Shown one piece after another: positions 1 to 64,000 of a stretch of 64,000 nt of DNA. The DNA comes from Paeniglutamicibacter quisquiliarum (GTDB taxonomy: Bacteria > Actinomycetota > Actinomycetes > Actinomycetales > Micrococcaceae): the NCBI RefSeq assembly GCF_019084045.1, contig NZ_JAHRED010000001.1, positions 1 through 64,000 on the forward strand, read 5' to 3'. The notes beneath the pieces are model-generated. The model worked only from the letters and a program-made list of their open reading frames with translations. It had not been told where the DNA came from and searched no databases. A program made the position numbers and the translations under genes. The number at the start of each line of letters is the position of its first letter. Position 1 is the first letter of the stretch.

Positions 1-8
1 GGAGAGCC

Positions 9-1443
9 ATGTCCGAATCCACCGCCACCTTGCAGGTTGCCGCCCCCCCGCGCGACCCGCAGCGAACACGACCTGATCGGGGACAGGGATATTCCCGCGG
101 AGGCATATTGGGGCGTGCACACGCTGCGCGCCGTGGAAAACTTCCCGATCACCGGCCAGCCGCTGTCCACCAACACGCACCTGGTCACGGCCCTGGCCAT
201 GGTCAAGCAGGCCGCCGCCCAGGCCAACCTGGAACTGGGACTGCTCGATGCAACCCGCGCGGCAGCCATCATCGAGGCCTGCCGCGAAATCATCGCCGGG
301 AAGCTCCACGAGCAGTTCGTGGTCGACGTGATCCAGGGCGGCGCCGGGACCTCCTCGAACATGAACGCCAACGAGGTCATCGCCAACCGGGCACTGGAAC
401 TCATGGGCCACGCCAAGGGCGAGTACCGGTACCTGCACCCCAACGACCACGTGAACCTCAGCCAGTCGACCAACGACGTGTACCCCACCGCGGTGCGCGT
501 GGCCACGATCTTCGGCGCCACCTCGCTGGTCGCCGCCATGGAGCACCTGGGCGCCGCCTTCGCCGCCAAGGCAGTGGAGTTCCGCACCGTGGTCAAGATG
601 GGCCGGACCCAGCTGCAGGACGCCGTCCCGATGACCCTGGGACAGGAATTCAACGCCTACGCCGTCACCCTCGGCGAGGACCGTGCCCGCCTGGCCGAGT
701 CCACGCTGCTGATCCACGAGATCAACCTGGGCGCCACCGCCATCGGCACCGAGCTGAACGCGCCGGTGGGCTACTCGGCCCTGGCCTGCTCGCACCTGGC
801 TTCGATCTCCGGGTTGAAGCTGGAGACCGCGTTCGACCTGATCGAGGCCACCGCCGACGTCGGCGCCTTCGTCCACCTCTCCGGGGTGCTCAAGCGCGTG
901 GCGGTCAAGCTCTCCAAGGTCTGCAACGACCTGCGACTGCTCTCCTCCGGCCCGCGCGCCGGGCTGGGCGAGATCGACCTGCCCGCCGTGCAGTCCGGCT
1001 CCTCGATCATGCCCGGCAAGGTCAACCCGGTGATCCCCGAGGTCGTGAACCAGGTGGCCTACGAGGTCATCGGCAACGACGTGACCATCACGATGGCCGC
1101 CGAGTCCGGGCAGTTGCAGCTCAACGCCTTCGAGCCGATCATCGTGCACAGCCTGACCAAGTCGATGCGCCACCTGGAGGCCGCCTGCACCACGCTGGCC
1201 GACAAGTGCATCGTGGGCATCACCGCGCACGAGGACAAGCTGCGGGCGCAGGTGGAGAACTCCATCGGCCTGGTCACCGCGCTGACCGTTCAGCTGGGCT
1301 ATGCCGCCTCGACCAAGATCGCTGTCGAGGCCCTGTCCACCGGCCGCGGCGTGGCCGAGCTGGTCCTGGAGCACGGGCTGCTCACCGCGGCCCAGCTCAA
1401 CGAGCTGCTGCGCCCCGAGCGCCTGGCCAACCTCAGCGAATAG
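9..1443 (+). CDS. aspA: Aspartate ammonia-lyase, frameshifted near its N-terminus
   Basis: Aspartase releases ammonia from L-aspartate to give fumarate. The fumarase/aspartase-superfamily signature GSSIMPGKVNP is present at about 997-1029, as are the family blocks SQSTNDVYPT and GRTQLQDAVP. The length of about 470 residues is normal. The natural start appears to be the ATG at 9, right behind GGAGAG at 1-6, giving MSESTATLQVAAP. That frame runs into a C7 tract at 43-49, while the enzyme body (from RSEHDLIGDRD) lies one frame over. Removing one C joins the two exactly. Without repair, the only in-frame start for the body is TTG at 37, which has no ribosome binding site. It sits 56 bp upstream of an AnsP-type permease, so the pair probably imports and deaminates Asp or Asn. 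The family call is firm; the frameshift is either a sequencing error or a real lesion. Confidence 0.9.
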
Positions 1444-1499
1444 CACCATCCGTTCCACCCTTGAGCACGCCCTAGACACTCCCCGAGAGGCACCTGCGC

Positions 1500-3029
1500 A
1501 TGATTAGTGAAATCCCAGAAACCCGCACCACGCACCGCCCTGACACCCCCGGCTCGGCCCTGACCGCCGAGGACAAGGGGATGCACAAGGGCCTGAAATC
1601 CCGCCAGATCCAGATGATCGCCATTGGCGGGGCCATCGGCACGGGGCTGTTCATGGGCGCCGGCGGCCGTCTGGCGGGTGCCGGCCCGGCTCTGATGTTC
1701 AGCTACGCCGTGTGCGGGTTCTTCGCGTTCCTGATCCTGCGTGCCCTGGGCGAACTGGTCGTCCACCGCCCCTCCTCGGGCTCCTTCGTCTCCTACGCCC
1801 GCGAGTTCTTCGGCGAGAAGGCAGCGTTCGTGACCGGCTGGCTGTACTGGCTCAACTGGGCCATGACGGCCATCGTGGACATCACCGCGATCGCGCTGTA
1901 CATGAACTTCTTCGCCAAGTACGTGCCCTGGATCGGTTCGGTCCCGCAGTGGGTGTGGGCGCTTGCGGCGCTGCTGATCGTGCTGGGCCTGAACCTGGTC
2001 TCGGTGAAGGTCTTCGGCGAACTCGAGTTCTGGTTCGCGCTGATCAAGGTCGTCGCGCTGGTCGGGTTCCTGGCGGTGGGCGTGTACTTCGTCATTTTCG
2101 GCACCCCGGTTGCCGGGCACGAGGTTGGCTTCTCCCTGATTGCCGACAACGGCGGGTTCTTCCCCAACGGACTGTTGCCGGTGGTTGTGGTGATGCAGGG
2201 AGTCGTGTTCGCCTACGCCTCGATCGAGCTGATCGGGACCGCCGCGGGCGAAACGCAGAACCCCGAAAAGGTCATGCCCAAGGCCATCAACACCGTGATC
2301 ATCCGCATCGCCGTCTTCTACGTCGGCTCCCTGGTGCTGCTCTCGCTGCTGCTGCCCTACTCCGCCTACAAGGCCGGCGAATCCCCGTTCGTGACGTTCT
2401 TCGGTTCCATCGGCGTTTCGGGCATGGACTCGATCATGAACCTGGTGGTGCTCACCGCCGCGATGTCTTCGTTGAATGCCGGGCTCTACTCCACCGGGCG
2501 CATCCTGCGCTCGATGGCGCTTGCCGGATCCGCGCCGCGCTTCACCGCCAAGCTGAACAAGCAGGGTGTGCCCTATGGCGGCATCGCGCTGACCGCAGCG
2601 GTGGCGGGCCTGGGCGTGGTGCTCAATGCAGTGGTTCCGGCCGAGGCGTTTGAGATCGTGTTGAACATGGCGGCGCTGGGGATCATCGCCTCCTGGGGCA
2701 TGATCGTGCTCTGCCAGCTGGCCCTTTACTGCCTGGCCAAGCGCGGGGGAGCGGTGCGTCCGGCCTTCCGGATGATCGGGGCGCCCTACACCGGCTACCT
2801 GACCCTCGCCTTCCTGCTGGCGGTTATCGTGTTGATGGCCTTTGACTCCCCGGTGGGCACCTGGACCGTTGCCTCGATCATCGTCATCATCCCGGCGCTG
2901 ATGATCGGCTGGTACGCCTCGCGCGGCCGCATCCGGGACATCGCCGCCGCGCGGGCGAACGCCGACGCGCTCTCCGACCCGACGGGGAACCACGAGTTCT
3001 CGGTCACCGGGGCTTCCGACTCAGAGTAG
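1500..3029 (+). CDS. ansP: Amino acid permease, L-asparagine permease type
   Basis: A 509-residue AAT-family member of the APC superfamily with about 12 membrane segments. It should import an amino acid by proton symport. After a hydrophilic N-tail of about 35 residues comes the family block [18 protein letters not shown], followed by [20 protein letters not shown] and [20 protein letters not shown]. From memory these blocks match E. coli AnsP more closely than other AAT permeases. It lies directly downstream of aspartase, consistent with uptake of Asn or Asp for carbon and nitrogen. Substrate specificity between Asn and Asp is inferred. The start is the ATG at 1500; no strong Shine-Dalgarno is visible, so translation may be coupled to aspA. 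Confidence 0.85.
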
Positions 3030-3038
3030 GAAGCCGGA

Positions 3039-3077
3039 GGCGGCACCGGCGCGGACACGATCCGCGCCGGTGCCGCC
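3039..3077. terminator. Bidirectional hairpin terminator
   Basis: A perfect 17-bp GC-rich stem (3039-3055 with 3061-3077) and a 5-nt loop lie between the convergent permease and peroxiredoxin genes. It is followed on the plus side by GTCTTT. Confidence 0.75.
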
Positions 3078-3135
3078 GTCTTTAACTGCCCTGGCGCCGG
3101 CGCCTAGGCCAGCGGAGCCGTGCGCGGGTGGCTTC

Positions 3136-3612
3136 CTAGACCCCGAGTTCCTCGCGCAGCCTGGCCACATGGCCGTCGGCGGAGACGTTGTATTCGGCCA
3201 AAGTAACCTTGCCGTCCGGGCCAACCACCACGGTGCTGCGCAGGGTGCCGGAGAACTTCTTGCCGCTGACCTCTTTCTGCCCATACGAACCATAGGCGGC
3301 GGCCACCGCAAAATCAGGATCCGAGAGCAACGGGAAATTCAGCGACTCGGCCTCGGCGAACGAGGCCAGCGCATCGCCCTCGTCCGGGGAAATGCCCAGG
3401 ACCTCGTATCCGGCGGCCCGCAGCGAGTTGAGGTTGTCCCTGAAATCGCAGGCCTCCGTTGTGCAGCCCTTCGTTGCCGCCTTGGGGTAGAAGTACACGA
3501 CAACGTTCTTCCCCGCATAGTCGCCCAGCGAGACCTCCCTGCCTCGGGCATCGGCCAGGGTGAACCCCGGGGCGCGGTCGCCGGAGGACAAGGGTGTTGA
3601 AAGCAAGGACAT
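3136..3612 (-). CDS. bcp: Thioredoxin-dependent peroxiredoxin, Bcp/PrxQ type
   Basis: A cytosolic thiol peroxidase that reduces hydrogen peroxide and organic hydroperoxides with electrons from thioredoxin. The active site reads YFYPKAATKGCTTEAC. Counting from the chosen start, the peroxidatic Cys is C50 and the resolving Cys is C55, the five-residue spacing of the atypical two-Cys PrxQ class. The length of 158 residues is typical. An in-frame ATG 24 bases further upstream exists, but GGAGAA sits 4 nt before the ATG at 3612, so that start is preferred. It stands alone, convergent with the permease gene. Confidence 0.92.
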   Translation of the reverse strand: MSLLSTPLSSGDRAPGFTLADARGREVSLGDYAGKNVVVYFYPKAATKGCTTEACDFRDNLNSLRAAGYEVLGISPDEGDALASFAEAESLNFPLLSDPDFAVAAAYGSYGQKEVSGKKFSGTLRSTVVVGPDGKVTLAEYNVSADGHVARLREELGV

Positions 3613-3915
3613 GAAATTCTCCATTCGATCAAGCAAATTGTTGATGTCGTTTCCAGCCTAGGGTTTTCGCATGGACACCGAAAGGGAATCGGGAAAAACC
3701 GTGCGCTGCAAGGCATGATGTTTGCAGTCGCCAAATCACCCCCACATCCTGCGATGTACGGCCCCGGAAAAAATCAGTCTTAGGGAGGGTCAAACCGTGG
3801 GGCATCGAGGGTAGAGTGACCAATGCTTGGCTGAAAAATGCCGCGTTGCCGCCCTCGCGGGGCCACCAAACCATGGTGGATTCGTGCGGCTAAAAAATCA
3901 TGAGGACACTGCCTG

Positions 3916-5649
3916 ATGCTCTTAAAGCTCATACTTAGACATTCGAAACCCTACAAGTGGTGGATTGCCGCCGTGCTGTTCTTCCAGCTCGCCACCACCA
4001 TCGCCACACTCTTCCTGCCCAGCCTCAACGCCCGCATCATCGACACCGGCGTGGTCAAGGGCGACACCGACTTCATCTGGCGCACCGGCGGCGTGATGCT
4101 TGCCGTCGCATTCGTCCAGGTGCTCACGGCCATCGCCGCCGTGTACTTCGGCGCGAGGACCGCCATGGCCATCGGCCGGGACCTGCGCCATTCCGTCTTT
4201 GACGCCGTCACCGCGTTCTCCGCGCAGGATGTGAACAAGTTTGGTGCAGCAACGCTGATCACCCGCGGCACCAATGACGTGCAGCAGGTGCAAATGCTGG
4301 TGCTGATGGGCCTGAATTTCATGGTCTCGGCCCCCATCATGTGCATCGGCGGCATCATCATGGCGCTGCGCGAAGACGTCGGCCTGTCTTGGCTGGTCTG
4401 GGTCTCCGTGCCCGTCCTGCTCGTGGTCGTCGGCGTCCTGGTCATCTTCCTGATGCCGCTCTTCCGCCAGATGCAGGACCGCATCGACGGAATCAACGGG
4501 GTGCTGCGCGAGCAGATCACCGGCATCCGCGTGGTGCGTGCCTTCGTGCGCGAACCCCACGAGACCGAGCGCTTCGAGGAGGCCAACGCCAAGCTCACCC
4601 GCGTGGGCGTGAAGGTCGGCAACCTCTTCGTGTTGATGTTCCCGCTGATCGGCATGATCCTGCACATCGCCACCGCCTCCGTGCTGTGGTTCGGCGGGCA
4701 CCGCGTGGAGACCGGCGAAATGCAGGTCGGTGCGCTGACCGCATTCCTGCAGTATCTCCTGCAGATCCTCATCGCGGTGATGATGGGAACCTTCATGGCC
4801 ATGATGATTCCCCGCGCCATCGTCTGCGCCGAGCGCATCGACGAGGTCACCACCATGGCCCCGAGCCTCACCGACCAGCACGAGCACGTCGCCGAGATGG
4901 ACGCCCCGGGAACCATCGAGTTCCGCAACGTCACCTTCGGCTACCCGGGTGCCGAGGCCCCAGTGCTCAACAACATCTCCTTCACCGCCCGCCGCGGCGA
5001 GACCACCGCCATCGTCGGGTCCACCGGCTCGGGCAAGACCACGCTGCTGAACCTGATCCCGCGGCTCTACGACGCGAAGGAAGGCCAGGTGCTCGTGGGC
5101 GGGGTGCCGGTCACCAAGCTGACCCGCGCGCAGATTTCCACCTCGGTGGCCACCGTCCCGCAGCGCCCCTACCTCTTCTCCGGAACCGTCGCCTCCAACC
5201 TGCGCTTCGGCGCCGAGCACGCCAGCGACGAGGACCTGTGGGACGCCCTGCGCACCGCGCAGGCCGAGGACTTCGTCGCGGCACGCGAGGACGGCCTCAA
5301 CGGGAAGATCTCCCAGGGCGGCACCAACGTCTCCGGAGGACAGCGCCAGCGCCTGTGCATCGCCCGGGCCTTGGCCGCGAAACCCGAGGTCTACCTCTTT
5401 GACGATTCCTTCTCAGCACTCGACGTGGCAACCGATGCGCATCTGCGGACCGCGTTGAAGGAACCCACCAAGGATGCGGCGGTCATCATCGTCGCCCAGC
5501 GCATCTCCACGATCACCGGGGCCGACCAGATCCTGGTCCTTGACCACGGCGAGATCGTGGCCCGCGGAACGCACGAGGAGCTCCTGGAATCCTCGGAAAC
5601 CTACCAGGAAATCGTGACCAGCCAGCTGGCAGTGGAGGAGGTGGCCTAA
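3916..5649 (+). CDS. ABC exporter half-transporter with degenerate ATP site
   Basis: A 577-residue type IV ABC exporter subunit: six N-terminal membrane segments (about residues 15-310) fused to a nucleotide-binding domain. The Walker A motif GSTGSGKT starts at residue 368 and the signature is NVSGGQRQ. Walker B reads VYLFDD with D496-D497, so Asp replaces the usual catalytic Glu. The next gene carries a normal Glu. Heterodimeric exporters such as TM287/288 and BmrCD show the same asymmetry, with one degenerate and one hydrolytic site. The stop codon is immediately followed by the ATG of the partner gene, which points to translational coupling and a heterodimer. The substrate is unknown; multidrug or lipid-like export is typical. 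Confidence 0.9.
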   Translation: MLLKLILRHSKPYKWWIAAVLFFQLATTIATLFLPSLNARIIDTGVVKGDTDFIWRTGGVMLAVAFVQVLTAIAAVYFGARTAMAIGRDLRHSVFDAVTAFSAQDVNKFGAATLITRGTNDVQQVQMLVLMGLNFMVSAPIMCIGGIIMALREDVGLSWLVWVSVPVLLVVVGVLVIFLMPLFRQMQDRIDGINGVLREQITGIRVVRAFVREPHETERFEEANAKLTRVGVKVGNLFVLMFPLIGMILHIATASVLWFGGHRVETGEMQVGALTAFLQYLLQILIAVMMGTFMAMMIPRAIVCAERIDEVTTMAPSLTDQHEHVAEMDAPGTIEFRNVTFGYPGAEAPVLNNISFTARRGETTAIVGSTGSGKTTLLNLIPRLYDAKEGQVLVGGVPVTKLTRAQISTSVATVPQRPYLFSGTVASNLRFGAEHASDEDLWDALRTAQAEDFVAAREDGLNGKISQGGTNVSGGQRQRLCIARALAAKPEVYLFDDSFSALDVATDAHLRTALKEPTKDAAVIIVAQRISTITGADQILVLDHGEIVARGTHEELLESSETYQEIVTSQLAVEEVA

Positions 5650-7722
5650 ATGGCAAAACGTACCAAGAAGGAAACGACAGCGGTCGTGGAACCAGAAGAC
5701 GAGATCGACGAGTTCGACACGGCCGGGGCCTCCGACATGTTCGGGGACTCGGTGCCGGTCCGCAAGGCCAAGCACTTCTGGCCCTCGGCCAAGCGCCTGG
5801 TGGGGCTGCTGGCCCCGCAAAAACTCGGCATGACAGTGGTCCTGCTGCTGGCCGCGGCCGGCGTGGTGCTTTCGGTGATCGCGCCGAAGATCCTGGGCCA
5901 GGCCATGGACGTGATCTTCGCCGGCGCCATTGGCGGGAACATGCCCGCAAATGTCCCGGTGGAGCAGGTCATTGAGGGGCTGCGCGCCTCCGGGCAGAAC
6001 GACCTGGCCGAGATGATGTCCAAGATGAACCTCATCCCCGGCGTGGGCATCGACTTCCCCTTGCTCAGCCGCTATATCCTCATCGTGCTCTCCATGTACT
6101 TCGTGGCCTCCCTGTTCATGTGGGCCTCGGGCTGGTTGCTGAACCGCCTGGTCATGAAGGTCGTCTATGGCCTGCGCCGCGACGTGGAGCACAAGCTCAA
6201 CCGGCTGCCGCTGAACTACTTCGACACCCGCCAGCGCGGGGACCTGCTTTCGCGGGTCACCAACGACGTGGACAACATCCAGAACGCGCTGCAGCAGGCG
6301 ATCAGCCAGCTGGTGCAGTCGCTGCTGACGGTCATCGGCATCATCATCATGATGTTCATCATCTCCTGGCAGATGGCGCTGATTGCGCTCATCGCGCTGC
6401 CGCTCTCGGCCGTCGCGGCCGGCGTCATCGGCTCCCGCGCCCAGGGGTTGTTCACCGCGCAGTGGAAGAACACCGGCGCGCTGAACGGGCAGATCGAGGA
6501 ATCCTTCTCCGGCCACGACCTGATGAAGGTCTTTGGCCGCGAGCAGGACATGCTGGACCGCTTCCACGAGAAGAACGAAGAGCTCTACAAGGCATCCTTC
6601 GGCGCCCAGTTCGTCTCCGGCATGATCTTCCCGGTCATGAACTTCATCTCCTACCTGGCCTACGTCGGCATTGCCGTGGTCGGCGGGCTGCGCGTGGCCT
6701 CGGGGCAGATGTCCTTGGGCGACGCGACGGCGTTCATCCAGTACTCGCGCGAGTTCACGCAGCCGCTGGGGCAGATGGCCGGCATGGCCAACATGCTCCA
6801 GTCCGGCGTTGCCTCCGCGGAGCGCACCTTCGAGCTGCTGGACGCCGACGAGCAGGACGAGGACACCGTGACCGCGTCGCTTCCGGCCCGCACCGACGGC
6901 CACGTCGAGTTCGAGCACGTCACCTTCTCCTACTCGGAAGACAAGCCGCTCATCGAGGACCTGTCCTTCGAGGCGCACCCGGGGCACACCGTGGCCATCG
7001 TCGGACCCACCGGCGCCGGCAAGACCACGCTGGTGAACCTGGTCATGCGCTTCTACGAGCTGGACTCCGGGCGCATCACCCTGGACGGGGTGGACGTGAC
7101 CCAGATCAGCCGGGCGGACCTGCGCTCCAAGGTCGGCATGGTGCTCCAGGACGCCTGGCTCTTCGGCGGCTCCATCCTGGAGAACATCCGCTACGGCCGC
7201 CTGGAGGCCACGGACGAGGAAGTCATCGAGGCGGCCAAGGCCACCTTCGTTGACAGGTTCGTCCGCGCCCTGCCCGAGGGCTACGACACTGTCATCGACG
7301 AGGAAGGCACCAACGTGTCGGCCGGCGAGAAGCAGCTGATCACGATCGCCCGCGCGTTCGTGGCCAACCCGTCGCTGCTGATCCTCGACGAGGCGACCTC
7401 CTCGGTGGACACCCGCACGGAGCTGCTGGTGCAGAAGGCCATGGCGGCGCTGCGCAGCGACCGGACCAGCTTCGTGATCGCGCACCGACTCTCCACGATC
7501 CGCGACGCCGACACCATCCTGGTGATGGAAGAGGGCAAGATCGTGGAACAGGGCAACCACGAGGTGCTGCTCGCGGCCCGCGGCGCGTACTACCGGCTTT
7601 ACCAGTCGCAGTTCGCCGGCCCGGCGGAAGATGTCGACGCCGAACCCGCCCCCGGCGGGGCCCCGGCGTTGGAGGGCATCGCGCCCGGCCAGGAGTCGGA
7701 GACCGAGGACGCCAGGAGCTAG
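5650..7722 (+). CDS. ABC exporter half-transporter, catalytic partner
   Basis: A 690-residue partner of the preceding gene, with no bases between the two. A charged N-tail of about 45 residues (KKETTAVVEPEDEIDEFD) precedes the membrane domain, which includes an insert of about 60 residues between the first two membrane segments. The nucleotide-binding domain has Walker A GPTGAGKTT from residue 452, signature NVSAGEKQ and Walker B LLILDEATSSVD with catalytic E581. This is therefore the subunit with the intact catalytic Glu. The C-terminus ends in an acidic, proline-rich tail of about 35 residues. Family architecture matches the MdlB-like half of heterodimeric exporters. Confidence 0.9.
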   Translation: MAKRTKKETTAVVEPEDEIDEFDTAGASDMFGDSVPVRKAKHFWPSAKRLVGLLAPQKLGMTVVLLLAAAGVVLSVIAPKILGQAMDVIFAGAIGGNMPANVPVEQVIEGLRASGQNDLAEMMSKMNLIPGVGIDFPLLSRYILIVLSMYFVASLFMWASGWLLNRLVMKVVYGLRRDVEHKLNRLPLNYFDTRQRGDLLSRVTNDVDNIQNALQQAISQLVQSLLTVIGIIIMMFIISWQMALIALIALPLSAVAAGVIGSRAQGLFTAQWKNTGALNGQIEESFSGHDLMKVFGREQDMLDRFHEKNEELYKASFGAQFVSGMIFPVMNFISYLAYVGIAVVGGLRVASGQMSLGDATAFIQYSREFTQPLGQMAGMANMLQSGVASAERTFELLDADEQDEDTVTASLPARTDGHVEFEHVTFSYSEDKPLIEDLSFEAHPGHTVAIVGPTGAGKTTLVNLVMRFYELDSGRITLDGVDVTQISRADLRSKVGMVLQDAWLFGGSILENIRYGRLEATDEEVIEAAKATFVDRFVRALPEGYDTVIDEEGTNVSAGEKQLITIARAFVANPSLLILDEATSSVDTRTELLVQKAMAALRSDRTSFVIAHRLSTIRDADTILVMEEGKIVEQGNHEVLLAARGAYYRLYQSQFAGPAEDVDAEPAPGGAPALEGIAPGQESETEDARS

Positions 7723-7755
7723 CCGCGAATCATTGACGGCCTGCCGTAGTTGGCG

Positions 7756-7803
7756 AAGGCGCGTGGCCGATGGGATCAACTGTTCCCATCGGTCACGCGC
7801 CTT
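7756..7803. terminator. Bidirectional hairpin terminator
   Basis: A 20-bp stem (7756-7775 with 7784-7803, one G-T wobble) and an 8-nt loop separate the convergent ABC exporter and monooxygenase genes. A short T-rich tail follows on the plus strand and AA precedes it for the opposite strand. Confidence 0.75.
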
Positions 7804-7896
7804 TGTCGTCCCTGGACAGCCGGCGAGAGTTCAAGCGCGCGGGTCACCACGGGAGGCCTGAAACCTATCGTGGACCGCACGAAATTGTGCGGGCGG

Positions 7897-9810
7897 CTAC
7901 ACCAGCGCCGGGGCCCTCATGATGCCGGCGAAGAAGTCGGACAGCTCCGCGTGCGCATCCAGCGGCAGCACGTGGGCGACGTACTGGTCGGGGCGCACCA
8001 CCACGATGGCGCCCTGTTCCCGGTTGATGCCGCGCGCCTCGAAGATGTCGTTCGCGGTGTCGGCGGTGAAGACCTTCTCGTAGTCGATGAGGCCCAGCGG
8101 CGCCTTGCGCGGCAAGAGGAACGCGGGGACCTGGCCGGGCTCCACGTCCCGGTGGTGCTGCTGGAGCACGGCGCGCACGTCGAAGACCGCGTCGTCGTCG
8201 GCCCCCGCCGGGGTGAATGCGCGCACGGGGGAGGAAGGATCCTGCCCCAGGTAGGCGCAGAACGCGGCCAGGCGCGAATCCCTGGCATCGGGGCGCGCGG
8301 CGTCGGCGAACGCGTAGATCCGCCAGCGGCCATCCGCCAGGGCCTGGTGGCCGAGCTCAAGCGGCTTGGCATCCGCAAGCCGGATCACCGGGGAGGAATG
8401 GAAACGCTCGCCCACCGGGAAACCGGAGGCCAGGTGTTCGTGGGTGTCCGGCCCGGTGATCATGCTCGGGGAATAGTCGGTGGCGAATCCGGCGGTGAAA
8501 CGGCCGCCCTGGGTGAAGATGCCCTGGCGCTCGGCGGCGTCCATGCCGCCTGCCTCCGGGTTGGCGGGGTCCTTGGGCTTGGCCGCCATGGCGGTGGACC
8601 ACTTCAGGTCGAAGTCGATCAGCTCCTGGGCGATGACCTGGCGCTCGGCGGAGTAGGTGTCCAGCAGGGATTCGGGGCTGCGGCCCTGCAGCACCGCCGC
8701 CAGCTTCCAGCCCAGGTTGAAGCCGTCCTGCATGGAGACGTTCATGCCCTGGCCGGCCTTGGCGCTGTGCGTGTGGCAGGCGTCGCCGGCGATGAACACG
8801 CGCGGGGTGCGCGTGCCGCGGTCCTCGGGAAGCACGTCGTCGAACCGCTCGGCGATGCGCTGGCCCACCTCGTAGACGCTCCACCAGACGATCTCCTTCA
8901 CCTCAAGGGTGTAGGGGTGCAGGATCTTCTGCGCGGCCTCGATGACCGAGTCGGCGGTGAACCGGCTCCGGGCCTCGCGGTCGCCCGGTTCGATGTCGCC
9001 CAAATCGACGTAGAGGCGCACCATGTAGCCGCCCTCGCGCGGGATCAGGAGGATGGATCCGCCGGAGGCCGACTGGATCGCCGCCTTGAGGCGAATGTCC
9101 GGGAAATCGGTGACCGCCAGCATGTCCATGACACCCCAGGCGTGGTTGCGGGCGTCTCCCTGCATCTTGATGCCCAGCGACCGGCGCACGTTCGAACGGG
9201 CGCCCTCGCAGCCCACCGCGTACTTTGCCTGCACGGTGATCTCGTTGCCGGGCTCCTCGCCGGTGCGGCGCAGCGTCGCGGTGACCGGGTACTCGCCGGA
9301 TTCGGCGATCACCACGTCGATGAGTTCCAGTCCGTAGTCGGGAACCAGCCGGGAAGGGGAGTTGGCCATGTGCTCGAAGAGCATGTCCTGCATGCGGGCC
9401 TGGTTCACGATCACGTGCGGGTACTCGGAGAGTCCCTCGGCGACGTCAAGGATCCGGCCGGTGCGTGCGATGCCCGCGGTTTCCGCAGGTCCCCAGAAGG
9501 TGGTCTCGTTGACCCAGTAGGCCTCGCGCATCAGGCGCTCGGCGAGCCCGAAGCCATTGAACATCTCCACGGTGCGGCAGGCGACGCCGTCGGCGTGCCC
9601 CAACTCCAGTGCCGCTTCGCGGCGCTCGACGACGAGCGTGGAGATGTCGGGGAATTCGGCCAGCTGCGCGGCAAGGACCGACCCGGCCGGGCCGGTGCCG
9701 GCGATGAGCACGTCAACCTGTTCGGGGAATGTTCCCGGGGTGCGGCGTCCGGGGGCCGCCGGGCGGATATCGGGGTCGCCCGGGCGGTAGCCATCCTGGT
9801 AGAACTGCAT
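7897..9810 (-). CDS. FAD-dependent aromatic hydroxylase, phenol 2-monooxygenase family
   Basis: A 637-residue group A flavin monooxygenase that should hydroxylate a phenolic ring using NADPH and oxygen. The FAD-binding GTGPAG is at residues 38-43. The second FAD motif GDACHTHSAKAGQG begins near residue 342. The last 180 residues resemble the thioredoxin-fold C-terminal domain of phenol hydroxylase and 3-hydroxybenzoate 4-monooxygenase (MobA). Start ATG 9810 has AAGGAG 5 nt upstream. The open frame extends further upstream but has no homology there. It is monocistronic, with no ring-cleavage or transport gene beside it. A 10-bp inverted repeat about 80 bp upstream probably binds its regulator. 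The exact phenolic substrate cannot be read from the sequence. Confidence 0.88.
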   Translation of the reverse strand: MQFYQDGYRPGDPDIRPAAPGRRTPGTFPEQVDVLIAGTGPAGSVLAAQLAEFPDISTLVVERREAALELGHADGVACRTVEMFNGFGLAERLMREAYWVNETTFWGPAETAGIARTGRILDVAEGLSEYPHVIVNQARMQDMLFEHMANSPSRLVPDYGLELIDVVIAESGEYPVTATLRRTGEEPGNEITVQAKYAVGCEGARSNVRRSLGIKMQGDARNHAWGVMDMLAVTDFPDIRLKAAIQSASGGSILLIPREGGYMVRLYVDLGDIEPGDREARSRFTADSVIEAAQKILHPYTLEVKEIVWWSVYEVGQRIAERFDDVLPEDRGTRTPRVFIAGDACHTHSAKAGQGMNVSMQDGFNLGWKLAAVLQGRSPESLLDTYSAERQVIAQELIDFDLKWSTAMAAKPKDPANPEAGGMDAAERQGIFTQGGRFTAGFATDYSPSMITGPDTHEHLASGFPVGERFHSSPVIRLADAKPLELGHQALADGRWRIYAFADAARPDARDSRLAAFCAYLGQDPSSPVRAFTPAGADDDAVFDVRAVLQQHHRDVEPGQVPAFLLPRKAPLGLIDYEKVFTADTANDIFEARGINREQGAIVVVRPDQYVAHVLPLDAHAELSDFFAGIMRAPALV

Positions 9811-9889
9811 GGTGCTCCTTGGTCTGCTGCGCGTGGGGGCGCTGTGATCTGGCCTACCAACCGTAGGCGCGCGGGCCCCGGCACTGCCA

Positions 9890-9914
9890 CAAGATTCTGC
9901 ACACCAGAATCTTG
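9890..9914. promoter_or_regulatory. Perfect palindrome upstream of the monooxygenase
   Basis: Arms CAAGATTCTG (9890-9899) and CAGAATCTTG (9905-9914) are perfect inverted repeats around a 5-bp spacer, AT-rich against a GC-rich background. It lies 79 bp upstream of the monooxygenase start and 105 bp before the divergent acyltransferase. The size and symmetry suit a dimeric MarR, IclR or TetR-type repressor. No regulator gene is adjacent. Confidence 0.55.
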
Positions 9915-10019
9915 TTAATGACCGGATTCGCGCCGGATTCCGCGCGGCGGCGGCGTGGCCCATGAAGCCAGCCCACCGCCCGGAGACCGGACGCTGGGCG
10001 GTGGGATAGGCTTGCGCGA

Positions 10020-12227
10020 GTGACAGCTTCAACCGGTTCCGTCCCGCCCCGAACACCGCACAGGCCCCAAGCCGCGGAGGCTCCGCGGGAAAATGCCAAC
10101 GGTTCGTCGATGGGCTTTCGGGCCGACATCCAGGGGCTGCGTGCCATCGCCGTGCTGATGGTGATCATCCACCACCTGCGCCCCGGCGCGCTAAGCGGCG
10201 GATTCATTGGCGTGGACATGTTCTTCGTGATCTCTGGGTACCTGATCACCGCGCACCTTTTCCGGGAAATGCGCACCACCGGCACCATCAAGCTCGCAAC
10301 CTTCTGGTCCCGGCGCATCCGGCGGCTGCTGCCCCTTGCCTTCACCGTGCTGCTGGCCAGCACGGGACTGGTCCTCGCCTTCATCCCCGCCACCGAGCAC
10401 GGCACCATGTTCAAGCACATTGCCGCCGCCGGGTTCTACGTGGAGAACTGGGCGCTGGTCGCCGACGCCACCGACTACTCGGCCGCCGGGCAGATGGCCA
10501 CCGTGGTGCAGCACTACTGGTCACTCTCGGTGGAGGAACAGTTCTACCTCGCCTGGCCGCTGCTGATCCTGGGCGCCGCATTCGCGGCCGGCAAATTGTT
10601 TCCCCGGTGGGGCAGGCGCCTCGGCGCTGGACGGCACGACGTCGCCGGCACCGGCGTCCACCGGCTCTTCCTGGCCACCATCGGCGCAATCACCGTGCTC
10701 TCCTTCGCCTACGGGCTCTGGGTCACCGCGGCCAGCCCGCAGGCGGCCTACTTCGACACCGCCGGACGCGCCTGGCAATTTGCCGCCGGCGGCCTGGTGG
10801 CCCTGTGGTGCGTGAACCGCGGCATCGGCGGGATCGGCGGTGCGCTGTTGGGGTGGGGCGGCGTCGCCACCCTGCTGGCCGGCGCGCTGCTGATCCCCAC
10901 CGAGACCCGCTTCCCCGGCACCATGGCACTGGTCCCGGTGCTCGGCACAGCCGCGGTGCTCGCCGCCGCCGGCACCGGGCGGCCGGGGCTGCGCTGGTTC
11001 TCACATGCCACCTGGCTCTCCATCCGCCCGGTGCGCCGGGTCGGGGACGTGAGCTACGGCGCCTACCTGTGGCATTGGCCGCTGATCATCGTCGCCCCGT
11101 TCGTGCTGCACGCCGAACCGAAGTGGTACCACGAGGCAGGCATCCTGGCCTTGACCCTGGTTCTGGCCTGGATCTCCAAGTTGCTGATCGAGGACCCCTT
11201 CCGCTTCGGGGCGGTGCTCAGGCCGGTGCGCAATTCCCTGGTCTTTGCGCTGGCCGGAATGCTGGTGCTTGCGGGGGTTTCGTGGGCAGGCACCGCCGCC
11301 TCGGCGCAGAGCGCGAACCTGCCGCGGCTGGCGGCCTCCGACCCCTGCTACGGCGCCGGCACCCTCGCCAACCCCGCCGACTGCCTGCCCGTTGCCTCCG
11401 ACTTCGCCCCGTACCCCTCGGCGGTCGCCGTCTCCCAGCAGGTGCGCGCCCCGTTGTTCCCGGGCTGCGAGACCGACACGCTGCAGGTGGGAGAGTCCAG
11501 CTGCAGGCTGGGAAACACCTCCAACCCGAAGCTGCGCGTTGCGGTGGTGGGGGACTCGCACGCCTCCGCCTGGTTGCCTGCCCTGGTGGAAATCGCCAAC
11601 GCCCGCGACTGGGAGCTGGTCACCCACATCCGCTCCGGCTGCTCGCCTTCCCTCGCCGCGCTCAAGGGCTCCGAAAAGCTCAGCGGCACCGCCGAACGCC
11701 TGTGCACCGAATCGGTGCGCGCCCTGGGCCCGAGGCTTGCGGCGGATCCGGACCTGGACGCGGTCATCGTTGCGGCCCAGGGCAACAAGCGGTCCTGGGT
11801 TTCCTCCCCGGGCTACGAATTCACCGACCCGGCCACCGAGGGCTTCACCAGCCTGTGGCAATCCTGGATCGATGCCGGCAAGTCCGTCGCGGTGATCCAC
11901 GAGGTGCCGCGCCTGGGCAACACGAACGTGCCAACCTGCGTGGCCTCGAACCCCGGGGACCCGCTGGCCTGCTCGGTGAGCCGCCAAAAGGGAATGTCGA
12001 TTCGGCAGAACCTGCAAAAGGCGTTGGACAGCGACACCGCCCCGAAGGGCATCGTGCGGGCGGACTTGACCGATTCCATCTGCTCCCAGGAAACCTGCTT
12101 CGCCGTCGTCGGCTCGTTGATCACCTATTACGACCAGTCGCACCTCTCCCACGACTATTCCCGTTCGCTGGCTCCCATGCTCGCGAGGGAACTGGACCGG
12201 GACGAGGCCTTCGCCCTCGGCAGGTAG
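10020..12227 (+). CDS. OafA-type membrane O-acyltransferase with SGNH domain
   Basis: A 735-residue acyltransferase-3 protein. The N-terminal half (about residues 30-420) holds roughly ten membrane segments and starts with the family block FRADIQGLRAIAVLMVIIHH. It contains the hallmark FFVISGYLI and later SYGAYLWHWPLI. The C-terminal part (about 480-735) is an extracytoplasmic SGNH hydrolase-like domain, with block I GDSHASAW and a C-terminal YDQSHLSH that supplies the Asp-His pair. Such fusions move acyl (usually acetyl) groups onto cell-surface polysaccharide or peptidoglycan. It stands alone, so the acceptor is unknown. Start GTG 10020 lacks a clear ribosome binding site; ATG 10110 (MGFRADIQG) is an alternative. 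Confidence 0.88.
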   Translation: MTASTGSVPPRTPHRPQAAEAPRENANGSSMGFRADIQGLRAIAVLMVIIHHLRPGALSGGFIGVDMFFVISGYLITAHLFREMRTTGTIKLATFWSRRIRRLLPLAFTVLLASTGLVLAFIPATEHGTMFKHIAAAGFYVENWALVADATDYSAAGQMATVVQHYWSLSVEEQFYLAWPLLILGAAFAAGKLFPRWGRRLGAGRHDVAGTGVHRLFLATIGAITVLSFAYGLWVTAASPQAAYFDTAGRAWQFAAGGLVALWCVNRGIGGIGGALLGWGGVATLLAGALLIPTETRFPGTMALVPVLGTAAVLAAAGTGRPGLRWFSHATWLSIRPVRRVGDVSYGAYLWHWPLIIVAPFVLHAEPKWYHEAGILALTLVLAWISKLLIEDPFRFGAVLRPVRNSLVFALAGMLVLAGVSWAGTAASAQSANLPRLAASDPCYGAGTLANPADCLPVASDFAPYPSAVAVSQQVRAPLFPGCETDTLQVGESSCRLGNTSNPKLRVAVVGDSHASAWLPALVEIANARDWELVTHIRSGCSPSLAALKGSEKLSGTAERLCTESVRALGPRLAADPDLDAVIVAAQGNKRSWVSSPGYEFTDPATEGFTSLWQSWIDAGKSVAVIHEVPRLGNTNVPTCVASNPGDPLACSVSRQKGMSIRQNLQKALDSDTAPKGIVRADLTDSICSQETCFAVVGSLITYYDQSHLSHDYSRSLAPMLARELDRDEAFALGR

Positions 12228-12336
12228 CGGCACCTTCCGGACACCGGCCGCGGCCTTCCGTCAAGCCGCGGACAGGTGAGAAAGCCAACGCGCGTGAGGG
12301 CCGGAATCGCCGGAATCGCCGCATAAGCTATTGCCC

Positions 12337-12993
12337 ATGCCTGCCTCCGTGAAAGCCCCCCGCCTGCCCGCCTTCAAGGAACCGGCCACCACCGGGTCCG
12401 GGGACCTGACCGGGCTGGAAACGGACGGTCGGGCCGAGGGCCTGCTCTTCGAATCAGACGACGCCGCAGGGGTGGACCTGGAGGACGCGGTCTTCACCGA
12501 ATGCATCTTCCGCGCGGTCTCCCTGCAGGGGGCGTCCATGGCCCGGGTGACGTTCGGGGACTGCCGCATCGAGGAGGTCAACGCCCCGGTGCTGGAGGCC
12601 CCCGACTCGGGCTGGTGGAACACCGCCGTGGTGGGCGGGCGCATCGGATCGGCCGAGCTCTACGGCTCCACCTTCCGCTCGGTCAAGTTCGAACGCGCCA
12701 AGCTCGGCTACCTGAACCTGCGCCGGGCGAAGATCAAGGACGTGGAATTCCGCGACGTGCACATCGAGGAGCTCGACGCCGGGGGAGCGAACCTGGAACG
12801 TGTCACCTTCATCGACTGCACCATCGACACCCTGGCGCTGAACGGCGCCAAGCTCAAGGACGTCGACTTGCGCGGGGCGCGCCTGCGCACGCTTTCGGGC
12901 ATCACCTCGCTCAAGGGCGCCACGGTGAGCTTCGAGCAGCTCCTGGACCTGGCCCCGATCCTTGCCAACGAACTGGGCCTGCGCGTCCAATGA
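12337..12993 (+). CDS. Pentapeptide-repeat protein
   Basis: A 218-residue soluble protein with runs of A(D/N)LXX-type five-residue repeats between about residues 35 and 195. Examples include AVFTECIFRAVSLQGASMAR and LNGAKLKDVDLRGARL. Such repeats fold as a right-handed quadrilateral beta-helix. Most relatives have no known role; a few (MfpA, Qnr) mimic DNA and protect gyrase. Nothing here establishes the Qnr function, and the usual strict repeat register is loose. Start ATG 12337 is preferred to TTG 12331; no good Shine-Dalgarno is visible. It is followed 60 bp later by a CPBP protease gene on the same strand. Confidence 0.8.
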   Translation: MPASVKAPRLPAFKEPATTGSGDLTGLETDGRAEGLLFESDDAAGVDLEDAVFTECIFRAVSLQGASMARVTFGDCRIEEVNAPVLEAPDSGWWNTAVVGGRIGSAELYGSTFRSVKFERAKLGYLNLRRAKIKDVEFRDVHIEELDAGGANLERVTFIDCTIDTLALNGAKLKDVDLRGARLRTLSGITSLKGATVSFEQLLDLAPILANELGLRVQ

Positions 12994-13053
12994 GCCCGGC
13001 GGGCCGCGGGGACGAGGCACCGGAACCGCGCAACGATCGGTAGGGTGGAAACC

Positions 13054-13818
13054 ATGCACCAACACCCCGTTCCCTACCCGTACGCCCCGCCGCCCCGCAG
13101 GCGGCAACCGGTCTTCGACGCCGGGCCCATGCGGCGCGGGGACGTGGTGGTGCTGGGGACCTACCTGGTGCTGTTCATCCTGGGCGCCGGCGGCCTGCTG
13201 ACGCTGGTCCCCGGGTTCGTCGAGGCCTTCAAGAACCATGACTCGGCGCAATTCGGCGTGAACCTCATCATCTACGTGGTGGTGTTCACCGGGGCCATCA
13301 TCATGGGCTTCGAGGCACTGCGGGCCTCCTTCGCCACGTTCAGGTACCACCCGTGGGCCAAGGCCCTGATGGTCCCGGGCGGCTGGCTGGGGTCGCTGAT
13401 CGTCAGCGCCGCCGTCCTGGTTTCCATGGGGAACCCGGTCAAGAGCGAAAACCAGCTGGCCATCGAGGGCATGACCCGATCGGTGCCGTTCCTGACGATG
13501 TTCGTGGTCACCGTGATCCTGGGACCCTTCGTCGAGGAATACGTCTTCCGCCACCTGCTTATCGGCAAGCTCAGCCGCCGGCTCAACGTCTGGGTCTGCG
13601 TGGCGATCTCGGTGGTGCTCTTCACCTCCCTGCACTTCGTCGGCGCCGGGTCCTTCGACCTGACCAGCGCGATCCCCTATACGACGCTGGGGATCATGAT
13701 GTCCCTGGCCTACGTGCTCACGGGCAAGTCGCTGGCGTACTCCTATGTCCTGCACGTCTTCAACAACGCGGTGGCGCTGATCCTGTCCTACACGCTGCTG
13801 CCGCTGTTCCAGCAGTAG
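13054..13818 (+). CDS. CPBP family intramembrane metalloprotease
   Basis: A 254-residue polytopic membrane protein of the CAAX-prenyl-endopeptidase/bacteriocin-processing (CPBP, ABI) family. The diagnostic motifs are intact: EExxxR (E161-E162 to R166 in EEYVFR), FxxxH (F190 to H194) and HxxxN (H234 to N238). About seven membrane segments follow a proline-rich cytoplasmic N-tail (PYPYAPPPRRRQP). Relatives process peptides, confer bacteriocin self-immunity or act in stress signalling; the substrate is unknown. Start ATG 13054 lies behind GGGTGG; a GTG nine bases upstream is also in frame. The next gene begins 26 bp after its stop, so the two are probably co-transcribed. Confidence 0.85.
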   Translation: MHQHPVPYPYAPPPRRRQPVFDAGPMRRGDVVVLGTYLVLFILGAGGLLTLVPGFVEAFKNHDSAQFGVNLIIYVVVFTGAIIMGFEALRASFATFRYHPWAKALMVPGGWLGSLIVSAAVLVSMGNPVKSENQLAIEGMTRSVPFLTMFVVTVILGPFVEEYVFRHLLIGKLSRRLNVWVCVAISVVLFTSLHFVGAGSFDLTSAIPYTTLGIMMSLAYVLTGKSLAYSYVLHVFNNAVALILSYTLLPLFQQ

Positions 13819-13844
13819 ACATCGAACGAAAGACCGCCGCACAC

Positions 13845-15065
13845 GTGAGTAGCGTTCCCGAAGATTCCGCGTCCTGGCGCGGCCACGCCCATGGCAGCGC
13901 CGGCTACCGCAAGATGATCCTGGCGCTGTTCGCCGCCGGGGTCGCAACCTTCTCGCAGCTGTACTCGGTGCAGGGTGTGCTGCCGGAACTGGCCCGCGAC
14001 CTGTCGGTGACCGAGGCCGATGCGGCGCTGGCGGTCTCCGCGGCGACGTTGGGCCTGGCCTGCTCGGTGCTCTTCTGGTCGCTGCTCGCGGACCGCCTGG
14101 GACGGCTGCGCGCCATGACCTTCGCGGTGCTGGCCGCCGTGGCGCTGGGGCTGGCGGTCCCGTTTTCCCCGGGCTTCGAGTGGCTGCTGGCCCTGCGCTT
14201 CATCGAGGGGCTGGCCCTGGGCGGGATCCCCGCGGTCGCGCTGGCGTACCTGTCCGAGGAGGTCTCGCCGCTGCATTCGGCGGTTGCCGCCGGGACGTAC
14301 ATTTCCGGGACCACCCTGGGCGGGCTTGCCGGGCGGCTGGTCGCCGGGCCGCTGAGCGAATTCGTCTCCTGGCGCCTGGGCACCCTGGTGGTCTCGGTGA
14401 TGGCCGCCGTCGCCGCCGGCGTGTTCATCGCGGTGGCGCCCAAGCCGCGCGGATTCACCCCGGTGCCCTGGCGCAGCCCGAACCGCATCCCCCTGTGGAA
14501 AAAGCTGTGGATGAACCTGCGCAAGGGCCCGCTGCTGGTGCTCTATGCGCAGGGCTTCCTGCTCATGGGCGGCTTCGTGGCCGTCTACAACTACCTGGGA
14601 TTCCGGCTTGAGGCCCCGCCCTTCCTGATCCCCGCCTCGCTGGCCTCGCTGGTGTTCGTCGCGTACCTGTCGGGAACCTGGTCATCGCGCCGATCCGGGG
14701 CGCTGGTGGCGCGCTTCGGGCGGCTGCCGGTGCTGCTGGGCTCCATCGGGCTGATGGCCGCCGGGCTCGCGGTGACGCTGGCCGATTTCCTGCCGACCAT
14801 CGTCGCGGGGCTGCTGGTGTTCACCGCCGGGTTCTTTGCAGCCCACTCGGTGGCCAGCGGCTGGATCCCGATGCTGGGCGTGGGGGGACGGGCGCAGGCC
14901 GCCAGCCTCTACAACCTGGCCTACTATTCCGGGTCCTCGCTCTTCGGCTGGGCCATCGGCCTGGCGTTCAATGCTGCCAACTGGCCGGGGTTGGTGGTCT
15001 CGGTGGTGTCCCTGCTGGTGCTGGCGGCGCTGCTTGCACTGGCCGGGTTGCGCCGAAGCCCCTAG
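13845..15065 (+). CDS. MFS exporter, YnfM/arabinose-efflux-like
   Basis: A 406-residue major facilitator protein with 12 predicted membrane segments. The N-terminal block TFSQLYSVQGVLPELARDL and the loop 2-3 motif FWSLLADRLGRLRAM are characteristic of YnfM-like efflux proteins. It should export small molecules by proton antiport; the substrate is unknown. The open frame runs far upstream into the protease gene. The start is set at GTG 13845 (VSSVPEDSASW), just after the protease stop, with only a weak GAAAG upstream. ATG 13914 is a less likely start because it would leave almost nothing ahead of the first membrane segment. Confidence 0.82.
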   Translation: MSSVPEDSASWRGHAHGSAGYRKMILALFAAGVATFSQLYSVQGVLPELARDLSVTEADAALAVSAATLGLACSVLFWSLLADRLGRLRAMTFAVLAAVALGLAVPFSPGFEWLLALRFIEGLALGGIPAVALAYLSEEVSPLHSAVAAGTYISGTTLGGLAGRLVAGPLSEFVSWRLGTLVVSVMAAVAAGVFIAVAPKPRGFTPVPWRSPNRIPLWKKLWMNLRKGPLLVLYAQGFLLMGGFVAVYNYLGFRLEAPPFLIPASLASLVFVAYLSGTWSSRRSGALVARFGRLPVLLGSIGLMAAGLAVTLADFLPTIVAGLLVFTAGFFAAHSVASGWIPMLGVGGRAQAASLYNLAYYSGSSLFGWAIGLAFNAANWPGLVVSVVSLLVLAALLALAGLRRSP

Positions 15066-15214
15066 GCTTGCGGGGAAAACTGGCCCGAGGACGGGTTTTC
15101 CCCGGCGCGTCCGTGCAAATCGTGATGGCCCCGGCGTCGCCACCCGTTATGCTGAAGAAGTTCTCTCTATACCCATATTGAGAAGTAACAACGAAGAGAT
15201 TGGAAGTGGACCAC

Positions 15215-15298
15215 ATGCGTGGAAGCAACCTTGTTTGGACAATCGTAGGCGTTCTCGTCGCCGTTGCCTTGGTAATCTGGATCGCTTCTGCGATCTAG
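15215..15298 (+). CDS. 27-residue single-span membrane peptide
   Basis: A short gene reading MRGSNLVWTIVGVLVAVALV followed by IWIASAI and a stop at 15296-15298. ATG 15215 has GGAAGTGGA 5 nt upstream. The peptide is one hydrophobic helix of about 21 residues with a positive N-terminus, so it probably spans the membrane with its N-terminus inside. A perfect terminator hairpin begins 22 bp after the stop, which supports an independent expressed unit. No partner is evident. Function is unknown; such peptides often bind and tune larger membrane proteins, and the flanking genes are membrane exporters. Confidence 0.65.
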   Translation: MRGSNLVWTIVGVLVAVALVIWIASAI

Positions 15299-15320
15299 GG
15301 CATCGTCTCTGAGTAGTTAA

Positions 15321-15356
15321 CAGCAAGTCCCGTCCAGCAATGGACGGGACTTGCTG
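15321..15356 (+). terminator. Terminator hairpin after the small membrane peptide
   Basis: A perfect 16-bp stem (15321-15336 with 15341-15356) is closed by the stable tetraloop GCAA. There is no U-tract, as is common in actinobacteria. Confidence 0.8.
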
Positions 15357-15443
15357 CATGTGGGCCGAAGCGCCCGGGCGGTGCCCGCCGTTGGCGCGAT
15401 TCCCCCGAATTTCGGACAACACCCTGCCCGGTAGGCTGGTGGG

Positions 15444-16799
15444 GTGAAAGAAGCAGGCAGGAAACAGGTCGTCACCCCCGATGCCTCCCGCGGGCTGGGT
15501 CGAACCATCCTGGCGCTGGCGGTTCCCGCGCTGGGCGCTCTCATCGCGGAGCCGCTCTTCCTGCTGGCCGACATGGCCATCGTCGGGCACCTCGGCATCA
15601 ACGAACTTGCCGGTGCGGGGCTGGGGACCACGGTCCTGCAGACCGCGGTGGGACTCATGGTCTTCCTGGCATACTCCACCACCCCCGCCGTCGCCCGGGC
15701 CATCGGCGCCGGCGACCTCGGGCGGGCCATGGCCGCCGGGCGCGACGGGATCTGGCTTGCCGTCGGCCTGGGTCTGGTCCTGGGCCTGGTCGGGTTCTTC
15801 GGTGCACCCATGCTGGCGGCCGCCATGGGAGCCGAGGGCGAGGTGCTCCGGTTCGCGGTGGACTACATCCAATATTCCACCTTCGGCATCCCCGCGATGC
15901 TGCTGGTGCTCGCCGCGACCGGGGTGCTGCGCGGCATGCAGGACACCAAGACCCCGCTCTACGTGGCGGGGATCGGCTTTGCCGCCAATATCGTGCTCAA
16001 CCTCATCCTGGTCTACCCGCTGGGCATGTCCGTTGCGGGTGCCGCGCTGGGCACCTCGATCGCGCAGTGGGGGATGGCCACGGTGTATCTGTGGATGCTT
16101 ATCCCGCGGATCCGCAAGGCCGGACAGTCGCTGGCGCCGCACCCGCGCGGGGTGCTGGGCACCGGGCAAGTCGGATCCTGGCTGATGCTGCGCACGCTGT
16201 CGCTGCGCCTGGCCTTGCTTGCCACGGTCTGGGTGGCCACCGGACAGGGTGCGCTCACGCTCGCCGCCCACCAGCTGGTCTTCACCATCTTCACTTTCAT
16301 GGCCTTCGCGCTGGATGCGCTGGCCATTGCCGCGCAGGCACTGATCGGCAAGGAGCTGGGGGCCGGCAATGCGGCGCGGGCCAACCTGCTGACCAGGACC
16401 ATGTGCCGCTGGGGCCTGTACTTCGGCGTGGCAACCGGCGTGCTGCTGGCGGCCATCGCCCCCTTTGTCGGGGCGCTGTTCACCACGGACGACTCGGTGC
16501 GGCAGGCGACCATGGTCGGGGTCTGGATCCTCGCCGCGTCCCAGCCGGTCTGCGGGCTCGTGTTCGTGCTGGACGGGGTGCTCATCGGTGCCGGGGACGC
16601 GCGCTACCTGGCGGTCGCCGGCGTCCTCACGCTGCTGGTCTACCTGCCGCTGCTCTTCATCGTCACGCTCTTCGAGCACGCCGGCGTCTCGGCCGTCGCC
16701 TGGATCTGGGTGGCTTTCGGGCTGGGCTTCATGCTTGCCCGCGCCGCGACGCTCACGTGGCGGGTGCGCAACGACAAGTGGATGCGCCTGGGAGCCTGA
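15444..16799 (+). CDS. MATE family efflux transporter, DinF-like
   Basis: A 451-residue multidrug and toxic compound extrusion protein with 12 membrane segments arranged as two six-helix halves. It begins LGRTILALAVPALGALIAEP and has the DinF-type segment HLGINELAGAGLGTTV, followed in the second half by AAHQLVFTIFTFMAFALDAL. It should export cationic compounds in exchange for protons or sodium. Start GTG 15444 sits right after GGTGGG. It is probably monocistronic, and the FCD-type GntR gene downstream is convergent with it by only 13 bp. Substrate unknown. Confidence 0.87.
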   Translation: MKEAGRKQVVTPDASRGLGRTILALAVPALGALIAEPLFLLADMAIVGHLGINELAGAGLGTTVLQTAVGLMVFLAYSTTPAVARAIGAGDLGRAMAAGRDGIWLAVGLGLVLGLVGFFGAPMLAAAMGAEGEVLRFAVDYIQYSTFGIPAMLLVLAATGVLRGMQDTKTPLYVAGIGFAANIVLNLILVYPLGMSVAGAALGTSIAQWGMATVYLWMLIPRIRKAGQSLAPHPRGVLGTGQVGSWLMLRTLSLRLALLATVWVATGQGALTLAAHQLVFTIFTFMAFALDALAIAAQALIGKELGAGNAARANLLTRTMCRWGLYFGVATGVLLAAIAPFVGALFTTDDSVRQATMVGVWILAASQPVCGLVFVLDGVLIGAGDARYLAVAGVLTLLVYLPLLFIVTLFEHAGVSAVAWIWVAFGLGFMLARAATLTWRVRNDKWMRLGA

Positions 16800-16812
16800 G
16801 CCCCGGGGAAAC

Positions 16813-17472
16813 TCAGGCCCAAAGGCTTCCCGGGTCGGTGAACTGCTGGGCCATGGCGGTGCGGATGGAACGCAGGTGCACGCGCATGGCCTCCTCCGCC
16901 GCCCGCGCATCCGCCGCGGCGATCGCGGCGTAGATGGCCTCGTGCTCGGCAAGCTCGGTGGGGGCGCCCATGTAGTGCTGGAGCCCCGGAAGCACATGGT
17001 GGGCGCGGGCGGTCTCGTCGAAGCAGCGCCGCAGGGAATCGGCCAGGCGTGAATTGCGCGAGGCGTCAGCAATCGCCTGGTGGAAGTCCTGCGCCGCATT
17101 CATGGCCCCCAGCGGGTCGGCGGCGGAGAGCGTTGCCTGCGTGTCGAGCAGCTGGCGCAGTCGGACGGTGAGTTCCTGCGGCAGGAATCCGGCGGCGGCG
17201 GCCGCCGCGTGCGGTTCCAGGAGCATGCGCAGGTCAAGGGTTTCCTTCACGTCGTGCAGGCCCATTGTGCGCACCAGATAACCCTTCTTTGGCAGCACGG
17301 TGAGCAGGCCCTGGGAGGTCAGCAGGCGCAGCGCCTCGCGGACCGGGGTCTTGGAGACGGAGTACTCCTCGGCCAGGCGCGGCTCGACCACGATGCTGCC
17401 CGGGGCGATCTGTCCCGAGAGGATGGCAGCGCGCAATTGCACGACCAGGCGATCGGTGAGCGACGGACTCAT
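16813..17472 (-). CDS. GntR family regulator with FCD domain, LldR-like
   Basis: A 219-residue one-domain-plus-sensor repressor. The winged helix is at residues 1-70 (EEYSVSKTPVREALRLLTSQ, GYLVRT) and the all-helical FCD ligand domain at 75-210. The FCD domain shows metal-site-like residues in AQDFHQAI and ELAEHEAIYAAI. FCD proteins commonly sense lactate or other small organic acids. It is divergent from an MHS-family transporter and an LldD2-like dehydrogenase, so it probably represses them and is relieved by the imported hydroxy acid. Start ATG 17472 has GGGAGG just upstream. Confidence 0.85.
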   Translation of the reverse strand: MSPSLTDRLVVQLRAAILSGQIAPGSIVVEPRLAEEYSVSKTPVREALRLLTSQGLLTVLPKKGYLVRTMGLHDVKETLDLRMLLEPHAAAAAAGFLPQELTVRLRQLLDTQATLSAADPLGAMNAAQDFHQAIADASRNSRLADSLRRCFDETARAHHVLPGLQHYMGAPTELAEHEAIYAAIAAADARAAEEAMRVHLRSIRTAMAQQFTDPGSLWA

Positions 17473-17544
17473 CGGTGAACCTCCCTCGGGTCGGCGGGCG
17501 TCGGTGCCCGCGTCACATTGGGCCGGGTGCGTCCGTGGCCCTTG

Positions 17545-17580
17545 TGAAAGATACTACCTGCCTGTTAGAAATATCTTTCA
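17545..17580. promoter_or_regulatory. Inverted repeat in the gntR/lactate-locus divergent promoter
   Basis: TGAAAGATA (17545-17553) and TATCTTTCA (17572-17580) are perfect 9-bp inverted arms, 27 bp apart start to start. They sit in an AT-rich patch between the divergent start codons at 17472 and 17620. They are good candidates for paired half-sites of the GntR regulator or for a looped operator over the promoter. Confidence 0.5.
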
Positions 17581-17619
17581 GGGATTTTTCAACGAGTTCT
17601 AAACGGATGGGTGTCAACG

Positions 17620-18954
17620 ATGACCACTAACCCCGGGCTTCGCGCCGAGGAACAGCGTGCCGAGGACCAGCGTCTCACCCCGGCCGGGCGCCGGGCGGTC
17701 TTCGCCGCGGTGCTCGGCACGGTCATCGAATGGTACGACTATGCGCTTTACGGCGCGGCGGCAGGGCTGGTCATCGCCCCGCTCTTCTTCTCCGACGCGG
17801 TGTCCTCGGCCGCCGCCATGATGGCTTTTGCCACCTTCGCGGTGGGGTTCGTCGCCCGCCCGCTGGGCGGGGTCATCGTCGGGCACATCGGCGACAAGTA
17901 CGGCAGGCGCCCCGCCATGATGCTGACCATCATCCTGATGGGCGTGGCCACCGTCGGCGTGGGGCTCTTGCCCACCAGCGCTGCAATCGGTGCCGCCGCC
18001 CCACTGCTGCTGGTCATCCTGCGGCTGCTGCAGGGCTTCGGGGCCGGAGCCGAGCTGGCCGGGGCCATGACCCTGGTGGCCGAGTTCGCCCCGCCGAAGC
18101 GCCGCGGCTTCTACACCTCGCTGGTCCTCTCCACCCCGCCGGCCGGCATCGCGCTGGCGACCTTCGCCTTCTTCGCCGTTTCCTCGCTGGGCACCGAGGC
18201 GTTGCTGGGCTGGGCGTGGCGCATCCCGTTCCTCGTGTCCGCGGTGCTCTTCCTGTTGGCCCTGTACATCCGCAACCGCCTCGAGGAAACCCCGGAATAC
18301 TCGAGGGCCATCGAGAAGGCGGCGGCCGAGCGCACCAAGGCGCGCCTGCCGCTGCGCGACGTGCTGGCCCGCGACTGGCGCCAGGTGCTCATCGGGTTCT
18401 TCTCGATCACCGGCCACAATGCGATGAACTACATCCTGGCCGTCTATGCGCTCAGCCTCATGACCTCCCCGTTGGTGGGACTGGCCAAGTCCGACGCCCT
18501 GTTGGCGGTCACCCTCGGTTCCCTGGTCTCCGTCGCGCTGACCCCGGTGGGCGGCCGGCTCTCCGACAGGTTCGGCGCCGCAAAGGTGCTGCTTTTCGGT
18601 TCCGTCATGGGCGCGGCGCTGGCCTACCCGATCTTCGGGCTCCTCAGCGCCGGAAGCTTCGCCCTGGCCTTCACCGCGATCGCGCTGGGCTACGGGCTGG
18701 TCATCCCGGCCACCAGCGGCGCCCAGGGCGCATTCCTCACCAACCTCTTCCCGCCGCAGCGCCGGCTCAGCGGAATCGGCGTGGCCCGCGAGACCAACGG
18801 TGCTGTCGTCGCCGGGCTCAGCCCGCTCATTGCCGCCGCCCTGGTCAACGCCGCGGATGGCAGCACGCACCTGGCCGCCGGCTACCTGCTGGCCTGCTGC
18901 CTGCTCTCGGCGATCGCCGTCCTGCTTTCCCTGAGGGTTCCCGCCAACCACTGA
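17620..18954 (+). CDS. MHS-family carboxylate:proton symporter (MFS)
   Basis: A 444-residue major facilitator of the metabolite:H+ symporter family. The hallmark GTVIEWYDYALYGAAAGLVI opens the membrane domain. GHIGDKYGRRPAM in loop 2-3 and RLLQGFGAGAELAGAM are also typical of ShiA/KgtP/ProP relatives. The next gene, 62 bp downstream, is an FMN-dependent lactate-type dehydrogenase, and the divergent gene is an FCD regulator. Import of lactate or another 2-hydroxy acid is therefore likely, though inferred. ATG 17620 follows GGATGGG at a workable spacing; GTG 17611 is also in frame. Confidence 0.85.
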   Translation: MTTNPGLRAEEQRAEDQRLTPAGRRAVFAAVLGTVIEWYDYALYGAAAGLVIAPLFFSDAVSSAAAMMAFATFAVGFVARPLGGVIVGHIGDKYGRRPAMMLTIILMGVATVGVGLLPTSAAIGAAAPLLLVILRLLQGFGAGAELAGAMTLVAEFAPPKRRGFYTSLVLSTPPAGIALATFAFFAVSSLGTEALLGWAWRIPFLVSAVLFLLALYIRNRLEETPEYSRAIEKAAAERTKARLPLRDVLARDWRQVLIGFFSITGHNAMNYILAVYALSLMTSPLVGLAKSDALLAVTLGSLVSVALTPVGGRLSDRFGAAKVLLFGSVMGAALAYPIFGLLSAGSFALAFTAIALGYGLVIPATSGAQGAFLTNLFPPQRRLSGIGVARETNGAVVAGLSPLIAAALVNAADGSTHLAAGYLLACCLLSAIAVLLSLRVPANH

Positions 18955-19016
18955 GCTGCCCCCCTCGCACGCAGCATCCACCCACGCACGATCCACAGAA
19001 AGCCGGAAAACCCCAG

Positions 19017-20237
19017 ATGAAGCGCCGCCTGCCCCAGATATCCGAACTTCGCTCGCTGATGAAGTTCGAGCCCATCACCCTGGACCGGCGGGCGGCCCGC
19101 CTGGCCAAGGCCGCCGACGTGTGGGACCTGCGCGCCATCGCCAAGCGGCGCACCCCGACCCCGGCCTTCGACTACGTCGATGGCGCGGCCCAGCGCGAAC
19201 TGACCCACACCCGCACCCGGGAGGTCCTCGATTCGATCGAGCTGATCCCGCGCATCCTGCACGGCACCGCGAGCGCCGATCTGTCCACCACCATCGCCGG
19301 GGGACCTTCCGCGCTGCCCTTCGGCATCGCCCCGACCGGGTTCACCCGCTTCATGCACGCCGAGGGCGAGACCGGCGCGGTGCGCGCCGCCGCGGCAGCA
19401 GGCATCCCGTTCTCCCTGTCCACCATGGGCACCCGGTCGCTGGAGGAGGTCGCGCAAGCGGCGCCGGAATCCCGCCGCTGGTTCCAGCTCTACCTGTGGA
19501 AGGACCGCGAGAAGTCGCGCCAGCTGCTCGAGCGCGCCGCGGCCGCGGGCTATGACACCCTGCTGGTCACCGTCGACACCCCGGTGGCCGGCCAGCGGCT
19601 GCGCGATGCCCGCAACGGCATGGTCATCCCGCCCCGGCTGAACCTCAAGACGGTGCTGGACGCCTCCTACCGCCCCGAGTGGTGGTTCAACTTCCTGACC
19701 ACGGATTCGCTGAAGTTCGCCTCGCTGTCCGACAGCGCCACCGACCTGCCCACGCTGATCAACTCGATGTTCGACCCGACGCTCTCCTTTGCCGACCTGG
19801 AGTGGATCCGCTCCATCTGGGACGGCCAACTCTTCGTCAAGGGCGTGCTCACCGCCGAGGACGCCCGCAAGTCCGTCGACGCCGGGGCCGACGGCCTGGT
19901 CGTCTCCAACCACGGCGGGCGGCAGCTGGACCGCGCCCCGATCTCCTTCGAGGCGCTCACCGAGGTGCGCGCCGAGGTCGGTGAGGGGACCGAGATCATC
20001 CTGGACTCGGGCATCATGTCAGGTGCCGACATCGTCGCCTCGCTCTGCGCCGGCGCAGACTTCGTGCTCATTGGCCGCGCCTACCTCTACGGGTTGATGG
20101 CAGGCGGCGAGCAGGGTGTTGCGCGTGTCATCGAGCTGCTTGCCAAGGAAATCGAGGTCAACATGCAACTCATGGGAGCCGCAACGATCGCCGACCTGGG
20201 CCCGGAGCTGATCCGCCGGCGGCCCGGGCGCGAATAA
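19017..20237 (+). CDS. lldD: FMN-dependent L-lactate dehydrogenase, LldD2-like
   Basis: A 406-residue 2-hydroxy-acid-oxidizing flavoenzyme. It should oxidize L-lactate to pyruvate and pass electrons to the respiratory chain. FMN and substrate residues are visible in FGIAPTGFTRFMHAEGE, WFQLYLWKDR and VTVDTPVAGQRLRD. The active-site block SNHGGRQLDRAP carries the catalytic His and the substrate-binding Arg. From memory the sequence follows M. tuberculosis LldD2 closely along its length, including KRRTPTPAFDYVDG near residue 45. The open frame starts far upstream inside the transporter gene; the true start is ATG 19017. Another short-chain hydroxy acid cannot be excluded. Confidence 0.85.
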   Translation: MKRRLPQISELRSLMKFEPITLDRRAARLAKAADVWDLRAIAKRRTPTPAFDYVDGAAQRELTHTRTREVLDSIELIPRILHGTASADLSTTIAGGPSALPFGIAPTGFTRFMHAEGETGAVRAAAAAGIPFSLSTMGTRSLEEVAQAAPESRRWFQLYLWKDREKSRQLLERAAAAGYDTLLVTVDTPVAGQRLRDARNGMVIPPRLNLKTVLDASYRPEWWFNFLTTDSLKFASLSDSATDLPTLINSMFDPTLSFADLEWIRSIWDGQLFVKGVLTAEDARKSVDAGADGLVVSNHGGRQLDRAPISFEALTEVRAEVGEGTEIILDSGIMSGADIVASLCAGADFVLIGRAYLYGLMAGGEQGVARVIELLAKEIEVNMQLMGAATIADLGPELIRRRPGRE

Positions 20238-20271
20238 GGCCCGGCGGCCCATCGCCGGTAGACTCGTAGTC

Positions 20272-20844
20272 GTGCCTGCAGTAAAAATCCCCGCAACCAT
20301 TGCCGCCGAAGTAGCCACCCCAGTGATGGGGCGCGCCGCGACCGCCGCCGGTTTTGCGCTCTTGTCCATCTTCTGGCCCGCGGCCACCAACCAGGTGCTG
20401 GCCTATGCCCTGGCAGCCTTCATGGTGATCAGCGCAAAGTTCCTTTGGGACTACGCCAGCGCCCCGAGCGCCCCGAAGTCCGTGCGCGGCCTTTACGCGG
20501 CCGCAGCGGTGGCCATGATCCTCGCGGGCCTGGTCATGGCGTTCCGCCCGGAAACCCTCGTTGTCGCGATCGCCGCGGCGTCGGCCTGGATCGTCGCCGG
20601 GGCGCTGGAAATCGTGGTCTTCATTCGGCACCGCGCCGAGTTTGTCCCGTTCAAGGACCAGCTGGTCACCGGCTTCGTGTCCCTGGGCGCGGGCGCTTCC
20701 CTGCTGATGGGACTGCACCTGGACGCCCACGGGCTGCTGGGCCTGGCCGGCGGCAGTGCCATCATACTGGCGGTGTTCGAATTGATTTCGGCCTTCGGCC
20801 TGCGCCATGCCGCGAAGGAACCCGAGCCCGGGCTTTGGAGCTAG
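20272..20844 (+). CDS. Six-helix membrane protein, HdeD/DUF308-like
   Basis: A 190-residue protein that is almost entirely hydrophobic, with about six membrane helices arranged as repeated helical pairs. The spacing resembles the HdeD/DUF308 family, but I recognise no diagnostic motif. GTG 20272 is the start. It lies 34 bp after the lactate dehydrogenase gene on the same strand and 38 bp before another small membrane protein, so it could be in either operon. Function unknown. Confidence 0.7.
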   Translation: MPAVKIPATIAAEVATPVMGRAATAAGFALLSIFWPAATNQVLAYALAAFMVISAKFLWDYASAPSAPKSVRGLYAAAAVAMILAGLVMAFRPETLVVAIAAASAWIVAGALEIVVFIRHRAEFVPFKDQLVTGFVSLGAGASLLMGLHLDAHGLLGLAGGSAIILAVFELISAFGLRHAAKEPEPGLWS

Positions 20845-20882
20845 AATAGATCTTGAATCAAAAACCTGTAGGAGGGCCTTTC

Positions 20883-21188
20883 GTGGGCAACACCCCAGCC
20901 GAGCAGAAGAAGTCTTGGCAGCAGAGCATCAAGGCACCCCTGTCCTTCTCCCTGGTCATGGCCATCATCGCCGGCGTAATCGCCACCATTTCGTCAACCG
21001 GCGGGTCGGACAACCCCTTGCGAATCGACATCGGGCTCGTGGCCTTTGGCGTCGCCTTCGTCGCGTGCCTCCTGGTCATTTCCGTGATGACCATGGCAAG
21101 CAAGGAAAATCCGGAGGAGATGGGGACCGGAGCCGGCGTCAACCGCTCGTCGGAAACCCCTGATGCGAAGCCCGAGACGAAGAACTAG
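20883..21188 (+). CDS. Small two-helix membrane protein of unknown function
   Basis: A 101-residue protein with two membrane helices (about 21-38 and 50-72) and a hydrophilic C-tail rich in Asn, Pro and Glu. The start is GTG 20883, because GGAGG lies 7 nt upstream at ideal spacing. The longer TTG frame from 20853 would place that Shine-Dalgarno inside the coding region. A strong terminator follows the stop. No homologous family is recognised; it looks like an actinobacterial lineage-specific envelope protein. Confidence 0.75.
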   Translation: MGNTPAEQKKSWQQSIKAPLSFSLVMAIIAGVIATISSTGGSDNPLRIDIGLVAFGVAFVACLLVISVMTMASKENPEEMGTGAGVNRSSETPDAKPETKN

Positions 21189-21204
21189 ATAAACCACGCT
21201 TTTA

Positions 21205-21239
21205 GCAGATGCCGCCCGGGATTCCCGGGCGGCATCTGC
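21205..21239. terminator. Bidirectional hairpin terminator
   Basis: A perfect 16-bp GC-rich stem (21205-21220 with 21224-21239) around ATT separates the plus-strand small membrane protein from the minus-strand gene that ends at 21420. Confidence 0.8.
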
Positions 21240-21419
21240 AGTTAAGGGGGAGGAACCGGCGCCACCACGGGCAGATTCGGCTTCGTTTCCTGATGGCCTG
21301 GTCGGAGCAATGCGGACCCCGTCCGATCGTTTCGTTCGGCCGCGGTTCATCGCCTACACGGGAACCGGCGGGAGCCAACGTGGTTGGCATTCGCCGCAAG
21401 CGCAGTCGTCCGGCTCCCG

Positions 21420-21749
21420 TTAGAGGGCAGGTTCGGCGCCGTCGCGTCCGCCCCAGCGGTCCAGGAATTCGTCGTGTCCCAACTCCTCCAGGTCCGAGCG
21501 CACCATCGCCACCAGGGATTCGGCTTCCTCGATGCTGCCGGCATTGATGCGCAGTACTTCGGCATCGTTGTCGATCCGGTGGACAACGACGGCGGCACCG
21601 ACGGCATCGGATCCGTCCCCGCCGAAGAATGCATCGACCAGTCCCGCGGCCCAGCGGGCGGCGGCACGTACCGGGCCGTCGTTCGACTTTTCCAGGTCGA
21701 CTTCGTACTCGTCAGCGGCGTGTGGTTGCGGTACTTCTTCGCTGTTCAC
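21420..21749 (-). CDS. Hypothetical acidic protein
   Basis: A 109-residue strongly acidic soluble protein with no recognised domain. A middle block (VGAAVVVHRIDNDAEVLRIN) looks like a beta-strand pair, and a helix with SIEEAESLVAMVRSDLEEL follows. GTG 21749 is chosen because GGAGGAG lies 5 nt upstream; the longer frame to 21767 has no such site. It ends 230 bp from the plus-strand gene across a terminator. Function unknown. Confidence 0.65.
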   Translation of the reverse strand: MNSEEVPQPHAADEYEVDLEKSNDGPVRAAARWAAGLVDAFFGGDGSDAVGAAVVVHRIDNDAEVLRINAGSIEEAESLVAMVRSDLEELGHDEFLDRWGGRDGAEPAL

Positions 21750-21805
21750 GGTGCTCCTCCGATCCACGGGCCGAAAGCACTTTCAGCCATGGCACCAGTG
21801 TATGT

Positions 21806-22360
21806 TCAGACTCCGTGTTTTTGCTCGGATTTTCGTTGTCGGTATGCACGCACATGTTCCCGGTTGGCGCAGTTTCCGGTGTCGCAATAGCGCTTGGAAC
21901 GGTTTCGGGAAAGATCCAGCAACACCGCCTCGCAGTCCTCGGCGGCGCAAACCCGCAGGCGCGACAATTCGCCCGACCGCAGCACATCCACCAGGGCCAT
22001 CGCGGCCTCCACCGCCATGCGCTCGCTCAACGGAGCCTCGGGGGTGGTGGCGTGGATGTGGTAGTCCCATCCATCGTGCTTGAAGAGCTGGGGCATGGCG
22101 CGGGCACTGCGCAGGATGTTGTTGACCTGGTCCACCGACTCCGACTCGGAAGCCAGCCACAGGCCGCGCATCTGGGTCCGCAACTGCCGCACCGAGCGAA
22201 GCTCCGCCTCGTTGTGCGTCCGCGACCCGGTGAACCCCTGTTGCTCGAGGAACTCGTCGAGATCGGCACCCGTGAGCAGCTCGTCGGCGTCACCGCTTGC
22301 CGAATTGATGAGCGCCACGATCGTGCCCAGGGCAATCTCTGTGTCAGGGGCAAAGATCAT
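21806..22360 (-). CDS. CGNR zinc-finger regulator
   Basis: A 184-residue protein with the CGNR zinc-finger domain at the C-terminus. The four Cys of the finger are in LRVCAAEDCEAVLLD and RYCDTGNCANREHVRAYRQR; here the family's CGNR reads CANR. The N-terminal 130 residues form the usual helical ABATE-type domain, thought to bind small ligands. CGNR proteins are presumed transcription regulators of stress or transport genes. It is divergent from an EamA transporter, an arrangement often seen for this family, so the exporter is the likely target. AGGAG lies 7 nt before ATG 22360. A palindrome ATGATCAT at 22417-22424 lies between the two genes and is a possible operator. Confidence 0.85.
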   Translation of the reverse strand: MIFAPDTEIALGTIVALINSASGDADELLTGADLDEFLEQQGFTGSRTHNEAELRSVRQLRTQMRGLWLASESESVDQVNNILRSARAMPQLFKHDGWDYHIHATTPEAPLSERMAVEAAMALVDVLRSGELSRLRVCAAEDCEAVLLDLSRNRSKRYCDTGNCANREHVRAYRQRKSEQKHGV

Positions 22361-22507
22361 TATGACTCCTGTGGTGCCTGATGGATTGACGGAAGAACCG
22401 GTGTGGATCTAATGTCATGATCATACATAGTTTTACTCCTGACAGTCGAGGCGGCTTACCAGCCCATTCAACCGTCGGACCAACTTCGCCCCAGGGAGCG
22501 TATCGCC

Positions 22508-23482
22508 GTGCCAAGAGAAGAAATCCCCACCCAGTTGGCGCAGCCGACAACCCTGGCGACCCCCGTGGACGCAATCCGCCCGCGCCTGGGTGGAGTGGGC
22601 ATTGCCCTGTTTTCCTCTGCGGTCTTCGGCCTTTCCGGTTCCTTCGCCAAATCCCTGCTGGAGGCCGGCTGGAGTCCCTCCGCGGCCGTGACGTTGCGCA
22701 TGGCCGGTGCCGCATTGGTGCTGCTGGTTCCCACGCTGCTGTTCATGCGCGGCAAGTGGGCGCTGGTTGCCAGCAACTGGAAGTCAATCCTGCTCTTTGG
22801 GCTCTTCGGCGTCGGCGCCTGCCAATTCTGCTATTTCCTGGCCGTCGAGCGGCTCGACGTGGGCGTGGCCCTGCTGCTGGAATACCTGGCCCCTGTGCTG
22901 ATAGTGCTCTTCCTCTGGGCCCGACACCGCAAGACGCCCAAGCCCATGACGATCGGCGGCGCACTGCTGGCATTGGCCGGGTTGGTTGCCGTGCTGGATT
23001 TGGCGGGGGAGACCCGGGTGGATCCCATCGGCGTGCTCTGGGGGTTGGGAGCGGCCGTCGGCTTGACTGTCTACTTCTTCGTCAGCGCCCGCGCCGACGG
23101 CGCACTGCCGCCGATTGTGCTGGCCACCGGCGGGCTGCTCGTCGGGTCCGCGGCCATGGGGTTGCTGGGACTGGTCGGCGTGCTGGACATGAAGGTGGCG
23201 TTCGTCCCGGTGAAACTGGCGAACTGGGAAACCCAGTGGTGGGTGGCGCTCGGCGGGCTGGTCCTCTTCTCCACCGTCATTGCCTATGTCACCGGAATCA
23301 TGGCCGCCCGGGCGCTGGGCTCGAAGCTCGCCTCCTTCATCTCGCTCACCGAGGTGCTTTTCGCGGTGTTGTGGGCCTGGCTGTTGCTGGGGGAATTGCC
23401 TGCCGGAGTCCAGTTGCTGGGAGGGCTGTTGATCGTCGGCGGCGTGCTGCTGGTGCGGGCCGACGAATTGCGCAGCCGGTAG
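22508..23482 (+). CDS. EamA/DMT family transporter
   Basis: A 324-residue drug/metabolite transporter with ten membrane segments in two EamA repeats. The segment FGLSGSFAKSLLEAGWSP opens repeat one and VTGIMAARALGSKLASFISL closes repeat two; LLGELPAGVQLLGGLLIVGG follows. It probably exports amino acids, purines or similar metabolites; the substrate is not predictable. GTG 22508 is preceded by AGGGAG at about 10 nt. It is likely controlled by the divergent CGNR protein. Confidence 0.85.
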   Translation: MPREEIPTQLAQPTTLATPVDAIRPRLGGVGIALFSSAVFGLSGSFAKSLLEAGWSPSAAVTLRMAGAALVLLVPTLLFMRGKWALVASNWKSILLFGLFGVGACQFCYFLAVERLDVGVALLLEYLAPVLIVLFLWARHRKTPKPMTIGGALLALAGLVAVLDLAGETRVDPIGVLWGLGAAVGLTVYFFVSARADGALPPIVLATGGLLVGSAAMGLLGLVGVLDMKVAFVPVKLANWETQWWVALGGLVLFSTVIAYVTGIMAARALGSKLASFISLTEVLFAVLWAWLLLGELPAGVQLLGGLLIVGGVLLVRADELRSR

Positions 23483-23506
23483 CCGGCCTGCACCGGCAAA
23501 AACGCC

Positions 23507-23564
23507 GGGCCGGTGCGCCGTTGCAGTGCTTCCCACGGGAAGGCCTGCAGCGGCACACCGGCCC
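23507..23564. terminator. Bidirectional hairpin between eamA and copA
   Basis: A 20-bp stem (23507-23526 with 23545-23564, one mismatch and one wobble) separates the convergent transporter and copper ATPase genes. Confidence 0.7.
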
Positions 23565-23579
23565 TTGGCGGCGGCTTTT

Positions 23580-25883
23580 CTACTTGCGCCCGAAGCTGCG
23601 CAGCCGCAGCGAGTTGGCCACGACCAGCACGGAACTGGCGGCCATGGCGGCCCCGGCGATCATCGGGTTCAGGAACCCGAGTGCCGCGATGGGGATGCCG
23701 GCGGTGTTGTAGGCAAAGGCCCAGAACAGGTTCATCTTGATGGTGCCCAGCGTCTTGCGGGACAGCTCGATGGACTGGGCCACCTGGGCGAGGTCGTTGC
23801 CCATGATGGTCAGGTCCGCCGCCTCGATGGCGACATCGGTTCCCGAGCCCATGGCGATCCCCAGGTCCGCCTGGGCCAATGCCGGGGCGTCGTTGACGCC
23901 GTCTCCGACCATGGCAACCACCCGGCCCTCGTCCTGCAGCCGGCGCACGGCCTGGGCCTTGCCCTCGGGGAAGACGTCGGCGAAGACATCTTCCCCGGCG
24001 ATGCCGACGCGCGCGGCAACCTGCGCCGCGACCGCTGCATTGTCACCGGTCAGCAGCACCGGTCGCAGGCCCAGTTCCCTGAGCCGGGCAATCGCGCCTG
24101 CCGAGGATTCCTTGATGGTGTCCGAAAGGTTGACCAGTCCCGCGAAGGTGCCGTCAACACCGACCATGATGGACGTCGATCCGGTTTCCTGGGCCTCGCG
24201 CAGCATCGCCTGGTGGGTGTCGTCTAGGTCGATGCCGTTCTCGCGCATCCAGCTCATCCGGCCCACCACCACTGTCTGCCGTCCGACGCGGGCCTTGACG
24301 CCGCCGCCGGGAGCGGAGGAGAAGGCCTCGGATTCGGGCAGCGGGGCCTCGGCGCGTGCCGCCGCGACGATGGCATGGGCGATCGGGTGCTCGGAACCCG
24401 ATTCCGCGGCCCCGGCCAGCGCCAGCAGCGTGGCCGCGTCGAGGCCGTTCGCCGGGGCGGTGGAGGTGACGGCGAGGTTGCCCTCGGTGATGGTGCCGGT
24501 CTTGTCCAGCAGCACGGTGTCGATCTTGCGGGTGTCCTCGAGCACCTGGGGTCCGCGGATCAGGATGCCCAGCTGGGCGCCGCGCCCGGAACCGACCAGC
24601 AGGCCGATGGGCGTGGCCAGGCCGAGGGCGCACGGGCAGGCGATGACCAGCACTGCGACGGAGGCGGCGAACGCCGCGTTCATATCCCCGGTGATCACCA
24701 GCCACAGCACGAAGGTGAGCACGGCGATTCCCAGCACGATCGGGACGAAGACCGCGGAGATCCTGTCCGCAAGCCGGGCGATGGGCGCCTTGCCGGTCTG
24801 CGCCTGGGACACCAGGCGTCCCATCTGGGCCAGCGTGGTGTCCTTGCCGACCCGCGTGGCACGCACCAGCAGGCGGCCGGAGGTGTTGATGGTGGCGCCG
24901 ATGACGGTGTCCCCGGGGCCGACCTCGACGGGTAACGACTCGCCGGTGACCAGTGCGGTGTCCACGGCGGAGTGGCCGCTGGCGACGAAGCCGTCGGTGG
25001 CGACCTTCTCCCCGGGGCGGACCACGAACTCGTCGCCGGGAACCAGTTCGGCGGCGGGGATCTTCACCTCGAGGCCGTCGCGCAACACCACGGCTTCCTT
25101 CGCGCCCAGATCCAGCAGGGTCTTCAGCGCATCCCCGGCCTTCGACTTGGCGCGCGCCTCCAGGTAGCGGCCCAGCAACAGGAACGTCGCCACGACACCC
25201 GCGGTCTCGAAGTACAGGGCATGTTCGCTCATCGCCATGCCGACGTGGGCGGTCAGCATCGGATCGACGGCCAGCTGCCACACCGAGAAGAAGTACGCGG
25301 CGAGCACGCCGAGCGAAACCAGCGTGTCCATCGTGGAGGCGAGGTGCCGGGCGTTGATGGCGGCGGCGCGGTGGAACGGCCACGCGGACCAGAAGACCAC
25401 GGGCGTGGCCAGGGCCAGGGCCACCCAACCCCAATGCGGGAATTGGGCGGCGGGAATCATGGAAATGATGAACAGCGGAACCGTGAAGATCGCGGCACCG
25501 ATCAGGCGCTTCTTCAGGTCGTGCCCGGCGGGCTCGTGTGCGTGGTTGATGCCGAGCCGGCGGCTGTCCCCGGAGGTGGGAGAATGCTCCGGCCCGGTGT
25601 CAACCGCGGTTGTTCCCGGGGACGAAGCCGCGGCGGCGTACTGGTCGACCTTGAGGCTGGCCTGGTACCCGGCGGACTCGACCGTCGCGATGATCTGCTC
25701 GTCACTGACCGAGTCGGGGACCGTGACCCGCGCCGATTCGAGCGGCAGGTTCACCAGGGCCTCGACGCCGTCGAGTTTGCCGAGTTTGCGTTCAACCCGC
25801 CCCACGCACGATGCGCAGGTCATACCCTGGATATCCAGTTCAATGATGCGTTGGTTGGCGGGGAAGGTGGTTTCGTTACTCAT
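23580..25883 (-). CDS. copA: Copper-exporting P1B-type ATPase CopA
   Basis: A 767-residue copper pump. One N-terminal heavy-metal domain has GMTCASC with C23 and C26. Eight membrane helices include the CPC ion site (C416-P-C418 in ACPCALGLATP). The phosphorylation loop DKTGT begins at D460, SEHPIAHAI carries the HP motif, and GDGVNDAPALAQADLGIAMG closes the hinge. ATP hydrolysis drives Cu(I) out of the cytoplasm. It is the last gene of the csoR-copZ-copA operon, 62 bp after copZ. The CPC site and the CsoR neighbour point to Cu(I) rather than Zn or Cd. Confidence 0.96.
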   Translation of the reverse strand: MSNETTFPANQRIIELDIQGMTCASCVGRVERKLGKLDGVEALVNLPLESARVTVPDSVSDEQIIATVESAGYQASLKVDQYAAAASSPGTTAVDTGPEHSPTSGDSRRLGINHAHEPAGHDLKKRLIGAAIFTVPLFIISMIPAAQFPHWGWVALALATPVVFWSAWPFHRAAAINARHLASTMDTLVSLGVLAAYFFSVWQLAVDPMLTAHVGMAMSEHALYFETAGVVATFLLLGRYLEARAKSKAGDALKTLLDLGAKEAVVLRDGLEVKIPAAELVPGDEFVVRPGEKVATDGFVASGHSAVDTALVTGESLPVEVGPGDTVIGATINTSGRLLVRATRVGKDTTLAQMGRLVSQAQTGKAPIARLADRISAVFVPIVLGIAVLTFVLWLVITGDMNAAFAASVAVLVIACPCALGLATPIGLLVGSGRGAQLGILIRGPQVLEDTRKIDTVLLDKTGTITEGNLAVTSTAPANGLDAATLLALAGAAESGSEHPIAHAIVAAARAEAPLPESEAFSSAPGGGVKARVGRQTVVVGRMSWMRENGIDLDDTHQAMLREAQETGSTSIMVGVDGTFAGLVNLSDTIKESSAGAIARLRELGLRPVLLTGDNAAVAAQVAARVGIAGEDVFADVFPEGKAQAVRRLQDEGRVVAMVGDGVNDAPALAQADLGIAMGSGTDVAIEAADLTIMGNDLAQVAQSIELSRKTLGTIKMNLFWAFAYNTAGIPIAALGFLNPMIAGAAMAASSVLVVANSLRLRSFGRK

Positions 25884-25945
25884 CTTTTCCGTTCCTGGGG
25901 ATTGCAGGTGCCCGGGGTGGCCGGCGCCGGCAATCGGTGGTGGGC

Positions 25946-26269
25946 TTAGGCGTCGACCGAGACGAGGGTGTAGCCGGCCTCCTCGACAGCCTGGGTCAGC
26001 ACGGCGTCGTCAACCGGTGCGCTGGTGGTGAGGTTGGCGGTCGAGGTGCCGCCCGCGGAGAGGAAGACCTCGACGTTGGTGACGCCGTCGACTTCCCGCA
26101 GCTCCTCGGTGACGGAGGCGACGCAGTGGCCGCAGGTCATGCCGTCGATCTTCAGGGTGATGTTGTTCTGTGTCATGGTGTCCTCCGGTCGGGTGGTGAT
26201 GGCGAGTCCTTCGTTCGAGTTGCAGCCGCAGCTGCCACCGCAGCAACCGCCGCTTGATGAGTTGCTCAT
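25946..26269 (-). CDS. copZ: Copper chaperone CopZ with Cys-rich N-extension
   Basis: A heavy-metal-associated domain protein that should carry Cu(I) to CopA. The core (MTQNNITLKIDGMTCGHCVA onward) has the Cu-binding CxxC of GMTCGHC and is 77 residues long. The frame also opens 31 codons earlier with MSNSSSGGCCGGSCGCNSNE, a patch of five Cys that could hold extra copper. Both starts have strong ribosome binding sites: AGGAGG before ATG 26269 and GGAGG before ATG 26176. Two protein forms may therefore be made. It lies between csoR and copA. Confidence 0.9.
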   Translation of the reverse strand: MSNSSSGGCCGGSCGCNSNEGLAITTRPEDTMTQNNITLKIDGMTCGHCVASVTEELREVDGVTNVEVFLSAGGTSTANLTTSAPVDDAVLTQAVEEAGYTLVSVDA

Positions 26270-26324
26270 GGGTCCTCCTGGGACAGTGTTTTGGTCTGGG
26301 AAATCCGTGGTGACGCGGGGTTTC

Positions 26325-26654
26325 TTAGCGCAGCAGGCGGCCGATGGCCGTGGTGACCTCGGCTACCTTGTCATCCACGTAGGACTGGTCCCCGGTTTCG
26401 ATGCTTTGGGCCGCGGCGTTCACGACGCAATGCGAAACGTGCTCTTCCACCAGGCCGAGGCTGACCTTGTGCAGGGCCGCGTTGATGGCGGAGATCTGCG
26501 TGAGGATGTCGATGCAGTACTTGTCCTCGTTGACCATGCGACTGACGCCGCGGACCTGGCCCTCGATGCGGCTGAGCCGCTTCAGCAGTGATTCCTTGTT
26601 GGCGGTGTATCCGTGGCCGACGTGCTCGTCGATGGGAAGGGCGATGTTTTCCAT
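26325..26654 (-). CDS. csoR: Copper-sensing repressor CsoR
   Basis: A 109-residue all-helical repressor that releases DNA on binding Cu(I). The copper ligands are C47 (DKYCIDIL), H72 and C76 (EEHVSHC), with canonical spacing C-x24-H-x3-C. The helix with LSRIEGQVRGVSRMV is the DNA-contacting family block. It heads the csoR-copZ-copA operon and should repress it. Two GTACCC/GGGTAT boxes lie 11-52 bp upstream of the start. ATG 26654 is preceded by GAGG. Confidence 0.95.
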   Translation of the reverse strand: MENIALPIDEHVGHGYTANKESLLKRLSRIEGQVRGVSRMVNEDKYCIDILTQISAINAALHKVSLGLVEEHVSHCVVNAAAQSIETGDQSYVDDKVAEVTTAIGRLLR

Positions 26655-26664
26655 AGCCTCAATA

Positions 26665-26681
26665 ATACCCCTGGCGGGTAT
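26665..26681. promoter_or_regulatory. CsoR operator, csoR-proximal box
   Basis: ATACCC-N5-GGGTAT is a perfect inverted repeat 11 bp upstream of the csoR start codon. It matches the GC-rich core of known CsoR boxes. Copper should lift repression of csoR-copZ-copA here. Confidence 0.8.
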
Positions 26682-26689
26682 CCTGTCAA

Positions 26690-26706
26690 GTACCCTACTG
26701 GGGTAT
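26690..26706. promoter_or_regulatory. CsoR operator, distal box
   Basis: GTACCC-N5-GGGTAT, with one mismatched pair, begins 25 bp from the start of the first box. It lies between the copper operon and the divergent ATP-grasp gene (ATG 26738), so it could affect both. Confidence 0.7.
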
Positions 26707-26737
26707 CCGATTTGTGGGAGGTTGATAGTTTTGGAAC

Positions 26738-28006
26738 ATGCAGATCAACGATAACCAGCCCTTCGTCCCTGTCATTTTGGGCGGTGACATCGGCGCGTAC
26801 TCGTTGGCGCGCGAGTTCCACGAGCAGTACGACGTGCATTCGGTTGTCGTCCCGTCGGTCCTGACCGGCATTACCGAATACTCCCGGATCCTGGTGCCGC
26901 GGCCCTTTGCCCGGCAGGACGATCCGTCGGCATTTGCCGCCTTCGTCTCCGGGCTGGGACGCGAATTGGCCGGATCCAACGGCACCAAGCGACCGCTGTT
27001 GCTCCTGGGCGCCGCGGACCAGCACATCCGCTTCATCGCCACCCACGCCGCCGAGTTGTCTGAGTGGTTCACCATCCCGTACGTGGGCAATGCCGAATTG
27101 GACCGGGCCACGGAGAAGGATGCCTTCTATGAGTTGTGCCGCGACCTTGGCGTGAGCTATCCCGCCACCGTGGTCCACGACTGCGCCGCCGGTGGGGCGG
27201 ATCCCGCGGCGCTTGAGGCGGAGCTCGCCGCCGAGGGCGTGCCGTTCCCCGCCATCGTGAAGCCCTCCGACGGGGTGGCCTGGGGCGCGCTGGAGTTTGC
27301 GGGCAAGAAGAAGGTCCACACCGTTGCCTCGCTGGCGCAGCTGACCGAACTCATCGCCAGCGCCACCAAGGCGGGGTACACCGGCACGCTTGTCGTCCAG
27401 GACCTGATCCCGGGCGATGACAGCGGCATGCACCTGGCCACGTTCTTCAGCGACCGCGCCGGCAAGGTCCGCTTTGTCTCCTGCGGCCGGGTCATCGTCG
27501 AGGAGCACGCGCCCGGCGCCCTGGGAAACTCCGCCGCCATCGTCGCTCAGCCCAACGACACGGCCGTCGCCGAGGGCACCCGCCTGCTCGAGGAGCTTGG
27601 CTGGACGGGCTTCTCCATGTTCGACATGAAACTGGACCCGCGCGACGGGACCTACAAGTTCTTCGAGCTCAATCCCCGACTGGGCCGCAACCACTTCTAC
27701 ATCACCGCCGCCGGAGACAACGTCACGCGCTTCTACGTGGAGGAATACCTGCGCGGCGGACTGTCCGGGGCGGGGGAACTGCAGGTGGCCAACAATCGCC
27801 ACCTCTACAACATCCTGCCGCTGCGGCTGCTGCGCCGCTACCTGCCCGGCGACATGAAGGCCGGGGTCGAGGAGCTGATTTCGGCCAAGCGATACAGCCA
27901 CCCGCTGTACTACAAGAAGGAAACCAATCCCCGGCGCTGGCTCTACATCCTGGTGAGCACCGTAAACCACTACCGCAAGTTCAAGCGCCACCACCCGGCA
28001 TCCTAG
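26738..28006 (+). CDS. ATP-grasp carboxylate-amine ligase, D-aspartate-ligase-like
   Basis: A 422-residue single-chain ATP-grasp enzyme. It starts NQPFVPVILGGDIGAYSLAR and carries QDLIPGDDSGMHLATFFSD, FSMFDMKLDPRDG and FFELNPRLGRNHFYIT. From memory this block order follows Enterococcus faecium D-aspartate ligase (Asl), which adds D-Asp to the Lys side chain of peptidoglycan precursors. Many Arthrobacter-group species have A4-alpha peptidoglycan with a Glu- or Asp-containing bridge, so a role in building the bridge is plausible; substrate is inferred. The gene is divergent from the copper operon. No Shine-Dalgarno is obvious; a TAGTTT six bases before the ATG suggests a leaderless transcript. 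Confidence 0.7.
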   Translation: MQINDNQPFVPVILGGDIGAYSLAREFHEQYDVHSVVVPSVLTGITEYSRILVPRPFARQDDPSAFAAFVSGLGRELAGSNGTKRPLLLLGAADQHIRFIATHAAELSEWFTIPYVGNAELDRATEKDAFYELCRDLGVSYPATVVHDCAAGGADPAALEAELAAEGVPFPAIVKPSDGVAWGALEFAGKKKVHTVASLAQLTELIASATKAGYTGTLVVQDLIPGDDSGMHLATFFSDRAGKVRFVSCGRVIVEEHAPGALGNSAAIVAQPNDTAVAEGTRLLEELGWTGFSMFDMKLDPRDGTYKFFELNPRLGRNHFYITAAGDNVTRFYVEEYLRGGLSGAGELQVANNRHLYNILPLRLLRRYLPGDMKAGVEELISAKRYSHPLYYKKETNPRRWLYILVSTVNHYRKFKRHHPAS

Positions 28007-28072
28007 AGTTCCGCTCCCCACCCGGCGTAGAGTGATTGAACTTTAGTTCCGTGCGGATCAAGGGAGAAAAAC

Positions 28073-28240
28073 ATGGGTGACTACAAGCTGTATACGGACG
28101 CCGAGCGCGCCACGTTCCTGGCGCCTTCCTGCGAACGATGCGGGCAGCACCGCCATGTTGTGTGGGAAGACAAGGGCGAGGGCGAGGCCCATTGGTCACC
28201 GCGCGACGCGGGTTGTTCCAACGAGGCCTGCACCGCCTGA
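28073..28240 (+). CDS. 55-residue Cys-paired small protein
   Basis: A short gene starting MGDYKLYTDAERATF and ending in GCSNEACTA. ATG 28073 has GGGAGA about 7 nt upstream. Two Cys pairs, CERC near residue 20 and C-x4-C near the C-terminus, could form a zinc ribbon. Two histidines (HRH) sit between them. A 17-bp terminator hairpin follows 27 bp after the stop. It is 66 bp downstream of the ATP-grasp gene on the same strand. Function unknown; it resembles the small treble-clef or zinc-ribbon proteins common in actinobacteria. Confidence 0.65.
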   Translation: MGDYKLYTDAERATFLAPSCERCGQHRHVVWEDKGEGEAHWSPRDAGCSNEACTA

Positions 28241-28267
28241 GCGCATGGGAATTCCGGGTCAATAGAG

Positions 28268-28307
28268 ACGGGCAGGTCGCCGATCCACGGATCGGCGACC
28301 TGCCCGT
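28268..28307. terminator. Bidirectional hairpin terminator
   Basis: A perfect 17-bp stem (28268-28284 with 28291-28307) with a 6-nt loop lies between the Cys-paired small gene and the convergent VOC protein gene. Confidence 0.8.
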
Positions 28308-28311
28308 TCCC

Positions 28312-28728
28312 CTAGGCCTCGGGGGCGGCCGACATGTCCATCCAGCCGACTTCCCATTCGTGTCCGTCCGGGTCCAGGAACGCTACCGAGTACATCCCCG
28401 GGAATTCCTCGGCGGCCTCGCGGTAGATCGTGCCGCCATGGGCGAGCGCGCGGCTCGCATACTCATCGACTTCTTCGCGGCTCTCGCCACTGATGGCATT
28501 GAGCACCTCGCGCGGGCCGGCGCCGTAGGTGGGCTTGTCCCCGTTGCGCAGGAACGATGAATAGAACTCCTCGGACAGCACCATGACCCAGATGGTCTCG
28601 GTGATCATCCAGGCGGTGGCCACGTCGTTGGAAAAGTCGGTGTTCTTTTCGAATCCGAGCCCGGCATAAAACGCATCCGAGGCAGCGAGATCCCTGGTGG
28701 GAAGATTGACGAATATCATGCGGGCCAT
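28312..28728 (-). CDS. VOC-superfamily (glyoxalase/bleomycin-resistance-like) protein
   Basis: A 138-residue vicinal-oxygen-chelate protein with two beta-alpha-beta-beta-beta modules. The first begins MIFVNLPTRDLAASDAFYAG and the second ends SVAFLDPDGHEWEVGWMDM. The sequence is close to the predicted lactoylglutathione-lyase group that includes bleomycin resistance proteins, but it is not a confirmed enzyme. The open frame extends far upstream; the true start is ATG 28728, with AAGGAG 8 nt before it. It stands alone and is divergent from the GAF regulator. Substrate unknown. Confidence 0.82.
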   Translation of the reverse strand: MARMIFVNLPTRDLAASDAFYAGLGFEKNTDFSNDVATAWMITETIWVMVLSEEFYSSFLRNGDKPTYGAGPREVLNAISGESREEVDEYASRALAHGGTIYREAAEEFPGMYSVAFLDPDGHEWEVGWMDMSAAPEA

Positions 28729-28944
28729 GGGGCCGCTCCTTAATGTGGGGGAGGGACGTCGGGCGAAACGGGAAGGCTCCCGCACCCCATGATGCTCGGG
28801 TGAAGCGATCGGTGCAAGGGTTTGCCTTGGTGCCAGGTGCCGCGCATGCGTCGGTCGCGGCCGAGCGGCGCCGGGGTTCATTTGAAGGGGATTCTCCCCT
28901 AAGCTGGGGGACAAATCGTGAAGGGGATCACGTTGCGTGGCGAT

Positions 28945-28954
28945 GCAATGTTGC
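28945..28954. promoter_or_regulatory. Possible autoregulatory site before the GAF regulator
   Basis: GCAATGTTGC differs by one base from the palindrome GCAACGTTGC found before the aldehyde dehydrogenase gene. It lies 35 bp upstream of the regulator's start codon. Confidence 0.35.
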
Positions 28955-28988
28955 GCGCCTCTGCCCCTTGCCCCGCGGAAGGTTAAAA

Positions 28989-30308
28989 ATGTCCCTGATT
29001 TCCCCCGCCTCCAAGGCACTGCAGCGCAGTGCGCTGGCGGCCCACGAGACGTTGGGTACGGGGGCGCATGGACACGGGGCCTGGCAATTGCGCGACGTGG
29101 TGCGCGCCTCCTGGCTGCGTTCCCTGGAATACAGGGGGGCGGCCGCATCCATTGCCCACACCGTGCTCGGCGACGAGGCCCTGCGCGAATTGCGGACCGC
29201 TTCCCCGCTGCGCCTCGTGCTTCCGGTCTTTGACCGCCTGCTCCTCGAGCCCACCCGCGACGCCCGCTTGATCCTGGCCATCGGCGATCCGCATGGACGC
29301 CTGCTCTGGGTCAAGGGGGACAGCCAGGTGTTGCGGGACGCCGAATCGATGGCCTTCGTGCCCGGCGCCGATTGGTCCGAACGCGCGGTGGGAACCTCGG
29401 CACCGGGGACCGCCCTGGTCACCGGAGGGGGCGTCCAGGTTTCCGGGGCCGAGCACTTCGATCCCATCGCGCACCGCTGGAGCTGCACGGCTGTCCCCAT
29501 CCATGCCCCCGATACCGGGGAAGTGATCGGGGTCGTGGACATCACCGGGGGCCCGGACGCCGTCGCGGCACATTCGCTGGCGCTCCTGCAGGCGGCCGTG
29601 GCTGCGGCGGAATCCGAGCTGCGCTGGCACCGGCAACAGGTCGAACCGGTGCGCCGAAGCCTTGCGGTGCCTGCCGCGCCGGCACCGCACGCGGCGCCGG
29701 TGGAAGTTTCAATGCTGCGGTTGACCTCCGGCACGGGTGCGGAACTGCGCCGCGGCGCCGGGTGCCTTGAACTCAGTAGCCGGCATGCCGAATTGCTGGG
29801 GTTGCTTTCCTGGCATCCCCGCGGGCTCAGTGGCGAGGAACTGGTCGAACTGCTGCACCTGAATCCGGATGCGGCCGACATGGGAACGCTGCGGGCCGAA
29901 ATGGTCCGACTGCGCAAGGTGCTGGCGGAATTCGACCCGTCGCTGGTCCCGCTCTCGCGTCCCTACCGGCTGGCCAGTCCGCCGGCGAGCGATGCCCGCG
30001 AGGTGCTGCGTGCCATCGAGAACGGCGACCTCGATGCCGCGCTGGCCCATTACGCGGGACCTGTCCTGCCGCGCTCGCAGGCCCCGGGGATCGAGGCGAT
30101 CCGCGACGAGGTCTTCGCCGCATTGCGACAGGGCCTGCTGCAGGACGGCACCGCGGCACAGCTGCTTCGCTTCCTGGAGCTGCCCGAGGTGCATGACGAC
30201 GAGGAGGTCCTCAGCACCACCTTGCAGGTCCTGCCCGCCCGCTCGCCCCGCCGGGCGATGGTGGTCGCCGCGCTCGAGCGCCTCGAAAGGCTCGAATCCG
30301 CCGGATGA
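28989..30308 (+). CDS. GAF-domain transcriptional regulator of the ethanol locus
   Basis: A 439-residue regulator related to the sensory part of AcoR-type activators but without the sigma-54 AAA+ domain. The GAF domain covers about residues 60-210 (ADWSERAVGTSAPGTALVTG and VIGVVDITGG). A C-terminal part (about 250-439) looks like a winged-helix DNA-binding region (LSSRHAELLGLLSWHPRGLS). ATG 28989 follows GGAAGG. It lies 105 bp upstream of an acetaldehyde-type dehydrogenase with twin CAACGTTG palindromes between them, so it probably activates the ald-adh-DUF779 genes in response to an alcohol or aldehyde. The family is common beside ald genes in actinobacteria. Confidence 0.78.
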   Translation: MSLISPASKALQRSALAAHETLGTGAHGHGAWQLRDVVRASWLRSLEYRGAAASIAHTVLGDEALRELRTASPLRLVLPVFDRLLLEPTRDARLILAIGDPHGRLLWVKGDSQVLRDAESMAFVPGADWSERAVGTSAPGTALVTGGGVQVSGAEHFDPIAHRWSCTAVPIHAPDTGEVIGVVDITGGPDAVAAHSLALLQAAVAAAESELRWHRQQVEPVRRSLAVPAAPAPHAAPVEVSMLRLTSGTGAELRRGAGCLELSSRHAELLGLLSWHPRGLSGEELVELLHLNPDAADMGTLRAEMVRLRKVLAEFDPSLVPLSRPYRLASPPASDAREVLRAIENGDLDAALAHYAGPVLPRSQAPGIEAIRDEVFAALRQGLLQDGTAAQLLRFLELPEVHDDEEVLSTTLQVLPARSPRRAMVVAALERLERLESAG

Positions 30309-30338
30309 CGGGCGGCGCATCGGGGCCGTGACGGAATG

Positions 30339-30357
30339 CAACGTTGCCGCAACGTTG
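30339..30357. promoter_or_regulatory. Twin CAACGTTG palindromes before the aldehyde dehydrogenase
   Basis: CAACGTTG occurs at 30339-30346 and 30350-30357. Each copy is itself an 8-bp palindrome and the two centres are 11 bp apart, one helical turn. This is a good layout for two adjacent dimers of the upstream GAF regulator. The start codon is 57 bp downstream. Confidence 0.6.
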
Positions 30358-30413
30358 GTGTGAGTAGGCTCACATCCAGAACAGCGCCACACCACCGATT
30401 GCAAGGAGTCGTC

Positions 30414-31937
30414 ATGACGGTCTACGCCAACCCCAACACCGAAGGTTCCCTGGTCAAGTTCAAGTCCCGCTACGAGCACTACATCGGGGGCCAGTGGGTC
30501 GCCCCGGTCAAGGGCGAGTACTTCGAGAACATCACCCCGGTCACCGGCAAGGGCTTCTGCGAGGTCGGCCGCGGCACCGCCGAGGACATCGAGGCCGCCC
30601 TTGACGCGGCCGAGGCCGCCGCAGGCCCCTGGGGCAAGACCAGCCCGGCGGCACGCGCGGTGATCCTGAACAAGATCGCGGACCGCATGGAGGAAAACCT
30701 GGAGATGCTCGCGGTCGCCGAGACCTGGGACAACGGCAAGGCCGTCCGCGAGACCATCAACGCCGACATGCCGCTGGCCATCGACCACTTCCGCTACTTC
30801 GCCGGCGCCATCCGCGCCCAGGAAGGTAGCCTTTCGCAGCTCGACGAGCACACCACCGCCTACCACTTCCACGAGCCGCTCGGCGTGGTCGGGCAGATCA
30901 TCCCCTGGAACTTCCCGATCTTGATGGCCGTGTGGAAGCTCGCCCCGGCGCTGGCCGCGGGCAACGCCATTGTCCTGAAGCCCGCCGAGCAGACCCCGGT
31001 CTCGATCCTGGTGCTGATGGAGCTGATCGGCGACCTGCTCCCGGCCGGCGTGCTGAACGTTGTCAACGGCTTCGGCGTGGAGGCCGGCAAGCCGCTGGCC
31101 TCCAACAAGCGCATCCGCAAGATCGCGTTCACCGGCGAGACCACCACGGGCCGGCTGATCATGCAGTACGCCTCCGAGAACCTCATCCCGGTCACCCTGG
31201 AGCTGGGCGGCAAGTCCCCGAACATCTTCTTCGAGGACGTCGCGGCCAAGGACGACGCGTTCTACGACAAGGCCAAGGAAGGCTTCACCATGTTCGCGCT
31301 GAACCAGGGCGAGGTCTGCACCTGCCCCTCGCGCGCCCTGGTCCAGGAATCCATCTACGACACGTTCATGCCCGAGGTCATCAAGCGCACCGAGGCCATC
31401 AAGCAGGGCAACCCGCTGGACACCGAGACCATGATGGGCGCCCAGGCGTCCAACGACCAGCTGGAAAAGATCCTCTCCTACCTGGACATCGGCAAGGCCG
31501 AGGGCGCCAAGGTGCTCACCGGCGGCGGCCGCGCCGAACTCGAGGGCGACCTGGCCGGCGGTTACTACGTGCAGCCGACCATCTTCGAGGGCCACAACAA
31601 GATGCGCGTCTTCCAGGAAGAGATCTTCGGCCCCGTCGTCTCGGTCGCCAAGTTCTCCGGCTACGAGGACGCCATCGAGATCGCCAACGACACCCTCTAC
31701 GGGCTGGGCTCGGGGGTGTGGAGCCGCAACGGCAACACCGCATACCGCGCAGGCCGCGACATCCAGGCCGGCCGCGTCTGGGTCAACCAGTACCACGCCT
31801 ACCCGGCGCACTCGGCGTTCGGCGGCTACAAGTCCTCGGGCATCGGGCGCGAAAACCACAAGATGATGCTGGACCACTACCAGCAGACCAAGAACCTGCT
31901 GGTCTCCTACTCCGAGAACAAGCTCGGTTTCTTCTAA
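30414..31937 (+). CDS. Acetaldehyde dehydrogenase, AldB/ExaC type
   Basis: A 507-residue NAD(P)-dependent aldehyde dehydrogenase. The catalytic Cys is C302 in [11 protein letters not shown]. The general-base Glu lies in [12 protein letters not shown] and the NAD-binding turn in FTGETTTG. The N-terminal block [20 protein letters not shown] and the ending YSENKLGFF are typical of AldB/ExaC enzymes that oxidize acetaldehyde made from ethanol. The start is ATG 30414 behind AAGGAG; an upstream in-frame extension to 30336 has no support. Next comes alcohol dehydrogenase, which would supply the substrate. Confidence 0.92.
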
Positions 31938-31945
31938 ACCGCCCT

Positions 31946-31975
31946 GGGGTCGGCGGCCGGAAAGCCGCCGACCCC
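31946..31975 (+). terminator. Hairpin between aldehyde and alcohol dehydrogenase genes
   Basis: A perfect 12-bp stem (31946-31957 with 31964-31975) begins 9 bp after the aldehyde dehydrogenase stop. It may partly terminate transcription or protect the upstream message, giving more aldehyde dehydrogenase than alcohol dehydrogenase. Confidence 0.6.
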
Positions 31976-32112
31976 TCCAATGCGCACCACCCCCGCACGT
32001 GAGCACCACCCGCTTTCCGCCCTGCTTCCGTGGTGCGTGATCAGGGGCCAGTCACCTTCCGGTGCACGAACCCCCTGTCCCCGCGCCATCAACCAATGAC
32101 AAGGAAATACTG

Positions 32113-33141
32113 ATGAGCACCATGCGCGCAGCCATAGTCGAGAACTTCGGCGACGAACTCACCGTTGGAACCACCGAGATCCCCGAGCCAGGCCCTGGCC
32201 AGGCGCTGGTCAAGGTCATCGCTTCCGGCGTTTGCCACACCGACCTCCACGCCGCCGAGGGCGACTGGCCCATCAAGCCGATCCTCCCGCTGGTCCCCGG
32301 ACACGAGGGCGTCGGCAACGTCGTGAAGATCGGCGAAGGCGTCACCGAGGTCAAGGTCGGCGACCTGGTCGGCAACGCCTGGCTCGCCAGCGCCTGCGGC
32401 AGCTGCGAGTACTGCGGCACCGGCTGGGAAACCCTCTGCGAGTCGCAGCAGAACGGCGGATACTCTCTCAACGGTTCCTTCGGCGAATACATGCTGGTGG
32501 ATGCGAAGTTCGCCGCACACATCCCCGAGGGTTCGGACCCGTACGAGATCGCCCCGGTGCTCTGCGCCGGCGTGACCGTCTACAAGGGCCTGAAGCAGAC
32601 GGAAGTGAAGCCCGGCCAGTGGGTCGTCATCTCCGGCATCGGCGGGCTCGGGCACATCGCAGTGCAGTACGCGGTCGCCATGGGCATGCGGGTCGCCGCG
32701 GTAGACGTCGCCGAGGAAAAACTGGCCCTGGCCCGCAGCCACGGCGCCGAGGTCACCGTCAACGCGTTCGCGCAAGACCCGGCCGAGGCCATCCAGGCGG
32801 CCACCGGCGGCGCCCACGGGGTGCTCGTCACCGCGGTGCACCCGGCGGCATTCGGCCAAGCCATCGGCATGACCCGGCGCGGCGGAACCATCGTGTTCAA
32901 TGGCCTGCCGCCGGGGGACTTCCCGGCACCGATCTTCGACATCGTGCTCAAGGGCCTGACCATCCGCGGATCAATCGTCGGCACCCGGCAGGACATGGAC
33001 GAGGCGCTGGAGTTCTACGCCCGCGGCAAGATCAAGCCCACCTTCCACACCCGCCCGCTTGAGGACGTCAACGCGGTCTTCGACGAAATGAAGCACGCCA
33101 AGATCGATGGCCGCGTGGTCATCGACTACGTCAACAAGTAG
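32113..33141 (+). CDS. adhP: Zinc-dependent alcohol dehydrogenase, AdhP/AdhA type
   Basis: A 342-residue medium-chain dehydrogenase that oxidizes ethanol and other primary alcohols with NAD. Catalytic zinc ligands are in GVCHTDLHAAEG and GHEGVGNV. The structural zinc loop has four Cys in CGSCEYCGTGWETLC. The coenzyme turn is GIGGLGHIAVQYA. ATG 32113 has AAGGAAA upstream; an in-frame start to 32062 is less likely. It works with the aldehyde dehydrogenase upstream to take ethanol to acetate. Confidence 0.92.
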   Translation: MSTMRAAIVENFGDELTVGTTEIPEPGPGQALVKVIASGVCHTDLHAAEGDWPIKPILPLVPGHEGVGNVVKIGEGVTEVKVGDLVGNAWLASACGSCEYCGTGWETLCESQQNGGYSLNGSFGEYMLVDAKFAAHIPEGSDPYEIAPVLCAGVTVYKGLKQTEVKPGQWVVISGIGGLGHIAVQYAVAMGMRVAAVDVAEEKLALARSHGAEVTVNAFAQDPAEAIQAATGGAHGVLVTAVHPAAFGQAIGMTRRGGTIVFNGLPPGDFPAPIFDIVLKGLTIRGSIVGTRQDMDEALEFYARGKIKPTFHTRPLEDVNAVFDEMKHAKIDGRVVIDYVNK

Positions 33142-33206
33142 CGGACGCCCAGCCCCCTGCCCCGTGGAACCAGGGCAGGGCCAGTGCAGGAACCGTTCCA
33201 CACCTC

Positions 33207-33243
33207 CCGCCCGGCACCGATCCCCCAAGACGGTGCCGGGCGG
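33207..33243 (+). other. Hairpin between adh and the DUF779 gene
   Basis: A 13-bp stem (33207-33219 with 33231-33243) with an 11-nt loop sits in the 148-bp gap and ends 46 bp before the DUF779 start. It could be a processing site or attenuator. Confidence 0.45.
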
Positions 33244-33289
33244 TGGTGTCTGCCATTGGAAACACCCACAAGCACAAGGGAGCACGACC

Positions 33290-33703
33290 ATGGAAAACGT
33301 CATCGAGTCGGCGCCGGCGATTGCCGGCGAGGAATTTTCGCGGGTGGCGCTCGGGCAGGAGGCCGCTGACCTGTTGCGCAAGCTCTGGAACCGGCACGGG
33401 CCGCTGATGTTCCACCAGTCCGGCGGCTGCTGCGATGGGTCCTCGCCCATGTGCTTCCCGGCCGGGGAGTTCAAGACCGGCGATTCGGACATCCTGCTGG
33501 GCACGTTCGCGCTGCCGGACGGCGAGGACGGTGCGTTGGGCTCCCTGGACTTCTGGATGAGCCGGGAGCAGTTCGAGTACTGGAAGCACACCAAGCTGAC
33601 CATTGATGTGGTTCCCGGACGAGGCTCGGGGTTCTCCGTGGAAGCGCCCGAGGGCAAGAGGTTCCTGATCCGCAGCGAGATCATCGAGTTTCCTGAACGC
33701 TAA
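33290..33703 (+). CDS. DUF779 family protein
   Basis: A 137-residue member of DUF779, found mostly beside aldehyde dehydrogenases of the AldB/ExaC type. The hallmark is FHQSGGCCDGSSPMCFP, with three Cys and a His that look like a metal site. Later it has LDFWMSREQFEYWKHTKLTI. Function is unknown; the constant link to acetaldehyde dehydrogenases suggests a helper in alcohol oxidation. ATG 33290 follows AAGGGAG. It is the last gene of the ethanol locus. Confidence 0.85.
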   Translation: MENVIESAPAIAGEEFSRVALGQEAADLLRKLWNRHGPLMFHQSGGCCDGSSPMCFPAGEFKTGDSDILLGTFALPDGEDGALGSLDFWMSREQFEYWKHTKLTIDVVPGRGSGFSVEAPEGKRFLIRSEIIEFPER

Positions 33704-34249
33704 AGGCGGCTCCCACCCGCAGGAAAGCACCGCAGCGTACCGTCAGGCACGTATCCCGGAAGCTAGGCCGCGGTTTACGTGCAAGCCTTAGGGGGGTAAG
33801 CGGCGCCCGGTTTGGCCAACTCCATTGGCAGGCGAAAGCGGGGTCGGGATTGACGGCCAGGGTTCCCTGGATCCCGGTGGCCACGGGGAACGGGTCTCTG
33901 CATACCCGGTGTGGCGTCATACCCGGTGTGGCGTCGATTTCGGGTCTCCGGCGATCGCCCGCAACAGAGGTCGATGCTCCGATGAGCGGATTCATTCGGC
34001 GACGTTGCAGCTTTCCCGCATGCCAGTCCGCTCCTTCAATGTCGACCACTCTGCCCCCGGATCGCGCCCGGGGCCGTGGGACCCTTCGTAATATAACAAA
34101 ATGATAACGGTATTTCGGGCCTTTTTCGGGTCCCGCTCGACCCCCGCGCTTCCTTAGTCGCCCATGGGATGCCTCCGAATGGGCCGGCAGCCCCGGCGTT
34201 GGCCGATTCTTGTCAAATCCCCGGACTCGGGGTTGAGTTCTGCTGACAT
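33704..34249. other. 546-bp intergenic region before ectA
   Basis: No convincing gene is seen; the open frames here (122 residues or shorter) have no ribosome binding site or recognisable protein. The stretch holds a 17-bp tandem repeat at 33901-33934 and an AT-rich island near 34088-34115 (ATATAACAAAATGATAACGG). The island is the best place for an ectoine operon promoter. TTGTCA at 34210-34215 is another possible -35 element. Confidence 0.5.
33901..33934. repeat. 17-bp perfect tandem repeat
   Basis: CATACCCGGTGTGGCGT occurs twice head to tail with no spacer, at 33901-33917 and 33918-33934, in the long region before ectA. It could be a duplicated regulator site or a slippage duplication. Confidence 0.85.
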
Positions 34250-34813
34250 ATGGCTACGTTGGAATGGATGGTTGAAGAACTCGAAAACACATTGTCCGAG
34301 GCAACATTCCGCCAACCAGCAGTATCCGACGGCCGCGCCCTGTGGCAGATGGCCCACGACAGCCAAGTACTGGACGTGAACACTTCGTACGCGTACCTGC
34401 TCTGGGCCCGCGACTTCGCCGAGACGTCGCTCATCGCCGAAATCGACGGTGCCCCGGCCGGCTTCGTCACCGGCTACCTGCGCCCCGAGGACCCGGGAAC
34501 ACTCATGGTGTGGCAGGTCGCCGTGGGTGCCGACTTCCAGCAGCGCGGCCTGGCTGCGGCCATGCTCGACGAATTGGCAACACGCAGCGGCGCGGAACTG
34601 CTCGAGACCACGGTCACCGATGACAACGCGCCTTCCAACCGGCTGTTCACCCGTTTCGCCGAACGGCACGGTGCCGAACTGACCCGGACGGCGTTGTTTA
34701 CCCCCGAGCTCTACCCGGACGACCACGACACCGAGTACCTGTACAGGATCGGCCCGCTGGGGCATGGCACCAATTCACCGGTGCCTGAACTGGCTGCCGC
34801 CGGAAGCCGCTAG
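34250..34813 (+). CDS. ectA: L-2,4-diaminobutyrate acetyltransferase EctA
   Basis: A 187-residue GNAT enzyme that acetylates the 4-amino group of L-2,4-diaminobutyrate, the second step of ectoine synthesis. Family blocks are [20 protein letters not shown] and [20 protein letters not shown], the latter containing the acetyl-CoA loop (QQRGLA). The block [17 protein letters not shown] closes the active site. No Shine-Dalgarno precedes ATG 34250, and an in-frame ATG also occurs at 34268. The order ectA-ectB-ectC-ectD is standard. Ectoine protects against high salt and temperature. Confidence 0.95.
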
Positions 34814-34956
34814 CGGCACCATTTCCTGACCACGCCGTATCCATTGCGGCCAGCGGGCGGCCCGACCTGCCCGCACCACCATCAGTATCTTCGCACCGAG
34901 GCCAGCTCCTTCGAGGACCGGCCGCAGCTTTGTCATACCTATTGAAGGGAAAGACC

Positions 34957-36225
34957 ATGAGCAATATTTTTGAAACCCTGGAATCCGAAGTCCGCAGCTA
35001 CTGCCGCAGCTGGCCCGTCGTGTTCACGCACGCCAAAGGCGCCACGCAGACTTCCGAGGACGGGACCGAGTACCTGGACTTCTTCTCCGGCGCCGGCGCC
35101 CTGAACTACGGGCACAACAACCCCGCGCTGACCAAGCCGTTGCTGGACTACCTTTCCAGCGGGGCGGTCGTCCACTCGATGGACATGATGACCCCGGCCA
35201 AGCGAGAGTTCCTTGTGACGTTCCAGGAACTGATCCTCAAGCCGCGCCACCTTGACTACAAGGTCATGTTCCCGGGCCCGACCGGCACCAACACGGTGGA
35301 GGCCGCCCTGAAGCTGGCCCGCAAGGTCACCGGGCGCCAGCACATCCTCTCCTTCACCAACGCGTTCCACGGCATGACCCTGGGCTCGCTGTCGGTCACC
35401 GGCAACTCGCTCAAGCGCAAGGGCGCCGGCATCCCGCTGACCAACAGCTCCAAGATCCCCTACGATGACTACTTCGACGGCACCACCGCCGACTTCATGT
35501 GGCTCGAGCGGGTCCTGGAGGATTCGGGCTCCGGCGTGGACAAGCCGGCCGCCGTGATCGTCGAAACCGTGCAGGGCGAAGGCGGCCTGCGTGCCGCCCG
35601 CATCGAATGGCTGCGCAGCCTCGCGGCGCTGCTCAAGCGCCACGACATCCTGCTGATCGTCGACGATGTCCAGGCCGGATGCGGCCGCACCGGCACCTTC
35701 TTCAGCTTCGAGGAAGCCGGGATCGAGCCGGACATCGTATGCGTCTCCAAGTCGATCTCCGGCTACGGGCTGCCGATGGCGTTGACGCTGTTCCGTCCGG
35801 AACTGGATGTCTGGGAGCCGGGCGAGCACAACGGAACCTTCCGCGGCCACAACCCGGCCTTCGTCACCGCCACCGCCGCGCTGCGCACCTACTGGGCCGA
35901 CGACAAGTTCCAGCAGCAGCTGGCGGGCACCATCGAGACGCTGCACCGCGGACTCGAGGAAATCGCTGGCACCGTCGAGGGCGCGGGCCTCCGCGGCCGC
36001 GGCCTGCTCGTGGGCATCATCTTCCCGGATCTGGAGACGGCTTCCAAGGTCGCCGCCGAGGCCTTTGCGAACGGACTGCTGGTCGAGACCTCCGGTCCCG
36101 ATGACGAGGTCGTCAAGCTCATGCCGCCGCTGACCGTCACCGACGAGGAACTGGGCCGCGGCCTGGCGATCCTCGCCGCGGCAGTGCGCACCGTCGCCGG
36201 CACCCCGGCGCTGGCCTCCGCCTAA
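34957..36225 (+). CDS. ectB: Diaminobutyrate--2-oxoglutarate transaminase EctB
   Basis: A 422-residue class III PLP aminotransferase. It makes L-2,4-diaminobutyrate from aspartate semialdehyde with glutamate as donor, the first ectoine step. The PLP Lys lies in [16 protein letters not shown]. The cofactor Asp is in [20 protein letters not shown], and [20 protein letters not shown] binds the phosphate. ATG 34957 has AAGGGAAA upstream. The gap from ectA is 143 bp and that to ectC 66 bp. Aspartate semialdehyde links the pathway to lysine and threonine synthesis. Confidence 0.96.
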
Positions 36226-36291
36226 TCACCCCCCCGACTTCCATGGCCGGCAACGGCCGCCGAGTACACTATCGATCCCCTTGGAGGACAC

Positions 36292-36696
36292 ATGCTGGTT
36301 ACCAACCTGAACGACCTGAACGACACCGACCGCGACGTCAAGTCGGAGACCTGGCGCAGCCGCCGCATGGTGCTTGCGGGGGAGGGCGTCGGCTTCTCCT
36401 TCCACGACACCGTGATCTACGCCGGGACCACCTCGACGTTCCACTATGCCAACCACATCGAGGCCGTGTACTGCGTGCAGGGCGAGGGGACGCTGACCAA
36501 CGAGGAGACCGGTGAGGTGCACCAGTTGGGCGACGGCACCATGTACCTGCTCAACGGCAATGAGAAGCACACCGTGCGCGCCACCACCGAGCTGCGCATG
36601 GCCTGCGTGTTCAACCCGCCGGTGACGGGCCGCGAGGTCCACGACGAGAACGGCGTCTACCCGCTGGTCGTCGAAGAGGCGGTTTCGGCTTCCTGA
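36292..36696 (+). CDS. ectC: Ectoine synthase EctC
   Basis: A 134-residue cupin enzyme that closes N-gamma-acetyl-diaminobutyrate to ectoine with loss of water. The metal ligands E57, Y85 and H93 lie in ANHIEAVYC and [11 protein letters not shown], at the same numbers as in the structurally studied Paenibacillus lautus enzyme. ATG 36292 is preceded by GGAGG at 5 nt. Third gene of the ectABCD operon. Confidence 0.96.
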
Positions 36697-36757
36697 CCCG
36701 CATCGGGGGCCATTCGCCCCCCCGTGGACTTGCCTGCCCCACGGGGCAGGGCAGTGC

Positions 36758-36814
36758 GATGTGCCGGCCCCGAAGGGTCCGGCACATCCGTGTCTGCGCG
36801 GTACGGCGCAGACA
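36758..36814 (+). other. Two hairpins between ectC and ectD
   Basis: Stem 1 has 10 bp (36758-36767 with 36779-36788) and stem 2 has 9 bp (36791-36799 with 36806-36814). They sit in the 144-bp gap and end 26 bp before the ectD start. No U-tract follows (AAGTTAAAAAA instead), so they may attenuate, stabilise or process the message rather than stop it. Confidence 0.55.
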
Positions 36815-36840
36815 AGTTAAAAAACCGAGGAGGAACGGAC

Positions 36841-37740
36841 ATGACGGAGACATTGCGTCGCCACCACGATGCGTATCCAACACGAACAGGCAGCAACTAC
36901 ACGGTGCTTGATCGCCCGGGCCCGGTGGCCTGGGGAACCGCCGCCGATGGACCCATTGACGCGCAGACCCTGCAGGGTTTCGAGTCCAAGGGCTATCTGG
37001 CCATCGACCAGCTGGTGGACCCCGAGGAGTTGGAGGTTCTCCGGGTGGAACTGCGCCGGATGTCGGAAGACCCGTCGGTGAGGGCCGACGAGCGGACCAT
37101 CATCGAGGCGAAGTCCCAGGAGGTGCGCTCGATCTTCGACGTGCATCGGACCAGCGAGGTCTTCAAGAAGATCGCCAACGACCCCCGCGTTGTGGGCCGG
37201 GCCCGGCAGATCCTGGGCTCGGAGGTCTATATCCACCAGTCTCGGGTGAACTTCAAGCCTGGCTTCGAGGGCAAGGAATTTTCCTGGCACTCGGACTTCG
37301 AGACCTGGCACGCCGAGGACGGCATGCCGGACCCGCGGGCGGTGAGCATCTCGATCTCGCTGACCGACAACTACACGTTCAACGGGCCGTTGATGATCAT
37401 GCCCGGCTCGCACAAGAAGTTCATTTCCTGCGGTGGCGAAACGCCGGAGGACAACTACAAGAAGTCCCTCATCATGCAGGGAGCAGGAACCCCTGACAAG
37501 GAGACGCTGACCCGGTTCGCCGATGAATACGGGATTGACGTGCTCGAGGGCAAGGCCGGCGGGGCAGTGATGTTCGATTCGAACTGCATGCACGCCTCGA
37601 ACGGCAACGTGAGCCCGTACCCGCGCTCGAACATCTTCATCGTGTTCAACAGCGTCAAAAACACGTTGGTCGAACCGTTCGGCGCGGACCAGCCGCGCCC
37701 GGACTACATCGGGGTCCGGGACTTCACCCCGGCCGGCTGA
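36841..37740 (+). CDS. ectD: Ectoine 5-hydroxylase EctD
   Basis: A 299-residue Fe(II)/2-oxoglutarate dioxygenase that converts ectoine to 5-hydroxyectoine. The iron ligands are H150, D152 and H251, in FSWHSDFETWHAEDGMP and CMHASNGN. The block before them, SRVNFKPGFEGKEF, is also diagnostic. The length is normal. The start is ATG 36841, seven bases after GAGGAGG; the open frame to 36724 crosses two hairpins and is rejected. The 3' end overlaps an antisense gene by 37 bp. Confidence 0.96.
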   Translation: MTETLRRHHDAYPTRTGSNYTVLDRPGPVAWGTAADGPIDAQTLQGFESKGYLAIDQLVDPEELEVLRVELRRMSEDPSVRADERTIIEAKSQEVRSIFDVHRTSEVFKKIANDPRVVGRARQILGSEVYIHQSRVNFKPGFEGKEFSWHSDFETWHAEDGMPDPRAVSISISLTDNYTFNGPLMIMPGSHKKFISCGGETPEDNYKKSLIMQGAGTPDKETLTRFADEYGIDVLEGKAGGAVMFDSNCMHASNGNVSPYPRSNIFIVFNSVKNTLVEPFGADQPRPDYIGVRDFTPAG

Positions 37741-38192
37741 CTCCGGCGTCCGGCTTCGGGCCGTTCCCAGGACTCGATGTCCCCGGGGACGGCCCCGAAG
37801 GCGGGATGCAGCCGGGGCGGGTCGGCAGCCGCCAGCAGGGATTCGCGTTCCGGATCGCGCACGGCCAGCTTGGCCAGCAGGTGTTCGCTTTCGTAGCCGA
37901 CCTGGCCGGCGGCCACGGTGAGCATCTGCACCGGGCCGTCCGCCGGCGGGTGCAGGATGAGGGCGCGGTTGAAGTTGTAGCCGCGCGCGTCGGCCTCCCG
38001 GGCCAGGCCCTCCAGGTAGTTCCCGACCGCCGCGAGCGGATCCGCGGCGGCGCGGAAGCGCACGAGTTGCGGGTGGTTCCGGTAGCCGGCGGTCCTCCCG
38101 TCCAGCACCTTCTGCGCCAGCAGGGTCTCGCGCCAGCCGGCGAGCAGGCCCTTGGTGTCCAGGTACGTGGGGTGCAGGCTCCAGAGACGCAT
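37704..38192 (-). CDS. Pyrimidine-dimer DNA glycosylase/endonuclease V-like protein
   Basis: A 162-residue protein of the Pyr_excise family, related to T4 DenV. It begins MRLWSLHPTYLDTKGLLAGW and continues with LAQKVLDGRTAGYRNHPQL, blocks known from bacterial members of this family. Family enzymes cut UV-induced pyrimidine dimers by glycosylase and AP-lyase action. The last 37 bp overlap the 3' end of ectD on the other strand. The C-terminal 40 residues are poorly conserved in character and rich in Arg and Pro. A desert or surface lifestyle with both osmotic and UV stress would fit, but this is an inference. Confidence 0.72.
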   Translation of the reverse strand: MRLWSLHPTYLDTKGLLAGWRETLLAQKVLDGRTAGYRNHPQLVRFRAAADPLAAVGNYLEGLAREADARGYNFNRALILHPPADGPVQMLTVAAGQVGYESEHLLAKLAVRDPERESLLAAADPPRLHPAFGAVPGDIESWERPEAGRRSQPAGVKSRTPM

Positions 38193-38270
38193 TCGACCAG
38201 CCTAGCGGGGCGGACGCCCCGGCGACCCGAGTGCTTCATGTTCTGCGCGCTTTTCCCGCACTCTGGTGCA

Positions 38271-38711
38271 ATGGGATCCATGAGCGAAAACCATGGTGCC
38301 GGCACTCCGGCACCGATCGACATTGAATTGCAATTGCGCTGGTCCGACGAGGACGCGTTGGGGCACGTGAACAACGCCCGCATCGTCACGCTGATGGAGG
38401 AGGCGCGCCTGCGCTGGACGCAGCCGCGCGGCAAATCGGGCCGCTTCCCGCACGGCACCGTCGTGGCCTCGCTGCGGCTGGACTACCTGCGTCCGCTGTA
38501 CTACCAGCCGACCATGCTTATCCAGTTGACAGTGGTGCGCATCGGCACCAAGTCGTTCTCCCTGCGGCATGTGGGAATCCAGGACGGGCAGCCGGTCTTT
38601 GACGGCACCACGGTGATGGTTCCGCTGGCCGCGGACGGGGTCTCTTCGCGCGCGCTCAACGACCTCGAGCGCGGCTGGCTCGAAGGCGCGGTGGCGGCTG
38701 CCACGACATGA
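38271..38711 (+). CDS. Acyl-CoA thioesterase, 4HBT hotdog fold
   Basis: A 146-residue hotdog-fold thioesterase. The conserved segment is LRWSDEDALGHVNNARIVTL, which contains the catalytic Asp of the 4-hydroxybenzoyl-CoA thioesterase type. It continues with LRLDYLRPLYYQPTMLIQLT. It hydrolyses an acyl-CoA; the substrate is unknown. The open frame extends far upstream; ATG 38271 is used, and ATG 38280 is an equal alternative. It converges on the SulP gene with 4 bp between stops. Confidence 0.83.
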   Translation: MGSMSENHGAGTPAPIDIELQLRWSDEDALGHVNNARIVTLMEEARLRWTQPRGKSGRFPHGTVVASLRLDYLRPLYYQPTMLIQLTVVRIGTKSFSLRHVGIQDGQPVFDGTTVMVPLAADGVSSRALNDLERGWLEGAVAAATT

Positions 38712-38715
38712 CCGC

Positions 38716-40224
38716 CTAGCCCAGGTGCCCGGCCATGCGATCCTTCATGGCCGCGCTGGCCTCGTTCAGGCCCACGATCTCCACCCGTTTGCCGCCGGCC
38801 TCGTACTTGGCGGTGATAGCCTCGAGCGCCGCGAGCGTGGAGACGTCCCAGAGGTGCGAGGCGTGCATGTCGATGAGAACGTGACCCGGGTCCAGGGCGT
38901 ACTGGAACTGCGTGTACAGGTCGTTGGACGAGGCAAAGAAGAGCTCGCCGTTGACCGTGTAGGTGGCGGTCTCGCCCTCGGCATCCACTGTTCGCTTGAC
39001 GGTGACGAAGTGCGCCACGCGGCGGGCGAAGAGCACCATCGCGGTGAGCACTCCGGCTCCTACGCCCACGGCAAGGTTGTGCGAGGACACCGTGGCCACC
39101 ACGGTGATGAGCATGACCGAGGTTTCGCTCTTGGGCATGCGGCGCAGCGTGGAGGGCCGGATGCTGTGCCAGTCGAAGGTCGCCCACGACACGAAGATCA
39201 TGACCGCGACCAGCGCAACCATCGGGATCAGCGCCACGACGTCGCCGAAGACCACCACCAGCACCAGCAGGAAGACACCCGCCAGGAACGTGGAGATCCG
39301 GGTCCGGGCCCCGGAGGCCTTCACGTTGATCATGGTCTGGCCGATCATGGCGCAGCCGCCCATGCCGCCGAAGAACCCCGTGACCAGGTTGGCCACGCCC
39401 TGGCCCCAGGCCTCGCGGGTCTTGTTGGACGCGGTGTCGGTGACGTCGTCGACCAGTTTCGCGGTCATCAGCGACTCGAGCAGACCCACGAACGCCACCG
39501 CCAGCGCGTAGGGGGCGATGACCTTGAAGGTCTCGAGGTCCAGCGGGATCTGCGGGAAGAACAACTCGGGAAGGGAGGAGGGCAGCTCGCCCTTGTCGCC
39601 CACCGTCGGCACCGTGAGCGAGGCCAGGACGGTGATCAGGGTGAGCGCCACGATCGCCACCAGCGGGGCCGGGACCCTGGTGGTGATCCGCGGCAGTCCG
39701 AAGACGATGAGCAGGGCCAGAAGCAGCAGCGGGTAGACCAGCCACGGCACGTTCATGAGCTCGGGCAGCTGGGCGATGAACACCAGGATCGCCAACGCGT
39801 TGACGAAACCGACCATGACCTGGCGGGGGATGAAGCGCATCAGCTTTGCGACGCCCAGCACCGCCAGCAGGACCTGGAACACGCCCGCCAGCAGGATCGC
39901 CGCGACCAGGTAGTGCGCGCCGTGGCTTGCCACCAGCGGTGCGATCACCAGGGCCACCGCCCCGGTGGCCGCCGAGATCATCGCCGGGCGGCCGCCGACC
40001 ACCGCGATGGTCACCGCCATGGTGAAGGCGGAGAACAACCCGACCCGCGGGTCGACCCCGGCGATGATCGAGAACGCGATCGCCTCCGGGATCAGCGCGA
40101 GCGCCACCACCAGCCCGCCGAGGATCTCCACGCCCAGCAACCGCGGGGAACGCAGGGTGCGCAGCACCGATTGGCGTTCAAGGGGAGTCGGCGCGGCGCT
40201 TGGCGCGGCGGACAGGGAGGGCAT
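38716..40224 (-). CDS. SulP family anion transporter with STAS domain
   Basis: A 502-residue SulP/SLC26 protein: about 12-14 membrane segments (residues 30-370) followed by a short STAS domain (about 400-500). The N-terminal block LGVEILGGLVVALALIPEAI and GFFGGMGGCAMIGQTMIN are typical. Family members move sulfate, bicarbonate, or C4-dicarboxylates; the substrate is not fixed by sequence. A carbonic-anhydrase domain is absent. It starts at ATG 40224 with GGAAT just upstream. Confidence 0.9.
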   Translation of the reverse strand: MPSLSAAPSAAPTPLERQSVLRTLRSPRLLGVEILGGLVVALALIPEAIAFSIIAGVDPRVGLFSAFTMAVTIAVVGGRPAMISAATGAVALVIAPLVASHGAHYLVAAILLAGVFQVLLAVLGVAKLMRFIPRQVMVGFVNALAILVFIAQLPELMNVPWLVYPLLLLALLIVFGLPRITTRVPAPLVAIVALTLITVLASLTVPTVGDKGELPSSLPELFFPQIPLDLETFKVIAPYALAVAFVGLLESLMTAKLVDDVTDTASNKTREAWGQGVANLVTGFFGGMGGCAMIGQTMINVKASGARTRISTFLAGVFLLVLVVVFGDVVALIPMVALVAVMIFVSWATFDWHSIRPSTLRRMPKSETSVMLITVVATVSSHNLAVGVGAGVLTAMVLFARRVAHFVTVKRTVDAEGETATYTVNGELFFASSNDLYTQFQYALDPGHVLIDMHASHLWDVSTLAALEAITAKYEAGGKRVEIVGLNEASAAMKDRMAGHLG

Positions 40225-40601
40225 AGGGGATTCCGTTCAGAAGAAGTGTGGTCAGGGGGCATGCGGGGAGGGCAACACGCCTGCGACGCGGCTCGGGGAT
40301 TAAGCCCCATTCTAGGGGAGCCGGGGTATTGCGGCTGGCAGATGTGTTGGAACGGACAATCCCCGGTGACCTGCCCAGTGGCTTCGGCCGCCCGGCGCGG
40401 CACCGGACTCCCTGGCTGCCGCGGGCGCACGGCAAGGAGGTTCAGGTGCCGTTCCAGAGGGTCAAAACGGCGTGCCGTCGCTTAGGATGAGGTATCAAAT
40501 CGCCCGCCGCAGTGTTGCCGGGCGGCATCGTTGGTATGGCTCCCTGAACCGTCGCCTCGGCACGCAGGGGGTCGGGTCGAGAGGACAAGGAAGAAGGTGG
40601 C
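40225..40601. other. 377-bp divergent intergenic region
   Basis: No gene is seen between the SulP and LuxR-type start codons. The region must hold both promoters. I could not identify a clear -35/-10 pair or a strong operator. Confidence 0.5.
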
Positions 40602-42920
40602 ATGGGGGCCCCATTCGACCGGCAGGCCATTCACCCGGCCATCGCGAGATTCCTCGCCTGGGACGACTCCGGCTACAGGTTGCTCTTCATCCGCGCCGCC
40701 GCCGGCACCGGACGAGACACCTTCGCCCGCTCGTGGATCGGGAACCGTTCCGGGGAGCTGCTTGACTTCTCCGGCGGGGGAATCGACGTGGCGGCCGAAA
40801 CGGACCGGCTGGTCGATCGGCTGCGCGCGGACAAGGCGCTGCATCTGGCCGTCATCCTGCCTCCGGGCGCCTCCATCTGGGAACTGGCCTCGCGGGCCCC
40901 CTGCCGGGTGGCAAACCATCGCGACCTGCTGCTGGATGCCGGGGAGACGGAGCAGCTCATTGGCGCCGGGGCACGAGTCGGCCAACTCGATGCCCACCGC
41001 ATCCACGAGTTGTCCGGAGGGTGGCTTGCCGCGAGCCGGGTCCTGGCCGCCGATCCGCAGGCCCAAAGCCGCGCGCAGCAGATTATCCGCAACGGCCTGG
41101 CCGTCTGGCTGGCCAACCGCGACCCCGACGGGGAATTGTCCGAGGCCGCGTTCCTGCCCGCGTTCGACCGGCGCACCGTGGAGGCGTTCTACGGGGAATT
41201 TTCCTTGGTGGTCCATACCTTGGAGGAGCTCGTCGAGGCGGGGCTGGTGCAGTCCGACGGGCGCGGCGGCTGGATGATGCCGCTGATGGTGCGCAAGGTG
41301 CTCGCCGAACGGGTCGGGCTGCGCGGGCGTGAACGCATTGCCGTCCTGGAGCAGGCTGCCGTCAACGCGATGGCCGCGACCCGCGGGGTGGGCGAGGCCG
41401 TGGATTCGGCCGTGGCGCGCCGCAGCTGGCCTGCCCTGTTGAACCTGCTGCTGGAACGGTGGGTGGACATCTTCATCGGAAACCCCCGGCAACTGGGCGT
41501 GATTGCGGCCAAGATCCCGCGCTTCATTTCCGAGCAAACCGAGTACATGCGCGTCGGCCTGCGCATCCTCGGCCAGAGTGACCGGGACGGGATGGCCCAG
41601 CAGCTCCCGGGGTTCGAACCCGACTACGACACCAACCAAACGGCCCAGCGCCTGCACCGGGACACCCTGCGGCTCTACCGCAAGCCCAATGCCCACGCCC
41701 TGACAGTGGGCATCCTGGAGATGCTCCATTTGCGGCTGGCGGGTCTGTATGAGGAGGCCGCCGTGGCAGGCACCCGGCTGCGCGACGCGTTGCACCGGGC
41801 GCTCGACACCCAACGGGTCAACCCGGCACTGGTGTCGCTGATTGAACTCCAAATCGGCATCTCGCTTCAGCTGGCCGGCCGGGACGTGCAGGCGCGCGCG
41901 GCCTATGAGCGGGGATTCCACTGGGCGCAAGTTTCCGGAAAGGCCTTCCTGCTGGCGGACCTGGCGGGAAAGCTTGCCCTGCTCGATGTCCTTGAAGGCG
42001 GCAGCGACACGGCGCTGCGCTGGCTGGCCGAGCACGATGCAGCCATCGGGGACGTCGGGTGGGGGCGGAAGATGGTGGAGCGCACCGCGATGATGGCCCG
42101 GGCGTTCCTGGCCCTGGCCCGCCTCGACTACGCGGGATTCGACGAGGTGATGGAGACCCTGCCACCCATGGTGGACAACGACGAATTCTGGTCGGTGCAT
42201 GCCCAACTGCTGGCCCTGCAAAAACTCAATGCCGGCATCTTTGACGCGGCCAGGACACTGATCTCTTCACTGCGCCGGGACCGTCGCTTCGCGGCGGCCG
42301 CGCCCCTGGCGCGGCGGCTGTTCGACGACACGCTCCTGTTGGCCGAGATCCTGGAACGCGGCGGCGTGCGCAGCGGAACCGGGATCGAAAACAGGGATCC
42401 GCTGCTGGTGGCGCTCGGCCACCTGCTGGGCGGGAATCCCGACGCGGCCCTGGCGGCCCTGCAGGAAGTCCCGCCCGCCGGGGGCATGCGATGGCGGGGA
42501 AACCTGGCGCTGTACCTGGATATCGCCGCCCGGAACCCCCTGGGCCCGACGCCGGCGGCGTTGCTGCGCGTGAAGCAGCAGCACCGGGACTCGGGAGTCT
42601 TGTATGAACTCGCGATCCTGGGCATGGTTCCAGGATGGTCAGAGGTGGGCAGGTCCCTGGACCTGGAGCCCGACGAACTCCAACGCCTGGGATATGCGCT
42701 GGATCTCGCGCCGGCGCCGTTGCCCAGGCGGCCGGTCCTAACCGTGCGGGAGCAGGAGATCTTGAGGCAATTGCGCGCGGGAATGACGCGGCGGCAGATC
42801 GCCGAGGCGGGCTACCGGTCCGAAAACACCGTCAAGACCCAGATGCGCAGCCTCTATCGGAAGTTGGAGGCCTCGGACGTGGAACAGGCGCTGGAAAACG
42901 CGCGGGCCTGGGGTCTCTGA
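40602..42920 (+). CDS. Large LuxR-family regulator with degenerate P-loop
   Basis: A 772-residue regulator with LAL/MalT-like architecture. The N-terminal region has an NTPase-like fold whose P-loop reads RAAAGTGRDTF, so the usual GKT/S is lost. The middle is helical, probably TPR-like. The C-terminal LuxR helix-turn-helix (about residues 710-770) contains LTVREQEILRQLRAGMTRRQ and SENTVKTQMRSLYRKL. ATG 40602 follows GGAAGAAGG. It is divergent from the SulP transporter, but 377 bp away, and convergent with the IclR gene. Target unknown; loss of the Lys suggests ATP is not hydrolysed in the normal way. Confidence 0.82.
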   Translation: MGAPFDRQAIHPAIARFLAWDDSGYRLLFIRAAAGTGRDTFARSWIGNRSGELLDFSGGGIDVAAETDRLVDRLRADKALHLAVILPPGASIWELASRAPCRVANHRDLLLDAGETEQLIGAGARVGQLDAHRIHELSGGWLAASRVLAADPQAQSRAQQIIRNGLAVWLANRDPDGELSEAAFLPAFDRRTVEAFYGEFSLVVHTLEELVEAGLVQSDGRGGWMMPLMVRKVLAERVGLRGRERIAVLEQAAVNAMAATRGVGEAVDSAVARRSWPALLNLLLERWVDIFIGNPRQLGVIAAKIPRFISEQTEYMRVGLRILGQSDRDGMAQQLPGFEPDYDTNQTAQRLHRDTLRLYRKPNAHALTVGILEMLHLRLAGLYEEAAVAGTRLRDALHRALDTQRVNPALVSLIELQIGISLQLAGRDVQARAAYERGFHWAQVSGKAFLLADLAGKLALLDVLEGGSDTALRWLAEHDAAIGDVGWGRKMVERTAMMARAFLALARLDYAGFDEVMETLPPMVDNDEFWSVHAQLLALQKLNAGIFDAARTLISSLRRDRRFAAAAPLARRLFDDTLLLAEILERGGVRSGTGIENRDPLLVALGHLLGGNPDAALAALQEVPPAGGMRWRGNLALYLDIAARNPLGPTPAALLRVKQQHRDSGVLYELAILGMVPGWSEVGRSLDLEPDELQRLGYALDLAPAPLPRRPVLTVREQEILRQLRAGMTRRQIAEAGYRSENTVKTQMRSLYRKLEASDVEQALENARAWGL

Positions 42921-42934
42921 GCGCCCGCCAGTCA

Positions 42935-43591
42935 CTACAGTTGCTTGGCCGTTTCCAGTTCCGTGCCGACCATCCGTGCCGCCCGGGCCAGGTTCTCCCC
43001 GAAGTCCCGGCCGGGGGAGACCTCAACCCGACTCAGTGGCATGGCCAGGCACAGCGTGGCAATCATCTGGTCGCGCAGCATCACGGGCGCGCTGACCGAG
43101 CCCAGGCCGGGGGTGCGCCGGCCCACCGATTCGACCCATCCGTGTTCCTCCACGGACTCCAGGGCCTCGGGGTCGTGCGACAGCAGCCGCCCGCTCGAAC
43201 CGTTGGGCAGCTCCAGGGTGGATCCCGCCGGAAGGGTGGCCTTGAGTTCGTGCTGGCTGTCCACCGTCACCCGGCAGATGCGCCGTTCTCCCCGGCGAAT
43301 CCACATTTGCGCCGTCTCCCCGGTGACGTTGCGCAACTCCGTGAGGATGGGGGTCGCGATGGATTCCAGCGCGGTGCGCACGAAGCGGTGGCCCAGCTTG
43401 AAATCGCCGTCGTCGACGCGGCGCAGGAACCCATACTCCACCATGGACAGGGCCAGGCGGTGGACAGTCGACACCGACAATCCGGTGCGCCGTCCCAGTT
43501 CGCTGGCCGAGGCGGAGGAACCCTCCACCGCGTCAAGGACCATGGCAACGCGTTCAAGCATGCGGTTGCTGGTGGTTGCCGGCTCGGCCAT
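42935..43591 (-). CDS. IclR family regulator of the CoA-transferase operon
   Basis: A 218-residue regulator. The winged helix is at residues 10-65 (ASELGRRTGLSVSTVHRLAL, GFLRR) and the ligand-binding GAF-like domain at 80-215 (LPNGSSGRLL). The start is ATG 43591, since AGGAG is 8 nt upstream. It is divergent from the CoA transferase operon, so it should control that operon, with a carboxylate or CoA ester as effector. Palindromes lie between the genes. Confidence 0.86.
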   Translation of the reverse strand: MAEPATTSNRMLERVAMVLDAVEGSSASASELGRRTGLSVSTVHRLALSMVEYGFLRRVDDGDFKLGHRFVRTALESIATPILTELRNVTGETAQMWIRRGERRICRVTVDSQHELKATLPAGSTLELPNGSSGRLLSHDPEALESVEEHGWVESVGRRTPGLGSVSAPVMLRDQMIATLCLAMPLSRVEVSPGRDFGENLARAARMVGTELETAKQL

Positions 43592-43658
43592 GGCTGACTC
43601 CTGGTGTTTCGGTTGGAGGGCGGGAATCGTTTCCCCGACCATGCTATGTGACGTGCTT

Positions 43659-43674
43659 TTCCGGAATTGCGGAA
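43659..43674. promoter_or_regulatory. Palindrome, candidate IclR site
   Basis: TTCCG (43659-43663) and CGGAA (43670-43674) flank a 6-bp spacer, 68 bp upstream of the IclR start. It could mediate autoregulation. Confidence 0.35.
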
Positions 43675-43753
43675 CGAGCAGGTGAGGGAGCCATTCGATC
43701 CCGGCGTCACAGGTCCCGGGAGGCCCGCGAGGCAGTTATTGCCGACGCGCCCC

Positions 43754-43782
43754 TTGCTGTGTGCTGGATCACTTGCTATGGT
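43754..43782 (+). promoter_or_regulatory. Probable promoter of the CoA-transferase operon
   Basis: TTGCTG (43754-43759) and TATGGT (43777-43782) are separated by 17 bp, a good fit to the primary sigma factor consensus. A start site near 43789 would give a leader of about 68 nt that contains the palindrome at 43806. Confidence 0.45.
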
Positions 43783-43805
43783 CTTCCTGCTCACAAGGAA
43801 TCATA

Positions 43806-43820
43806 TCCCACTGTATGGGA
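43806..43820. promoter_or_regulatory. Palindrome TCCCA-N5-TGGGA, candidate IclR operator
   Basis: A perfect inverted repeat with 5-bp spacer ends 36 bp before the CoA transferase start and just downstream of the proposed promoter. IclR bound here would block transcription until inducer is present. Confidence 0.5.
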
Positions 43821-43856
43821 AGTTTTGAAGAAGTCACCGAATAAAGGGCCACAACC

Positions 43857-45092
43857 ATGACTGAAAATCTCCACCTCCCGGGCAGCGCCCTGCCGCTCGA
43901 GGGAATCCGCGTTCTGGAACTCGGAAGCTTCATTGCCGCCCCGTTCGCCGCACGGCTCTTCGGTGACTTCGGGGCCGAAGTCATCAAGATCGAAAAGCCC
44001 GAGGGCGGCGACGAGCTGCGCGACTGGCGCAAGACCCGCGGCACCACCTCGATGCTTTTCCGCACCATGGGGCGCAACAAGAAATCCGTCGCGCTGGACC
44101 TGCGCAGCGAGCTGGGCCGCGAGGCCGTCCTGCGGATCGTGGCCAAGACCGACGTCGTGATCGAGAACTTCCGCCCGGGCACCCTGGAAAAGTGGGGACT
44201 GGGCCCCGAGGAACTTCACGCGGCCAACCCGAACCTGGTCATGGTCCGCATCTCCGGCTACGGCCAGACCGGCCCGTACAAGAACCGTGCCGGATTCGGC
44301 AGCTCCGCCGAGTCCTTCGCCGGCCTGCGCTACATCACCGGCGAACCGGACCGCCCGGCGGGCCGCGCGGCAGCCAGCGTCGGGGACACCGTCTCGGGTC
44401 TCTACGGCGTGATCGGCGCACTGATGCTGATGTTCCAGAAGGCCCAGGGCGTGAAAAGCGAGGGCCCGCAGATCGTCGACGTGGCGCTCTACGAGGGCGT
44501 CTTCTCCCTGCTCGAATCCCTGGTCCCGGACTACGACGCCTACGGCATGGTCCGCAAGCGCACCGGTGGCGCGCTTCCCGGCGTCGTGCCCACGGGCTCC
44601 TACCCGTGCGGGGACGAGCTGGAAGTGGTGATCGGCGGGAACTCGAACTCCGTGTTCGTCCGCCTCATGAAGGCCATCGGACGCGACGACCTGGCCGCCG
44701 ACGAAACCCTGCTGACCACCGAGGGGCGCGGCGCGCGCGAAGAGGAACTCAACGGCGCCATCGCCACCTGGACCTCCTCGATGCCGCTGGCCGAGGTGCT
44801 CACGGCTCTTGACACCGCCGGCGTCCCCGCCGGACCGGTCTACGACGCCCCCTCGATCGCCAAGGACGAGCACTACCTGGCCCGCGACATGATCCAGACC
44901 CACGAGGTCATCATCGAGGACGAGCCGGAACTCATCCGCTTCCCGGGCGTGGTCCCCAAGCTGCCCGGGCACGAGGGCCGCGTGAACTGGATCGGCCCGG
45001 AGCTGGGCGAACACACGCACGAGGTCCTCGCGGACCTCGCCGGCCTGAGCACCCTCGAAATCAACTCGCTCGGCGCCAAGGAGAAGAACTGA
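43857..45092 (+). CDS. Class III CoA transferase, CaiB/BaiF family
   Basis: A 411-residue family III CoA transferase that moves CoA from one acyl-CoA to a free acid without a covalent Glu-CoA ping-pong. Typical blocks are LEGIRVLELGSFIAAPFAAR, LGDFGAEVIKIE-like FGDFGAEVIKIEKPEGGDEL and IENFRPGTLEKWGLGPEEL. It is co-transcribed with an HMG-CoA-lyase-type enzyme one base downstream and with a 2-hydroxycarboxylate symporter. A succinyl-CoA-dependent activation of an imported hydroxy acid, such as citramalate, is the simplest reading. Family III enzymes with this role are known from Chloroflexus (succinyl-CoA:citramalate CoA-transferase). Confidence 0.85.
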   Translation: MTENLHLPGSALPLEGIRVLELGSFIAAPFAARLFGDFGAEVIKIEKPEGGDELRDWRKTRGTTSMLFRTMGRNKKSVALDLRSELGREAVLRIVAKTDVVIENFRPGTLEKWGLGPEELHAANPNLVMVRISGYGQTGPYKNRAGFGSSAESFAGLRYITGEPDRPAGRAAASVGDTVSGLYGVIGALMLMFQKAQGVKSEGPQIVDVALYEGVFSLLESLVPDYDAYGMVRKRTGGALPGVVPTGSYPCGDELEVVIGGNSNSVFVRLMKAIGRDDLAADETLLTTEGRGAREEELNGAIATWTSSMPLAEVLTALDTAGVPAGPVYDAPSIAKDEHYLARDMIQTHEVIIEDEPELIRFPGVVPKLPGHEGRVNWIGPELGEHTHEVLADLAGLSTLEINSLGAKEKN

Positions 45093-45093
45093 C

Positions 45094-45972
45094 ATGCGGA
45101 TCCAGATCACCGACGTCTTCCTGCGCGACGGGCTGCAGGACGAAAAAGTCATCGTCTCCACGTCCGACAAGCTCGAAATCGCAGACGCGCTGCTTGCCGC
45201 GGGGGTGAAGCGGCTCGAGGTCGCCTCGTTCGTCAATCCGGCCCGCGTGCCGCAGATGGGTGACGCCGCGGCAGTGCTGGCGGGCTTGCCGTCCGGCAGT
45301 GGGGCGACGTTCACCGCCCTGGCCCTGAACGGCAAGGGGATCGTGCGTGCGGTTGCGGCCGGCGCCACCGATCTCCAAGTGGTGACCTCCGCCAGCCAGG
45401 CCCACAGCAGCGCCAATGCCGGATCCAGCATCGAGCAGGCGCTCGAATCCCTGGGCTCCGACGTGGCGGCCCATCCCGGCATCAACTTCTTCGCCGGGAT
45501 CTCCACCGCCTTCACCTGCCCCTTCGAGGGCGAGGTCGATCCCGGCCACCTGCTGCGCGTGGTGCGCGGGTTCAAGGCCATGGGCATCACCCAGATCGGC
45601 CTGGCAGACACCCTGGGCACCACCCCCACCGGGCGGCTCATGGAGTCGGTGCGCCACATCCAGGACAAGGAGCCGGAGCTGACCTACTACCTCCACCTGC
45701 ACAACGCCCACGGGCAGGCGCTGGACACCGTCGATGCGGCGATCGAAGCGGGCATCACCCGCTTTGACAGCGCGCTGGGAGGCTACGGCGGCTGCCCCTT
45801 CGCCCCGGGTGCCGCCGGAAACCTCGCCACCGAGGAACTCGTGGCGCACCTGCACGCCGCAGGGCACGAGACAGGCATCGACGAGGCCGCGCTCACCCGT
45901 GCCGTGCAGCTGGGCCGCGACGCGGTCTCCAACTCCCCGGCACTTGAGTCCAACGCCCTGACCGGGCACTAA
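45094..45972 (+). CDS. HMG-CoA-lyase-family carbon-carbon lyase
   Basis: A 292-residue TIM-barrel lyase. Motifs are FLRDGLQDEKVIV (catalytic Arg and metal-binding Asp), the metal pair in LHLHNAHGQALD, and GGCPFAPGAAGN with catalytic-loop C234. Known members cleave HMG-CoA to acetoacetate and acetyl-CoA, or citramalyl-CoA to pyruvate and acetyl-CoA. The metal loop has HxHN instead of the HxHD usual in HMG-CoA lyase, so the substrate may differ. It starts one base after the CoA transferase stop. No hydratase or carboxylase gene for a leucine pathway is present, so a direct hydroxy-acid substrate is likely. Confidence 0.85.
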   Translation: MRIQITDVFLRDGLQDEKVIVSTSDKLEIADALLAAGVKRLEVASFVNPARVPQMGDAAAVLAGLPSGSGATFTALALNGKGIVRAVAAGATDLQVVTSASQAHSSANAGSSIEQALESLGSDVAAHPGINFFAGISTAFTCPFEGEVDPGHLLRVVRGFKAMGITQIGLADTLGTTPTGRLMESVRHIQDKEPELTYYLHLHNAHGQALDTVDAAIEAGITRFDSALGGYGGCPFAPGAAGNLATEELVAHLHAAGHETGIDEAALTRAVQLGRDAVSNSPALESNALTGH

Positions 45973-46047
45973 CACCACTCCCATCCACCGCACGCCGCAA
46001 GACTCCGCCCGGAGCCCGGTGCGCCCCATCATTCTGCGAGGACGACG

Positions 46048-47463
46048 ATGTCTCAGATTGAAAACCCCACCCCCACCCTTGACGGCCAACACCCCGACGA
46101 GCCAGGCGTCCAGCGACGCGTGGAGGCCACCGTCGGCAAGCTGCGCGGCACGCACTTTGCCGGCCCGCGCGGCACCCGGATCGCCAGCCTGCCGGCGGCG
46201 CTCTTCATCGTGCTGGCCGCCATGGTGTTCATCGCCGCGGCCACCGGCAAGCTGCCCGATTCCATGCTCTCGGGCTTCACCGTCACGATCCTGCTCGGCG
46301 GGCTGCTGATCTGGATCGGCAACCTGTTCCCGGTGGTGCGCGACTTCGGCCTGCCCACGGTGCTGTGCACCTTCATCCCCGCCACGCTGATGTCCTTCAA
46401 CCTGCTGCCGGCGAACCTGGTGGAGGTCGTGGAAAACTTCGTCAAGGGACACGGCTTCCTGGACTTCTTCGTCATCACCATCATCGCCGGCTCCATCCTG
46501 GGCATGCCGCGCGCCCTGCTGCTGAAGGCCGGACCGCGCTTCGCGGTGCCGCTGGTCGGCTGCCTGGTCGCCACCTTCGTGCTCGTCGGGCTGCTGGGCG
46601 CGGCCACCGGCTTCGGGTTCATGGAGGGCATCCTGTTCATCGCCGCCCCGATCATGGCCGGCGGCCTGGGCGTGGGCGCACTGCCCATGAGCGAGATGTA
46701 CGCCTCCCGCACCGGCCTGGACTCCGCGACGTTCATGGGAGACCTGATGTCCGCCGTCGTGGTGGCCAACATCGTGTGCATCATCATCGCCGGCATCTAC
46801 AACGGCCTGGGCAAGACCCGCAAGCAGTTCTTCGTCGGCTTCAACGGCCACGGCGAGCTGATGCGCATCAAGGGCAAGAAGTCCGAGCTTTCCCTGCCCC
46901 CGAAGAACGAGGCCTCCTCGTTCATTGCCCTGGGCAAGGGCCTGCTCTTCGCGGGCGCGCTGTTCATCTTCGGCCAGCTGGTCGGCTCCTACCTCGAGGT
47001 CCTGCACCCCTACGCCTGGACCATCATTGCCGCCGCCGCGGTGAAGATCTTCGGCTGGCTGCCCAAGGACATCGAGGAATCCACCGCCGACTGGGGCGAC
47101 ATGGTGGGTGCCACCATGGTCCCGGCGCTGTTGGTGGGCGTGAGCATCAGCTACATCGACATGGGCGAGGTCGTTGCCTCGCTGAGCAACCCGAAGTTCA
47201 TCGTGCTGACCGTTGCCACGGTGTTGATCGCGACCCTGACCTCCGGCATCCTGGGCTGGCTCATGAAGTTCAACTTCGTCGAGGCCTCCATTACCCCGGG
47301 CCTGGTCATGGCCGACACCGGCGGCAGCGGAGACGTCGCGGTGCTCAGTGCCGCAAACCGGATGCACCTGATGCCCTTCGCCGCGCTGACCAATCGGCTC
47401 GGCGGCGCCCTGGTGCTCTTCGTGACCTCGCTGCTGGTGCCGCTGCTGGCCATCTCCTCCTGA
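46048..47463 (+). CDS. 2-hydroxycarboxylate transporter family symporter
   Basis: A 471-residue membrane protein of the 2-HCT family (CitS, CitP, MleP). The two reentrant loops carry the family motifs: MAGGLGVGALPMSEMY in the first half and DTGGSGDVAVLSAANRMHLM in the second. About 11 membrane segments follow a hydrophilic N-tail of about 50 residues. Characterised members import citrate, malate or lactate by sodium or proton symport, all 2-hydroxy acids. The location behind a CoA transferase and lyase suggests a substrate such as citramalate. Start ATG 46048. Confidence 0.88.
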   Translation: MSQIENPTPTLDGQHPDEPGVQRRVEATVGKLRGTHFAGPRGTRIASLPAALFIVLAAMVFIAAATGKLPDSMLSGFTVTILLGGLLIWIGNLFPVVRDFGLPTVLCTFIPATLMSFNLLPANLVEVVENFVKGHGFLDFFVITIIAGSILGMPRALLLKAGPRFAVPLVGCLVATFVLVGLLGAATGFGFMEGILFIAAPIMAGGLGVGALPMSEMYASRTGLDSATFMGDLMSAVVVANIVCIIIAGIYNGLGKTRKQFFVGFNGHGELMRIKGKKSELSLPPKNEASSFIALGKGLLFAGALFIFGQLVGSYLEVLHPYAWTIIAAAAVKIFGWLPKDIEESTADWGDMVGATMVPALLVGVSISYIDMGEVVASLSNPKFIVLTVATVLIATLTSGILGWLMKFNFVEASITPGLVMADTGGSGDVAVLSAANRMHLMPFAALTNRLGGALVLFVTSLLVPLLAISS

Positions 47464-47491
47464 TCCCGCACACTTACACCGAAAGAAGCCA

Positions 47492-48025
47492 ATGGCCACC
47501 ATCATCACCCTCGACGGAAAGACCCCGGAGATCGACGACACGGCCTGGCTGGCGCCAACCGCCGCCATTATCGGGAACGCGGGCGTCGGCCCCGGATCCG
47601 GTGTCTTCTACGGCGCGGTGCTTCGGGCCGACACGGAATCCATCCGGATGGGCGAGCACAGCAACCTGCAGGACAACGCCGTGCTCCACGCCGACCCGGG
47701 CTTCCCGACCCGCATCGGGAACTTCGTGAGCATCGGCCACGGTGCGGTGCTCCACGGCTGCACCGTGGGCGACGGGGCGCTGGTCGGGATGAATGCCACG
47801 GTGCTCAACGGCGCGGTGATCGGCGAGGGCTCGCTCATCGCCGCCAACGCGCTGGTGCTCGAGGGCACCGTGGTTCCGCCACGCTCGCTGGTTGCCGGGG
47901 TGCCGGCCAAGGTGCGCCGCGAACTGACCGACGCCGAGGTGCTACATTGCCGCTCCAACGCCGAAACCTACGTGGAAATCACGCGGGCTCATGCGGCCGC
48001 GACGGCACAGGCCCTTGCCCTGTAA
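47492..48025 (+). CDS. Gamma-carbonic-anhydrase-like hexapeptide protein, CaiE/PaaY type
   Basis: A 177-residue left-handed beta-helix protein with hexapeptide repeats. The three zinc His of the gamma-carbonic anhydrase family are H66 (NAVLHADPG), H83 and H88 (IGHGAVLHGC). It starts 28 bp after the symporter gene, so it belongs to the operon. Relatives CaiE and PaaY also sit in operons with CoA-ester enzymes; PaaY is a thioesterase that frees CoA from dead-end esters. Either carbonic anhydrase or a CoA-salvage thioesterase is possible; context favours the latter. Confidence 0.85.
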   Translation: MATIITLDGKTPEIDDTAWLAPTAAIIGNAGVGPGSGVFYGAVLRADTESIRMGEHSNLQDNAVLHADPGFPTRIGNFVSIGHGAVLHGCTVGDGALVGMNATVLNGAVIGEGSLIAANALVLEGTVVPPRSLVAGVPAKVRRELTDAEVLHCRSNAETYVEITRAHAAATAQALAL

Positions 48026-48310
48026 TCTCGTGCAGCCGGCCACCAAGGACAAGGACCGGGAACCGGGCCGGATCGAGGGCGATTCACGCAACTCGTCCTC
48101 GACCGGCCCGGTGCCCATACCGCGCAGCCGGCTCGGTCCAACGACAGCTGAAGGAAATCGGTGGCAACCCGAAACCTGCCAGGCTGAAGACCCTGGCCGC
48201 ATTGACCGAAGCGCAAAAAATGAGTGACACGCCAGCGGTTGCTGGAGGGGGATTGGCCTTCGCCGCGCAGGGATGCGCTGCCACCCGGGCCTTGTCTTGA
48301 TGGCGGGCCG

Positions 48311-49297
48311 TCACCCGCCCGGCAAAACGCCGGGGACTGCGCGGACCTGCCGGGTCGTGGCAAAGCGGTCCCGGAAGCTGGTCGGGGTGGTGTCGAGTTG
48401 CCGGGCGAACGCCCGCCGCAGCGTCTCGTCGCTGCCGAAACCGCTGAGCTGTGCCACGAGCGTCATGGGGTGGCCGTCGAGGATGAGCGAGCGCGCCGCA
48501 TCGACTCGCACCCGTTCGAGCCAGCGTGCCGGCGTCGTGCCGGCCTCGGCCTGGAAGATCCGGTTCAGGTGGCGCACGCTCACCCCGGCGGCCGCTGCCA
48601 TCGAGGCGACGGTGTGCTCGTCGGCGGGATCGGCCACAACCGAATCCATGAGGGCGCGCAGCAACCTGTTCTGCACCGGCGGGGTGCTCAGCGCCGTGGA
48701 GAACTGGGCTTGGCCGCCGGGTCGGTGCATGAATACCACCAGTTCGCGGGCAGTTTCCCGTGCGGTCCGGACACCGAGATCGTCTTCGACCATGGCGAGG
48801 GCCAAGTCGATGCCCGCGCTGATGCCCGCGGAGGTCAGGTAGCGGCCGTCGCGGACGTGGATGACGTCCGGTTCCACGTTGATGCGCGGATACCGTGCCG
48901 CCAGGGCATGCGCGTGCCGCCAATGGGTCGTTGCCCGCCGGCCGTTGAGGTAGCCCAGCTCGGCCAGGATGAACGCCCCGGTGCACACCGAGGCGACCCG
49001 CCGCGCGCCGCCGGCGAGGCCATCCACGGCTTCCAGGAGGTTCGGGGGCACCCCGCCGTCGGGGAGGGATGCCCCTCCGACGACCAGCAACGTGTCCACC
49101 TTTCCGGCATCGGCTGCAGCAATCGTCCGCGAGAGCTCCAACCCCGAGGAGGAAACCACCGGCCCTCCCGCGGGCGAGACGTAGGTGACCTCGTAGTGCT
49201 CCCGTGCGGGGTCGGCGAGGTTGAACACCTCTGCGGGCCCGCTGGCATCAAGCATGGTCATGCCGTCGAAGACCATCAGGCCGATTCGGAGGCTCAT
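48311..49297 (-). CDS. GlxA-family AraC regulator with DJ-1/PfpI domain
   Basis: A 328-residue regulator. Residues 1-170 form a DJ-1/PfpI-like domain (MSLRIGLMVFDGMTMLDASG), with the nucleophile-elbow Cys in SVCTGAFILAELGYLNGRRA. Residues 215-320 form an AraC-type double helix-turn-helix (AAAAGVSVRHLNRIFQAEAG). The open frame extends upstream, but the family start is ATG 49297. It is divergent from an HD-domain hydrolase, a pairing often seen, so it probably controls that gene. Ligand unknown. Confidence 0.86.
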   Translation of the reverse strand: MSLRIGLMVFDGMTMLDASGPAEVFNLADPAREHYEVTYVSPAGGPVVSSSGLELSRTIAAADAGKVDTLLVVGGASLPDGGVPPNLLEAVDGLAGGARRVASVCTGAFILAELGYLNGRRATTHWRHAHALAARYPRINVEPDVIHVRDGRYLTSAGISAGIDLALAMVEDDLGVRTARETARELVVFMHRPGGQAQFSTALSTPPVQNRLLRALMDSVVADPADEHTVASMAAAAGVSVRHLNRIFQAEAGTTPARWLERVRVDAARSLILDGHPMTLVAQLSGFGSDETLRRAFARQLDTTPTSFRDRFATTRQVRAVPGVLPGG

Positions 49298-49409
49298 GTC
49301 CGAAATCGAGGGCAAGTAGGCAATAAAGACATGTCGCCAGCATAGCCCGCTCGGCCAGGATGGAGGGGACATCATTGGCAATACGAGTTCCAGAAGGCGG
49401 AAAGCACCC

Positions 49410-50048
49410 ATGACCGAGACCATTGCAGGTATCCGGATTCCCGACAGCAAGATGGCCCGCGACGCCACCGAGCTCTTGCGCGAGGTGGCCACCGAGCTCG
49501 TGTACAACCACTCCCGGCGTGTGTTTGTCTTCGGATCACTGCGCGGCGCGGAGCAGGGGCTCGACTACGACCCCGAGCTGCTGTACATCGGGGCGATGTT
49601 CCACGACCTGGGCCTCACGGACAAGTACCGCCGCACCGACCAGCGCTTCGAGATCGACGCCGCCGATGAGGCGCGCCGCTTCCTGGGGGACTACGGCATC
49701 ACCGGCGAGGCGGCGGACAAGGTGTGGTCGGGCATCGCGCTGCACACCACCCCGGAAATCCCGCTGCACATGGCGCCGGAGATCGCACTGGTCACCCGCG
49801 GCGTCGAGCTCGACGTGCTGGGCATCGGCTACGACGCGATCACCGACGAGCAGCGCAAGGCCGTCGTGGCGGCGCACCCGCGCCCGGATTTCAAGAACCA
49901 GATCCTGGCCGCGTTTGCCAACGGACTCAAGGATCGTCCCGACACGACCTTCGGCAACGTCAAGGCCGACGTGCTGGCCCACTTCGTCCCGGGATTCAAG
50001 CGAGGCGACTTCGTGGAGGTCATCCAGGGATCAGCCTGGGCCGAGTAG
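49410..50048 (+). CDS. HD-domain hydrolase, cyanamide-hydratase-like
   Basis: A 212-residue HD-superfamily protein. The metal site is visible in HSRRVFVFG, FHDLGLTDKY and HTTPEIPLH. The pattern resembles fungal cyanamide hydratase and bacterial relatives encoded beside GlxA-type regulators. It may hydrate a nitrile-like compound or hydrolyse a phosphoester. ATG 49410 is the start, 112 bp from the divergent regulator. It is followed by a hairpin terminator. Confidence 0.8.
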   Translation: MTETIAGIRIPDSKMARDATELLREVATELVYNHSRRVFVFGSLRGAEQGLDYDPELLYIGAMFHDLGLTDKYRRTDQRFEIDAADEARRFLGDYGITGEAADKVWSGIALHTTPEIPLHMAPEIALVTRGVELDVLGIGYDAITDEQRKAVVAAHPRPDFKNQILAAFANGLKDRPDTTFGNVKADVLAHFVPGFKRGDFVEVIQGSAWAE

Positions 50049-50445
50049 ACCGAACCGGGGTCACCCGGTGCATGCACCTGCAACTTGGCGGCTCGCCTCA
50101 ATGAGGCGGGCCGCCGAAGGTGACGGCCAACCTCCGGACGCCACGCAGGCCGTGTCCGCCCGAGTTCCCCATTGACCTGGAAGGGACGGCTCGGATGCCG
50201 GCGGGAGGCATCGTTCGGCGGTCTGGAGATCCAGTCCCCGCGGCCGGGGAAGCGAGGTGGGCGGACCTGCCGGCAGTCCCCAGGGACTTTCGTCTGCGCA
50301 TTCGATGGACTGGCACCACGCCCTGGCATAGCGTGGAAAGGGCAGGGCACGGAACAAGGCCAGGGCCGCCGGCGAAGACTGAAAGCCCTGGCCCTGAATC
50401 CCGCACGGCCTTGCCGGACAGCCACCGACCCGAAAAGGAGTCACC
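50049..50445. other. 397-bp intergenic region
   Basis: The first 70 bp hold the terminator of the HD-domain gene. The rest should contain the promoter of the aldehyde dehydrogenase. Open frames crossing this area overlap the dehydrogenase in the wrong frame and have no support. No clear operator is seen. Confidence 0.5.
50087..50115 (+). terminator. Terminator hairpin after the HD-domain gene
   Basis: A 12-bp stem with one G-T wobble (50087-50098 with 50104-50115) and a 5-nt loop begins 39 bp after the stop codon. Confidence 0.7.
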
Positions 50446-51903
50446 GTGTCATTGCTCGAGGAATCACTGTGGAGCTCAAAGATCAACATCAACGGCTGGG
50501 TGCAGGGGACGGCCGGAACCCGCGATGTCATGGAGCCGGCCACGGGAAACGTCCTGGGCAGCCTGGGCGTCGCCTCGGTCCAGGACGTGTTGCGTGCGGC
50601 AACCGCGGCCGCCCGGGCGCAGGTGGCGTGGGCGGCCAAAAAGCCCGAGGAGCGGGCCGCGGTACTGCGCCGGGCGGGGGATCTTTGGGAGGAGCACACC
50701 CAGGAGATCCAGTCCTGGCTCATCCGCGAGGCCGGAAGCATCCCGGCCAAGGCGGGACTGGAAACGCATACCGCGGCCCAGGAATGCTGGGAGGCCGCCG
50801 CGCTTCCCTCCCACCCCCACGGCGAGGTGCTCACCTCCAACGAGGACCGCTGGTCCTTCGCCCGGCGCCGCCCCGCCGGCGTCGTCTCCGTGATCGCACC
50901 CTTCAACTTCCCGCTGATCCTCTCCATCCGCTCGGTGGCGCCGGCGCTGGCCCTGGGCAACGCGGTGCTGCTCAAGCCCGACCCCCGCACGGCCGTCTGC
51001 GGTGGCGTGGCCTTGATGCGGATCTTTGAGGAAGCGGGCCTTCCCGCCGGCGTCCTCTCGCTGCTGCCCGGCGGCGCCGACGTCGGGGCCGCGGTGGTCG
51101 AGGCACCCGAGGTCCGGGTGGTGTCCTTCACCGGCTCCACCGCGGCGGGGCGCAAGGTCGGCGAGGCCGCGGCCCGGCACCTGAAGCGCGCCCACCTGGA
51201 GCTGGGAGGCAACAGCGCGTTGATCGTGCTTCCCGGTGCCGACCTGGCCAAGGCCGCCTCCGCCGGTGCCTTCGGTTCCTTCATGCACCAGGGACAGATC
51301 TGCATGAGCACCGGGCGCCACTTCGTCCACGAGTCGCTCCACGATGCCTACGTTGACGCGCTTTCCGGGAAGGCGCGGAACATCCCGGTGGGGGACCCGA
51401 ATACCGGGCAGGTGGCGCTGGGTCCGGTCATCGACGAGCACCAGCTGGGAAACATCGACCACATCGTCCATGCCTCGGTGATGGCCGGCGGCCGGCTTGC
51501 CGCCGGCGGCACCTTCGACGGGCTCTTCTACGCCCCGACGGTGCTGGCGGACCTGGCGCTGGACAATCCCGCCTTCAAGGAGGAGATCTTCGGCCCCGTC
51601 GCGCCGGTCGCGGCATTCGCCGATATCGACGAGCTCATCGAGAAGGTCAACGCCAACGAGTACGGCCTCTCGGTCGGCATCCTGGGCGAGGTCGGGATGG
51701 CCATGCGGATCGCCGACCGGGTGCACTCCGGCAAGATCCACATCAACGAGCAGACCGTCTCGGACGAGGCCAATGCCCCGTTCGGCGGCGTGGGCGCCTC
51801 GGGCACCGGGTCGCGTTTTGGCGGGGCCGCGGCGAACATCGAGGCGTTCACCGAGACGCAGTGGCTGACCATGCGACCGGAGATTGCCGACTACCCGTTC
51901 TGA
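50446..51903 (+). CDS. Aromatic aldehyde dehydrogenase, XylC-like
   Basis: A 485-residue NAD(P)-dependent aldehyde dehydrogenase. The catalytic Cys is C286 in HQGQICMSTGRHFVHE, a version of the motif seen in benzaldehyde and vanillin dehydrogenases. The NAD turn is SFTGSTAAGRKV and the Glu lies in HLELGGNSALIVL. The ending EANAPFGGVGASGTGSRFGG is also family-like. GTG 50446 has AAAAGGAG 5 nt upstream. The next gene is an extradiol dioxygenase with its own promoter. Oxidation of an aromatic aldehyde to the acid is likely; the specific compound is inferred. Confidence 0.85.
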   Translation: MSLLEESLWSSKININGWVQGTAGTRDVMEPATGNVLGSLGVASVQDVLRAATAAARAQVAWAAKKPEERAAVLRRAGDLWEEHTQEIQSWLIREAGSIPAKAGLETHTAAQECWEAAALPSHPHGEVLTSNEDRWSFARRRPAGVVSVIAPFNFPLILSIRSVAPALALGNAVLLKPDPRTAVCGGVALMRIFEEAGLPAGVLSLLPGGADVGAAVVEAPEVRVVSFTGSTAAGRKVGEAAARHLKRAHLELGGNSALIVLPGADLAKAASAGAFGSFMHQGQICMSTGRHFVHESLHDAYVDALSGKARNIPVGDPNTGQVALGPVIDEHQLGNIDHIVHASVMAGGRLAAGGTFDGLFYAPTVLADLALDNPAFKEEIFGPVAPVAAFADIDELIEKVNANEYGLSVGILGEVGMAMRIADRVHSGKIHINEQTVSDEANAPFGGVGASGTGSRFGGAAANIEAFTETQWLTMRPEIADYPF

Positions 51904-51944
51904 CCGGATCTTCTCGCGGCAAGTAATGCCCACCCCAACATTGC

Positions 51945-51974
51945 TTGAAGCATCAACTAAATTTGGTGTATGCT
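51945..51974 (+). promoter_or_regulatory. Leaderless promoter with overlapping palindrome
   Basis: TTGAAG (51945-51950) and TATGCT (51969-51974) are spaced 18 bp. The predicted transcript starts at the A of ATG 51981. The palindrome TTGA-N4-TCAA (51945-51956) covers the -35 box, so a MarR-type repressor could block it. No Shine-Dalgarno is present. Confidence 0.55.
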
Positions 51975-51980
51975 AGTCGC

Positions 51981-52778
51981 ATGACCACTGCAGCCGAACG
52001 CCCACCGGTACTCTTCCTCTCCCACGGCGCCCCGCCACTCGCTGACGACGCCACATGGACCTCCCAGCTGGCCGGCTGGTCGGCGACCATGGAAAAGCCC
52101 AAGGACATCCTGATGATTTCCGCGCACTGGGAGAACGCGCCCGTTTCCCTGAGCGCCACCCACCAAAAGCAGGAGCTGGTCTACGACTTCTGGGGTTTCC
52201 CGCAGCACTACTACGACGTGCGCTACGACGCGCCCATGGCACCGGAGCTGGCCGACGAGGTCGCCCGGCTGACCGGCAATCACGGCCACCACGTGGAGCG
52301 CGACGAGACCCGCGGCCTTGACCACGGCGCCTACGTCCCGCTCAAGGAGATGTTCCCCGACGCGGACGTCCCGGTCGTGCAGATGTCGATGCCGACGCTG
52401 GACCCGCAGGGATTGTTCGAGCTCGGCCAGTCCCTGGCACCGCTGCGCGATCGCGGCACCATGATCATCGGCTCCGGCTTCACCACCCACAACCTGCGCT
52501 GGTTCAACCCGGCCGGGGGACCCGACACGACGCCACCGGCCGCCTCGAGCGAATTCGACCACTGGGCCGAAGAGGCCATGGCGCGCGGGGACGTGGATTC
52601 CATCCTGGACTTCCTGCACAAGGCCCCGGCCGCCCGCGAGGCTCACCCGCGCTCCGAGCACTGGGCGCCGCTCTATGTCGCCCTCGGCGCCGCCTATGCC
52701 TCCGGTGGCATCGAGGCCAAGACCGCCATTGACGGTTTCTGGTTCGGGCTGTCCAAGCGCTCCTGGTCGCTCACCTAA
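51981..52778 (+). CDS. Extradiol ring-cleavage dioxygenase, DODA/LigB type
   Basis: A 265-residue type II extradiol dioxygenase related to DOPA 4,5-dioxygenase and E. coli YgiD. Metal ligands are H15 (FLSHGAPP), H49 (ISAHWE) and a later His near GLDHGAYVPL; GSGFTTHNLRWF follows. It opens a catechol ring next to a hydroxyl group. It is expressed apparently from its own leaderless promoter, downstream of an aromatic aldehyde dehydrogenase. Physiological substrate unknown. Confidence 0.87.
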   Translation: MTTAAERPPVLFLSHGAPPLADDATWTSQLAGWSATMEKPKDILMISAHWENAPVSLSATHQKQELVYDFWGFPQHYYDVRYDAPMAPELADEVARLTGNHGHHVERDETRGLDHGAYVPLKEMFPDADVPVVQMSMPTLDPQGLFELGQSLAPLRDRGTMIIGSGFTTHNLRWFNPAGGPDTTPPAASSEFDHWAEEAMARGDVDSILDFLHKAPAAREAHPRSEHWAPLYVALGAAYASGGIEAKTAIDGFWFGLSKRSWSLT

Positions 52779-52805
52779 AGACGGGCTGCAGGGCCCGGTT
52801 CACCG

Positions 52806-53400
52806 TCAGAGGTCGCGGCGCATGATGAGCCGCGTCATCCTGCTGGCCACCGCGTCGGTGGTGCCGATGACGCGGAACCCTGCCTGTTCGAACATCGCCC
52901 GGGTTCCGACGAACGCCATGGTGGTGTCCATGCGCCCGTCCGGATCCACGGGGTGCGCCTCGATGGCCGGTGCACCGCGGGAAGCCGCGTACTCCACGGC
53001 CCCCTCCAGCAGGTGGGCCGTCACTCCCTGCCGCCGGTGACCGCTGCGCACCACGACGCAGATGATGCTCCACACCGGGACCTCGTCCACGGGACGGATC
53101 AACTTCGAGGCGGCCAGGCGGGGGGATCTCGGCCCGCGGCCCGATGCTGCACCATCCGACGGGTTCGCCGTCGCGATAGGTGATGACCCCGGGCGGGTGC
53201 TCCCGCTCGCAGAGCCTGCGCATGGCGTTTTCGCGACTGCCGCCGCCGAGCTCGTTGATGTCCTTGACGCCCAGGCGGTGCGAGAGGCACCAGCAATGGG
53301 TGTCCCGCCGGGTCGGATTGATGACGTCGGCGAAATCCTCGAAGTTCTCCGGCGTGACAGGATGGGTTTCCCACCGCGGACTCGTTGTGGTCTCGGCCAT
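52806..53400 (-). pseudogene. GNAT acetyltransferase split by a frameshift
   Basis: The N-terminal part (MAETTTSPRWETHPVTPENF to WCSIGPRAEIP) and the C-terminal part (RLAASKLIRPVDEVP to LIMRRDL) lie in neighbouring frames. They meet at a C6 run on the minus strand (plus 53120-53125). Removing one C gives one continuous protein of about 197 residues. The second part holds the acetyl-CoA loop GHRRQGVTAHLLE of the GNAT fold. Relatives are small N-acetyltransferases that act on unknown amines. As with aspA, the lesion is one extra C, so a sequence error is possible. Confidence 0.75.
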
Positions 53401-53504
53401 GGGACCATTCTGTCGTTTTACTTCGCGACCCGCCAAGTAGAGTCCACCGCGTAACCTGGAGACGCACGGGAATGTGACGCCCAGAGGGCATCGTTGGAAC
53501 CCAC

Positions 53505-54146
53505 ATGACTGTCATCGGAATCATCGGAGCAGGACACATTGGATCCCAGGTCGCGCGCAAGGCCGTGCAACTGGGATATGACGTGGTCATCGGCAATTCG
53601 CGTGGGCCACAAACCCTCATGGACCTGGTGGCCGAACTGGGACCGCGGGCCCGTGCCGCCACTGCGACCGAGGCCGCGGAGGCGGGCGACTTCGCGGTGG
53701 CCACCATTCCGCTGGGGAACTACACGGACCTTCCCGTCGAAGCGCTGGCAGGAAAGATCGTGATCGACACGATCAACTACTACTGGGAGCGCGATGGCCG
53801 AATACCGGCGCTGGATGACGGTGAAGCCACGACTTCCGGCTTGGTCCAGGAACATCTGAAGGAATCCCGGGTGGCCAAGGGCTTTAACCACATCCTCGCC
53901 GCGGAAATCACGACCACCGGTGCACCGACCGGCATCGAAAATCGCCGTGCCTTAGCCACCGCGAGTGACCACGAGGACGCGGCGGCGCTCGTCACCCGAC
54001 TGTACGACGAATTCGGCTTCGACACCGTCAACATCGGCCCGCTGGCCGAGAGCTGGCGGGTGGAGCGCGACCGCCCGTCCTACGTTGTGCGGCAAAACGC
54101 GGAAGAACTGACGGCCAACCTGGCCAAGGCGCCGCGGGTCATCTAG
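53505..54146 (+). CDS. NADPH-dependent F420-reductase-like oxidoreductase
   Basis: A 213-residue Rossmann-fold protein of the F420H2:NADP oxidoreductase/ProC-like group. The nucleotide motif GAGHIGSQVARKA begins near residue 8, and DVVIGNSRGPQTL carries the NADP-selecting loop. A later block KGFNHILAAEI resembles the F420-binding side of the family. It could pass hydride between F420 and NADP or reduce a small carbonyl; neither is proved. ATG 53505 has GTTGGAACC upstream. A strong bidirectional terminator follows. Confidence 0.8.
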   Translation: MTVIGIIGAGHIGSQVARKAVQLGYDVVIGNSRGPQTLMDLVAELGPRARAATATEAAEAGDFAVATIPLGNYTDLPVEALAGKIVIDTINYYWERDGRIPALDDGEATTSGLVQEHLKESRVAKGFNHILAAEITTTGAPTGIENRRALATASDHEDAAALVTRLYDEFGFDTVNIGPLAESWRVERDRPSYVVRQNAEELTANLAKAPRVI

Positions 54147-54190
54147 TTCGGCCCAACGCTTGGTTGTATAACGGTGGCCTTGTCTGTTAA

Positions 54191-54235
54191 GAAATGGGAG
54201 GTCGTCACAGTTGGACCGTGACGACCTCCCATTTC
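54191..54235. terminator. Bidirectional hairpin terminator
   Basis: A perfect 18-bp stem (54191-54208 with 54218-54235) with a 9-nt loop separates the convergent oxidoreductase and tctA genes. Confidence 0.85.
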
Positions 54236-54264
54236 AGGATGTTTCTAGTTCGGGATCTGAGTGC

Positions 54265-55809
54265 CTAGACGCCGATTCTGTCGGAGTCGAATTTCGGTGC
54301 CTGGCTCCTTGCCGCCTTGCTGTGGCGCAGGTGCTGGATACCGGTGATCAGCAGGGCGATCACCAATAGTCCGTAGAGCACCAGGGTGACGGGGCTGCCG
54401 ACCAGGATCGACAGGTCGCCTTCCGAGACGGTCAGCGCGCGGCGCAGTTCCGTTTCGGCCAGGGGGCCGAGGATCACCGCGATCAGCACGGGCGCGAGCG
54501 GGAACTTGTAGCGGCGCATCAGGAAGCCCAGCAGCCCGATGGCCAGCAGGATCCACAGGTCAACGATCGATGAACTGATCGCGTAGACGCCAAGTACCGA
54601 GAGCACGGTGATGCCGGCGTAGAGGTAGTGCCGGGGAATGAGCAGGAGCTTGGCCCAGAGCACGGCGAACTGCATGTTCAGGATCAGCAGGATGACCAAG
54701 CCGATGAACAGCGACGCGAGCAGCGTCCAGACCATCGGGCCACTGCGTTCGAACAGCAGGGGACCTGGCTGCATTCCGTACTGCTGGAAGGCCGCCAGCA
54801 TGATGGCCGCCGTCGCCGAGGTGGGAAGGCCCAGTGCGAGAAGTGCGCCCATGGCGGTGCCGGCGGTCGCGTTTGCCGCCGCTTCCGGGGCGGCAACGCC
54901 CCGGATGGACCCGCTGGTGCCGAAGTCGGTGTCGCCGTTGCGGGCAGCGAGCTTCTTTTCGGTGCCATAGGCCAGGAAGGTGGGGACCTCGGAACCGCCG
55001 GCGGGGATGACGCCGAACGGTACACCGAATGCCGTGCCACGCAGCCAGGCCGGAAGCGCCCGCCGGATGTCCCGCAGGTCCAGGCGGGGCTTGCCCTTGG
55101 ACTCGACCCGCGTGGCCGCATCGTCGCGGTGGATGCGCGAGGCAATGTGAAGGACTTCGCCGAGCGCCAGCAGCCCGACGGTGATTACCACGATTGACAT
55201 GCCGTCGAAGAGCTGCGGCAGGCCCAGCGTAAAGCGCGCCGTTCCCGACGGTCCGTCAACGCCGACCAGTGCGAGGACCAGACCCAGTCCCAGGGACAGC
55301 AGGCCCTTGACCACCGAGTCGGAAACCACGGAGGAAATCGCGAGGAACGCGAAGACTGCCAGGGCGAAGTATTCGGCGGGGCCGAACGCCGTTGCCATCT
55401 TGACGAGCACCGGGGCGAAGAAGACCACGACCGTCGTGGCGATGAGTCCGCCGATGAAGGCACCCATGGCGGCGGTGGCCAATGCCTTGGCAGCCCTGCC
55501 GTCGAGGGCCATGCGGTGGCCTTCGAAGGTGGAGGCGATGGCCGATGAGTTGCCGGGCGTGTTCAGCAGGATGCCGGAGGTTGAATCCCCGAAGAGCCCG
55601 CCGTAATAGACGCCGGCGAACATGATGAATGCCGCGGTTGGATCCAGTGAAAACGTGATGGGCAGCAGGAGGGCAACGGCCATGGCCGAGCCGAGACCTG
55701 GCAATACGCCCACCGCGGTGCCGAGGACCGCACCGATCAGCACCCACAGGAGATTCATGGGTGTCAGGGCCGAGGCGAACCCCTCCATGAGCATGGTTAT
55801 GGATTCCAT
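54265..55809 (-). CDS. tctA: Tripartite tricarboxylate transporter, large membrane subunit TctA
   Basis: A 514-residue membrane protein with about 11-12 helices. The family blocks are GVLPGLGSAMAVALLLPITF near residue 40, GDSTSGILLNTPGNSSAIAS near 75 and FGVIPAGGSEVPTFLAYGTE in the second half. It forms the transport channel of a sodium-driven importer with TctB and the binding protein TctC. It starts at ATG 55809, one base after the tctB stop. The system is divergent from the CitA/CitB-type kinase. Confidence 0.93.
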   Translation of the reverse strand: MESITMLMEGFASALTPMNLLWVLIGAVLGTAVGVLPGLGSAMAVALLLPITFSLDPTAAFIMFAGVYYGGLFGDSTSGILLNTPGNSSAIASTFEGHRMALDGRAAKALATAAMGAFIGGLIATTVVVFFAPVLVKMATAFGPAEYFALAVFAFLAISSVVSDSVVKGLLSLGLGLVLALVGVDGPSGTARFTLGLPQLFDGMSIVVITVGLLALGEVLHIASRIHRDDAATRVESKGKPRLDLRDIRRALPAWLRGTAFGVPFGVIPAGGSEVPTFLAYGTEKKLAARNGDTDFGTSGSIRGVAAPEAAANATAGTAMGALLALGLPTSATAAIMLAAFQQYGMQPGPLLFERSGPMVWTLLASLFIGLVILLILNMQFAVLWAKLLLIPRHYLYAGITVLSVLGVYAISSSIVDLWILLAIGLLGFLMRRYKFPLAPVLIAVILGPLAETELRRALTVSEGDLSILVGSPVTLVLYGLLVIALLITGIQHLRHSKAARSQAPKFDSDRIGV

Positions 55810-55810
55810 G

Positions 55811-56452
55811 TCAGATCAGTCCTTCCAAGAAGCCGGAGGGCAGGTTGAGGCCGAGGCCGGCGTTGAAGGCCAGCTGGATGACCGCGGAAAACAGGATCGA
55901 GATGCTGATGTCGAAGAGCGGGCGCTTGCTGCCCAGTGCACGGCAGACGACCCAGAAGAGGCCGGCGGCGCTGAGAATCCAGCCCAGGACGGGCAGCGCC
56001 ACAATGAATGCGGCCACGCCGCCGATGACCGTGCCCAACGTCTTCCAGTCCGAATAGGCTTTTCGCTTGCCGGTGGCGGAGGGCGGTGCGGTGGGGCGAT
56101 AGATCGACTTGCCCTCGGTGTCGCCCAGGTCTCCGAGCATGTCGCTGGAGAAATCGGGGTTGTGCCCCTCGCTGTCGGCGTGCGGGAAACGCCTGGTGCG
56201 CAGGATCTGGATCGTGTGGATGGCCGCCATGAGGAAGAGCAACACGCAAACGATGGTGGGGAAGAACTGCGGCCCCGGAACGCTGGTGCCCATCACCTCC
56301 ATGGTGGCGGTTCCGTAGCTGAGGAAACCGGCAAGGGTGAAGACCAGTGCCGGGACGATCAGTTCGCTGCGACCCGACCAGAAGCCGGTGATTCGCACCG
56401 GGTAGTCCTCTGTCTTCCGCCCGGTAGCGGGGGAATCTTCTATCGTCTTCAC
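55811..56452 (-). CDS. tctB: Tripartite tricarboxylate transporter, small subunit TctB
   Basis: A 213-residue membrane protein with four helices, the minor subunit of the TTT importer. The central cytoplasmic stretch of about 50 residues is longer than usual. GTG 56452 overlaps the tctC stop by 4 bp (GTGA), so translation is coupled. It is poorly conserved in sequence, but position and topology fix the role. Confidence 0.88.
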   Translation of the reverse strand: MKTIEDSPATGRKTEDYPVRITGFWSGRSELIVPALVFTLAGFLSYGTATMEVMGTSVPGPQFFPTIVCVLLFLMAAIHTIQILRTRRFPHADSEGHNPDFSSDMLGDLGDTEGKSIYRPTAPPSATGKRKAYSDWKTLGTVIGGVAAFIVALPVLGWILSAAGLFWVVCRALGSKRPLFDISISILFSAVIQLAFNAGLGLNLPSGFLEGLI

Positions 56453-57450
56453 AGTCCCAGCCCTTCCACGATGTCCTTGGTGATGGCGACCTCGGAGTCG
56501 ATGAACTCCTCGAATTCGTCGCCGGTCATGAAGCTGTCCGTCCAGCTATTGCGTTCAAGCGCTCCCTGCCAGTGCTCCGTCTGGCGATACTCGGAGACGA
56601 TGTCCACGAATTCCTGCTTTTGCTCCTCCGTGATGCCCGGGGCAGCGGCAACGCCGCGCCAGTTGGCCATCGAGGCGTCGACGCCCTGTTCCTTGAACGT
56701 GGGAACGTCGACCCCGGGGAGGCGTTCCTCCGAGGAAATCGCCAACGCGCGCAGGGTTCCGGCTTCGATCTGGTCGGCAACCTCGTTGTAGCCGGAGATG
56801 CCGCCGACGGTGGTCCCGGAAAGCATGGAGGTCAGCGCCTCGCCGCCGCCGGAGTAGGCGATGTAGTTGGTCTTGAGCGGATCAATGCCGACCTTCTGCG
56901 CGACCAGACCCGTCAGCAGGTGGTCGATGGACCCCAGCGAACCGCCGGAAATCGATGTTCCGCCCGGATCTTCCTTCCAGCGCTTGATGAAGTCATCCAG
57001 CGTCTGGAACTCCGATTTGGCCGGTACCACCAACACGGCGTAGTCATCTGCAAGCCGGGCGATGGGAACGATGTCGTCGAAGGTGGACTCGGAGTCGGCG
57101 AGTTCGATGGCGCCGACCATGACGCCGCCGGTGACCATCAACATGTCGTGGCGACCGTGCATCTGGACGAACTGGCTCAAGCCGATGGTTCCTCCGGCAC
57201 CCGGCACATTGACGACCTGCGCGTTGTTCACCACGCCACCGGACTTCAGGGCCTGCTGCGACTCGCGGGCGAACCCGTCCCAGCCGCCGCCGGGTGCCGC
57301 CGGGGCCATGAGGACGAGTTTCGAACGCGCGGTCGCCTCGCCTCCGCTTGCGGCCGCATTGACCAGTGCCAGACCCGCCACGACAGCGACGACGGTGCCG
57401 TATAGCGTCTTCTTGATTATGCTCTTGCTCATTTTCATCCGTAATCTCAT
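56449..57450 (-). CDS. tctC: Tripartite tricarboxylate transporter, binding protein TctC
   Basis: A 333-residue extracytoplasmic binding protein of the Bug/TctC family. A signal peptide covers about residues 5-40 (SIIKKTLYGTVVAVVAGLAL). The ligand loops are LMAPAAPGGGWDGFARESQQ and NVPGAGGTIGLSQFV. It lacks an obvious lipobox Cys. It captures a di- or tricarboxylate for TctAB. The open frame extends upstream to 57519; ATG 57450 is preferred, though no start shows a good Shine-Dalgarno. Confidence 0.9.
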   Translation of the reverse strand: MRLRMKMSKSIIKKTLYGTVVAVVAGLALVNAAASGGEATARSKLVLMAPAAPGGGWDGFARESQQALKSGGVVNNAQVVNVPGAGGTIGLSQFVQMHGRHDMLMVTGGVMVGAIELADSESTFDDIVPIARLADDYAVLVVPAKSEFQTLDDFIKRWKEDPGGTSISGGSLGSIDHLLTGLVAQKVGIDPLKTNYIAYSGGGEALTSMLSGTTVGGISGYNEVADQIEAGTLRALAISSEERLPGVDVPTFKEQGVDASMANWRGVAAAPGITEEQKQEFVDIVSEYRQTEHWQGALERNSWTDSFMTGDEFEEFIDSEVAITKDIVEGLGL

Positions 57451-57536
57451 GGGTGGTGGACCGGGTGTCATTGGCGGGTCCCTCGACCACAAAGGTGCCA
57501 GAGAAGTGATCTGAGGCACAGCGAAAATGTGCTTTA

Positions 57537-57548
57537 GTTCATAAGAAC
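57537..57548. promoter_or_regulatory. Inverted repeat in the tctC/kinase divergent promoter
   Basis: GTTC-ATAA-GAAC lies in an AT-rich stretch (57530-57570), 87 bp before tctC and 48 bp before the kinase gene. CitB-type regulators bind AT-rich sites in such divergent regions, so this is a candidate box. Confidence 0.45.
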
Positions 57549-57595
57549 AGTAAAGAAAACAAAGTCAACGAGACCTGGAAGAGGCCTGGATCGAC

Positions 57596-59200
57596 GTGCA
57601 TTCCCTATCGAAAAACCGCCGCCGTGCGCAGCTGCTGGCGTTGCAGTTGGGGATCGTGCTGGGGCTGATGGGCGCGGTCTCGATTGTGGTCCTGGCTTTC
57701 GAGGACCACCGAACACAAGAGGTGGCCTTCGACCGTGTCCACACCGTGGCCGTGCAAATGGCAGCCCAGGAGACTGTCCAGGAGCATCTGGGGAAGCCCC
57801 GGGCCACGGAGGTGATAGCACCCATCGCGAATCTGGCGACGGCGGTCTCGGGCGTCCGGTATGTGACGGTGGCGGATCTGGCAGGAATTCGGGTGGCACA
57901 CCCGGATCCGGACCGCATCGGGGAGCCCGTGTCGTCGGACCATGACCCGGTGCGCGCCGGCGAGTCCTTCCGGGGAACGGAGGACGGCCCGCAGGGCGTT
58001 ACTTTGCGGGCCAAGGAGCCTGTGTGGTTCGACGGTGAAGTGGTCGGTACCGTGTCCGTGGGGATCCTGCAGAGCGATATCCGCGGTGAGCTGCTCGACG
58101 TCGTGGGAACGGTTGCACCTTGGATCCTTGGGGCCGCGGCGCTGGGAACAATTGCCTCGGCGTTGACCGCGAGAGTGGTACGCCGACGGATCTACGGAGT
58201 GGAGCCGGAGGCCGTCGCGGGCTTGCTGCAGTCCCAGCAGGCGCTGCTTTTCAGCGTGCATGACGGCGTCGTGGGTGTTGACACTGAGGGAAGATTGACC
58301 CTGGTGAACGACGAAGCGCGGCGGTTGCTGGGGCTGGAGGGCGAGGTTGTGGGTGCAAAGGCCGCCGACGTGCTCGACCCGACCGTCCACGCCCAGCTCA
58401 GCAGCGAGGCCCCGGAAGCAGAGGAAACGCAATTCGTCCTCTCGGGGGAACGCATCCTGGTGGCAACCCGCCGAGAGGCGTTGGCCAACGGCAAATCGCT
58501 GGGCCGGACCTTGACCCTGGTGGATCGGACCGAAATGGAAGCCACCTTGCGCGAGCTGAAGGGCCAGCGAAGCCTGGCCGATGCCTTGGCGTCGCAGGCC
58601 CACGAATTTTCCAACCGATTGCACGTGCTGTCCGGCTACCTGTCCTTTGGCGAACCGGGGGAGGCGGCGGAATACCTGCAAAGAATCAGCGGCGCGACCC
58701 TCGGCGCCGAGGCCGGTAGCCTTGGGGACCCGGCCCTCTCGGGACTCGTTGGCGCCAACGCGGCCAACGCGCGGGAAGCCGGGGTGCGATTGGTGGTCGA
58801 TCCGGAGTCCGGCACCGAGCCGGATTGGCGCGCCGATGAGGACGCCCTGACGGTGGTGGGCAACCTGCTGAGCAACGCGATCGAGGCCGCCGGCGACGGG
58901 GGGCAGGTGCGGCTGTTGCTGAATGCCGGGGCGAAGGGACTGCGGATCTGTGTGGAAGACAGCGGCCCGGGCATCGCCCCGAGCGCGGTCGAGGAGGTCT
59001 TTAGGCGCGGGGTGAGCAGCAAGCCGGGGGCCGGAGTGCAACACGGTATCGGGCTGGCGCTGGTCGACCGGGTCATCAGGCGCCGTGCCGGCTCGGTTGA
59101 AGTGTCCTCGGGCGACCTGGGCGGGGCCATGATCACCGTCGAATGGAACTGGCTGGCAGCAACGGTGCTGCCGGGAAGCGAAGTGGGGGAAATTGCATGA
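57596..59200 (+). CDS. Sensor histidine kinase, CitA/DcuS type
   Basis: A 534-residue carboxylate sensor. Two membrane helices (about 13-34 and 170-195) flank a periplasmic PAS-like domain in which AVSGVRYVTVADLAGIRVAH is family-like. A cytoplasmic PAS domain (about 205-310), the phosphoacceptor His H336 (SQAHEFSNRLHVLSGYL) and the ATP-binding domain (NLLSNAIEAA, GPGI, HGIGLALV) follow. GTG 57596 is the start. It should sense the tricarboxylate moved by TctABC or processed by TcuA. Confidence 0.92.
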   Translation: MHSLSKNRRRAQLLALQLGIVLGLMGAVSIVVLAFEDHRTQEVAFDRVHTVAVQMAAQETVQEHLGKPRATEVIAPIANLATAVSGVRYVTVADLAGIRVAHPDPDRIGEPVSSDHDPVRAGESFRGTEDGPQGVTLRAKEPVWFDGEVVGTVSVGILQSDIRGELLDVVGTVAPWILGAAALGTIASALTARVVRRRIYGVEPEAVAGLLQSQQALLFSVHDGVVGVDTEGRLTLVNDEARRLLGLEGEVVGAKAADVLDPTVHAQLSSEAPEAEETQFVLSGERILVATRREALANGKSLGRTLTLVDRTEMEATLRELKGQRSLADALASQAHEFSNRLHVLSGYLSFGEPGEAAEYLQRISGATLGAEAGSLGDPALSGLVGANAANAREAGVRLVVDPESGTEPDWRADEDALTVVGNLLSNAIEAAGDGGQVRLLLNAGAKGLRICVEDSGPGIAPSAVEEVFRRGVSSKPGAGVQHGIGLALVDRVIRRRAGSVEVSSGDLGGAMITVEWNWLAATVLPGSEVGEIA

Positions 59201-59931
59201 TCAGGACGCTGATTGTCGACGACGATCCGGATATCGCACGCCTGCACGCCCGCTACGTTGACGCGCTGGACGGTTTCGAGGTGGCGGGCGTGCTCGAGCG
59301 CGGCGGGCCGGTCCTGGCGTTCCTCGAGGAGCAGCCCGTTGACTTGGTGCTTCTCGACGTGAACCTCCCCGACATGGATGGCCTGCAGGTGCTGGAGGAC
59401 CTGCGCGGCAGCGGGCACGAGACGGGAGTCATCATGATCACCGCCGCCAGCGAACGCGACACCGTGCGGTTCGCCGTGGGTCGTGGAATCGACGACTACC
59501 TGGTCAAGCCCTTCACCGTGACCGACTTCAACCGTCGGCTCGAGGCATTCCGGGTCGCCCGATCCGAGGCCGCCCCCGAAGTCGGACCCATTCTGGACCA
59601 GGGGGATATCGATTTCATGCTACGAGCGGGCGAGCCGGAAGGCCGGGCCGCGAGCCGCGGCGCGGCGGCCCCGGTCGACTCCGGCGCGCCGCTTCCCAAG
59701 GGATTTTCCCAGCCAACGGTCCAGTTGGTGGGCCAGGCGCTGCGCGAGGCGGCAGGCAGGGGCGGGGCCGGCGACATGTCCGCAGCCGAGGTCTCCGAGG
59801 GCTGCGGAATCTCGCGGGTGAGTGCGCGGCGGTACCTGGAGATGATGACTGGCCGCGGGCTCGCGGAGTTGCGGCCCAAGTACGGCGCGCCGGGCCGCCC
59901 GGAACACCGCTACCGCTGGATCGGGGAATAG
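59197..59931 (+). CDS. Response regulator, CitB/DcuR type
   Basis: A 244-residue response regulator. The receiver domain (1-120) has acidic D8-D10, phosphoacceptor D55 in VLLDVNLPD and the Lys in DYLVKPF. The C-terminal domain (about 170-240) has a helix-turn-helix in SEGCGISRVSARRYLEMM, typical of the CitB/DcuR class. ATG 59197 overlaps the kinase stop by 4 bp. Phosphorylated protein should activate the tctC-B-A operon and perhaps tcuA. Confidence 0.93.
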   Translation: MIRTLIVDDDPDIARLHARYVDALDGFEVAGVLERGGPVLAFLEEQPVDLVLLDVNLPDMDGLQVLEDLRGSGHETGVIMITAASERDTVRFAVGRGIDDYLVKPFTVTDFNRRLEAFRVARSEAAPEVGPILDQGDIDFMLRAGEPEGRAASRGAAAPVDSGAPLPKGFSQPTVQLVGQALREAAGRGGAGDMSAAEVSEGCGISRVSARRYLEMMTGRGLAELRPKYGAPGRPEHRYRWIGE

Positions 59932-59991
59932 CCGGGCTGAACCGGACGAGCACCTGGAGGATGTCGACCCTCTGGCGCACTCTGTATATTT

Positions 59992-60001
59992 GTGTATACA
60001 C
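59992..60001. promoter_or_regulatory. Perfect palindrome before tcuA
   Basis: GTGTATACAC at 59992-60001 is a perfect 10-bp palindrome in an AT-rich patch (TGTATATTTGTGTATACAC), 48 bp before the tcuA start. GntR-type repressors of the FCD class often bind GTATAC-like cores, and such a gene follows tcuA. Confidence 0.55.
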
Positions 60002-60048
60002 TCGTATCCAGAAGGCTCCGGACGGGGTCGAAGACAGGGAGGCTCGCG

Positions 60049-61542
60049 ATGAGCAGCACGGTAAACGAAGCAGGCAACGAACACGTGGCAGATGTCATCG
60101 TCGTGGGCGGCGGCAACGCCGCCTTCACCGCGGCACACGCCGCGGCGGTGCGCGGACGCAAGGTGCTTCTGCTCGAGAAGGCGCCGCAGGAGCTCTTCGG
60201 CGGAAACAGCTACTACACGGCGGGCGCGACCCGCATCGCCCACAACGGCATCGATGACCTGCGCGACTTCATCGAATACGACGACCGCCACGCCGTCAGC
60301 GAGGTCCCGCCGTACTCGGCCGCCGAGTACGCCGCCGACCTCGTGAAGGTCACCGAGGGGCGCAACGACCCGGAACTGACCGAGGTCCTGGTCAATGAGG
60401 CAGCACCGGGCCTGCGCTGGCTCCAGGGTCTGGGCCTGAAGTACCGCCTGATGTACGAGCGCCAGGCCTACGAACGCGAGGACGGCAGCTACCTCTTCTG
60501 GGGCGGCCTGCATGTCGGAAACGTTGGCGGCGGCGAGGGCCTGATGGCCGACCACGTTGCCGTGGCCGAGAAGCTCGGCACCGAAGTCCGCTACGGACAG
60601 GACGTCTTTGACCTGATCCTCGAGGGCGGCGCCGTCAAGGGCGTGAAGGTCCGCGCCGAGGACGGAAGCGTGCAGGAACTGCGCGCCGAATCCGTGGTCC
60701 TGGGGGCCGGAGGCTTCGAATCCAACCCGGAAATGCGCCGCAAGCACCTCGGAGAGGGCTGGGAGAACGCCAAGATTCGCGGCACCGCCTTCAACAACGG
60801 CGACATGATCACCGCCGGCCTGGCCGCAGGAGCGGCCAAGGGCGGGGACTGGGGAACCTGCCACTCGGTGCAGTGGGATGCGTTCACCGCCAAGAACGAG
60901 TCAAACCGCGAGCTGACCAACCGCTTGACCCGCCAGAGCTACCCGCTGGGCATCATCGTGAACAACCGCGGCGAGCGCTTCCTGGACGAGGGCGAGGACT
61001 TCCGCAACTACACCTATGCCAAGTACGGCAAGGTCATCCTGCAGCAGCCCGACTCGATCGCCTACCAGATCTTCGACGCCACGCTGCGCCCGATGCTGCG
61101 CACCGAGGAATATGACATGCCCGGCATCTCGGTGGAATCCGCCGACACCGTAGAGGAACTGGCGGCGAAGATCGGCGTGGATCCCGCGGCCCTGGCCAAG
61201 ACCATCACCGACTACAACGAATCGATCGATACCTCCAAGCCGTTCGATCCGAACGTCAAGGATGGCCGCGCGGCAAACACCGTGCCGCGGAAGTCGAACT
61301 GGGGCCACCCGCTGGTCACCGGTCCGTACTACGCCTACGGGGTCACTTGCGGCATCACCTTCACCTTCGGCGGCCTGAAGTCCGATACCCACGGCCGCGT
61401 GCTGGACGAGGCGGGCGAGCACCTGCCCGGGCTCTATGTCTGCGGCGAAATGCTCGGTGGCCTCTTCTCCGCGAACTACCCCGGTGGTTCCGGGCTTGCA
61501 GCCGGCGTCGTGTTCGGGCGCCGTGCCGGTACGCTGGCCTAG
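60049..61542 (+). CDS. tcuA: FAD-dependent tricarballylate dehydrogenase, TcuA-like
   Basis: A 497-residue flavoprotein of the fumarate reductase/succinate dehydrogenase flavoprotein family. The FAD motif VGGGNAAFTAA is at about residues 19-29. Later blocks GGFESNPEMRR, NNRGERFLDEGEDFRNYTY and SANYPGGSGLAAGVVFGR match TcuA. Salmonella TcuA oxidizes tricarballylate to cis-aconitate for entry into the citric acid cycle. The partner TcuB, which reoxidises TcuA in Salmonella, is absent from this window. ATG 60049 has AGGGAGG upstream; the open frame from 59992 overlaps the palindrome and is rejected. Confidence 0.82.
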   Translation: MSSTVNEAGNEHVADVIVVGGGNAAFTAAHAAAVRGRKVLLLEKAPQELFGGNSYYTAGATRIAHNGIDDLRDFIEYDDRHAVSEVPPYSAAEYAADLVKVTEGRNDPELTEVLVNEAAPGLRWLQGLGLKYRLMYERQAYEREDGSYLFWGGLHVGNVGGGEGLMADHVAVAEKLGTEVRYGQDVFDLILEGGAVKGVKVRAEDGSVQELRAESVVLGAGGFESNPEMRRKHLGEGWENAKIRGTAFNNGDMITAGLAAGAAKGGDWGTCHSVQWDAFTAKNESNRELTNRLTRQSYPLGIIVNNRGERFLDEGEDFRNYTYAKYGKVILQQPDSIAYQIFDATLRPMLRTEEYDMPGISVESADTVEELAAKIGVDPAALAKTITDYNESIDTSKPFDPNVKDGRAANTVPRKSNWGHPLVTGPYYAYGVTCGITFTFGGLKSDTHGRVLDEAGEHLPGLYVCGEMLGGLFSANYPGGSGLAAGVVFGRRAGTLA

Positions 61543-61592
61543 GCAAGAAATTACGACGGAGCCCCCTTGACGTGGGGCGGAGATGGGTTGAG

Positions 61593-62246
61593 ATGGCGGC
61601 AAAGGTGGACTCGGAGACGATCCATGCCGAACTGCGTGCCGAAATACTGCACGGCTCCCACGCCCCGGGCACCGCGTTCAAGGAAGTGGCCCTGGCCGAG
61701 CGCTTCGGCGTCTCGCGCACCCCGGTGCGCGAGGCGCTGGGCCGGCTGCAGCAGGAGGGGTTGCTCGAGCGCGGGGTCCGCGGGCTCCAGGTGCGCAACA
61801 TCGACCCCGAACAGCTCATGCAGGTCTACGACCTGAGGATTTTGCTGGAGGGGCAGGCCGCCCTGGAAGCGGCTGCCACGCGGACCGAGATGGACCTGAT
61901 CCGCCTCGAGGGCCTGGTTGAACGGGACAGGGCATTGCCGGATCCGGATGACCAAACGCGCCTGCGGACCAACATCGAGTTCCACTCCGCACTCTGGACG
62001 GCGGCGCACAACCCGATCCTGAAGGACCTGCTGGACCGCCTGTCGACCCACCAGATCCATGCGCCCTCCTCGACGCTGTCGGTCGGCGCCAGGTGGGCGG
62101 ATTCCCTGGACGAGCATGCCGAAATGGTGCGGCTCATCCGGAACCGCGATGGCGCTGCGGCGCAGGAGGCCATGCGCCGGCACATGGGCGAGGCGCGCAG
62201 GATCCGGCTCTCGCTCTTTGGGCAGATAGGTCTGCCCCAAGGCTGA
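61593..62246 (+). CDS. GntR family regulator with FCD domain
   Basis: A 217-residue GntR regulator. The DNA-binding block LAERFGVSRTPVREALGRLQ is at about residues 35-54, and the FCD domain spans 75-205 with a metal-type His pattern in NIEFHSALWTA and DSLDEHAEMVRLI. It starts 50 bp after tcuA, so the two are probably co-transcribed and it should control tcuA through the GTGTATACAC site. The ligand is probably a tricarboxylate. ATG 61593 is the start; no strong Shine-Dalgarno is present. Confidence 0.85.
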   Translation: MAAKVDSETIHAELRAEILHGSHAPGTAFKEVALAERFGVSRTPVREALGRLQQEGLLERGVRGLQVRNIDPEQLMQVYDLRILLEGQAALEAAATRTEMDLIRLEGLVERDRALPDPDDQTRLRTNIEFHSALWTAAHNPILKDLLDRLSTHQIHAPSSTLSVGARWADSLDEHAEMVRLIRNRDGAAAQEAMRRHMGEARRIRLSLFGQIGLPQG

Positions 62247-62267
62247 GCCCGCCGGGAAAGCCGAACG

Positions 62268-62318
62268 CAAAACCGTCCCCGGGCGGGCGCTTGATGCGCC
62301 CGCCCGGGGACGGTTTTG
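62268..62318. terminator. Bidirectional terminator with 23-bp stem
   Basis: A perfect stem (62268-62290 with 62296-62318) with a 5-nt loop TTGAT, AAAA on one side and TTTT on the other, ends the tcuA-gntR unit and the convergent bdhA gene. It is the strongest terminator in the window. Confidence 0.9.
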
Positions 62319-62340
62319 TTGCTGGAACGGAAGGCTGGAA

Positions 62341-63141
62341 CTAGCGGGCCGACCAGCCGCCGTCCATGGTGTAGCTGGCACCAGTCACCATCGAGGCCTC
62401 GTCGCCGGCCAACCAGGCCACCAGCGAGGCTACTTCCTCCGGCTCGACCAGGCGCTTGATGGCGCTCTCGGTCAGCATGATCTTGGCCAGGACCTCGGCC
62501 TCGGGGATGGAATGGACCCGGGCCTGGTCCGCCAGCTGCTTTTCCACCAGCGGGGTCCGCACGTAGCCGGGGTTGACGCAATTGCTGGTCACCCCGAACT
62601 CCCCGCCCTCCAGCGCGGTGACCTTGGACAGCCCCTCGAGCCCGTGCTTGGCCGTCACGTAGGCGGACTTGAACGGGGAGGCGCGCAACCCGTGCACGGA
62701 GGAGACGTTGATGATCCGCCCGAATCCCTGCGCGTACATCTTGGGCAGTGCCGCGCGGATCAGCAGGAACGGGACCTCCACCATGAGGGTCATGATCCGG
62801 CGGAAGTCAGCCGGGTCGAAGTCCTGGATCGGGCTGACGTGCTGGATCCCGGCGTTGTTGACCAGGATGTCCACCCCGTCGAGCGCTGCATCCAGCGTGT
62901 CGTCGGCGACGGAGGCCGGGTCGAGCAGGTCCACCGCCCAGGCGGTGCCGCCGACTTCCGCGGCCACCGCCCCGGCTCCCTCCGCGTCCCTGTCGGCGAC
63001 GACGACGTGGGCGCCGCGGGCGGCCAGCGCGCGCACCGCGGCCAAGCCGATCCCGCTGGCGCCGCCGGTGACCAGTGCCCGCCTTCCCGAGAGCGGCTGC
63101 AGTGCGGACTTGGCCGCCCGTTCGGTTTCCTGGTTCGTCAT
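62341..63141 (-). CDS. bdhA: 3-hydroxybutyrate dehydrogenase
   Basis: A 266-residue short-chain dehydrogenase that converts 3-hydroxybutyrate to acetoacetate with NAD. The coenzyme loop is TGGASGIG, with NNAG at about residue 105. The catalytic Ser, Tyr and Lys lie in INVSSVHG and SAYVTAKHG. The blocks IQHVSPIQDFDPADFRRIM and VRTPLVEKQLADQA are specific to this enzyme group. ATG 63141 has AAGGGAAA upstream; the open frame beyond it is in the neighbouring gene. It is probably co-transcribed with the permease gene upstream. Confidence 0.9.
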   Translation of the reverse strand: MTNQETERAAKSALQPLSGRRALVTGGASGIGLAAVRALAARGAHVVVADRDAEGAGAVAAEVGGTAWAVDLLDPASVADDTLDAALDGVDILVNNAGIQHVSPIQDFDPADFRRIMTLMVEVPFLLIRAALPKMYAQGFGRIINVSSVHGLRASPFKSAYVTAKHGLEGLSKVTALEGGEFGVTSNCVNPGYVRTPLVEKQLADQARVHSIPEAEVLAKIMLTESAIKRLVEPEEVASLVAWLAGDEASMVTGASYTMDGGWSAR

Positions 63142-63188
63142 GTGTTTTCCCTTGGGTAGAACGTGTCGGATGCGGGGCGCGGGGACGC

Positions 63189-64000
63189 TCAGCCGTTGAC
63201 CCGGGCGGTGTTCAGCCCGTGCTTGCGGGCATCGGCGTCGTCGATGTCGTGGAGCGAGGCGCCCCGGGTTTCCTTCAGCGTAACCACCGCGACGGCGGTG
63301 ACGGCGCAGGCCGCGGCGACGTAGATGGCCACCGGCAGCCAGGAGCCGAAGTCCTTGAGCAGTGCCGTCGCGATGATCGGCGCCATCGAGCCCGCCACGA
63401 TCGAGGTGACCTGGTAGCCCAGGGAGACCCCGGAGTAGCGCATGCGGGTCGGGAACATCTCGGCCATGATGGCGGGCTGCCCGGCGTACATCAGCGCGTG
63501 GAAGCACAGGCCGATGGTGACGGCCAGGATGATGACGACCGGGTTGCGGGTGTCGAACATCGGGAAGGCGAAGAACGCCCAGCTTGCCCCGAGCACCGCT
63601 CCGGCCAGGTAGACCGGCTTGCGCCCGAAGGCGTCGGAGAGCCGTCCGACCTGCGGGATCACCAGGAAGTGGATGACGTGGGCGACCAGCAGGGCCAGCA
63701 GCAGCTGGCTCGTGTCGTAGGCGTGGACGGTCTTGAGGTAGACGATGGTGAAGGAGACGATGATGTAGTAGAGGATGTTCTCGGCAAAGCGCAGGCCCAT
63801 GGCGCCGAAGATGCCCTTGGGGTACTTGCGCACGACCTCCAGCACGCCGTAGCTCACGGCCTTGTCGGCCTCCACCTGGGCGCGGGCCTCCAGGAAGATC
63901 GGCGCCTCGGAGACGTGGGTGCGGATGTAGTAGCCGATGATGACGATGAAGGCCGAGACCCAGAAGGCCACGCGCCAGCCCCAGGACAGGAATTGGTCCG
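63189..64000 (-). CDS. MHS-family transporter, partial
   Basis: The C-terminal 270 residues of a major facilitator cut by the window edge; the reading frame is open to base 64000. Blocks are WGWRVAFWVSAFIVIIGYYI, GRLSDAFGRKPVYLAGAVLG and AGQPAIMAEMFPTRMRYSGV, typical of metabolite:H+ symporters. It lies 47 bp upstream of bdhA on the same strand, so it probably imports 3-hydroxybutyrate. The N-terminus is beyond the window. Confidence 0.85.
   Translation of the reverse strand, partial: DQFLSWGWRVAFWVSAFIVIIGYYIRTHVSEAPIFLEARAQVEADKAVSYGVLEVVRKYPKGIFGAMGLRFAENILYYIIVSFTIVYLKTVHAYDTSQLLLALLVAHVIHFLVIPQVGRLSDAFGRKPVYLAGAVLGASWAFFAFPMFDTRNPVVIILAVTIGLCFHALMYAGQPAIMAEMFPTRMRYSGVSLGYQVTSIVAGSMAPIIATALLKDFGSWLPVAIYVAAACAVTAVAVVTLKETRGASLHDIDDADARKHGLNTARVNG

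Follow-up and report, generated by a model that had tools for sequence, protein, structure and literature searches.

Which acid is taken up and cleaved by the products of the IclR-controlled operon in the 64,000-nucleotide stretch of Paeniglutamicibacter quisquiliarum DNA analysed here (the window)? The first-pass annotation proposed that a hydroxy acid is imported, activated to an acyl-CoA and split into acetyl-CoA plus a 2-oxo acid, with citramalate as the leading substrate. This class of chemistry fits the lyase clade and tree, the linkage to the transferase and the transporter ligands, and the operon probably acts on 2-substituted malates of some kind. The symporter of the 2HCT family would bring the 2-substituted malic acid, HOOC-C(OH)(R)-CH2-COOH, into the cell, the class III transferase would place CoA on its CH2-COOH end, and the lyase would split the 2-R-malyl-CoA into acetyl-CoA and R-CO-COOH. 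As the substrate, a 2-(arylmethyl)malate such as eucomate, cut to acetyl-CoA and an arylpyruvate, is put forward tentatively, at somewhat below an even chance. With R as arylmethyl, the likeliest acids would be eucomate (2-(4-hydroxybenzyl)malate) and 2-benzylmalate, whose cleavage would release 4-hydroxyphenylpyruvate and phenylpyruvate, respectively. Every reaction is inferred from the features below, as are the identity and stereochemistry of the substrate and the source of the CoA.

Gene layout, conservation and the candidate operator

The protein families, the gene linkage, the palindrome and the residue changes are read directly from the sequence. The features are as follows:

42935–43642, minus strand: IclR-family regulator, divergent from the operon (PF09339 and PF01614, both over cut-off)
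43806–43820, no strand: palindrome TCCCA-N5-TGGGA, likely operator, starting 51 bases 5' of the transferase start
43857–45092, plus strand: class III (CaiB/BaiF) CoA transferase (PF02515)
45094–45972, plus strand: HMGL-like lyase (PF00682)
46048–47463, plus strand: 2HCT transporter (PF03390)
47492–48025, plus strand: hexapeptide protein, gamma-carbonic-anhydrase/PaaY-like (gamma carbonic anhydrase 151.5, PaaY 136 and CaiE 115 bits)

Profile searches bear out the first-pass calls of all five genes. The four plus-strand genes are separated by 1, 75 and 28 bases, and 214 bases lie between the IclR gene and the transferase gene. The regulator is indeed situated opposite the operon, but almost wholly outside the interval 43592–48025 in which it had been placed.

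The assignment of the genes to one operon agrees with the linkage recurring in the 63 closest named loci (L045–L107). The transferase is present in all 63, together with the lyase in every one; the two genes lie on the same strand and within 200 bases of each other in 60, while 56 have an IclR gene in the flanking sequence retrieved. Least conserved is the hexapeptide gene, present in 20 of the 63 relatives; no copy was found next to the operon in either of two Paeniglutamicibacter loci, L045 and L055. These counts were obtained by tblastn with chosen query proteins, and in them an absence is weaker than a presence. Flanks extended to at most 6 kb, shortened by contig ends at some loci, and neighbour genes were initially called by a home-made composition score, which misses genes. 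The set of transferase, lyase, 2HCT and hexapeptide genes is widespread in Actinomycetota.

The palindrome is the likely operator of the operon, as an identical palindrome is situated 5' of the transferase gene in 22 of the 32 related loci scanned. Its exact form occurs once in the window, at the operon; with one mismatch allowed there are four copies in the window, not above chance. The window genome contains eight exact sites, including the operon's own. One is located directly 3' of another IclR gene and is followed by genes recognized by eye as an alcohol dehydrogenase, an MFS transporter and an aldehyde dehydrogenase. Another falls within the coding sequence of a homologue of a ThDP enzyme and is taken as a chance occurrence; for the five remaining sites, no tie to the operon was found.

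Residues of the encoded proteins

The transporter reaches 419 bits with PF03390, over the cut-off, and possesses two GGXG motifs and the arginine conserved in the 2HCT family as R428. S427 and R450, the malate-like core ligands, are retained, while the citrate ligands N186 and R402 are replaced by L207 and T424, such that two of the three ligands for the third carboxylate of citrate are lost. Among 35 transporter sequences, the window's included, N186 is replaced by L or I in all 35 and R402 by T or S in 34. By its binding residues, the transporter is not of the citrate type; it scores 263 bits against the 600 of the CitS equivalog and falls outside that group. Citrate was rejected as the transported acid because two citrate ligands are gone. 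The retained hydroxyl and carboxylate ligands are in keeping with the earlier suggestion of a transporter for 2-hydroxy acids.

The lyase passes PF00682 (140 bits, cut-off 29) and the HMG-CoA lyase subfamily model NF004283 (266, cut-off 246). It carries R11, D12, H201, H203, C234 and N243, which we take to be the metal-binding and catalytic residues, and is a member of the HMG-CoA lyase superfamily. In an alignment of 62 sequences, in which genome G114 is counted twice (L006 and L035), the clade of the window lyase is marked by R51, L78, S99, H104, T138, F140 and A205, and at all seven positions it is unlike both HMG-CoA lyases compared. The window lyase itself departs from the residues common to the human and P. 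aeruginosa enzymes at positions 51, 78, 99, 104, 110, 138, 140, 204 and 205, and by its active-site residues it does not belong with the HMG-CoA lyases of leucine breakdown. In the tree, both HMG-CoA lyases fall outside the clade, and the sister of the clade is the Chloroflexota lyase L112 (joint node 0.938), whose genome contains a 2-methylfumaryl-CoA isomerase over the cut-off. The L112 gene row reads lyase, LeuC-like, LeuD-like and CoA-transferase, with the Leu names assigned by eye. A second relative of the lyase at 1e-40 was not found in the window genome, and no leucine-pathway genes were seen among the annotated operon neighbours. An identity as the lyase of HMG or leucine breakdown was rejected on the clade residues, the tree and the single relative in the genome. 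A putative 2-substituted malyl-CoA lyase is proposed instead. A second Chloroflexota lyase with an adjacent transferase, L148, was discarded as a citramalate reference, with hydantoinase-like and isochorismatase-like neighbours recognized by eye.

The transferase is a class III enzyme, with 350 bits for PF02515 (cut-off 23) and D177, presumably the catalytic aspartate. It stays under the cut-off of every NCBIfam equivalog, the best being succinate-glutarate (229 against 750), and its solved relatives include the human succinate-HMG CoA transferase. The hexapeptide protein likewise scores below the equivalog cut-offs for gamma carbonic anhydrase, PaaY and CaiE, reaching 151.5 of the 250 bits of NF050158 in the case of gamma carbonic anhydrase. 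Its best solved relatives include gamma carbonic anhydrases, and it contains H66, H83 and H88, to which we ascribe a zinc role.

Neighbouring genes and the choice of substrate

A 4-hydroxyphenylpyruvate dioxygenase gene (TIGR01263, 425 against a cut-off of 277) lies in the operon flank in 8 of 49 genomes searched, against 0.05 expected, in four arrangements; five of these eight genomes carry two or three copies in all, the flank gene included. For this search, 50 of 57 loci were taken (L049, L053, L060, L062, L089, L104 and L110 were dropped), and L101 was not among the 49 searched. A homogentisate-dioxygenase-like cupin gene stands near the operon at 6 of the 63 loci with a weak match (1.4e-8). 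In L047, a phenol 2-monooxygenase (1075, cut-off 560) is divergent from the operon, and 56% relatives of it adjoin the operon in L045 and L055. Aromatic-acid-symporter-like transporters, with scores under the cut-off, are located near the operon in L075, L106, L110, L111 and L119–L121. The dioxygenase would convert the oxo acid to homogentisate in a number of relatives; for Micrococcaceae and Corynebacterium, a ThDP enzyme is the proposed next step. Such an enzyme is encoded at 17 of the 63 loci, none of which has the dioxygenase in its flank; its models are mainly acetolactate synthases, far under the cut-off. Glyoxylate was discarded as the cleavage product, as the ThDP enzyme retains the glutamate of the R-H-E motif, which glyoxylate carboligase lacks.

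The genes adjoining the operon in these relatives point to an aromatic acid of plants, for instance eucomic acid, more than to citramalate. Import of citramalate, activation to citramalyl-CoA and cleavage to acetyl-CoA and pyruvate is the main rival and is rather unlikely, at about one chance in four. Its pyruvate would leave the recurrent dioxygenase, homogentisate-dioxygenase-like, phenol-monooxygenase and aromatic-symporter-like neighbours without a use, which removes citramalate from the leading place it had been given; a dedicated ThDP enzyme for pyruvate would, moreover, presumably be unneeded in an aerobe. Nevertheless, the sister position of L112, from a genome with 2-methylfumaryl-CoA isomerase, speaks for citramalate, the transporter pocket would suit a methyl group too, and the ThDP enzyme could also take pyruvate. 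E1 alpha or beta genes, either subunit counted, adjoin seven loci (L072, L083, L085, L088, L096, L099 and L100), with pyruvate dehydrogenase models as the nearest, under the cut-off. Citramalate is also named as a sugar-beet root exudate in the title of PMC3176199. The same E1 genes could serve branched-chain oxo acids if the substrate were a different aliphatic malate with a 2-substituent. 2-Isopropylmalate, for instance, would yield acetyl-CoA and 2-oxoisovalerate, and related malates a comparable oxo acid; the lyase and transporter evidence applies equally to such substrates. An isopropylmalate-dehydrogenase-like gene is present at 7 of the 63 loci, behind the operon palindrome in four; however, in an alignment judged by eye its side-chain pocket motif is unlike isopropylmalate dehydrogenases, and the aromatic neighbours stay unexplained, making such a malate improbable. 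D-malate dehydrogenase was also rejected for this palindrome-linked enzyme, whose substrate-loop motif is, by eye, unlike the D-malate/tartrate type; the gene of L035 has the motif of that type, again by eye. 3-Hydroxy-3-methylglutarate (meglutol) or its CoA ester, previously the main alternative, is now highly improbable: although the lyase passes NF004283 and the transferase has the human succinate-HMG enzyme as a relative, the clade residues and tree position differ from both HMG-CoA lyases, and HMG is without the 2-hydroxycarboxylate motif recognized by the transporter family.

The arylmethyl reading is favoured because pyruvate does not explain the recurrent aromatic neighbours, and it draws support from the lyase clade residues, the tree, the transporter ligand changes and the lack of a second lyase relative at 1e-40 in the window genome. 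It is weakened because nothing in the window genome reaches the cut-off for 4-hydroxyphenylpyruvate dioxygenase (97 against 277) and the nearest ThDP homologue there (49%) is on a different contig from the operon. It is further weakened by the operon palindrome, of which no copy was found 5' of the dioxygenase gene, by the E1 and ThDP enzymes, which could fit pyruvate and hence citramalate, by the aromatic symporter scores and the homogentisate match, and by the aminotransferase adjoining the ThDP homologue, which also passes the HisC cut-off. Different lineages may use different substrates. More doubtful, at roughly one chance in three, is a pathway for both plant acids eucomate and piscidate (2-(4-hydroxybenzyl)tartrate). 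In it, the side-chain pocket of the 2HCT symporter would accept an aryl group, the lyase would add arylmethyl-malyl-CoA cleavage to the HMG-CoA-lyase family, and the arylpyruvate would feed into breakdown of the tyrosine type. Piscidate would enter through the pair of isopropylmalate-dehydrogenase-like and 2-hydroxyacid-dehydrogenase genes that some Micrococcaceae possess, in four loci behind the operon palindrome. Among the literature matches listed for eucomic acid, piscidic acid and benzylmalate, no bacterial breakdown pathway appears, the subjects being plant, food and clinical chemistry. If correct, the eucomate proposal would assign a class of substrates to an operon that is widespread in actinobacteria and matches only general models (HMG-CoA lyase, CaiB and citrate symporter). 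It would also bring a new specificity to the 2HCT transporters and the HMG-CoA-lyase family, and provide soil bacteria with a possible route to plant acids such as eucomic acid.

Comparison with known systems

The citramalate transferase and (R)-citramalyl-CoA lyase of Chloroflexus belong to the class III transferase and HMG-CoA-lyase families. As predicted for the operon, CoA is transferred onto a 2-hydroxy diacid, which is then cleaved to acetyl-CoA and a 2-oxo acid; to our knowledge, a transporter is not part of this pair. The gene neighbours differ, and the Chloroflexota relatives have only 38–45% identity in the transferase and 39–44% in the lyase. The comparison with Chloroflexus made at first pass is apt in view of L112, whose sister position indicates kinship, as distinct from activity on citramalate or citramalyl-CoA. 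EC numbers for the two citramalate reactions appear in a passage of PMC8307300.

The human HMG-CoA lyase HMGCL and the P. aeruginosa enzyme (PDB 2ftp) share the family and the catalytic residues with the operon lyase, whereas the operon clade has R/K51 for W, L78 for P, H104 for F, T138 for C, F140 for L and A205 for T. Itaconate degradation also involves CoA transfer followed by a split into acetyl-CoA and a 2-oxo acid, with a lyase of the CitE-like type. No hydratase was seen among the operon's four plus-strand genes, which encode the transferase, HMGL-like lyase, 2HCT transporter and hexapeptide protein and do not form an itaconate degradation operon; the proposal that the substrate enters already hydroxylated was upheld. 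The itaconate pathway includes a hydratase, according to the abstract of PMC12290011, and Mycobacterium Rv2498c is described in part of PMC6689899 as without sequence similarity to HMG-CoA lyases. CitS, CitP and MleP are all members of the 2HCT family and have the hydroxyl and carboxylate ligands in common with the window transporter, and CitP and MleP carry M where the window transporter clade has T, as far as a passage of PMC5451387 describes them.

Layout and conservation of the operon

Four genes lie in a row on the forward strand, with gaps of 1, 75 and 28 bases, beside a divergent IclR gene:

43857–45092, +, class III CoA transferase
45094–45972, +, HMG-CoA-lyase-family protein
46048–47463, +, 2-hydroxycarboxylate (2HCT) transporter
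47492–48025, +, gamma-carbonic-anhydrase-like hexapeptide protein
42935–43642, IclR gene, oriented away from the four + strand genes

The window lyase shares 87–88% identity with its counterparts in Paeniglutamicibacter sulfureus and P. terrestris, which places the window in or close to this genus. The named-genome scan for the lyase gave 377 matching stretches, of which the top 80 were retained, and the operon's group comprises 63 loci (L045–L107; lyase identity 48–88%). The gene set described in the first-pass annotation is confirmed, and its interpretation is supported in part. The transferase accompanies the lyase in all 63 loci and lies on the same strand within 200 bases in 60. An IclR gene is present in 56 loci and the hexapeptide protein in 20. 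The carrier is of the 2HCT type in 33 loci and of the MatC/CitMHS type in 19, never both together, and five loci contain none of the transporter types looked for. The spread of the lyase is wide but thin, since only 4 of 396 genomes sampled from the phylum, the window genome included, match it at 1e-60. Across 297 genomes of the order, searched with 1.5 kb flanks, the transferase, lyase and 2HCT gene occur together in one of 29 other loci (59, 52 and 60% identity).

A 772-aa regulator (40602–42920), in which only a C-terminal LuxR-type domain is recognised, lies tail to tail with the IclR gene, the ends 14 bases apart, and also adjoins the operon in L045 and L055. Elsewhere in the window, 54265–61542 is a likely tricarballylate/citrate utilisation cluster, containing the FAD-dependent tricarballylate dehydrogenase TcuA (59992–61542; 543 bits, cut-off 369) and, read by eye, TctA, TctB, TctC and a two-component system.

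A putative operator and its linked genes

A palindrome, TCCCA-N5-TGGGA, is located at 43806–43820, starting 51 bases upstream of the transferase. Thirty-two loci were scanned for it (L045–L071, L081, L083, L087, L090 and L098), yielding 26 exact copies: 22 are situated 31–108 bases upstream of the transferase, four lie 34–99 bases upstream of an isopropylmalate-dehydrogenase-like gene (L051, L061, L063, L069), and none occurs at any other place in these loci. The 4-hydroxyphenylpyruvate dioxygenase gene, too, showed no such site upstream. From the four copies, the isopropylmalate-dehydrogenase-like gene seems to share the operon's regulation. The exact palindrome is missing before the transferase in 10 of the 32 loci and before the dehydrogenase-like gene in three of the seven loci that carry it; a 2-hydroxyacid dehydrogenase stands beside the latter in six of these seven. 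In three Rhodococcus loci TTATCAAATAATGATAA occupies the palindrome's position. The palindrome also faces a divergent phenol monooxygenase gene, 240 bases off, in L047 and a divergent FAA-hydrolase gene in L049.

An FAA-hydrolase domain fused to an RraA-like aldolase domain is found in one gene near the operon in L049 (2372–3838), L047 (11437–12849; the copy covered by the domain scan) and L069. Another exact palindrome in the window genome (C1:312701; L160 2202) lies directly after a second IclR-type gene and is followed, read by eye, by an alcohol dehydrogenase, an MFS transporter and an aldehyde dehydrogenase.

Proposed reaction class and probable side group of the substrate

The operon would import a 2-substituted malate, HOOC-C(OH)(R)-CH2-COOH, load it with CoA, and cut the loaded acid to acetyl-CoA and a 2-oxo acid, a reaction class that its genes make quite probable. 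Three features suggest such a substrate, namely the type of lyase, the transporter and the absence of a hydratase gene; the earlier argument that this absence points to an already hydroxylated acid is supported. Transporter ligands were assigned by alignment to the citrate symporter CitS, with roles as given in passages of PMC5451387. S427 and R450 preserve the hydroxyl and carboxylate ligands, whereas L207 and T424 stand where CitS has N186 and R402. These two residues and Y348 are the ligands for the third carboxylate of citrate, and Y348 is retained. Among 35 transporters, the window's included, position 186 is L/I in all, position 402 is T/S in 34, and the CitS Q424 position is A in 32. 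On this basis citrate is an unlikely substrate, and the side group probably carries no charge. The T and A substitutions would leave space for a bigger side group; methyl and benzyl are each compatible with the residue changes.

The identity of the 2-oxo acid can be read only from the gene neighbours, and here an arylmethyl R is tentatively the best single reading, favoured by recurring neighbours, namely a dioxygenase consuming 4-hydroxyphenylpyruvate, an aromatic hydroxylase, transporters of aromatic type and a homogentisate-dioxygenase-like gene. The 4-hydroxyphenylpyruvate dioxygenase (TIGR01263, 425 bits, cut-off 277) flanks the operon in L077, L080, L084, L088, L093, L094, L096 and L100, and in L079, where it is cut by the contig end. 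It occurs in 20 of 49 genomes searched (29 copies), and eight flank occurrences compare with 0.05 expected by chance. The probability attached to this comparison takes no account of relatedness; the arrangements number four, one each in Pseudonocardia and Streptomyces and two in separate Rhodococcus groups. In five of the eight genomes there are 2–3 copies. A cupin gene in 6 of the 63 loci has homogentisate dioxygenases as its sole solved matches (best 1.4e-8). Aromatic-acid-symporter-like transporters adjoin L075, L106, L110, L111 and L119–L121, the three scored (L075, L104, L111) all falling under cut-off. The L047 monooxygenase is a phenol 2-monooxygenase (1075, cut-off 560), and genes related to it at 56% adjoin L045 and L055. 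Citramalate, the leading substrate in the first-pass annotation, keeps the same reaction class but now ranks second and is rather unlikely, since its product, pyruvate, gives no need for any of these aromatic neighbours.

For the arylmethyl reading, the simplest substrate giving 4-hydroxyphenylpyruvate by the operon's chemistry would be eucomic acid, 2-hydroxy-2-(4-hydroxybenzyl)butanedioic acid (PMC3213623). Speculatively, the palindrome-linked dehydrogenase pair might act on piscidic acid, related to it with one hydroxyl more. The window genome has no 4-hydroxyphenylpyruvate dioxygenase over cut-off (97 against 277). A ThDP enzyme is present in 17 of the 63 loci, none with the dioxygenase in its flank, and the nine of their genomes that were searched contain no dioxygenase at 1e-60 (Fisher 0.007, relatedness uncorrected). 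The closest homologue of the ThDP enzyme in the window genome (49% identity) is on another contig (C30; L136 2944–8751), near an aminotransferase over both PRK03321 and HisC cut-offs and an amino-acid permease and AsnC-type regulator, each below cut-off. Oxo-acid dehydrogenase E1 subunits adjoin seven loci (L072, L083, L085, L088, L096, L099, L100); the best models for those of L072 are pyruvate dehydrogenases, under cut-off.

The lyase among known enzymes

Four places in the window genome match PF00682, and the operon's alone matches its lyase at 1e-40. Lyases related to it (43%) stand with CoA transferases in L039, which has one on each side, and L040; in both loci, neighbouring genes look by eye like subunits of a tripartite tricarboxylate transporter. 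Another type of cluster pairing a lyase with a CoA transferase is shared by a Chloroflexota genome and Sphingopyxis (L148, L117), its companions reading by eye as two hydantoinase-like genes and one isochorismatase-like gene.

All of 62 lyases (at least 51% identity, one genome counted twice) carry R/K51, L78, S99, H104, G110, T138, F140 and A205, and position 204 is N in 57 and D in five. In contrast, human HMGCL and the P. aeruginosa HMG-CoA lyase have W51, P78, A99, F104, N110, C138, L140, D204 and T205. R51 and H104 may help to hold a carboxylate attached to the carbinol carbon. When the tree is rooted on human HMGCL, the operon group lies inside an 87-sequence clade (support 0.999), to which the Chloroflexota lyase L112 is the next branch (0.938). 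L112 has R51, L78, S99, H104, G110 and F140 in common with the 62 lyases, and its genome encodes a 2-methylfumaryl-CoA isomerase (871 bits, cut-off 725), an enzyme of the 3-hydroxypropionate bi-cycle (PMC9813914). The transferase–lyase scheme as such is already known, and the operon would represent a variant of it with a predicted reaction.
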